Of a stretch of DNA of 34,497 nt, positions 1 to 34,497 are shown piece after piece. The notes beneath the pieces were generated by a model that saw only the letters and a program-made list of their open reading frames with translations, was not told the DNA's origin and ran no database searches. The stretch lies in contig CALHEE010000034.1 in NCBI GenBank assembly GCA_938023415.1, positions 1 to 34,497 on the forward strand, in the 5' to 3' direction. Position 1 is the first letter of the stretch. Each line of letters starts with the position of its first letter. A program made the translations under genes and the position numbers. The DNA is from Minisyncoccota bacterium (GTDB lineage Bacteria > Patescibacteriota > Minisyncoccia > Minisyncoccales > GBS-2).

Positions 1-999
1 CAAAGATTAGAAAATCAAGTTCCTCCTGAAGTAATAGAAAAAATCAGAGAAAAAAGAATGGCCCATTTGGAAAAATTTGCTCAGGTGATGCAAAAAGTTG
101 AAGAGAAAGGAAAAATTGCGGAAAGAATAGGAGAGGAATTAGAAAAAATAAGAGGGTCAAAATTCAAAGATTTTAAAAACCTGGAAATTTTGAGTGAAAT
201 TGCTGAGAAAATGCCAGAAGATGTGAAGAAAAAGATTGAGGAAAAAAGAGAAGAGATGATAGAGAGATTAACAGAAAAACTGGAAAAAATGCCAGATTTA
301 GAAAAAGAAAAGCTCAAGAATTACTTAGAACAAATTTCAGGAAACAAACTAAAGCAGTTGGAAATCATTAACAAATTAGAAACAAAAGAAATTTCCGAAA
401 GATTAAAAGAAATAATAGAGGAAGCGAAAGAAAAGAAAATTGAAGAAATGGCAAAAATACCAATACCTCAAGAAAAAGTGAAAGAAGTGATAGAGAAAGC
501 CGAAAATGAAATTAAAAAAGCTGAGATAAAAATTAACAAAATTTCAACAACACCTTCTGATGAAAAAGGATTGAAAAATTTACTGGAAAATTCAAAAAGA
601 CACTTAACTGAAGCTAAGGAAGCTTTCGAGAAAAAAGATTATGGAAAGGCTTTTGGATTAGCTAACTCAGCTTATCACGAAGCTTTGAATGTTGAGAAAA
701 TTTTAGAAAAAATTGAGAGCATAAAAAGAGGTGAGACAGAATCTGGATATTGTCCGATGGTTTGGGATCCAGTTTGCGGAAAAGATGGAAAAACTTATTC
801 TAACGAATGCTTTGCAAAAATGGCCAAGGTAGAGATTGCTCATAAAGGAACTTGCGAAAAAAGAGAAGGAATGAGAAAACCAGAATGCCAAAGTAATGAA
901 GATTGTAGAGGCCTCATTTGCCCTCAGGTGGTAGGAATGGACACTCCAGTTTGCAAGGAGGGAAAATGCGTTTGTGGAGCCAAAGAAGAAAGAAGATAA
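1..999 (+). CDS. Coiled-coil-rich protein with C-terminal Kazal-type protease-inhibitor-like domain and a second Cys-rich module; 5'-partial (frame open to base 1)
   Basis: Frame stays open upstream of the ATG at 58 (QRLENQVPPEVIEKIREKR-MAHLEK...). Kazal-like motif CPMVWDPVCGKDGKTYSNECFAKMAKVEIAHKGTC, then CQSNEDCRGLICPQVVGMDTPVCKEGKCVCG. Confidence 0.8.
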   Translation, partial: QRLENQVPPEVIEKIREKRMAHLEKFAQVMQKVEEKGKIAERIGEELEKIRGSKFKDFKNLEILSEIAEKMPEDVKKKIEEKREEMIERLTEKLEKMPDLEKEKLKNYLEQISGNKLKQLEIINKLETKEISERLKEIIEEAKEKKIEEMAKIPIPQEKVKEVIEKAENEIKKAEIKINKISTTPSDEKGLKNLLENSKRHLTEAKEAFEKKDYGKAFGLANSAYHEALNVEKILEKIESIKRGETESGYCPMVWDPVCGKDGKTYSNECFAKMAKVEIAHKGTCEKREGMRKPECQSNEDCRGLICPQVVGMDTPVCKEGKCVCGAKEERR

Positions 1000-1002
1000 A
1001 AA

Positions 1003-1057
1003 TGGCCTCAGTTTAGGAGGGTAAAGTTTGCTCCTTTTAAACTGGGGCCACTTTTTT
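1003..1057 (+). terminator. Rho-independent terminator after the Kazal-domain gene
   Basis: TGGCCTCAGTTT ... AAACTGGGGCCA stem followed by CTTTTTTC. Confidence 0.8.
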
Positions 1058-1058
1058 C

Positions 1059-2399
1059 ATGAAATACTATCTTCTTACTTTCGGTTGCCAGATGAATAAA
1101 TCGGATTCTGAAAGAATTGCCTCGATTTTAAAAAAGGCTAACTTTTCTTTTACTGTAGACCCTAAAAAGGCTGATTTTTTTATTGTAAATATGTGTTCTG
1201 TAAGACAAAGTGCTGTCGATAGGGTTTATGGTTTGGCAAAAAAACTTCAAAAGCTTAAATTTCAAAATCCAAAATTAAAGACAGTTTTAACAGGATGTGT
1301 TTCTTTAGAAGATGCCCAAAAACTAAAAACGATCTTTGATTTTATTTTGCCGATTAAAACTTTGCCTTCTTGGCCAGAAATTTTAAAAAGAAAAAATTTT
1401 TATTTAATTGTCAATCAGAGAAATGAACAATTTTTAAAAGAATGCCAACTTTCTTATTTGAAAATCAAACCAAGCTCTTTTCAACCTTTTTCTGTTTTCA
1501 TTCCTATTTCCACAGGTTGTGATAATTTTTGCTCTTTTTGCATTGTTCCTTTTGTCAGGGGACCTTTAATTTGCCGATCTCATCAAGAAATTTTAAAAGA
1601 AGCAAAAGAAGCAGTAAAAAATGGGGCTAAAGAAATTTGGCTTTTGGGCCAAAATGTAAACGATTACCAATCTCCTACTGACCCTTCGATTAATTTTTCA
1701 AAACTTTTAAAGATGATAAATGAAATTGAAGGAAATTTTTGGATAAGATTTACTTCTCCCCACCCAAAAAATTTCTCTGATGAATTGATTGAAACAATGG
1801 CAAAATGTGAAAAATTCACTCCCTATTTAAATTTGCCGGTTCAATCAGGAGACGATGAAATTTTGAGAAAAATGAATCGGCCATATACTGTAAAAGATTA
1901 TAAAAAATTAATCAAAAAAATTCGTTCAGCTTTCAAAAAATATCGAAAAGGTCTTGAAAAAGAAATAGCTCTCTCAACTGATGTTATTGTCGGCTTTCCT
2001 GGAGAAACAAAGAGACAATTTCAAAATACGGTAAAACTTTTTAGAGAAATAAAATTTGATATGGCCTATATTGCAGAGTATTCCCGAAGGCCAGGGACAG
2101 CAGCAGCTAAATTGAAAGATGATGTTTCCTCAAAAGAAAAAAAAGAAAGATATCGCATTTTAACTGAAATTTTAAAAAAGTCTGCCCTTCAAAAAAATAA
2201 AAAATTTATTGGAAAAGAAATTTTGGTCTTAGCAGAGGAATTTAAAGACGGTTTTTTGATTGGAAAGTCAAGGCATTATAAAACGGTGAAATTTAAAGGA
2301 AAAAAAGATTTCCTTGGTCAATTTGTAAAAGTAAAGATCATTAAAGCGTTGCCATGGGGGCTGAAGGGCAAAATAAAAAGGGGGCAAATGCCCCCTTAA
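1059..2399 (+). CDS. miaB: tRNA-2-methylthio-N6-dimethylallyladenosine synthase (MiaB)
   Basis: N-terminal FGCQMNKSDSE, radical-SAM CDNFCSFCIVPFVRG, full-length UPF0004/radical SAM/TRAM layout. Confidence 0.95.
   Translation: MKYYLLTFGCQMNKSDSERIASILKKANFSFTVDPKKADFFIVNMCSVRQSAVDRVYGLAKKLQKLKFQNPKLKTVLTGCVSLEDAQKLKTIFDFILPIKTLPSWPEILKRKNFYLIVNQRNEQFLKECQLSYLKIKPSSFQPFSVFIPISTGCDNFCSFCIVPFVRGPLICRSHQEILKEAKEAVKNGAKEIWLLGQNVNDYQSPTDPSINFSKLLKMINEIEGNFWIRFTSPHPKNFSDELIETMAKCEKFTPYLNLPVQSGDDEILRKMNRPYTVKDYKKLIKKIRSAFKKYRKGLEKEIALSTDVIVGFPGETKRQFQNTVKLFREIKFDMAYIAEYSRRPGTAAAKLKDDVSSKEKKERYRILTEILKKSALQKNKKFIGKEILVLAEEFKDGFLIGKSRHYKTVKFKGKKDFLGQFVKVKIIKALPWGLKGKIKRGQMPP
2377..2397 (-). terminator. 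Intrinsic terminator for the minus-strand 91-aa ORF, embedded in the 3' end of miaB
   Basis: On minus strand AAGGGGGC-ATTT-GCCCCCTTTTTATTTT; on plus strand it encodes the last miaB codons. Confidence 0.7.
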
Positions 2400-2671
2400 G
2401 GAAACTTTCGAAGACAAAGAAGACAGGTTTTTATTTCGTCCCACCCTTGAGGGTAAGTAAGGGTGAAACCGTGTTTGGAGCAATGAACTATAAAGAGCGG
2501 TAATTCTTCGCTCCAAAGAGGCGAAAGTCTTCCCTTTTTCCAGGGTACTGGCAATGCTAGAATAAGACGAAGCCAGTCCCAAAAAGAAATTTTAGCATTT
2601 TCTACTACTAGGCAAAGATTATTATTTTCATCCAACAACGGTACTTTCAGTTTTATCGTTCTCATTTCCAC
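2396..2671 (-). CDS. Small hypothetical protein (about 91 aa)
   Basis: ORF with strong Shine-Dalgarno (AAGGAGGTGGAAATG) and a terminator after the stop; no family recognised. Confidence 0.6.
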   Translation of the reverse strand: MEMRTIKLKVPLLDENNNLCLVVENAKISFWDWLRLILALPVPWKKGRLSPLWSEELPLFIVHCSKHGFTLTYPQGWDEIKTCLLCLRKFP

Positions 2672-2735
2672 CTCCTTATCGCTTTCATTTTAGATTTTTT
2701 TTCAAGTTAGTCAATCAAAGCGGTAAAATAAAAGA

Positions 2736-3647
2736 ATGAGAAGAAACATCATCCAAAAACCTATTCTTGTGATTTTAGGTCCGACAGCTTCTGGAAAATC
2801 AAGTCTTGCTGTAAAAATTGCCAAAAAATTTAATGGAGAAGTAATTTCTGCTGACTCAAGGCAAGTTTACAAGGGAATGAATCTGGGTACTGGAAAAATT
2901 ACGAAAAAGGAAATGGAGGGTATTCCCCATCATCTTTTAGATGTCGCTTCGCCAAAGAGAAAATTTACGGTCGTTCAATATCGTAAGTTGGCCCTCAAAG
3001 CCTTAGAAAAGATTTTTAAAAAAGGAAAGCTTCCAATTATTTGCGGAGGCACTGGCTTTTACATTCAGGCCCTGATTGATGGCATAACCATCCCTCCAGT
3101 ACCCCCAGATTGGAAATTAAGGAGAAAATTAGAAAAAAAGTCAGTTGAAGAGCTTTACGAATTGCTAAAAAAACTTGACAAAAAGAGAGCAGAAACAATT
3201 GAGAAAAAAAACAAAAGGAGATTAATTAGGGCAATTGAAATTGTCCAAAAATTGGGCAAGGTTCCTCCTTTAAAAAAAGATCCTCTCCCCTATCCTGTTT
3301 TGATGTTGGGAATTAAAAAAGAAAAAAAAGAACTAAAAAAATTGATCAGAAAAAGGTTATTAAAAAGAATTCGCCAAGGAATGATAGCTGAAGTAAAAAA
3401 ATTAAAAAAATCTGGAATATCTTGGAAAAGATTAGAAGAGTTTGGTTTAGAATATCGCTGGGTTGCCAGGTATTTACAAAATAAAATCTCAAAAGAAGAA
3501 ATGATAGAAAAACTTCAAAAAGAGATTGAAAATTATGCTAAGCGCCAAATGGTTTGGTTTAAAAAAGATAAGAGAATCATTTGGATAAAAAATCAAAGAG
3601 AGGCAGAAAAATTAGTCAGAAATTTTCTCAAAAAAAAGGAGAGCTAA
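2736..3647 (+). CDS. miaA: tRNA dimethylallyltransferase (MiaA)
   Basis: P-loop GPTASGKSSLAVKIA, EVISADSRQVYKGMNLGTGK, GGTGFYIQALIDG. Confidence 0.95.
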   Translation: MRRNIIQKPILVILGPTASGKSSLAVKIAKKFNGEVISADSRQVYKGMNLGTGKITKKEMEGIPHHLLDVASPKRKFTVVQYRKLALKALEKIFKKGKLPIICGGTGFYIQALIDGITIPPVPPDWKLRRKLEKKSVEELYELLKKLDKKRAETIEKKNKRRLIRAIEIVQKLGKVPPLKKDPLPYPVLMLGIKKEKKELKKLIRKRLLKRIRQGMIAEVKKLKKSGISWKRLEEFGLEYRWVARYLQNKISKEEMIEKLQKEIENYAKRQMVWFKKDKRIIWIKNQREAEKLVRNFLKKKES

Positions 3648-3656
3648 AGCTCTCCT
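3637..3656 (-). terminator. Terminator for the minus-strand 72-aa ORF, overlapping the miaA stop codon
   Basis: AGGAGAGCT-AA-AGCTCTCCT; minus strand is followed by TTTTTTTG. Confidence 0.7.
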
Positions 3657-3873
3657 AATCTTTAATTTTGGTATCTTCAAGAGGGACTATCCTGATAGTG
3701 GGAGGGGTTTCCCCCAAAAGGATGATAAAAGCGAAATTTCTTGTTGAAAGTTCTTCTTTTTTTTCTCTAATATCCACTAAAATAGCTTCCCTCCATTCTA
3801 GTCCTCCTCCTCTTTTCACCAAAACCACTCTCCCTAGATCCTTTTTCTCTGGACAACGAAACCTCTCTTTCAT
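3655..3873 (-). CDS. Small hypothetical protein (72 aa)
   Basis: ORF preceded by AAGGGGGTGAGAAAATG and followed by a terminator. Confidence 0.55.
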   Translation of the reverse strand: MKERFRCPEKKDLGRVVLVKRGGGLEWREAILVDIREKKEELSTRNFAFIILLGETPPTIRIVPLEDTKIKD

Positions 3874-3899
3874 TTTCTCACCCCCTTTAAAAAGTTCTT

Positions 3900-5366
3900 T
3901 TAAATTTTATCTTTTTTAAGGAACTTTAGCAAGATCTCTTTAGCTAACTGAGGATTGGCCCTTCCGCCTGTTTTTCTCATCAATTGACCGATTAGAAATT
4001 GAAGGGCAGGTATCTTGCCTTTTTGAAAATCTTCCACTGCCTTTTGATTTTCTAAGATTATTTCTTGGGCTAATTTTTCAATCTCTTTTTTATCGGTAAG
4101 TTGGACTAAGCCTTTTTCTTTAATGATCTGCAAGGGGTCAGCTCCGGTTTTGAACATTTCCGCCAATACCATTTTTCCAATTTTACTTGAAATTTTTCCT
4201 TCCTCAATCAAGCTAATAAATTGGGCAAAATTTTCTGGAGTAATTAAAATTTCTTTTTCCTCAAATGGTAAACCTTTTAAGAGACCCACTAAATCAGAAA
4301 TTAGATAATTTGAGCTCAGCTTAATCAATCTCAATAGTTTTTCTTTCTTTAAATTTGGCTCAAACTCAGAAACTATTTTCTCAAAATATTCTCCTAATTC
4401 TTTATTTTTTACCAAAATTTCAGTTGTCTTTTCATCTAATTGATATTCTCTCTTTAACCTCTCTCTTCTTTGGTGTGGAAGTTCGCCAATTTCTGACCGA
4501 ATTTTTAAAATGGTTTCTTCATCAATATAAAGTGGAGGCAAATCTGGCTCTGGAAAATAACGGTAGTCATGGGCCTTTTCTTTTTCTCTCTGGGGAAAGG
4601 TAACCTCTCTGAGATCATCCCACCCCCTTGTTTCCTGAAGGATTTTTTTTCCTTTTTTCAAGATCTCAGTCTGTCTTGCTATTTCGTACTCGATTGCCTT
4701 CTCTAATGCTCGGAAAGAATTTAAATTCTTAATCTCAACTTTTGTCCCTAATTCTCCCCTTTTTTTAGCCAAAGAAACATTAGCTTCTACCCTCAATTCT
4801 CCTTTTTCCATATCGGCCTCAGAAACATCCAAATATCTCAAAATAAGTTGCAACTCCTCAGCAAAATCTCTTGCTTCTTTAGCAGAAGTGAGATCTGGTT
4901 CCGTGACCAATTCCATTAGAGGAACACCTGCCCGATTAAAATCAACCAGGGAGCAATCTTTTTCGTGGATTAATCTGCCTGTATCTTCTTCCAGATGCAC
5001 CCTTTTTATTCGAATTTTCCTTCCTCTAACTTCTAAAAAGCCGTTTTTACAGAGTGGTTTTTGGTATTGGGAAATTTGATATCCCTTTGGCAAATCCGGG
5101 TAAAAATAATTTTTTCTTTCAAAAAAAGAGTTTTTTTCGATTTCACAATTTAGAGCAAGTCCAGTTTTTATTGTCTTTTTCACTGCCTCCTGATTGACAA
5201 CTGGTAATGTTCCGGGATGGCCTAGACAAATCGGACAGATATTAATGTTTGGATGAGTTTCTTCAGGATCGTTTTTGCAAGAGCAAAACATTTTTGTCTT
5301 TGTTTTCAACTCAATATGAATTTCCAAACCAATCACTGGCTGGAGGTTAAGCTTCAAAGTCTTCAT
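3900..5366 (-). CDS. gatB: Aspartyl/glutamyl-tRNA(Asn/Gln) amidotransferase subunit B
   Basis: PVIGLEIHIELKTKTKMFC, CPICLGHPGTLPVVN, C-terminal GatB/YqeY domain. Confidence 0.95.
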   Translation of the reverse strand: MKTLKLNLQPVIGLEIHIELKTKTKMFCSCKNDPEETHPNINICPICLGHPGTLPVVNQEAVKKTIKTGLALNCEIEKNSFFERKNYFYPDLPKGYQISQYQKPLCKNGFLEVRGRKIRIKRVHLEEDTGRLIHEKDCSLVDFNRAGVPLMELVTEPDLTSAKEARDFAEELQLILRYLDVSEADMEKGELRVEANVSLAKKRGELGTKVEIKNLNSFRALEKAIEYEIARQTEILKKGKKILQETRGWDDLREVTFPQREKEKAHDYRYFPEPDLPPLYIDEETILKIRSEIGELPHQRRERLKREYQLDEKTTEILVKNKELGEYFEKIVSEFEPNLKKEKLLRLIKLSSNYLISDLVGLLKGLPFEEKEILITPENFAQFISLIEEGKISSKIGKMVLAEMFKTGADPLQIIKEKGLVQLTDKKEIEKLAQEIILENQKAVEDFQKGKIPALQFLIGQLMRKTGGRANPQLAKEILLKFLKKDKI

Positions 5367-5378
5367 GGTGAAAAATCT

Positions 5379-6053
5379 TTAATTCTTTTCTCTTAATGTT
5401 TCTTCCATGATTTCTACCCCATAACTTGTTCCGATGATATCAGCGCCAGCCTTGAGTGCGTTTTTTAAATCTCTTAGAGTTTTAATCCCCCCAGAAGCTT
5501 TCACCAAGAGGTTGGGAACAGCTTTTCGCATAAGTTTTAGGTGATAAAACTTTTCCTTTAATTCCCGATATTCAAGAGGGTCTTTAACCGTGGCTGTTTT
5601 GACACAAATTGCCCCTGCTTCTTTGGAAATTTCACACACCTTAATGATTTCTTCATCAGTTAAATAACCAGAACCTATGATCACTTTTGTAGGCAAAATT
5701 TTGCAGATTGCTTTCAGGTCTCTTAAAACCTTTTCCCACCTTTCATGCTTGACATCAGGAAGAGAAACTACTACATCTATTTCATCAGCTCCATCTTTTT
5801 TTGCTTTTTGACAGATTTTTATCCTTTTTTTATGATCACTATCTCCAATCGGATCATCAACTAAGACAATCGTTTTAATTCCTGTTCCTTTTAGTTCCTT
5901 TGAAACTAATTTTACCCATTTTGGTCTTACGCAAACTCCCCGAAAACCGTATTTTTTTGCCTCTTGGCAGGTTTTTAAAATATCATCTTTTTTGAGATTA
6001 TTTCTAATGTTGGTATGATCGATGATTTTTGCCAAATTTTTTAAGCTAACCAT
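5379..6053 (-). CDS. deoC: Deoxyribose-phosphate aldolase
   Basis: IDHTNIRNN, DEIDVVVSLP, KVIIGSGYLTDEEI, CVKTATV, LVKASGGIKT. Confidence 0.92.
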   Translation of the reverse strand: MVSLKNLAKIIDHTNIRNNLKKDDILKTCQEAKKYGFRGVCVRPKWVKLVSKELKGTGIKTIVLVDDPIGDSDHKKRIKICQKAKKDGADEIDVVVSLPDVKHERWEKVLRDLKAICKILPTKVIIGSGYLTDEEIIKVCEISKEAGAICVKTATVKDPLEYRELKEKFYHLKLMRKAVPNLLVKASGGIKTLRDLKNALKAGADIIGTSYGVEIMEETLREKN

Positions 6054-6068
6054 AATTTTAAAAAATAA

Positions 6069-6193
6069 GGGGGGATCAGGGTGGGAATCGAACCCACGCC
6101 TCTTTCTTCAGTGAACCAGGAGGTGGAAGGGAAAATCACTGAAGAAAGCTTTTAGGGGTGGGAAAGCCCCTAGGCACCTCTCCTGATCCCTCC
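6069..6193 (-). ncRNA. Non-canonical tRNA-like RNA with perfect T-arm and acceptor-like stem but aberrant internal hairpins
   Basis: Minus strand: GGAGGGATCAGG (5') pairs with CCTGATCCCCCC (3'), one mismatch in 12; T-arm GTGGG-TTCGATT-CCCAC at 6081-6097; perfect 13-bp helix CTTTCTTCAGTGA/TCACTGAAGAAAG (6102-6114/6136-6148); hairpin TAGGGG-CTTTCCCA-CCCCTA (6153-6172). No CCA encoded. Confidence 0.6.
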
Positions 6194-6216
6194 ATTTTTA
6201 ATGAAGGTCCTATTTT

Positions 6217-6669
6217 CTAAATTAACAAAAATTCCTCATTTCCGCAAGAATAGTGAAAAAAAGCGGAGGTTTTTTCCTCCGCTTTTAAATCTTTTTTGAC
6301 TCTTTCAATGAACATTTCATATTCTTGGAGAATTTTTCTTAGTCGGCGATAATTTTCGATCGCAGAAAAGACGATTCCAGTTAAGGTTTTAATATCAGCT
6401 GAAATAGCTTCTCTGGAAGATGCTTTATGCTCTTTGAGCAAAGAAAGCAAGGAAAAAGTTATTTCTTTAGCTTCTTTTATCCAAGGTTCGGAAATTTCTT
6501 TTTCTGCCATCTCTATTGTTAAGAGAAGATCTTTTGCCATATTCTCTGGATTTTGTGAAGATAAAACCAAAAAAATTAGAGAAAAGGCCATAACCAAAAT
6601 TCCTATCACCGTGATCTTTCTCCCAAAAACTTTCTCCTCTTTGGTCACTAACTCTAATTTTTCCCTCAT
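6217..6669 (-). CDS. Hypothetical single-TM membrane protein (150 aa), divergent from the Tas-like gene
   Basis: SD AAAAAGGAGGGAAAATG; N-terminal TM ITVIGILVMAFSLIFLVLS; the rest looks alpha-helical. Confidence 0.65.
   Translation of the reverse strand: MREKLELVTKEEKVFGRKITVIGILVMAFSLIFLVLSSQNPENMAKDLLLTIEMAEKEISEPWIKEAKEITFSLLSLLKEHKASSREAISADIKTLTGIVFSAIENYRRLRKILQEYEMFIERVKKDLKAEEKTSAFFHYSCGNEEFLLI
6256..6286 (-). terminator. Terminator-like hairpin inside the 3' end of the 150-aa CDS
   Basis: Minus strand AAAAGCGGAGG-AAAAAA-CCTCCGCTTTTTTTC, located before the stop codon at 6217-6219. Confidence 0.6.
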
Positions 6670-6731
6670 TTTCCCTCCTTTTTAAAAGAGCTAAGTTCAA
6701 TTTTAGCAATCTTTATTTTAAAATCAAGCTC

Positions 6732-6760
6732 TTGACAATCATTAAAAATTTCTATATTCT
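6732..6760 (+). promoter_or_regulatory. Probable sigma70-type promoter of the Tas-like gene
   Basis: TTGACA (6732-6737), 17 nt, TATTCT (6755-6760) (alternative TATATT at 6753), then SD AAAGGAGG before ATG at 6788. Confidence 0.55.
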
Positions 6761-6787
6761 AAGAGAGCTCTTTAAAAGGAGGTGAAG

Positions 6788-7567
6788 ATGGAGTTAGGTT
6801 TGGATGAGTTAGAAAGAGAAATAATCACACTAGCTTATGCTTATGTGGAAGTTCAGAGAATAAGGGGAAGTTTGGAAAGTAAACATGGAAAAAGTAAAAG
6901 AAAAAACACTTCGTTTTCACCTATCCATTCTCTCCGGAAAGAAGCTTTGAAAATGATTGGCTTTGGGGAGGAGAAAATCGAGGAATTGAGAAAAAAAGAA
7001 AAGGAGATAAAAAAAGCACTTGAAAAAAATGTTTCTAAACATCCTCTCTGGACTTGGGCTTCCAAGGTAAAAGGTTTAGGTAAGCTTTCGACCGGGTTAG
7101 TCATGGCAGCTATCGGAGATATAAGTAGAGTTCAAACTTGCTCTGGGCTCTGGAAATCTTTTGGCCTTGATGTCACGCCAGAAGGAAAAGCCAGAAAGAT
7201 GATCCCTGGAAAAAAAGGAAGGGTCGGTTTTCCTTTTGCCAGAAGAATTTTGGGCCGAATAAGAAGGCAGATATTGTTCCATAAGGATGGTTTTTATTAC
7301 AAACTTTATCTTCAATATCGCCTTTATTACGACAATTTTAGACCAGATTGGCCAAAAGGACGGCGTTTCGGTGCTGCCATTCGAGCAACAGAAAAAATCT
7401 TCCTTTCCCATTTTTGGGAAGTTTGGCGAAAATCAAAAAATCTTCCTGCACCTGAACCTTACATGGTTGCCCAAAATCCTCTGTTGCACAGAAAAATTTC
7501 TCCAGAAGATGCCATAAATAAAATGGCATCTTCAAAGTCTAAAGGGAAAGAGGGCAAGCCGTTTTGA
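6788..7567 (+). CDS. TIGR-associated (Tas-like) RNA-binding protein: coiled coil plus IS110 Transposase_20/Nop-like C-terminal region, no recognisable nuclease domain (TasA-like)
   Basis: GLGKLSTGLVMAAIGDISRVQTCSGLWKSFGLDVTPEGKARKMIPGKKGRVGFPFARRILGRIRRQILFHKDGFYYKLYLQYR resembles the Transposase_20 half of IS110; no DEDD/RuvC or HNH motifs seen; adjacent to a 35-bp dual-block array. Confidence 0.72.
   Translation: MELGLDELEREIITLAYAYVEVQRIRGSLESKHGKSKRKNTSFSPIHSLRKEALKMIGFGEEKIEELRKKEKEIKKALEKNVSKHPLWTWASKVKGLGKLSTGLVMAAIGDISRVQTCSGLWKSFGLDVTPEGKARKMIPGKKGRVGFPFARRILGRIRRQILFHKDGFYYKLYLQYRLYYDNFRPDWPKGRRFGAAIRATEKIFLSHFWEVWRKSKNLPAPEPYMVAQNPLLHRKISPEDAINKMASSKSKGKEGKPF
7505..7533 (+). other. 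Perfect 11-bp inverted repeat (7-nt loop) in the 3' coding end, just upstream of the array
   Basis: GAAGATGCCAT-AAATAAA-ATGGCATCTTC. Confidence 0.8.
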
Positions 7568-7691
7568 CGGGGTAACCGTAAGTAGGGGGCGAGCCGTTTT
7601 GACAGGGTAACCGTAAGCAGAGGGCGAGCCGTCGATTTAGGAAAAACGTGCTCCTGGGGCGAGCCGTCATTATAGGGCGACCGTGTCTCCT
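7552..7691 (+). repeat. TIGR-like array: four 35-bp units, each with two conserved blocks and two variable segments
   Basis: GGGC starts at 7552, 7587, 7622, 7657 (exact 35-bp period). Units: GGGCAAGCCGTTTTGACGGGGTAACCGTAAGTAGG; GGGCGAGCCGTTTTGACAGGGTAACCGTAAGCAGA; GGGCGAGCCGTCGATTTAGGAAAAACGTGCTCCTG; GGGCGAGCCGTCATTATAGGGCGACCGTGTCTCCT. A degenerate fifth unit (GGGCGTGGCACC...) starts at 7692, in phase. Confidence 0.88.
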
Positions 7692-7712
7692 GGGCGTGGC
7701 ACCTTTTAAAGA

Positions 7713-7745
7713 CCCCCTAGGAATGACTAGGGGGTTTGTTTTTTG
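7713..7745 (+). terminator. Intrinsic terminator ending the array transcript; overlaps the tmk stop codon
   Basis: CCCCCTAG-GAATGA-CTAGGGGG followed by TTTGTTTTTTG. Confidence 0.8.
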
Positions 7746-8350
7746 AAAAATTGAAGGGTAATGTTTTTGATCTCTTCAAAAACATTTTCTACCTCTCTTT
7801 CCCCATCGACGATAAAGACATTTTCAAATTCTTTAGCCAATCTCTGATAATTTTTCCAAACTCTTGCCAAGGTTTCTTTTTTCTCAAAAATGGTCATTTC
7901 AAAGCGATTCTTTTTTATTCTTTCAAGACAAACTTTTGGTGAAACTTTAAGAAAAAAAGTTAAATCTGGGAGCAAAAATTTTTCATTAATTTTTATTAAC
8001 CAATCAAAATCTTTAATTTCCAAATTTCCATAAGCAATGGTCGAGAAAAAATATCGGTCAGAAATGACATTGATTCCTCTTTTCAAAAGGGGAATGACTT
8101 CTTTTTCTAAATGGTAGGCTCGATCAGCGGAAAACAAAAGTTGAAGACAAATTTGAGAAGATTTCCAGTCATTGGTTAACTGAGATTTTATTAGCCCTCC
8201 AATTAAGCTGGCGGTTGGTTCTTTGGTAATATGAGTCTTTTTTCCGATTTTGTTTAAGTAATCAGCCAAAAGTTTAACTTGGGTGGAATTTCCTGCCCCG
8301 TCTAAAGAATCAAAGACGATTAATTTTCCGCGGTAAGGATTTTTGATCAT
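7727..8350 (-). CDS. tmk: Thymidylate kinase-like protein (Walker A Lys replaced by Asn)
   Basis: LIVFDSLDGAGNSTQVKLLADYL, TKEPT, VISDRYFFSTIAYG. Confidence 0.85.
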   Translation of the reverse strand: MIKNPYRGKLIVFDSLDGAGNSTQVKLLADYLNKIGKKTHITKEPTASLIGGLIKSQLTNDWKSSQICLQLLFSADRAYHLEKEVIPLLKRGINVISDRYFFSTIAYGNLEIKDFDWLIKINEKFLLPDLTFFLKVSPKVCLERIKKNRFEMTIFEKKETLARVWKNYQRLAKEFENVFIVDGEREVENVFEEIKNITLQFFKKQTP

Positions 8351-8390
8351 AAATTTTTTTCCTTTTATTTAGTATAGCAAAAATAAAAAA

Positions 8391-8416
8391 GGCCAACTAC
8401 CAAAAGGTAGTTGGCC
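8391..8416 (-). terminator. Intrinsic terminator after thyX
   Basis: GGCCAACTACC-AAAA-GGTAGTTGGCC; minus strand continues TTTTTTATTTTTG. Confidence 0.8.
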
Positions 8417-8424
8417 AAAAACAT

Positions 8425-9093
8425 CTAGTCTCTTTCTGTCCAAAGTTCACCTTGGCCTTTATTGAGAATAAATTTCTGATAAAGATCTCCAAAAACCCCT
8501 GGGGCTTTTCGATGGAGGATTTTAAGAATTTCCATTGCTGTTTCACGGATCTCCCATTGAGCGCTTGTTTCGCAGCGAAGCTTTAAAAAGTGACGCCAGG
8601 ATCTAAAGTTCATTGAAACCATGATCTTGCTTTTGCAGGCATTGGCAAGTAGGTAGCGAGCGTCTTCTTTCGAAATTTTTAGTGCCAAAAGCTTTTGGTA
8701 AGCTTCCCAACTATTTCTAATGGCAGTCTCAAAAATTTTCAGAGCTTCTTCGTTTTCTAAGATCGAAGGTGGAATGACAAAATATTCTGGATCTTTCACT
8801 TCTACATACCTTTGGCTTTCTTGGGCATAGCTTGCTAAGCGATGACGCACCAATTGATGGGTAAAAACTCGAGAAGCTTCAATCAAAAATGTAGCGCTGG
8901 CAAATTCCAATGGTGAAAGATGTCCTTTTTTGATACATTTTTCCAAAAATTTCCGACGAGCCTTAAGTGCTGTTGTTTTTGGTTTTGATTGCCAACAATT
9001 TCGATAAGCCATTTCGATGAGCTCTTCAGCCTCAGGGGTAACGAAAAGAAGCTTTACTTTTGGCCTCCAGACCCTCTCTTTTGATCTTTTCAT
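8425..9093 (-). CDS. thyX: FAD-dependent thymidylate synthase (ThyX)
   Basis: RHRLASYAQESQRYVEV signature and C-terminal SWRHFLKLRCETSAQWEIRE. Confidence 0.93.
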   Translation of the reverse strand: MKRSKERVWRPKVKLLFVTPEAEELIEMAYRNCWQSKPKTTALKARRKFLEKCIKKGHLSPLEFASATFLIEASRVFTHQLVRHRLASYAQESQRYVEVKDPEYFVIPPSILENEEALKIFETAIRNSWEAYQKLLALKISKEDARYLLANACKSKIMVSMNFRSWRHFLKLRCETSAQWEIRETAMEILKILHRKAPGVFGDLYQKFILNKGQGELWTERD

Positions 9094-9620
9094 TCTCTCA
9101 CCTCCTTTTTATTTTTCAAAGAACTTTCAAATTTTTCTAATTTTTCTAAATATTCTTGGCTATCTTTTTTGATCCATTCAGAAACGGAAATCTTTTTCTT
9201 GGCACCGTTTGCCTTTTTAATGATCACCTTTTTTATCCCTGCGTTAATCAAAACCCTTTTACAGCGAAAACAAGGATCTGCCTCAACCAAATTACCTTCT
9301 TTGTCTATCCCACAAATATAAACAATTCCCCCAAAGACATTAGCCCCGGAACGAGCAGCGTTTAAAATGACATTTTCTTCTGCATGAACTGCCGGACAAT
9401 CTTCATAGGCTTTACCGTGGGGCAAATTTAATTTTTCTTTTATGCAACCTACTTCCAAACAATTAATCCCTCCTCTCACTGGCCCATTATAACCTGTAGC
9501 TACAATGACATCGTCTTTGACCACGATCGCGCCGTATTTCCTTCTTAAGCAGGTCGATCTTAAAGAAATGGCTTTGGCAATTTCCAAATAATATTCATCT
9601 TTTGATGGTCTTTTTTCCAT
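9090..9620 (-). CDS. Deoxycytidylate (dCMP) deaminase family protein
   Basis: HAEENVILNAARSGANVFGG and PCFRCKRVLINAGIKKVI zinc motifs; 4-nt ATGA overlap with thyX. Confidence 0.9.
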   Translation of the reverse strand: MEKRPSKDEYYLEIAKAISLRSTCLRRKYGAIVVKDDVIVATGYNGPVRGGINCLEVGCIKEKLNLPHGKAYEDCPAVHAEENVILNAARSGANVFGGIVYICGIDKEGNLVEADPCFRCKRVLINAGIKKVIIKKANGAKKKISVSEWIKKDSQEYLEKLEKFESSLKNKKEVRE

Positions 9621-9621
9621 T

Positions 9622-10047
9622 TTAATCTATGATTTCAATTCCCATATTTTTTGCCTGCCCCTCAACGATTTTCATTGCCTTTTCGATATCGGTGGTGTTT
9701 AAATCTGGTAATTTCTCCTCGGCGATTTTTCGCAATTGTTCTCTGGTAATTTTTCCTACTTTCACCTTTTGAGGTTCTCCAGAGCCTTTTTCTATTCCCG
9801 CATATTTTTTTAGCAATTCAGCGGTAGGAGGTTTTTTTAATTTCATTTCATAAGTTCGATCTTCATAGACGGTAATTTCAACTGGAATAGTAAAACCTTG
9901 CTGCTTTTTTGTGAGCTCATTAAATTTATCACAAAATTCTTTAATATTTAATCCATGCTGAGCTAAGCTTGGACCTACTGGTGGAGCAGGAGTGGCTTGA
10001 CCAGCAGGAATTTGTAATTTAACAATGGCTTTGATTTTCTTCTTCAT
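9622..10047 (-). CDS. rplK: 50S ribosomal protein L11
   Basis: [35 protein letters not shown]. Confidence 0.97.
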
Positions 10048-10589
10048 AATTTTTTAATTTGTAAAGAATCTAACTCGACCGGGGTGTCTCGGCCAAACAT
10101 ATTAATTAAGACCTTCACCTTTCCCCTCTCTTCATCAATTTCTGCCACCTTCCCTTCAAAATTTTTGAATGGACCATCGATAATTTTTACCAAATCTCCT
10201 ACCTTTACATCAATTTTATATTGGGGTTCCTTAACCGCCATCCTTTTCATTAAATTTTTAATCTCCTCATCGGAAACAGGAATAGGAGTAGTGCCCGCCC
10301 CGACAAACCCCGTGACATTAGGGGTATTTCTTACTACATACCAAGAGTCGTCCGTCACGATCATTTCCACTAAAACATAACCAGGATAGATTTTTTCTTC
10401 CACTATCTCCCTTTTACCATTTTTGATCTTTATTTTCTTCTCTTTCGGAACGATGACATTAAAAATCTTATCTTCCATGCCTAAAGACTCTACTCTCTGG
10501 CGCAGGTTTTTTGCCACCGTTTCTTCGTAACCAGAATATGTATGAATGACATACCATCTTCTTTCTTGTGGTAATTGTTGTCTCGCCAT
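10044..10589 (-). CDS. nusG: Transcription termination/antitermination protein NusG
   Basis: [33 protein letters not shown] domain. Confidence 0.96.
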
Positions 10590-10601
10590 GTTAGAAAAAA
10601 A

Positions 10602-10802
10602 TTAACTGATAATTTTTCTTAGCAAAAGAATGAAAAAATACTCTAAACTGCCAAGGAAAATGGCACAAACGATCGAAACAACAATAACAATTAAGGTATA
10701 TCGAAAAGTCTCCCTTTTCGTCAACCAATTAACCCTTTTCATTTCAATTTTCATTTCTTTTAAAAAAGTGAATATTTTTGTGGGAAGCTGGTTAATTTTC
10801 AT
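10602..10802 (-). CDS. secE: Preprotein translocase subunit SecE
   Basis: FLKEMKIEMKRVNWLTKRETFRYTLIVIVVS; adjacent to nusG. Confidence 0.92.
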   Translation of the reverse strand: MKINQLPTKIFTFLKEMKIEMKRVNWLTKRETFRYTLIVIVVSIVCAIFLGSLEYFFILLLRKIIS

Positions 10803-10806
10803 AATA

Positions 10807-12741
10807 TTAAATATCTAAATTCTTCACCTTTTTTGCATAAGTTTGAATGAATTTTTTTCTCGGTAAAACTTCCTTTCCCATCAAAATGTCAAAAATACGA
10901 TCTGCCTCCTTGGCATCTTCAATTTTCACCTGGAGTAAAACTCGATTTTTCGGATCCATCGTCGTTTCCCAAAGCTCTTGAGCATTCATTTCTCCAAGCC
11001 CCTTATATCTCTGAATGGAAATACCAGTTTTCTTTTTTAAAGATTTTAAAATTTCCATTTTTTGATCCTCAGTATAAGCATACTTTACCTCTTTTCCCGC
11101 TTGAATTTTGTACAAAGGAGGTTGGGCAATATATAAGTAGCCTTTTTCAATCAACGGCCGAAAATAGCGGTAAAAGAGGGTCAAAAGTAAGGTGCGTAAA
11201 TGCTGGCCATCAACATCGGAATCAGCCATAATGATAATCCGATGGTATCTAGCTTTTTCCACATTAAAGTCTTCACCAATCGCTGTTCCTAAGGCAATGA
11301 TTAATGATTTTATTTCCTTTGAGGCTAAAATTTTATCAAGGCGGGCTCTTTCCACATTCAAAATTTTTCCTTTAAGAGGTAAAATTGCTTGAAAATGTCT
11401 ATCTCTTGCTTGCCTTGAACTTCCCCCTGCACTTTCTCCCTCAACAATATAAAGTTCTGACTCTTCGGGATTTTTCGAAATGCAATCAGCCAATTTTCCA
11501 GGGAGAGTCAATCCTTCCAAAATTCCTTTTCTCAAAATTGTCTCTTTGGCGCTCTTTGCCGCCTTTCTTGCCTTCTGAGATAAAAGGCATTTTTCAATAA
11601 TAATTTTAGCATCGTTTGGGTTTCTTTCTAAAAAATCGTTCAGCGCTTCCCCAATAAATTGTTCCACCGCTGACTTAACCTCAGGATTTCCTAACCTTGC
11701 CTTAGTCTGACCTTCAAATTGTGGCTCTCTAACCTTCACTGAAATAACCGCTGTGAGGCCTTCTCTCACATCTTCACCGGTAAAATTTTCATCGTTTGGT
11801 TTTAAAAATCCATTCTTTCTGGCATAATCATTAAAAGTTCTGGTAAGGGCAGTTCTCAATCCTGTCAAATGGGTACCACCTTCCTGGGTATAAATATTGT
11901 TGGCAAAACTTTCTTCGTAACATTCGTATTCGTCAGTATAACACAAGGCTGTCTCTATCAAAATACCGTTTTTTTCTCCTTCTGCAGAAAAAATATTGGG
12001 ATGAATGGGTAAAAGTCCTTTCAGAAGATGATATTTTAAATAAGAACGTAATCCACCTTCAAAGTAAAAAGTGTAAGAAATCTTTGGTTCTTTTCTTTGG
12101 TCAATCACTTTTATCTTTACTCCCTTTGTCAAGTAAGCTTGTTGTCTTAGGTGGTGGAGAATTTTTTTTAGATCAAATTTGATCTCTTTGAAAATTTCTG
12201 GATCTGGCTGAAAAATTACCGTCGTACCCCGCTCTTGACATTTTCCTATCTTTTTTACCTTTGTGATCGGCTTGCCTTGGGAATATTCTTGAAAATACTT
12301 TTCTCCCTTGCGACAAACTTCCACCCTCATCCATTTAGAAAGAGCACAAACAACGGAAACTCCTACCCCATGAAGCCCGCCTGCTACCTGATAAGCTTTG
12401 CCTCCAAACTTTGCTCCCGCATGCAAAGTAGTCATCACTGTTTCTAGGGCCGATTTTTTTGTCTGAGGATGAATTTCTACAGGAATTCCTCGGCCATTAT
12501 CTCTCACTTTCACTTTATTTCCTGGCAAAAGAACAACTTCTCCTTCGGTGGCATAACCTGCCATCGCTTCATCGATAAAATTATCTACCACCTCCCAAAT
12601 CAAATGATGAAGTCCGTCTAGTCCAGTTGAACCAATATACATTGCCGGTCTTTTCCTGACCGGTTCTAAGCCCTCCAAAACATAGATATCTTTCGCTTCA
12701 TAGGTAGTCTCTTCTTTTGGTAAAGTTTTCTTTTTTGACAT
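10807..12741 (-). CDS. gyrB: DNA gyrase subunit B
   Basis: VRKRPAMYIGSTGLDGLHHLIWEVVDN, EGESAGGSSRQARDR, IMADSDVDGQHLRTLLLTLFYR. Confidence 0.96.
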   Translation of the reverse strand: MSKKKTLPKEETTYEAKDIYVLEGLEPVRKRPAMYIGSTGLDGLHHLIWEVVDNFIDEAMAGYATEGEVVLLPGNKVKVRDNGRGIPVEIHPQTKKSALETVMTTLHAGAKFGGKAYQVAGGLHGVGVSVVCALSKWMRVEVCRKGEKYFQEYSQGKPITKVKKIGKCQERGTTVIFQPDPEIFKEIKFDLKKILHHLRQQAYLTKGVKIKVIDQRKEPKISYTFYFEGGLRSYLKYHLLKGLLPIHPNIFSAEGEKNGILIETALCYTDEYECYEESFANNIYTQEGGTHLTGLRTALTRTFNDYARKNGFLKPNDENFTGEDVREGLTAVISVKVREPQFEGQTKARLGNPEVKSAVEQFIGEALNDFLERNPNDAKIIIEKCLLSQKARKAAKSAKETILRKGILEGLTLPGKLADCISKNPEESELYIVEGESAGGSSRQARDRHFQAILPLKGKILNVERARLDKILASKEIKSLIIALGTAIGEDFNVEKARYHRIIIMADSDVDGQHLRTLLLTLFYRYFRPLIEKGYLYIAQPPLYKIQAGKEVKYAYTEDQKMEILKSLKKKTGISIQRYKGLGEMNAQELWETTMDPKNRVLLQVKIEDAKEADRIFDILMGKEVLPRKKFIQTYAKKVKNLDI

Positions 12742-12747
12742 ATTCTT

Positions 12748-14856
12748 TTATTTTCTTACTTCCCAACCTTTTTCTTCTATCGCCTTAATAATTTTTTCAT
12801 GAACCTCATTTACCTCCTCTGAAGAAAGTGGTCGATCTTGATCCTGATAGACGATATGAAAAGAAAGGTTCTTTGTTCCTTCCGGTAATTCTTCCCCTTC
12901 ATAGATATCAAAGAGATCAACATCAGCAATTAATCTTCCCCCGTTTCTTTCAATTTCGTTTAACACTTCTTCGACCAAAACCTTTCTGGGGAGTAAAATG
13001 GAAATGTCGCGAATGACCGCAGGATAAGGAGAAATGGGTTGATAAACTGTTTCTTCACTGGCTAACCTTGATAATTTTTCAAAATCAATATCAAAAGCGA
13101 CTACCTTTCCTTTGATTTTTAAAGACTCAAGAATATTTGGAGAAATTTCTCCTAAAAAACCAATTTCTTGGTGGTCAACTTTAATTTCCGCACATCTTGT
13201 TGGATGCCAAAGAGAAACTTCCGTATCCTCGGGTGTGGGCTGAAATTGATCATACCAGACTCCAGGAATTCCCAATCTTTGAAAAAGAAAGTCAACCACT
13301 CCTTTGACCTCGAAAAATGCTTCTCCGGTAATTGCCCCGCTCAGCATTTTTTTCTCTTCTATTTTTGTCTTATCTTTAGATTCTCTGAAAATTTTTCCCA
13401 GCTCAAAAATTTTTATTTGTTGGAAAAATCTTTGATTTTTAAGAATGTTTTTTAAAAGATTGGGCAAAAGAGAGGGTCTTAAATATTTAAAATCAGCACT
13501 AGTAGGATTTTCAAGTTCAATAATCTCTTTGAATCGAAAAAGGTTTTTTTCTTTTTCTCCGATGAAAGAGTAATTGTAAACCTCAACCAAGCCTGTTTCT
13601 TTCAAAATATCTTTGGCCATTCCTTCCCAAAAAACTTCAAAATTTCTCTTAGGAGGAATTAAACTGGCAAAAGGAAAGTTGGGTGGGATTTTTTCAAAAC
13701 CGTAAATCCTTCCAATTTCTTCGATTAAGTCTTCAGGTAAATTTAGATCTTGCCTAAAAGTGGGTATTTCCACCTCTAAAATTTTTTCTTGAAAAGATTT
13801 GCTGGCAAAAGCAGGTTTTGAAATTTTAAATTCTAACCTCTGAAAAATATCTTTCACTTTTTTTTCTGAAATTTTCGCTCCTAATAGTTCTTCAACTTCA
13901 TTTAAATTTAAAATAATTTTTTTGGGAAAAATTTTTTGGGGATAAAAATCAACTAACCCCTGAGCAATTTTACCTCCGGCCACTTTTTGGATTAAACTAA
14001 CTGCTCTGTTAATGGCCAGTTCGGTTAAATTTGGATCAAGACCGTGTTCAAACCGCCAAGAAGCATCGGTTTTCAGATCAATGTGTCTGGAACCTTGGCG
14101 AATAACAGTGGGAGAAAAATTAGCTGATTCTAAAATCACCGTTTTTGTCTTTTCATCAATTTCTGCTTTTTTGCCCCCTTTAATGCCGGCAATGGCTAAG
14201 GGCTCTTTGGGATCGGCAATAATTAGAATATTTTCATCTAACTCATACTCTTCACCATCTAAAGTGACAATCTTTTCTCCTTTTTTAGCTCTCCTCACGA
14301 TGATTTCTTTTTTCCCTTTTTTGTTTTCTTCTATTTTCTCAAAATCAAAAGCATGAAGTGGTTGACCAATTTCCAACATCACATAATTTGCAATGTCGAC
14401 GATGTTATTAATTGGTCTCAATCCACAAGCTATTAATTTCTCTCTCAGCCATCTAGGAGAAGGCTTCACTTTTATGTTAAAAATTATTCGACCCGTATAT
14501 CTTAAGCAATCCTCTCTCGATTTTACCTTCACCTCAATAAAATCTTTGGTTTTTAATTGTGGATCCTCTTTAAAAGAGATAGATTTTTCCCAACTAAAAT
14601 TAAGAGGGAAATTCAAAACCGCAGAAATTTCTCTGGCAATTCCTAAATGAGAAAAACAATCTGAACCTCGATTAGGCAAGACATCAATATCCAACAAAAC
14701 TTCCCTCTTTCCTTTTTTTTCAAAAAAATTTGAGAGATTGTTTTGGTATTGGCAGGTTGTCTCAAAGCTGTGCATGGTTAAAACCTCAGCCAGCTTCTCT
14801 GGCTTGGGTAATTTTTTACTAAAAAAAGATTGAAGCCAATGGTAAGAGAAAATCAT
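12748..14856 (-). CDS. pheT: Phenylalanyl-tRNA synthetase beta chain lacking the N-terminal tRNA-binding (EMAPII-like) domain
   Basis: B3/B4, B5 and C-terminal anticodon-binding-like domains present; N-terminus runs directly from about residue 50 into DIDVLPNRGSDCFSHLGIAREI. Confidence 0.95.
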   Translation of the reverse strand: MIFSYHWLQSFFSKKLPKPEKLAEVLTMHSFETTCQYQNNLSNFFEKKGKREVLLDIDVLPNRGSDCFSHLGIAREISAVLNFPLNFSWEKSISFKEDPQLKTKDFIEVKVKSREDCLRYTGRIIFNIKVKPSPRWLREKLIACGLRPINNIVDIANYVMLEIGQPLHAFDFEKIEENKKGKKEIIVRRAKKGEKIVTLDGEEYELDENILIIADPKEPLAIAGIKGGKKAEIDEKTKTVILESANFSPTVIRQGSRHIDLKTDASWRFEHGLDPNLTELAINRAVSLIQKVAGGKIAQGLVDFYPQKIFPKKIILNLNEVEELLGAKISEKKVKDIFQRLEFKISKPAFASKSFQEKILEVEIPTFRQDLNLPEDLIEEIGRIYGFEKIPPNFPFASLIPPKRNFEVFWEGMAKDILKETGLVEVYNYSFIGEKEKNLFRFKEIIELENPTSADFKYLRPSLLPNLLKNILKNQRFFQQIKIFELGKIFRESKDKTKIEEKKMLSGAITGEAFFEVKGVVDFLFQRLGIPGVWYDQFQPTPEDTEVSLWHPTRCAEIKVDHQEIGFLGEISPNILESLKIKGKVVAFDIDFEKLSRLASEETVYQPISPYPAVIRDISILLPRKVLVEEVLNEIERNGGRLIADVDLFDIYEGEELPEGTKNLSFHIVYQDQDRPLSSEEVNEVHEKIIKAIEEKGWEVRK

Positions 14857-14865
14857 AAAATTAGA

Positions 14866-15912
14866 TTAAAATTGAGTCAAAAACCTTAGATCACCACTAT
14901 AAAATAGTCTGATATCGTTTATTTTATATTTGACCATCGTCAATCTTTCCAGGCCCATTCCAAAAGCAAAGCCCCTCCAATCTCGAGGATTCAAGCCGGA
15001 ATTTTTAAAGACATTTGGATGAACCATCCCTGCCCCCATCACCTCAAGCCAGCCTTTATTTTGACAGAAAGAACACTTTTTTTTACCATCACAACTGGGA
15101 CAAGAAATATCAACTTCAAGCGAAGGTTCAGTAAAAGGAAAAAAACTCGGACGAAGTCGGATTTTAACTTTCTTGTTAAAAAAACGCAAAAAAAACTCCT
15201 CAACAATCGCCCGAAAATTAGCTAAGCTCACTCTTTTATCAACCATCAAACCCTCTACCTGATGGAAATTGATTTCATGGCGGGCATCGGTGGCTTCATG
15301 GCGAAAAACGCGACCTGGGACAATAATCCTTAGGGGTGGATGATTTTTCTCCATAAATCTTACCTGAACTGGACTGGTATGAGTGCGTAATAATATTTTC
15401 AATTTAAGAGTGCTTTTTGGGCGTTTCAAATAGAGGGTATCCCAAAAATCTCTGGCTGGATGATCTTTCGGAATATTGAGGGCGTCAAAATTATACCATT
15501 CTGTCTCGATCTCTGGCCCTTCCACTATTGAAAAACCCATCTGCTGAAAAATTTCCCCAACTTCTCTTTGAACCTGGGTAAGAGGATGTAAATGGCCGGG
15601 TACAATTTTTTTTCCAGGAAGAGTGACATCTATCCACTCTTTTTCCATCATCTCTTTTTCTAATCTTTCTTTGAGCAACTTTTTCTTTTTTTCTAAAGCC
15701 ATTTCAAGCTCCACCTTAAAAGCATTAATCTCCTTCCCAAAGCTCGCTCTTTTTTTCTTTGGCAATTTTGAAAGAGATTTCGTTAAGTTTGAGAGTATTC
15801 CTTTTTGACCTAAATATTCTCGAAAAATTTCATCTAATTTTTTCAGACTATCAGCTTCTTTTATCTCTTTTTCTGCTTTAATTTTGATTTTTTTCAACTC
15901 AACCTGATGCAT
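14866..15912 (-). CDS. pheS: Phenylalanyl-tRNA synthetase alpha chain
   Basis: HPLTQVQREVGEIFQQMGF, RTHTSPVQVRFM, GMGLERLTMVKYKINDIRLFYSGDLRFLTQF. Confidence 0.96.
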   Translation of the reverse strand: MHQVELKKIKIKAEKEIKEADSLKKLDEIFREYLGQKGILSNLTKSLSKLPKKKRASFGKEINAFKVELEMALEKKKKLLKERLEKEMMEKEWIDVTLPGKKIVPGHLHPLTQVQREVGEIFQQMGFSIVEGPEIETEWYNFDALNIPKDHPARDFWDTLYLKRPKSTLKLKILLRTHTSPVQVRFMEKNHPPLRIIVPGRVFRHEATDARHEINFHQVEGLMVDKRVSLANFRAIVEEFFLRFFNKKVKIRLRPSFFPFTEPSLEVDISCPSCDGKKKCSFCQNKGWLEVMGAGMVHPNVFKNSGLNPRDWRGFAFGMGLERLTMVKYKINDIRLFYSGDLRFLTQF

Positions 15913-15969
15913 AAGAGATAATTTATTTTAACCTTAATTTAACTTAAAATCAAGGGCTAAATAATAAAT

Positions 15970-15992
15970 AAGGCCAGGTTATTCCCGGCCTT
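15970..15992 (-). terminator. Terminator overlapping the stop of the 47-aa ORF
   Basis: AAGGCC...GGCCTT stem with TTATTTATTATTT on the minus strand. Confidence 0.6.
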
Positions 15993-16122
15993 CCAGAGGT
16001 TCTTTTTCTCTTGAGAGCCATTTTATCTGGCTAATAACTGTAAGCTTTAACCCTAAATACAAAATCCAAAGAAAAAGGAGAAAAAAGATCGCCCCCACTG
16101 CCACTCCAATCCACTTTGCCAT
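15979..16122 (-). CDS. Small single-TM protein (47 aa): MAKWIGVAVGAIFFLLFLWILYLGLKLTVISQIKWLSREKEPLEGRE
   Basis: Read by hand (below ORF-track cutoff): SD GAGGAGGTGAAGAATG, hydrophobic segment, in-frame TAA inside a terminator. Confidence 0.65.
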   Translation of the reverse strand: MAKWIGVAVGAIFFLLFLWILYLGLKLTVISQIKWLSREKEPLEGRE

Positions 16123-16297
16123 TCTTCACCTCCTCAAAAAAGAACTAAAAAAATATTAGCTTAAAAAATAAAAAAAATCAAGCCTTAATTTCTAAATTGA
16201 CACTCTGCCAAGGGAAATGGTCTTGAAGTTTAAATAAAATCTTTTATTTCCCTCTTCCTTTAAAGTTAAGAAGTGAGAAACTCAAAAGAGTTTCAGT

Positions 16298-16376
16298 TGG
16301 CGGGGGCGATGGGATTTGAACCCACGATCTTCCGCGTGACAGGCGGATGTTCTAGACCAGGCTGAACTACGCCCCC
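16298..16376 (-). tRNA. tRNA-Asp(GTC), CCA encoded
   Basis: GGGGGCG...TCCGC-CTGTCAC-GCGGA...CGCCCCC-G-CCA cloverleaf. Confidence 0.93.
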
Positions 16377-16377
16377 A

Positions 16378-16448
16378 TGTCGAGGGTGGGAATTGAACCC
16401 ACTTCTCTCCCTTATGAGAGGAGCGCTCTACCATTGAGCTACCCCGAC
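16378..16448 (-). tRNA. tRNA-Met(CAT) (elongator Met or Ile2), no encoded CCA
   Basis: GTCGGGG...CTCCT-CTCATAA-GGGAG...GTGGG-TTCAATT-CCCAC-CCTCGAC-A; G1-C72 pair argues against initiator. Confidence 0.9.
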
Positions 16449-16456
16449 AAAAAATG

Positions 16457-16527
16457 TTGCGCCGCTTGGAATTGCACCAAGGCCTCCAGCTTATGAGACT
16501 GGCGACCTACTACTGGTCCACGGCGCA
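16457..16527 (-). tRNA. tRNA(CAT) with non-canonical T-loop and D-loop
   Basis: TGCGCCG-TG-GACC-AGTAGTA-GGTC-G-CCAGT-CTCATAA-GCTGG-AGGC-CTTGG-TGCAATT-CCAAG-CGGCGCA-A. Confidence 0.82.
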
Positions 16528-16552
16528 ATATATTATCATCTTAGAAAAAAAA

Positions 16553-17080
16553 TTAAAAAAGGTCAAGGCCCTCCCTTAATACTTTTTCAAAAATTTTCAA
16601 TGCCTCTTTGGCCACATTTAATTCTAATTTATAGCTGGGATCATGAACAATGTTTTCTCTGATCTTATGAGCTTGGCGAATTTTTTCTACAGCCACCGGA
16701 AAATCGAGGGGTAATTTATTGAGTATTTCTTCTAAACTACCATCACCATAACCTGCGCTCTTTAAAGCTTCTTCCACTAAACCATCTGCTTCGATCACTG
16801 CTAATTTGATTTCTGCCTCTAAGTTTGACTCAAGCCTCTTTTTTATTTTTTTCCATTCTCCCTCTATTTTTCCTCTTTCAATTGGTCGAAAGGTAAGAAA
16901 TTCTATTAAATCTAAAAGAAACATTTTCTTTAGCCAACTTGTCTTAAATAGTCCCCACAAAATGTAACCGAAAAAAAAGAGAGAGAAACCCAAAAACACC
17001 CATTTGATGACCAGCAACCAACCACTCATTTTGGGATAAAGCAAAAATTGAATTATTTCTTCAATTTTTTCCGGATTCAT
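16553..17080 (-). CDS. Hypothetical membrane protein (175 aa)
   Basis: N-terminal [27 protein letters not shown]; helical C-terminal domain; overlaps the gatA 3' end. Confidence 0.7.
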
Positions 17081-18503
17081 AGAGTTTGGCTAAAGCAATA
17101 ATTTTTTTCTCTTGGAATGGCTTTCCAATAATCTGAAGACCTACCGGTAAATTATCTATTCGACCACAGGGAAGAGAAATGGCAGGCAAACCTGCTAAGC
17201 TTGCGGGAACAGTGAAAATATCTGAAAGATACATTGCCAGAGGATCGGTAATTTTTTCGCCTAATTTAAAGGCAGGAGTGGGGGCAGTAGGAGTGACAAT
17301 AAAATCTACTTTTTCCCATGCCTTTTCAAAATCTTCTTTAATCAATCTTCTTACTTTCATAGCTCTCAGATAGTAAGCTTCATAATATCCTGCAGAGAGG
17401 GCATAAGTTCCCAACATGATCCTTCTTTGCACTTCTGAGCCAAAGCCTTTAGCTCTTGTTTGAAGATAAACTTGGAGGAGATTTTTCGCTTTTGATTTTG
17501 GATTTTTGGCCTCTGAAAAGCCATATTTTATCCCATCATAACGGGCCAAATTAGCGGAGGCTTCCGAAGGGGCGATGATGTAATAACAAGCGAGGGCATA
17601 TTGGGTGTGAGGCAAAGAAATTTCTTCAATTTTAGCGCCCATTTTTTCATATTTTCTAATCGCTTCTTTCACAATCTTTTCGACCTCTTTATCCATTCCT
17701 TCAATAAAATATTCTTTTGGAATACCAAGGGTTAAATTTTGAATTTGAAGGTTAAAATTCTGAGATTCAAATTCTGGATTTATCGAAGTACTGTCGAGAT
17801 CATCTTTTCCTTTGATCACCTCAAAAACAATCTCACAATCTTCTACTGTTTTGGCAATGGGTCCAACCTGATCTAAAGAAGAGGCAAAGGCAATTAATCC
17901 GTATCTTGAAACTGCTCCATAAGTTGGTTTTAAACCCACTACCCCACAAAAGGCTGCCGGCTGTCTTACCGAACCTCCGGTATCTGAACCTAGGGCAAAA
18001 ACAGAAAGGTTGGCAGCCACGGCGGCTGCTGAACCTCCAGAAGAACCACCCGGAACTCTCTTTAAATCAAGAGGATTTTTGGTCGGAAAAAAAGCTGAAT
18101 TTTCCGTAGAAGAACCCATCGCAAATTCGTCAAGATTAGTTTTTCCTAAAATTATTGCTCCAGCCTCCTTTAGTTTTTTCACTACCGTGGCATCATAAGG
18201 GGCAATGTAGTTTTCTAAGATCTTAGAACCAGCAGTACACCTTATTCCTTCCACCAAAATATTATCTTTGATAGCACAAGGGACGCCAGCTAAAGGTGGC
18301 AATTTTCTGCCAGTAAAAATCATTTCGTCAATTTTTTTTGCTTGAGAGTAAGCTAAATCTTCAGAAATTGTCAAAAAGGCCCTAATTTTTTTGTCTTCCT
18401 TCTTTATTTTCTCTAAATAAGCCTTGGTTAACTCCAGGGCAGAAAACTTTTTTCTCGTCAATCCCTCTTGAATCTTTTTTATGGTAAAATCATCTAAAAA
18501 CAC
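17061..18503 (-). CDS. gatA: Aspartyl/glutamyl-tRNA amidotransferase subunit A
   Basis: Amidase signature [47 protein letters not shown]. Confidence 0.96.
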
Positions 18504-18512
18504 AGCCTTATT

Positions 18513-18797
18513 TCAAATTATTTTTTTCACTTTAAAATATCGATCTTTAGTTTCCGGAGCTAATTCTAAAAGTTTTAAATTAATAGGTTGAACTCTTATC
18601 ATTTCATCCTCTCGCCAAACATTTTTCTGAAGGAAAGGGTGGGTCATAGGTTCAACTTCTGTAACCTTTACTTCTTTGAGCTTTTGAATATAATCTAAAA
18701 TTTTTGAGAGCTCCTTTTGATACTTTTGGAGTTCCCTTTCGCTCAATTGAAGCCTGGCCAATTTTGCAATATGTTTTACTTGTTCTTTTTTTATCAT
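18513..18797 (-). CDS. gatC: Aspartyl/glutamyl-tRNA amidotransferase subunit C
   Basis: VKHIAKLARLQLSERELQKYQKELSKILDYIQKL; precedes gatA. Confidence 0.93.
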   Translation of the reverse strand: MIKKEQVKHIAKLARLQLSERELQKYQKELSKILDYIQKLKEVKVTEVEPMTHPFLQKNVWREDEMIRVQPINLKLLELAPETKDRYFKVKKII

Positions 18798-18809
18798 AAA
18801 TTGAAATTT

Positions 18810-19901
18810 TTATTTTGGCGCCTCTAACTCTGTCGTCTCTACTAAGACCTCATGTAATTCATCTAAATTTTCCAAAACCATCCCTGCCCCTCTTACTACC
18901 GCAGTCATCGGATCTTCAATTACTTTAGTGGGAATTTTTGTTTCCTTTTTAATTAGAAGATCTAATCCTCTCAAAAGAGCCCCTCCCCCTGAAAGATGAA
19001 TTCCGTTCGCCATAATATCAGCCAACAATTCCGGTGGTGTTTCCTCAATGGCTGATTTTATTTCAGCGACAATTTGCATAATCGATTTTTCCATTGCCTT
19101 GCGCACGTCCTCTTCTTTCACAACAATCTCTTCAGGCAAACCAGTAACCAAATTTCTACCCCTCATTGGCATTTCTTTTTTGGAAACCCTTTCTCCTTCT
19201 TTCTTGCTGTTTGAGCGGTGGTGTTCGGAAGCTTCTAGAGGATAGGCAGAACCAATCCCAATTTTGATTGCCTCAGCTGTTCTTTCCCCAATCAACAATT
19301 TATATTCTTCCTGGGCAAAGCGAATAATATCTTCATTCAATTTATCTCCTGCTATCCTCAAGCTTTTTGCCAAAACAATACCTCCTAAAGAAATAACCGC
19401 CACTTCGGTTGTCCCTCCGCCAATATCAACAATAAAATTTCCCCCTGGTTCTTGAACAGGAAGACGGGCGCCAATGGCAGCAGCCATTGGTTCTTCAATT
19501 AAAAAAACTTCTCTTGCCCCGGCCGATTTTCCAGCATCGATCACTGCCTTTTTCTCCACTTCAGTCACCCCCCAAGGAATGGCAATAATTACTCGAGGCG
19601 GAATCCATTTTCTTCTTCTTGCCTTTTCAATGAAATATCTGAGCATTTGCTCAGTAATCTCGAAATCAGAAATGACACCCCCTCTCAGGGGACGAATGGC
19701 TACGATATGTCCGGGGGTGCGACCGACCATCTTTTTTGCCTCCTGACCAATGGCTAAGATCTGTCCGGTTTTTTGATTGACCGCAACCACGCTTGGCTCT
19801 TGAATCACAATCCCCCTTCCCCTCACATAAACCTCGCAATTTGCTGTTCCCAAATCAACCGCAATATCTTCAGAAAAAAATGATAAAAATTTTTTTAGCA
19901 T
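18810..19901 (-). CDS. mreB: MreB-family actin-like protein (paralog 1)
   Basis: DLGTANCEVYVRGRGIVIQEPSVVAV, IGQEAKKMVGRTPGHI, VDIGGGTTEVAVISLGGIV. Confidence 0.93.
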   Translation of the reverse strand: MLKKFLSFFSEDIAVDLGTANCEVYVRGRGIVIQEPSVVAVNQKTGQILAIGQEAKKMVGRTPGHIVAIRPLRGGVISDFEITEQMLRYFIEKARRRKWIPPRVIIAIPWGVTEVEKKAVIDAGKSAGAREVFLIEEPMAAAIGARLPVQEPGGNFIVDIGGGTTEVAVISLGGIVLAKSLRIAGDKLNEDIIRFAQEEYKLLIGERTAEAIKIGIGSAYPLEASEHHRSNSKKEGERVSKKEMPMRGRNLVTGLPEEIVVKEEDVRKAMEKSIMQIVAEIKSAIEETPPELLADIMANGIHLSGGGALLRGLDLLIKKETKIPTKVIEDPMTAVVRGAGMVLENLDELHEVLVETTELEAPK

Positions 19902-21151
19902 AGGCTGAGTTTTTCCTTTAAAAATTTTAATAGATCTTTTATCTTAATCAATCTTGCCACCTTTTTCTTTCTTTCTTTAATTTCAACCGATTTTTTTCTC
20001 AAACTTTTTTCACTAATGACCATTCTCAGAGGAATGCCAATTAGATCACAATCAACAAATTTTTCGCCGACACTCTTTGCCCGATCATCGTATAATACTT
20101 CTATTTTTTGATTTTCCAAAAGCTGATATATTGTTTGGGCTGTCTTTTTAATCTCCCTCTTTTCTCTCACTGAAATCAAATGAACTTGAAAAGGTGCGAT
20201 TTCTATGGGCCAGCAAATTCCTTTTTCATCATGATTAACTTCCACAATCGCTCCCATTAATCTCGGCAAGCCGATCCCATAGCATCCCATGAGGACAAAT
20301 TTTTCTTTACCTTCCCGATCTTTAAAAGTCAGATTAAAATATCGGGCGAATTTCTCTTTTAAATTAAAAATATTTCCTACCTCAATGGCTTTTTTGACTT
20401 CTAATTTTTCGTTTCCACATTGATAACATCGGTAGTTTTTTTCTTTAATTATTTGTTGATTAATACCAACCTTACATTTTTCACAAAGGTAAATAAAATC
20501 TTCACCAAAAGGAGTGAGCGTTTGGAATTCATGAGAATATTCAGAAAAGGTACCACCAGAAGCTAAGGTTAGAAATGTTTGTTTTCCTATTCCACATCTT
20601 TTAAAGATCTGAAAATAAGCTTTTTTTACCTTCTCGTAATAATTTTCTAAATCTTCTAAAGTTTGGTGGAAAGAATAAAGATCCTTCATGATAAATTCTA
20701 CACCCCGAAGCAATCCTGACTTTGCCCGCAGTTCGTCTCGAAATTTCACCTGAATTTGATATAAGGCCAAGGGCAAGTCACGATAAGATTTGACGAACTT
20801 TTTCACCAATGGAGTAATAATTTCTTCGTGTGTCCATCCTAAACCTAATTCTTTTCCGGAACGACTTCTCAATTTAAACATCACCTCTTGCCCCCATCTG
20901 TTTGTCCTTTCCCAATTTTCCTTTGGATGTAACGCTGGTAATAAAATTTCTTGGGCACCAATTTTTTCCAATTCTTCTCTGATCACCTTTTCAATCTTTT
21001 TTAACACCCGTAATCCTAAGGGTAAGAAAGAATAAACCCCAGCCATTAACTTATCGATAAATCCTGCTCTCAGCAAAAGCTGACTGTTAATGCTCACTTC
21101 TTCTTTTGGTACTTCTTTTTGGGTTTTAACAAAAAGCTTTGATTGATACAT
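19895..21151 (-). CDS. proS: Prolyl-tRNA synthetase, short form without insertion/editing domain
   Basis: LLPALHPKENWERTNRW, GWTHEEIITPLVKKFVKSYRDLPLALYQIQVKFRDELRAKSGLLRGVEFIMKDLYSFH; 418 aa. Confidence 0.93.
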   Translation of the reverse strand: MYQSKLFVKTQKEVPKEEVSINSQLLLRAGFIDKLMAGVYSFLPLGLRVLKKIEKVIREELEKIGAQEILLPALHPKENWERTNRWGQEVMFKLRSRSGKELGLGWTHEEIITPLVKKFVKSYRDLPLALYQIQVKFRDELRAKSGLLRGVEFIMKDLYSFHQTLEDLENYYEKVKKAYFQIFKRCGIGKQTFLTLASGGTFSEYSHEFQTLTPFGEDFIYLCEKCKVGINQQIIKEKNYRCYQCGNEKLEVKKAIEVGNIFNLKEKFARYFNLTFKDREGKEKFVLMGCYGIGLPRLMGAIVEVNHDEKGICWPIEIAPFQVHLISVREKREIKKTAQTIYQLLENQKIEVLYDDRAKSVGEKFVDCDLIGIPLRMVISEKSLRKKSVEIKERKKKVARLIKIKDLLKFLKEKLSLC

Positions 21152-21161
21152 GAAAGATTAA

Positions 21162-22235
21162 TTAAAATAATCGAGCAATGTCTCTGATTGTTACCCAAAT
21201 CATCAATAAAATCAATAAGGCAAAAAAGAAAGTGGTGATTTTTTCTTCAGTTTTTTGAGAAACAGGTTTTTTTCTAATTGCCTCGATGAGTAAAAAGAGA
21301 GCTTTTCCTCCGTCTAAAGCTGGGATGGGTAAAAGATTGACCACTGCCAAATAAATGGCGACTATTCCGACAAATTGTAAAAAATAACCCCATCCTGCCC
21401 CTATTGCTTGATTGAAAAGATAAAACACACCCACCGGTCCGACCACTTCCACAAAAGATGGCTTTTTTCTGAAAAGATTCAAAAGAGTCTGCCAATATCC
21501 CTGAAAAACCTCCAAAGTAAACAGATAGGTATTTTTTATACCTTCTCCCACAGCCTTAAAAAGGGGGTATTTTTTAATTGTCGTCTTAGCTAAAATGATA
21601 CCCAAAGGTCCTTGACCTGGTGGAGGGGAACTGCGAGGAATCAATTTTACTTCAAAAAGACTCTCTCCTCTTTTTATCACCAGCGTAATTTCTTGGTCTT
21701 TATATTCTTGAATGAGTGCTTGAAACTCTTTCACCTTAGTAATTTCAAATTTTTGATCTCCAACCTTCAATTCCTTGATGAGATCGCCTGGTCTTAATTT
21801 GGCAATTTGAGCTGGTGAGTGAGGTAAAACCTGGAAAATTTGAATTCTACTTGGAAAAAGATCTCCTGTTTCGTCGTCATCAATGATCACCGGGGTGCCA
21901 ATGGCAAAAGCAAGGGAAAATAAGATCGAAGCTATAATCCAAAAAGAAATCACTCCTCCCAAAACGATAAGAAGTCTCTTAAAAATTGGTTGTTGAGAAA
22001 AACTCTCTTTTCCTTCTACTGCCTCTTTCTCACCAAAGAGTTTGACAAAAGCGCCAAAGGGCAAGAGATTAAGACTATAAACAGTTTGACCAATTTTCTT
22101 TCCCCAAATTTTCGGCGGATATCCTAAACCAAATTCCTCTACTTTCACACCCATTTTTTTAGCGACGAGAAAATGACCTAGCTCGTGTAAGGTCAAAAGT
22201 GCGATTAAACTGATGAAAGCAATAAGGAAGTTCAT
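21162..22235 (-). CDS. rseP: Site-2 intramembrane metalloprotease (RseP/M50 family) with PDZ domain
   Basis: LLTLHELGHFLVAKKMGVKVEEFGLGYPPK; PDZ region; NLLPIPALDGGKALFLLIEAI. Confidence 0.93.
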   Translation of the reverse strand: MNFLIAFISLIALLTLHELGHFLVAKKMGVKVEEFGLGYPPKIWGKKIGQTVYSLNLLPFGAFVKLFGEKEAVEGKESFSQQPIFKRLLIVLGGVISFWIIASILFSLAFAIGTPVIIDDDETGDLFPSRIQIFQVLPHSPAQIAKLRPGDLIKELKVGDQKFEITKVKEFQALIQEYKDQEITLVIKRGESLFEVKLIPRSSPPPGQGPLGIILAKTTIKKYPLFKAVGEGIKNTYLFTLEVFQGYWQTLLNLFRKKPSFVEVVGPVGVFYLFNQAIGAGWGYFLQFVGIVAIYLAVVNLLPIPALDGGKALFLLIEAIRKKPVSQKTEEKITTFFFALLILLMIWVTIRDIARLF

Positions 22236-22245
22236 AGAAAAATTT

Positions 22246-22818
22246 TTATTCCATTATTTCTTTTTTCTTTCTCTCTGCCATCTCGTCAATTTTTTCGTTA
22301 TACTCGTCAATCATTTTTTGAAGTTCGTTTTTCGCCTTATATTTGTGGTCTTCGGAAATTTTCCCTTCCCGAAACTTCTCTTGAATTTCCCCCCAAGCTT
22401 CTTCTCGCCAACGTCTTACCGTTTGTCGAGCCTGCTCTCTTTTTTGAGAAACTATTTTTAACAAACTTTCTCGAAACTCTTGACTTAGAGAAGGAAGATT
22501 AATCCTGACTGAATTTTTCTCCACCGCGATGGAAAAACCAAGCGGTTTTTTTTCTAAAGCCTTTACAATCCCTTCAATATAGGAAGAATCCCAAGGTTGA
22601 ATTAAAATTTCTCTCGGGCTAGTAATAGAGATGGCAGCCAATTGTTTGAGGGGGAATTTTTGTCCAAAACATTCTACCTCAATGTCTTCCACGAGAGAAG
22701 GTGAGGCGCGGGAAGACCTTATCCCCTGAAGCTCTTTTTCTAAAAAATTGATTGTCTTTTCTAGTTCTGGTTTAATTTTTTTAATAATTTCTTGATAGGA
22801 AATTTTTTCTTCTGCCAT
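22246..22818 (-). CDS. frr: Ribosome recycling factor
   Basis: LEKELQGIRSSRASPSLVEDIEVECFG, QPWDSSYIEGIVKAL, REGKISEDHKYKAKNELQKMID. Confidence 0.95.
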   Translation of the reverse strand: MAEEKISYQEIIKKIKPELEKTINFLEKELQGIRSSRASPSLVEDIEVECFGQKFPLKQLAAISITSPREILIQPWDSSYIEGIVKALEKKPLGFSIAVEKNSVRINLPSLSQEFRESLLKIVSQKREQARQTVRRWREEAWGEIQEKFREGKISEDHKYKAKNELQKMIDEYNEKIDEMAERKKKEIME

Positions 22819-22827
22819 ATTTTTATT

Positions 22828-23700
22828 TTAAAACTCTAACATTAATAATTCTAAGGCAAAAGATGGATTGATATTGGTAAGAGAAATTAAATAAATGGTC
22901 TCTTGAATTTTTTCAATCGCCCTTTTTAAACGAAGGAAAGAAAGATTAAATGAGACTTTTTCCCTAAGAAAATTTTTGATTAAAAAGGAACGTAAATAAG
23001 TCAACCAGGTTTCTAAAATTTCTTTTAAATTTTCCTCTTGAGAAAGTTCTTCCACCAACTGAAAGCGTTCAAAAAGAGTAAGGGTAGGAAATCTGTTCAA
23101 TTTTTTAATTAGAAGTTTTCTTAGGATAAATTTTCTTGGGTTTTCAAGAAACTCAACTGCTACTCCTGGTCTACCACCAGAAAATTCAACCAATTCTTCA
23201 ATCTCTTTTTCTGAAATCCCTTTCCCTTCCAAAAATTTTCTCATTTCACTTTTAGCTAACGGATAAAATTTAATTTCTTGACAGCGCGACAAAACGGTAG
23301 GCAAAAGCAAACTCGGATATGGAGTAATCAAGATTAAAATGGTATTTGATTTTGGTTCTTCCAGAGTTTTCAAAAAACAATTTTGAGCTTCTTTGGTCAT
23401 CAAATGCGCCTCATCTATTATTCCAAAGATTAAATTTGCCTTTATTGGTTTCAAATTTAATCTCCAAGAAAGTTCTCTGATTTGATTAATTTGGATTTGT
23501 CCTTTCTTTTTGGGTTCAAGAAATAAAAAATCAGGATGGGTCTCTGGTTTCTCGCCCAAAATCCAAGAAGCCATTTGCCAGGCAAGGGCTTTCTTTCCTA
23601 TTTTTGAAGGGCCGGAAAATAAAAGAGCATGGGGAATTTTTCCTTTTTCAACCATCTGTTTTAAAAATTTGATTTGTTTTTGATGTCCAACGATTGTCAT
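22828..23700 (-). CDS. holB: DNA polymerase III delta' subunit-like protein
   Basis: PHALLFSGPSKIGKKALAWQMASW, IIDEAHLMTKEAQNCFLKTLEEP, TVLSRCQEIKF. Confidence 0.85.
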   Translation of the reverse strand: MTIVGHQKQIKFLKQMVEKGKIPHALLFSGPSKIGKKALAWQMASWILGEKPETHPDFLFLEPKKKGQIQINQIRELSWRLNLKPIKANLIFGIIDEAHLMTKEAQNCFLKTLEEPKSNTILILITPYPSLLLPTVLSRCQEIKFYPLAKSEMRKFLEGKGISEKEIEELVEFSGGRPGVAVEFLENPRKFILRKLLIKKLNRFPTLTLFERFQLVEELSQEENLKEILETWLTYLRSFLIKNFLREKVSFNLSFLRLKRAIEKIQETIYLISLTNINPSFALELLMLEF

Positions 23701-24731
23701 TTTTTGCTCATCAATATTTTCTTGTAAATATCTAAATTTTCCAAAATCACCCCTGTTCCTTTAGCTACCGAAAGTAACGGTTCTTCAGCTAAAATAGTCG
23801 GCACCCCGATAAATCTCGAAATGAAAGCTGATAAGTTTCTTAATAGACAGCTTCCACCAGAAAGAACGATTCCTTTTTCCATAATGTCTCCAGCAAGTTC
23901 TGGAGGGGTTTCTCTTAGGACCTGCTTTATCAGTTGTAAAATGTCGTTTAGGTAGTCAGAAATGGCTTCGTAAACTTCATTAGAAGTAATTTTAACATTC
24001 TTGGGTAATCCGGTAACCAAATCTCTTCCTTTAAATTCCATCACTCGTTGTTCTTTTTCTACCATAGCGGTTCCAATTTTAATTTTAATTTCTTCTGCTG
24101 TCTGCTCCCCGATGGCTAAATTGTGCTTTTTCTTTATATACTCGGCAATAGCCATATCAAACTTATCCCCCCCTACCCTTATTGAACGACAGGTGACAAT
24201 TCCACCGAGTGAAATTACCGCTGCCTCTGCCATCCCTCCACCAATGTCAACGATCATGTTTCCGGAACAAGATTCAATGGGAATGTTTGCTCCTAGGGCA
24301 GCCAAAATTGGCGTCTTCACCAAATAGACATTTTTGGCACCAGCTGCTAACCCAGCTTCTATTGCTGCCCTTCTTTCAGTGGAAGTAATGCCAGCTGGCA
24401 CCCCCATCACCAAGTCAGGCTTTAAAAAGCGAAAAGGACCAGAAACTTTTTCGATAAAGTATCTAATCATCGCTTGAGTAATCCGAAAATCAGCAATGAC
24501 CCCATCTCTTAAAGGGCGATAAATTCGGATTGTGTCTGGCGTTCTTCCCATCATTTCTTTGGCTGCCCTTCCTACCGCCAAAATTTTGTTTTCTTGCAAG
24601 CTCACCGCTACAATCGAAGGTTCCTGTAAAACCACCCCTTTTTTTGGCAAAAAGACTACTGAATTACATGTGCCTAAATCAATTCCGATCTTCATATTTT
24701 TAATAATAGCCCAAAATAAAGCTTTTGACAA
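23697..24731 (-). CDS. mreB: MreB-family actin-like protein (paralog 2)
   Basis: IDLGTCNSVVFLPKKGVVLQEPSIVAV, AKEMMGRTPDTIRIYRPLRDGVIADF, VDIGGGMAEAAVISLGGIV; ATGA overlap with holB. Confidence 0.93.
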   Translation of the reverse strand: MSKALFWAIIKNMKIGIDLGTCNSVVFLPKKGVVLQEPSIVAVSLQENKILAVGRAAKEMMGRTPDTIRIYRPLRDGVIADFRITQAMIRYFIEKVSGPFRFLKPDLVMGVPAGITSTERRAAIEAGLAAGAKNVYLVKTPILAALGANIPIESCSGNMIVDIGGGMAEAAVISLGGIVTCRSIRVGGDKFDMAIAEYIKKKHNLAIGEQTAEEIKIKIGTAMVEKEQRVMEFKGRDLVTGLPKNVKITSNEVYEAISDYLNDILQLIKQVLRETPPELAGDIMEKGIVLSGGSCLLRNLSAFISRFIGVPTILAEEPLLSVAKGTGVILENLDIYKKILMSKK

Positions 24732-24763
24732 TTTTTCGCATTTTTAAATAAAATGAAACAAGA

Positions 24764-26020
24764 ATGAAAAAGAAAACCCGACAAATCCTCTTTCTTTTTT
24801 TTGCCTTCTTATTCGCCTTGGTTGCTCCCTATCTTGTTTTTCGTTCCCAAGGTTATCGCTTTGATTTTGAACGAAAAAAATTCGTCCAAACGGGTGGTAT
24901 TTTTTTAAAAATTTTGCCCAGGCAGGCTGAAGTTTATTTGAACGAAAAATTTATCAAAAAAACTGATTTGCTCTTTGGTTCGGTTTTAATCGAGAATCTA
25001 TTGCCCAGAAAATATAAAGTAAGAGTTGAAAAATTAGGTTATCATCCCTGGGAAAAATTTTTGGAGGTGAAAGAAAAAGAAGTCACCAGTGTGAAAAATA
25101 TCATTTTGATTCCTAAGGAGGTAAAATTTAATCTTTTGTTTGAGAGGGTGGAAAATTTTTGGTTTTTACCAGGACTAAAAAAAATCCTCTTTCAAGAAAA
25201 AACAGAAAATGGTTGGAGTTTAAAATGGTATGATTTAGAAAAAAATTTAGAAACTCACCTCCTCCAAGAAAAAGAGCTTTTCCAGGAAAAAGTTGACCTT
25301 TTAAATCTTGAATTCTCAGAAGAAGAAAAAGAAGTCTCTTTAAAAGTGAAAATGAAAGATGAAGAAAAAGAGTTTATTTTAAAATTGACTCAGTCACCAC
25401 CTCTCCTCTTAGAAAAAAAAGAAGAAAATGCCGAAAATATTTTAGTTTCAAAGAGAGTAAAAAAAGATCTTTATGTTTTAGATCGCCAAGGAAATTTTTT
25501 TAAAAACGGAGTGAAACTAAGCGAAACTGCCTTTTCTCCCAAAGAGAAAAGCGAATATCAACTAATGATTTTTGGCGATCACTTTTTTTTGAAAGAGAAT
25601 GAGGCCCTTTACCATTTTAATTGGAACTTAAAATCTTTTCAGCAAATTGCAGAAAAAGTAAAAAATTTCCAGCTTTCCCCTGACCTTAAAAAATTGGCCT
25701 ATTTTACAGATCATGAAGTTTGGGTTTTTTTTCTCACTGAGGAAGCTAGCTTTCACCCAAAAGAAACGAAAGAAAGAGTTTTTATTGCCCGTTTTTCAGA
25801 AAAAATTGATTCTCTTGCCTGGATAAAGAATGATTACTTAATCTTCAATACCGGCAAAAAAATAAAAGTAGCTGAAATTGACGATCGTGACAAAATAAAT
25901 ATTGTGGAGTTGGGAGAATTTGAAAGTCCAAAGATTTTTTTTAGTCAGGCGACAAAGAAAATTTACATTCTGAGCAAAGAAAATCTTTACCAATCAGAAG
26001 CTATTTTGAAACCATTTTAG
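24764..26020 (+). CDS. PEGA-domain-containing membrane-anchored protein
   Basis: N-terminal TM, then GGIFLKILPRQAEVYLNEKFIKKTDLLFGSVLIENLLPRKYKVRVEKLGYHPWEKFLEV. Confidence 0.75.
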   Translation: MKKKTRQILFLFFAFLFALVAPYLVFRSQGYRFDFERKKFVQTGGIFLKILPRQAEVYLNEKFIKKTDLLFGSVLIENLLPRKYKVRVEKLGYHPWEKFLEVKEKEVTSVKNIILIPKEVKFNLLFERVENFWFLPGLKKILFQEKTENGWSLKWYDLEKNLETHLLQEKELFQEKVDLLNLEFSEEEKEVSLKVKMKDEEKEFILKLTQSPPLLLEKKEENAENILVSKRVKKDLYVLDRQGNFFKNGVKLSETAFSPKEKSEYQLMIFGDHFFLKENEALYHFNWNLKSFQQIAEKVKNFQLSPDLKKLAYFTDHEVWVFFLTEEASFHPKETKERVFIARFSEKIDSLAWIKNDYLIFNTGKKIKVAEIDDRDKINIVELGEFESPKIFFSQATKKIYILSKENLYQSEAILKPF

Positions 26021-26733
26021 GCAAGCTTAGAAAGAGCCTCTATTTTTTCTTTAAAAATCTCCCACTTTATTTCCTTTCCCCCAGCCATCTTGCAGATCTC
26101 TTTGAAGGGACAATATTGACACTGCCAATCGTCTGGCCAGCCAGGAATTCTTGCAGGGATAATATTGGCATCAATTTTTTCTTTCAATTCAGTTAGCTCT
26201 TTTAGAAGTTTTTCCACTAAAGCCGGATTGTATTCGATTAAAAATTCCTTCAGCTCTAAAGTATCTTTATTGATATACAAAAGAATTCCTTTGGGAATTT
26301 TAAAAAAATGCAAATAAAGTTGGAGCTGGTTGACATTCTCTTCTTTTGGTTCTTGAAGGTTTCGAAAAACTAAACTGTTCATACTCTTAAAGTCAACCAC
26401 ATATAATTCATTGTTAAGAGTAACAATGGCGTCTGCACGGCCAGAAATCAATTCATGTGGGGGAATTTTCACTTCGGCCGCTCGGACAATGCCAAGGCTA
26501 AAAAGACTGTTGAGAATTTGCATTTGAATGTAATCGCCGTGGTCAAACATTCGCAAAACTTCGGGAGCCATTTTTGTTCGCGGGACATTTTTGAATTTAA
26601 AAAAGATTGCCCGCGGACACTTTCCTGCATCAGTAATATAAAAGTGGTGTTGCTCTTTTTCCTTTTCTTTGTCCAAATAAAATTTATCGATGAGTTCTTT
26701 TAACATACTTGAAAACCTTATCTCTTTTGCCAC
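26017..26733 (-). CDS. PD-(D/E)XK exonuclease, Cas4/RecB-like with Cys cluster
   Basis: ISGRADAIVTLNNELYVVDFKSMN active-site motif; CPRAIFF and CQYCPFKEIC cysteines. Confidence 0.75.
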   Translation of the reverse strand: MAKEIRFSSMLKELIDKFYLDKEKEKEQHHFYITDAGKCPRAIFFKFKNVPRTKMAPEVLRMFDHGDYIQMQILNSLFSLGIVRAAEVKIPPHELISGRADAIVTLNNELYVVDFKSMNSLVFRNLQEPKEENVNQLQLYLHFFKIPKGILLYINKDTLELKEFLIEYNPALVEKLLKELTELKEKIDANIIPARIPGWPDDWQCQYCPFKEICKMAGGKEIKWEIFKEKIEALSKLA

Positions 26734-27152
26734 TGGGGAGCTCTCCTCGCTCTTTTTAACCCATATTTTTTCCTTTCTTTCATTCGCGGATCTCTCTTTA
26801 AAAATCCTGCTTTCTTCAATTTTTTCTTAAATTCCGGGTTAAAAAGAGTAAGGGCCCGTGCTATTCCATGACGAATGGCTTCAGCTTGGCCAACTTTACC
26901 TCCGCCTTTTACGGTCACGATCACCCCAAATTTTCCTAGAGAATCCACTAGCTTTAAGGGAGCAAGGACAATCGATTGCAATATAGATTGAGGAAAATAT
27001 TTTTCTAATGGCTTGTGGTTAATAAGGATGGATTTGTCACCTTCCGGAAAAAGCCGAACCTGAGCTACCGCTGTTTTTCTCCTTCCTACCGCTTGGAAAA
27101 ATTTGATCGCCTTTTGGTTAGTTATTTTTTGGGTCATAAGCAATTTATTCAA
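26718..27152 (-). CDS. rpsI: 30S ribosomal protein S9
   Basis: AVGRRKTAVAQVRLFPEG; C-terminal KKYGLKRARRAPQWQKR. Confidence 0.96.
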   Translation of the reverse strand: MNKLLMTQKITNQKAIKFFQAVGRRKTAVAQVRLFPEGDKSILINHKPLEKYFPQSILQSIVLAPLKLVDSLGKFGVIVTVKGGGKVGQAEAIRHGIARALTLFNPEFKKKLKKAGFLKRDPRMKERKKYGLKRARRAPQWQKR

Positions 27153-27492
27153 TTTTCAATCTTTTTATCTGTTTTTTTCTTAGCTTATTCTTAGGCAACA
27201 TCCCAAAGACTGCCTTTTTCAAAACCTCGGCTGGATTTTCAAGAAAGAGATTTTTTAGCGACTTTTCTTTCAAGCCCCCAGGATAACCAGAGTGTCGATA
27301 ATATTTTTTTTGGACCATCTTTTTTCCGGTAATCTTCATTAGGGCCACATTTTTAACAATGACAAAGTCCCCCAAATCTTTGGCGGGATGAAAATTTCTC
27401 TTGTGTTTCCCGCGCAATAAGTTAGCAATTTGGGATGCTAATCTTCCCAAAACTTTATTTGTGGCATCAATGATGTGTGTTTCTCTTTTCAT
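27145..27492 (-). CDS. rplM: 50S ribosomal protein L13
   Basis: THIIDATNKVLGRLASQIANLLRGKHKRNFHPAKDLGDFVIVKN. Confidence 0.96.
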   Translation of the reverse strand: MKRETHIIDATNKVLGRLASQIANLLRGKHKRNFHPAKDLGDFVIVKNVALMKITGKKMVQKKYYRHSGYPGGLKEKSLKNLFLENPAEVLKKAVFGMLPKNKLRKKQIKRLKIE

Positions 27493-27833
27493 TATTTTAC
27501 TAATTCAATAATCGCCATTTTAGCCCCATCTGATTTTCGTGGAGGTAATTTAAAAATTCTTGTATATCCTCCTTGCCTTTCTTTATATCGGGGACCAATT
27601 TCTTTAATTAATTTTTCTACTACCTGAGACGAAAAAAATCGATTAAGATATCTTTTATTGCCTGCTTTTGCCTTTTGGATCATTTTTTCCACAAACGAGG
27701 CGGTTTCTTTGGCCTTAGCCAGGGTAGTCTTGATTTGTTCTTGTAAAATGAGAGAGCTGGCCAAAGTTTTCAAAAGAGCTCTCCTTTGGTCAGTTTTTCT
27801 AGAAAGTTTTCTTCCTTTTTTTCTTTTTCTCAT
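27492..27833 (-). CDS. rplQ: 50S ribosomal protein L17
   Basis: KLSRKTDQRRALLKTLASSLILQEQIKTTLAKAKE. Confidence 0.95.
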   Translation of the reverse strand: MRKRKKGRKLSRKTDQRRALLKTLASSLILQEQIKTTLAKAKETASFVEKMIQKAKAGNKRYLNRFFSSQVVEKLIKEIGPRYKERQGGYTRIFKLPPRKSDGAKMAIIELVK

Positions 27834-27837
27834 ATCC

Positions 27838-28545
27838 TTAATCCTTTTTTTCTTTCATTTTTTTCTGTAAGCTTTCCGAAAAAAGAGAAAAGTGTTTAAC
27901 CAAGATTTCTGAAGCTTGGAAAAAAGCCTCTTCAGGCGAAATTGTTCCATCTGTTTCTATTTCTAAAAATAGGCGGTCGAAATCAGTTCGTTCTCCTACA
28001 CGCATATTCTCTTGTCTGAAGGTTACCCTTTTTATTGGGGTGAAAATCGCATCTACGATAATAGTCCCAATAGGTAATTTTTCTTTTTTTCTCCTTTCTC
28101 TCGCCAAATAGCCAATCCCTTTTTCTATCTTAATTTCCATTTCTAGCTCTGTTTTTTTATCAGTAATAGTGGCAATATGGCAATCTTTGTTTACCAACTC
28201 TACCTGACTGGGCAGTTTAAAATCTGAACCTTTTACCTCTTTTTCTCCTTTCACCTTCAATGTGGCTGTGACCGGCTGATCGCTAAACATCTTAAAGCGC
28301 AATTTTTTTAAATTGAGCATAATCTGGATGACATCTTCCAAAACACCAGGAATGGTCGAAAATTCATGGGCCACTCCCTTAATCTTCATTTCAGTGACCG
28401 CTGCTCCTTCTAAAGAAGAAAGCAAAACCCTACGTAAAGAATTCCCGATGGTCACTCCATAGCCAGGATAGAGTGCTTCAATTTCAAAGATGGCTTTATT
28501 TTCTTCTTTTTTTATTATTTTGGGGGGCAAAGGTAATGGGATCAT
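27838..28545 (-). CDS. rpoA: RNA polymerase alpha subunit, N-terminal domain only
   Basis: YPGYGVTIGNSLRRVLLSSLEGAAVTEMKIKGVAHEFSTIPGVLEDV; ends at 235 aa after ILVKHFSLFSESLQKKMKEKKD. Confidence 0.95.
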   Translation of the reverse strand: MIPLPLPPKIIKKEENKAIFEIEALYPGYGVTIGNSLRRVLLSSLEGAAVTEMKIKGVAHEFSTIPGVLEDVIQIMLNLKKLRFKMFSDQPVTATLKVKGEKEVKGSDFKLPSQVELVNKDCHIATITDKKTELEMEIKIEKGIGYLARERRKKEKLPIGTIIVDAIFTPIKRVTFRQENMRVGERTDFDRLFLEIETDGTISPEEAFFQASEILVKHFSLFSESLQKKMKEKKD

Positions 28546-28564
28546 AGATTTATTATTTTAAAAT

Positions 28565-29194
28565 TTAGCGAGAATAAAATTCAAAAATGGTTGATATTTC
28601 CACCGGCACTCCTGCTTCTTTTAGTGATGGTTCACCAATAACTTTTCCTTCAAGTTTTTCAAGATCTAATTGCAACCAGGAAGGAATTTTTTGTCTGGCT
28701 AAAGTCTGTTTCAATCTCTTAAAAAGAATCTTTTTTGCTTTTGTTGGTTTCACCTTAATACAATCTCCTTTTTGAACTAAATAAGAAGGAATATCAATCT
28801 TTCTTTCGTTTACCAAAATGTGACCGTGACTTACCAGTTGTCTTGCCTGTCTTCGAGAAACGGCAAATCCCAATCTAAATACTACATTATCTAATCGTGA
28901 TTCCAAAATTTTAATCAAGGCTTCAGCTGCATCTTTGACCTTTCCCCTTTTTGCCAAAATTTCTTCTACATAATTTTTGAACTGTCTTTCTTCGAGGTTA
29001 TAAATATGTCTTAACTTCTGTTTTTCCCTCAACTGTTTTCCGTACTCAGAAAGAGGAGGTTTCCTTCTTTTCCCTTTTAGTCCGGGAGGATACGGCCTTT
29101 TGACCATGGCACACTTTGCGGTTAGGCATCTTTCACCTTTTAAAAAAAGTTTAGTACCTAATCTTCGACAAATTTTACAGGTTTTCTTTTTCAT
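28565..29194 (-). CDS. rpsD: 30S ribosomal protein S4
   Basis: LESRLDNVVFRLGFAVSRRQARQLVSHGHILVNERKIDIPSYLVQKGD. Confidence 0.96.
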   Translation of the reverse strand: MKKKTCKICRRLGTKLFLKGERCLTAKCAMVKRPYPPGLKGKRRKPPLSEYGKQLREKQKLRHIYNLEERQFKNYVEEILAKRGKVKDAAEALIKILESRLDNVVFRLGFAVSRRQARQLVSHGHILVNERKIDIPSYLVQKGDCIKVKPTKAKKILFKRLKQTLARQKIPSWLQLDLEKLEGKVIGEPSLKEAGVPVEISTIFEFYSR

Positions 29195-29211
29195 ATTTTA
29201 AACTAAGCCCT

Positions 29212-29664
29212 TTATACTCGACGAACTTTTGGTGGACGACAGCCATCATGAGGAATGGGGGTAATGTCTTTTATTGAAACAATGTCTAAATTATGAGCAG
29301 CTAAAGATCTTAAGGCTGATTCCCGTCCAGAACCAATTCCCTTTACTAAAATCTCTAATTTTTCAATTCCAAATTTTTTAATTGCCTCAGCCATTACTCC
29401 TGCTGCTTTTGAAGCAGCAAAGGGTGTTCCCTTCTTTGTTCCCTTAAAACCGATCCTTCCAGCTGAGGTCCAATATAAAACATTACCCTTGGGATCAGTC
29501 AAAGTAAGGATGGTGTTGTTGTAAGATGAAAAAATATAAACCCGACCCTCTTTTATCTTTACTGAGGGTCCAATCTTTAATTCTTTCTGAAGCTGGCTCT
29601 CAACTTTTTCTGTTTCCTTTAATAATTCCTCTTCAGTTTTTTTAATGACGCGTTTTTTTCCCAT
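29212..29664 (-). CDS. rpsK: 30S ribosomal protein S11
   Basis: [54 protein letters not shown]. Confidence 0.96.
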
Positions 29665-29683
29665 TGGAATTCAAATGGATTAT

Positions 29684-30073
29684 TTATGTTGGTTCAGGCG
29701 GTGGTCTTCTCCCTGAACCGACCGTTTTTCTGACATTTCCTCTGACTGTTCTCGTATTGGTTCTCGTTCGTTGACCTCTCACAGGCAAGCCCTTAAGATG
29801 GCGGAGCCCTCGCCAGCATCCAATGTCCTTTAGTCTTTTAATATTCATCATTACCTTTCTCTTCAATTCCCCTTCTACTTTATAATTTTTTTCGATAATC
29901 TCCTTGAGCCGATTAGTCTCTTCGGGAGTGAGGTCTTTGGTCTTTTTTTGTGGATCGATATGGGTTTGGTTCAAAATTTTCAAAGCTAAAGAACGACCTA
30001 TCCCGTAAATATAGGTTAAGGCAATAAATATCTTTTTGTTTTCTGGAAGATTAACTCCCGCAATTATTGGCAT
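29684..30073 (-). CDS. rpsM: 30S ribosomal protein S13
   Basis: [50 protein letters not shown]. Confidence 0.96.
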
Positions 30074-30189
30074 TATCCTTGTCTTTGTTTATGTTTTGGA
30101 TTTTTTTTACAAATCACATATACCCTTCCTTTTCGGCGGACAATCTTGCAATAATTGCAAATTTTTTTTACCGATGGTCTCACTTTCAT
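30073..30189 (-). CDS. rpmJ: 50S ribosomal protein L36
   Basis: Read by hand: [38 protein letters not shown]; stop overlaps the rpsM start (TAATG). Confidence 0.95.
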
Positions 30190-30199
30190 TTTTTTCAAA

Positions 30200-30415
30200 T
30201 TATTCTCCCCGATAGATTATTCTCCCCCTCTTATCATCGTAGGGAGTCATTTCCACGGTCACTCTATCTCCGAGTAAAACCTTTATTTTATACATTCTCA
30301 TTTTCCCGGCTAAATGGCAAAGAATTTCGTTCCCATCATCCAATCTCACCCGAAAATGGGCGTTGGGTAAAGCTTCAGTAATTATTCCCTTTTTCAATAT
30401 TTTACCTTTTTGCAT
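30200..30415 (-). CDS. infA: Translation initiation factor IF-1
   Basis: [60 protein letters not shown]. Confidence 0.96.
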
Positions 30416-30445
30416 TAATTTTTTAATCTATCAAAGATTTACCAG

Positions 30446-31675
30446 TTAGTCAATAATAGGGTATTCAACCTCAATTTTCTCTTCTTCCTTGGGAATTGTT
30501 TTTCTCCAAAAAGGAAGAGGGCTGATTTCGATTCGTAAAATTTCTGGCTGTTGTTCGAAAAATTTTTTTGCCTCGCTAAGGTGTTTTCCAGCAAGAGCTT
30601 TTTTTAAACTTAAAAGATCTAACTTCGGATAGATCTGGATTGACCCATCAATGGAAAGAATGGCTTTAGAAAGAGGAAATTCAATTTTTTCGAGGGAACG
30701 AGTCATTTTCAAACTTTCTTTAAAAACCTCTTGATCTTCAGGAACTTGCTGTTGAATATACTCAAAAAGAAAATTTTCCAAATTTTCTTTTTTAAAAGCT
30801 AAAGCCATCGCTTTAGCTTTCATCTGAAATAAAAACTTTTCTACTTCCTGACCCTCCTTAGCTAGAGGAGATTTATCTAAAATTTTTATCTCAAGGGTTT
30901 CTGGTAAGAAAAGAAAGTCGCTCGGAATTTCATTATTTATTGTTTGCTCCATTTCTTTTCTCACTTTTTCTTCTAAAAGCCTTTCTGCGTTTTCCAGATC
31001 AGATTTTTTTACCTGAAAGGCCTCTCCCCCACCAACCATTGGTTCCTTAGACTCGCCATAATATTTATCGTATCTGGGGGTGCCTCTAAAAGCGACAACT
31101 GAAAAAGTCGTTGGTCCAATGTTATAATCTGGGCCTGGTTCTGCAGCAATTACTTCAACATCAACAAAACTGGGAATGATCTTTCCGTCTTTAATTTTTG
31201 CCCCAGGAACAACAATTTTATTTTTTGACAAAAACAATTTTCCTTCTTTGGAGACAAAGCGAGTTTTTTCCCTCCAAACTTCTTCTTGAGTAGTAAAACT
31301 GTTATACAAGCGAATTTTGCCTTGGGCGTATTTTTGGACCTTACCGGTAGCAGGAAATTCTTCAGAAAAAGTCTTTTCTACCTCAAAAACCTTTGCTGGA
31401 AGAATCTTCTTTTCAAAGTCTAAATTCTGGGCATCTTTGTCTACCTGAACTTTCAATTGAAAAGTAATTACTTCTGTTTTCGGCCAAATTTTAATTTTTA
31501 CCTTTGGGGTCTTGAAATAAAGAGAGAGAAATAGAATGAAAAAGAAGAAAAGGAGAACAAGAAGCTTTTTTCCCGGAAAAATTTTGGGCCAAGCAATTTT
31601 GCTTTGAATTCCTTTTTTCGAGAAGGTTAATTTTTTTTCTTTTGGTGGTAAAATATCTAATATTTTTTTTGGCAT
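30446..31675 (-). CDS. Hypothetical membrane-anchored protein (409 aa), baseplate-J-like/extracytoplasmic repeats possible
   Basis: TM LLVLLFFFFILFLSLYF; VEVIAAEPGPDYNIGPTTFSVVAFRGTPRYDKYYGES. Confidence 0.6.
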   Translation of the reverse strand: MPKKILDILPPKEKKLTFSKKGIQSKIAWPKIFPGKKLLVLLFFFFILFLSLYFKTPKVKIKIWPKTEVITFQLKVQVDKDAQNLDFEKKILPAKVFEVEKTFSEEFPATGKVQKYAQGKIRLYNSFTTQEEVWREKTRFVSKEGKLFLSKNKIVVPGAKIKDGKIIPSFVDVEVIAAEPGPDYNIGPTTFSVVAFRGTPRYDKYYGESKEPMVGGGEAFQVKKSDLENAERLLEEKVRKEMEQTINNEIPSDFLFLPETLEIKILDKSPLAKEGQEVEKFLFQMKAKAMALAFKKENLENFLFEYIQQQVPEDQEVFKESLKMTRSLEKIEFPLSKAILSIDGSIQIYPKLDLLSLKKALAGKHLSEAKKFFEQQPEILRIEISPLPFWRKTIPKEEEKIEVEYPIID

Positions 31676-31687
31676 GATTTTAAACTT

Positions 31688-33367
31688 TTATTCTAAAATT
31701 GCTTTAATCCTCCGGACACCTGCCCCACAACTTTCTTCTTTGACAATCTTGAAGGTTCCTAACTCTGAGGTTTTTTTTACATGAGGTCCCGCACATATTT
31801 CTTTTGAAAAATCTCCAATAGAATAAACGGTCACTCTTTGAGGATATTTTTCTTTAAAAAAGGCAAGGGCTCCTGATTTTATTGCCTCTTGATAATCCAT
31901 TTCTTCTCGTTTCACTTCCAGGTCTTCTTTTATTTTTTCATTTACTAATGCCTCTACCTTTTCGATCTCTTCTTTTGTCAATTTTTTAGGATGAGAAAAA
32001 TCAAATCGCAAGCGAGCAGGCGTAATGTCAGAACCCATTTGCCTTACATGTTCTCCCAAAATTTTTCTTAGAGCAGAATGGAGTAAATGAGTAGCGGTAT
32101 GCAATTTGGTAGCCTGATAAGTGGCTTCCTTACCGATTCCTCCAAATTTTTTCTCTGCTCCCGCGCGCGAAATTTGACGATGCCTTTCAAAAGCTTCTTG
32201 AAAACCTTTGAGATCAACTTTTATATTTTTTTCTTTGGCCAATTCTTGGGTCATTTCTAAGGGAAAACCATAGGTGTCAAAAAGATGAAAGGCCTCCAGC
32301 CCTGAAAGAAATCCTTTTTGAGAAATTTTTTCAAATTGTTTTAAGCCTTGGGAAAGTACTTTTTCAAACTTTTCCTCTTCAGCTTGAATCACAGTTAAAA
32401 TTTCTGTCTCCTTTGATTTTAGTTCAGGATAAACTGATTGATAAATCTCAATCACGCGCTGAGCTAAAGGAACGAGAAAAAATTTTGGTAAATTTAATAA
32501 CTTTCCGTATCTTATTGCCCTTCTTAAAATTCTTCTGAGAACATAACCTCTTTCCAGATTTGAAGGTACAATGTCTTCGGCAATCAAAAATACTGCCCCC
32601 TTAATATGATCAGCAATAATTCCCTTCTCTCGCGTAATTGCTCCGCTTCCTCCAATCTCTTTTATAATTGATTCAAATAAATCGGTTTCGTAGACTGAGC
32701 TTTTATTTTGAACTACCATCGTCAATCTTTCCAATCCCATCCCGGTATCTACTCCCTTTTGGGGAAGAAGACTCAGTTTCCCATTCTCATCTTGGTAATA
32801 TTCGTTAAAAACTAAATTCCAAACCTCCACCCCATCGATATAAATTTCTGTAGTGGGGCCACAAGGTCCTTCTTTTCCTGTAGGGCCCCAAAAATTGTCT
32901 TTTCGGCCAGATTTTTTTATTTTATTTTCTGAAATCCCCAATCTCTTCCAAATTTTTATTGATTCTTGATCAGGAGGAACTTCTTTGTCTCCTTCAAAAA
33001 CAGTAACATAAGCTCTTTCTATGGGTATTTTTAATTCTTTAAAAAGAAACTCAAAAGCCCATTCGATCGCTTCTTTTTTGAAATATCCACCAAATGAGAA
33101 GTTTCCTAACATTTCTAAAAAGGTCAAATGTCTACCATCTCCTACTTCATCGATATCAGATGTTCGAAAGCACTTCTGACAAGAACAAACATTTTTTCCG
33201 TAGGGAGATTTTTCACCCAAATAGTACAATTTAAATTGCTGCATTCCCGCGGTAGTGAATAACACAGAGGGGTCAGAAGGAATTAAAGAAGAAGAGGAAA
33301 CAATGCGATGGCCTCTTTTTGAAAAAAAATCCAAAAAAAGTTGGCGAAGCTCTTTACTTGTCTTCAT
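31688..33367 (-). CDS. alaS: Alanyl-tRNA synthetase, truncated after the editing domain
   Basis: LRQLFLDFFSKRGHRIVSSSSLIPSDPSVLFTTAGMQQFK; LHTATHLLHSALRKILGEHVRQMGS; ends CAGPHVKKTSELGTFKIVKEESCGAGVRRIKAILE. Confidence 0.95.
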   Translation of the reverse strand: MKTSKELRQLFLDFFSKRGHRIVSSSSLIPSDPSVLFTTAGMQQFKLYYLGEKSPYGKNVCSCQKCFRTSDIDEVGDGRHLTFLEMLGNFSFGGYFKKEAIEWAFEFLFKELKIPIERAYVTVFEGDKEVPPDQESIKIWKRLGISENKIKKSGRKDNFWGPTGKEGPCGPTTEIYIDGVEVWNLVFNEYYQDENGKLSLLPQKGVDTGMGLERLTMVVQNKSSVYETDLFESIIKEIGGSGAITREKGIIADHIKGAVFLIAEDIVPSNLERGYVLRRILRRAIRYGKLLNLPKFFLVPLAQRVIEIYQSVYPELKSKETEILTVIQAEEEKFEKVLSQGLKQFEKISQKGFLSGLEAFHLFDTYGFPLEMTQELAKEKNIKVDLKGFQEAFERHRQISRAGAEKKFGGIGKEATYQATKLHTATHLLHSALRKILGEHVRQMGSDITPARLRFDFSHPKKLTKEEIEKVEALVNEKIKEDLEVKREEMDYQEAIKSGALAFFKEKYPQRVTVYSIGDFSKEICAGPHVKKTSELGTFKIVKEESCGAGVRRIKAILE

Positions 33368-33385
33368 TTTTTTAAATTGCTTATT

Positions 33386-33904
33386 TTAGGTATAGCGATC
33401 AGCAACCACTGAGGCAACAAAAGACTCAGGTTTTATTTTCGCCTCAAAGCCATTTCCTCTAATTAAACCAATCACCTCTTTTATCATATCCTTGGTTGCT
33501 CCGTTTTCTCCAATATCAGCATGAATGTAACGGAATTGGTAATGAGGTAAAAAGGGCAATCCTTTGAGTTTTTTCTCTAAACTTTCCCGAAGAGAGAGGG
33601 CCAATTCACAAGATAACAAAACCTCTTCCAAAATTCTCATTTTCCAATTATAAAACTTTCGATTCCGATAACTGATCTTTTTAAAGAAAAACCTTCCTCC
33701 TTCACCCACCCTCAAAATTACCACGGTCACAGGAAAATGGGGCGCCTCACTAGAAGGTGAGTCACATCCGACAATGATATCATAGAATTTTTCTGGCTTT
33801 TGAGAAATGTAATTTAAAATCTCTTCAATCACTTGCTCAGTGGTAAGATTGCCCCGCGTTGGATTGTAAAAGTATCCTTTCTCTATGGAGTCGCTTTTAC
33901 TCAT
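33386..33904 (-). CDS. RNase H-like YkuK/DUF458 family protein
   Basis: IIVGCDSPSSEAPHFPVTVVILRVGEGGRFFF; HADIGENGATKDMIKEVIGLIRGNGFEAKIKPESFVASVVADRYT. Confidence 0.8.
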   Translation of the reverse strand: MSKSDSIEKGYFYNPTRGNLTTEQVIEEILNYISQKPEKFYDIIVGCDSPSSEAPHFPVTVVILRVGEGGRFFFKKISYRNRKFYNWKMRILEEVLLSCELALSLRESLEKKLKGLPFLPHYQFRYIHADIGENGATKDMIKEVIGLIRGNGFEAKIKPESFVASVVADRYT

Positions 33905-33997
33905 GAAAAATAAAAATTTTTGTTAATTGTTTTAACTTAACAAAAAACAAAAAAAATTTCAAGAATCTTTTTTCTCCTCGAAACTGAATGAGTCAAT

Positions 33998-34497
33998 TTA
34001 TCTTTTAATGAAAACTTTGTCTTGAGTGATAAATGATCTGCCGTCTGTTAAAGTAATCTTTGCTTCATAAATATAGGTTCCGTTGGCTAAGTTTTGACCT
34101 CGGTTGTCTTTTCCATCCCAGGTGATCTCGCTTTGGTCAAAAGCTACTTTTTCAAAAACCAAACGACCCAGGAAATCAAAAATCTTAAGTTCAATTTTCC
34201 TTAACTTAATTTCACCTGGAGCACAACAAGCCCAACCACAACCGTCTGGACCACAAAAGAGACCAGAACAACCAAACTGACAATACCAGACACTTTTTGG
34301 TTTAAAGGTGGTAAAAGATGAAGAAGTAATCATTGAAGGATAAGGTAAAAGCTTTACCCTTTCTTCACTCCTTTTCACATAATCATCATTCTTTTTACCA
34401 CAAAAGCCAGAAATGGCAATCTGTCCTTCAGGACAATATACTTCTCCATCATCTCCCCATCCCCAAGAAATGGGATGACCTGAACAATAAGGAGGGG
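33998..34497 (-). CDS. Secreted Cys-rich protein with C-terminal FlgD/T9SS-like Ig domain; 5' end beyond window
   Basis: Frame open upstream of the listed start (GTG) to the window edge (PPYCSGHPISWGWGDDGEVYCPEGQIAISGFCGKKNDDYVKRS...); C-terminus IKLRKIELKIFDFLGRLVFEKVAFDQSEITWDGKDNRGQNLANGTYIYEAKI. Confidence 0.7.
   Translation of the reverse strand, partial: PPYCSGHPISWGWGDDGEVYCPEGQIAISGFCGKKNDDYVKRSEERVKLLPYPSMITSSSFTTFKPKSVWYCQFGCSGLFCGPDGCGWACCAPGEIKLRKIELKIFDFLGRLVFEKVAFDQSEITWDGKDNRGQNLANGTYIYEAKITLTDGRSFITQDKVFIKR

Follow-up and report, generated by a model that had tools for sequence, protein, structure and literature searches.

To our knowledge, the non-decoding RNAs that bacteria derive from tRNA are few, namely tmRNA and YrlA. 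In tmRNA (RF00023), a tRNA acceptor domain is joined to a long helix that replaces the anticodon arm, and the YrlA Y RNA (RF02553) is a non-decoding tRNA mimic of ~115 nt. A long acceptor/T domain is characteristic of tRNA-Sec and the allo-tRNAs (RF01852; review PMC7609411). The element described here, at 6193–6069 on the minus strand of the window (the whole 34,497-nucleotide stretch of DNA that was analysed), shares each of these features. The initial annotation called it an aberrant tRNA-like RNA, and the analysis supports that description. Inspection of the sequence revealed on this strand all of the stems that had been named, including the GCC/GGC pairs.

Anatomy of the element and comparison with known RNA families

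6182–6193, minus strand: 5′ strand of the acceptor-like helix, GGAGGGATCAGG
6176–6181, minus strand: linker AGAGGT
6153–6172, minus strand: hairpin 1, in the position of the D-arm, with a 6-bp stem and an 8-nt loop CTTTCCCA
6102–6148, minus strand: hairpin 2, in the position of the anticodon arm, with a perfect 13-bp stem and a 21-nt loop TTTTCCCTTCCACCTCCTGGT
6098–6101, minus strand: AGGC, a 4-nt class I variable loop
6081–6097, minus strand: consensus T-arm GTGGG TTCGATT CCCAC, flush with the acceptor helix
6069–6080, minus strand: 3′ strand of the acceptor-like helix, CCTGATCCCCCC, then TTATTTTTT

Read 5′ to 3′, the arms succeed one another as acceptor, spacer, hairpin 1, AAAG, hairpin 2, AGGC, T-arm and acceptor, which is the order of a cloverleaf. 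The earlier statement that no cloverleaf is recognisable goes too far: arm order and short variable loop match a cloverleaf, and it is the D- and anticodon arms that are remodelled. The acceptor-like helix comprises 12 positions with one A·C mismatch, and GGC of the AGGC segment may pair instead with GCC at 6173–6175. The outermost 7 nt on each side of hairpin 2, CTTTCTT and AAGAAAG, resemble the flanks of an anticodon stem. From this lower part of hairpin 2 to the 3′ end, the sequence looks like the normal 3′ half of a class I tRNA: the variable loop has four bases, and positions resembling U33 and A37-A38 can be recognised. The likeness to class I tRNA (RF00005) thus extends to arm order, T-arm and T-loop consensus, variable loop and anticodon-stem-like flanks, and the T-arm, with its TTCRA loop, lies flush with the acceptor as in a tRNA.

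The other two arms differ from those of class I tRNA. The place of the D-arm is taken by the 6-bp/8-nt hairpin after a 9-nt spacer; a canonical D-arm with U8 is absent, position 8 being A, and an alternative 4-bp D-stem has a pair probability of 0.001. Instead of a 5-bp anticodon stem with a 7-nt loop, there are 13 bp and 21 nt. With the D-arm replaced and the anticodon arm so extended, the element, as judged from its sequence, should not decode. The segment GAGGTG (6175–6180) is complementary over 6 bp (−8 kcal/mol) to CACCTC in the loop of hairpin 2, a pairing that would form a possible, as yet unproven, pseudoknot. The same loop (6115–6135, minus strand) includes CACCTCCT, the usual 3′ end of 16S rRNA (the anti-Shine–Dalgarno sequence), and the idea of such a loop as a general Shine–Dalgarno sponge was noted.

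ARAGORN and Rfam at gathering thresholds found only three ordinary tRNAs in the window and did not call the element, which scores below the tRNA thresholds. With introns allowed, ARAGORN gave nothing at the element at its normal threshold and two overlapping, contradictory models, one per strand, at a lowered threshold. The suggestion of a decoding tRNA with an intron is not supported, given the negative result at the normal threshold, the continuity of the helix, which has no bulge-helix-bulge, and the abnormality of the D-arm as well. The best sub-threshold Rfam family was tRNA-Sec, whose cut-off of 47 bits is well above the 26.9 bits of the element. Acceptor and T-arm alone contribute to this score, which several ordinary tRNAs of the genome equal. 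Unlike tRNA-Sec and the allo-tRNAs, the element has no separate variable arm besides the anticodon arm, and the proposal of an extreme variable arm was not borne out.

At the locus of the element, there was no match to the tmRNA model RF00023 and none to the YrlA model RF02553 at E up to 10. The element is far too short for tmRNA and has no tag frame, as had been recognised at the outset. Its acceptor has no G·U pair, and the genuine tmRNA of the genome lies on another contig (C12), so that the idea of a tmRNA remnant is not supported. The YrlA model has a permuted order, with T-arm, closed hairpin and D-arm inside an outer stem, whereas the element is unpermuted. We conclude that the element is not a detectable tRNA, tRNA-Sec, tmRNA or YrlA.

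Two specific identities were considered and rejected. The idea of a Y RNA arose from a 28-nt match next to a TROVE gene of phage CcrColossus, but the arm order does not fit. That phage region (JX100810.1 108121–109348; L190) contains unannotated sub-threshold YrlA-like RNAs beside the TROVE-like gene, and tRNA-like pieces broken by a repeated hairpin-forming stretch, GTTCCCCCTCAACCT...AGGTTGAGGGTGGCG. The genome has 47 tRNA matches covering every amino acid except Asn. The element has no GTT in a usable loop and the relatives have an ordinary tRNA-Asn, which rules it out as the missing tRNA; the lack of tRNA-Asn(GTT) is likely to be an assembly gap. The same genome also has a degenerate tRNA (L066 101–174; G000:C20:19335–19408) that reaches 34 bits in Rfam and is uncalled by ARAGORN.

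The tmk–deoC interval and the search for relatives

5379–6053, minus strand: deoC, followed by gatB (3900–5366)
6217–6669, minus strand: 150-residue open reading frame of the insertion
6259–6286, strand not assigned: intrinsic-terminator-like hairpin between the element and the upstream open reading frame
6782–7567, plus strand: TIGR-Tas (TasA-like) gene
7549–7704, plus strand: TIGR array of approximately four 35-nt units
~7713–7743: terminator-like hairpin after the TIGR array

A gap of 15 nt separates the end of the element from the ATG of deoC on the same strand, confirming the initial annotation, and deoC has no Shine–Dalgarno sequence. The distance from tmk to deoC is ~1.65 kb (6054–7726). 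In the nearest relative, a member of the same family (locus L075), tmk directly abuts deoC, and in several other relatives tmk-like ends, read by eye, precede deoC. None of the 29 relatives examined has such an element upstream of deoC. The initial annotation had named two findings that would count against it, namely an ordinary tRNA at this site in relatives, with only a lineage-specific insertion, or unconserved stems; the outcome was a third one, in that both a tRNA and a homologue are lacking there in the relatives examined. From its sequence context, the ~1.65-kb segment between tmk and deoC–gatB is judged to be a lineage-specific insertion, and it holds the element, the 150-residue open reading frame and the TIGR-TasA module. 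The product of the open reading frame has no significant match in Pfam, PHROG, NCBIfam or phage proteins. The T-tract of the hairpin at 6259–6286 is seen on both strands by eye and on the plus strand in the scan; the presence of a terminator-like hairpin upstream suggests that the element belongs to a separate transcription unit. In a crude scan of the minus strand over 6193–6300, no sigma-70-like promoter was found.

The Tas-like protein matches the NCBIfam model TIGR_Tas_endo with E = 6e-28; its 98.3 bits fall slightly below the cut-off of 100. It also matches PDB entry 9mty, named as an IS110-type C-terminal-domain protein, with E = 4e-15 and TasH with 5e-4, and it has no nuclease domain. 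The array has two alternating repeats and overlaps the 3′ end of the tas gene. TIGR arrays of this layout have been described, CPR bacteria included (PMC12045711). Within the order, 13 further genomes contain matches to this family model, many of them weak; a search with the Tas protein in genome and viral contig collections yielded no related loci.

A BLAST search with the DNA of the element in 100 relatives gave no homologue, the loci opened being T-arms of ordinary tRNAs and one tmRNA. A covariance model built from the single sequence of the element (R1) was run on 247 genomes of the order and 384 of the class. Its best matches reached ~29 bits and included no homologue, and the matched site was an ordinary tRNA at all 40 loci opened. 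Viral, phage, plasmid and genome collections, searched by pattern or with blastn, likewise yielded no homologue, with the qualification that the large scans used stricter filters, so that weak relatives may be missed, and that the genus was represented by this genome alone. Two exact matches to the T-arm and acceptor in the genome collection proved to be a Pirellulaceae tRNA cluster and a Methylomirabilis tRNA-Sec, and viral matches to the 5′ pattern were unrelated. The element is therefore an orphan, with no relative in the sets searched.

Fold, base composition and chance

The minimum-energy fold of the element has an energy of −58.8 kcal/mol (z −4.75), and none of the shuffled sequences was as good. 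It recovers the named helices, with minor deviations at the ends of hairpin 1 and within the 21-nt loop, and the mean pair probability of each helix lies between 0.89 and 0.995. Because the fold of the plus strand is at least as stable (−64.6 kcal/mol), the strand was assigned by the T-arm and not by energy. In first-order random sequence, the expectation for a Watson–Crick T-arm with a TTCRA loop and a flush acceptor of at least 9 bp is 0.003 per window; for a perfect 13-bp hairpin whose loop does not exceed 40 nt, it is 0.125 per 34 kb. We conclude that the T-arm/acceptor structure is not due to chance.

The G+C content of the element is 56%, compared with 36% for the window and 26% and 0% for the flanks, and only 5 of 1375 windows of its size are as G+C-rich. 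It falls within the range of the three tRNAs of the window (53–62%), as expected of a maintained structured RNA. A single mismatch is present among 39 paired positions.

Origin and possible role

The element is probably a remodelled tRNA, be it a functional RNA or a remnant. Our best explanation, which we hold tentatively, is that the element is a tRNA-derived non-decoding RNA handled by tRNA-processing enzymes within the deoC–gatB leader. The T-arm stacked on the acceptor, which RNase P, RNase Z and the CCA-adding enzyme recognise, would have been retained with a short variable loop, and two stable hairpins would have taken the place of the D-arm and the anticodon arm, abolishing codon reading. 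Transcribed on the minus strand as part of the leader, the RNA would be cut by RNase P at ~6189/6188 (by a 12-bp rule) and by RNase Z near 6073, giving a tRNA-like RNA of ~116 nt and a short-leadered deoC–gatB mRNA. The element would thus both punctuate the transcript for processing and supply a stable small RNA. Intact stems, a T-arm/acceptor structure beyond chance, a tRNA-like G+C content, cloverleaf order, strand and proximity to deoC, and the terminator-like hairpin upstream count in favour of this reading. Against it are the lack of any homologue in the sets searched, the negative result of the crude promoter scan on the minus strand and the fold of the plus strand, which is at least as stable. 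Moreover, acceptor pairing beyond 7 bp, across the site of CCA addition, may hinder RNase Z.

It is a serious possibility, though one that we would not call probable, that the element is instead a relic, an island-borne tRNA gene remodelled by hairpin-forming insertions in its D- and anticodon arms and now non-functional. Its orphan status and its confinement to a lineage-specific island favour such an origin, and the tRNA-like 3′ half and the second degraded tRNA of the genome are consistent with it. However, the helices show no decay beyond the one mismatch, the T-loop retains the full consensus and the G+C content is high in a low-G+C genome; the intact stems and the high G+C favour function.

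A leader acting in cis on deoC–gatB, as an attenuator or sensor with a tRNA-like fold that works in the mRNA uncut, is distinctly unlikely. The 15-nt spacing on the same strand would suit it, the 12-position helix, with TTATTTTTT after it, looks like a terminator and the GAGGTG/CACCTC complementarity would allow an alternative fold. This helix, however, closes a large multiloop, unlike that of ordinary terminators, deoC has no Shine–Dalgarno sequence to control and the element is lacking upstream of deoC in the relatives examined. The stability of the plus strand might point to a fortuitous structure with a T-arm lookalike and no tRNA origin, but the rarity expected for a consensus T-arm flush with an acceptor makes this very improbable. 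There is scarcely any likelihood that the element is part of the TIGR-Tas module, for example as a guide or target: the two share the insertion and tas is 0.6 kb away, but the module already has its own dual-repeat array, the spacer pairs do not match the element and R1 finds nothing convincing beside other Tas genes of the order, so that we treat the two as neighbours.

It is conceivable but somewhat unlikely that the element represents a small, previously unrecognised family of stable tRNA-like RNAs that do not decode, which arose when the D- and anticodon arms of a tRNA were replaced and which serve a reduced bacterial genome in mRNA processing or regulation. As an orphan for which there is no conservation, the element stays a lead. 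If it is expressed, it would illustrate how a very small genome can convert a tRNA to another use, and would offer a simple test of the minimal part of a tRNA needed by the processing enzymes.
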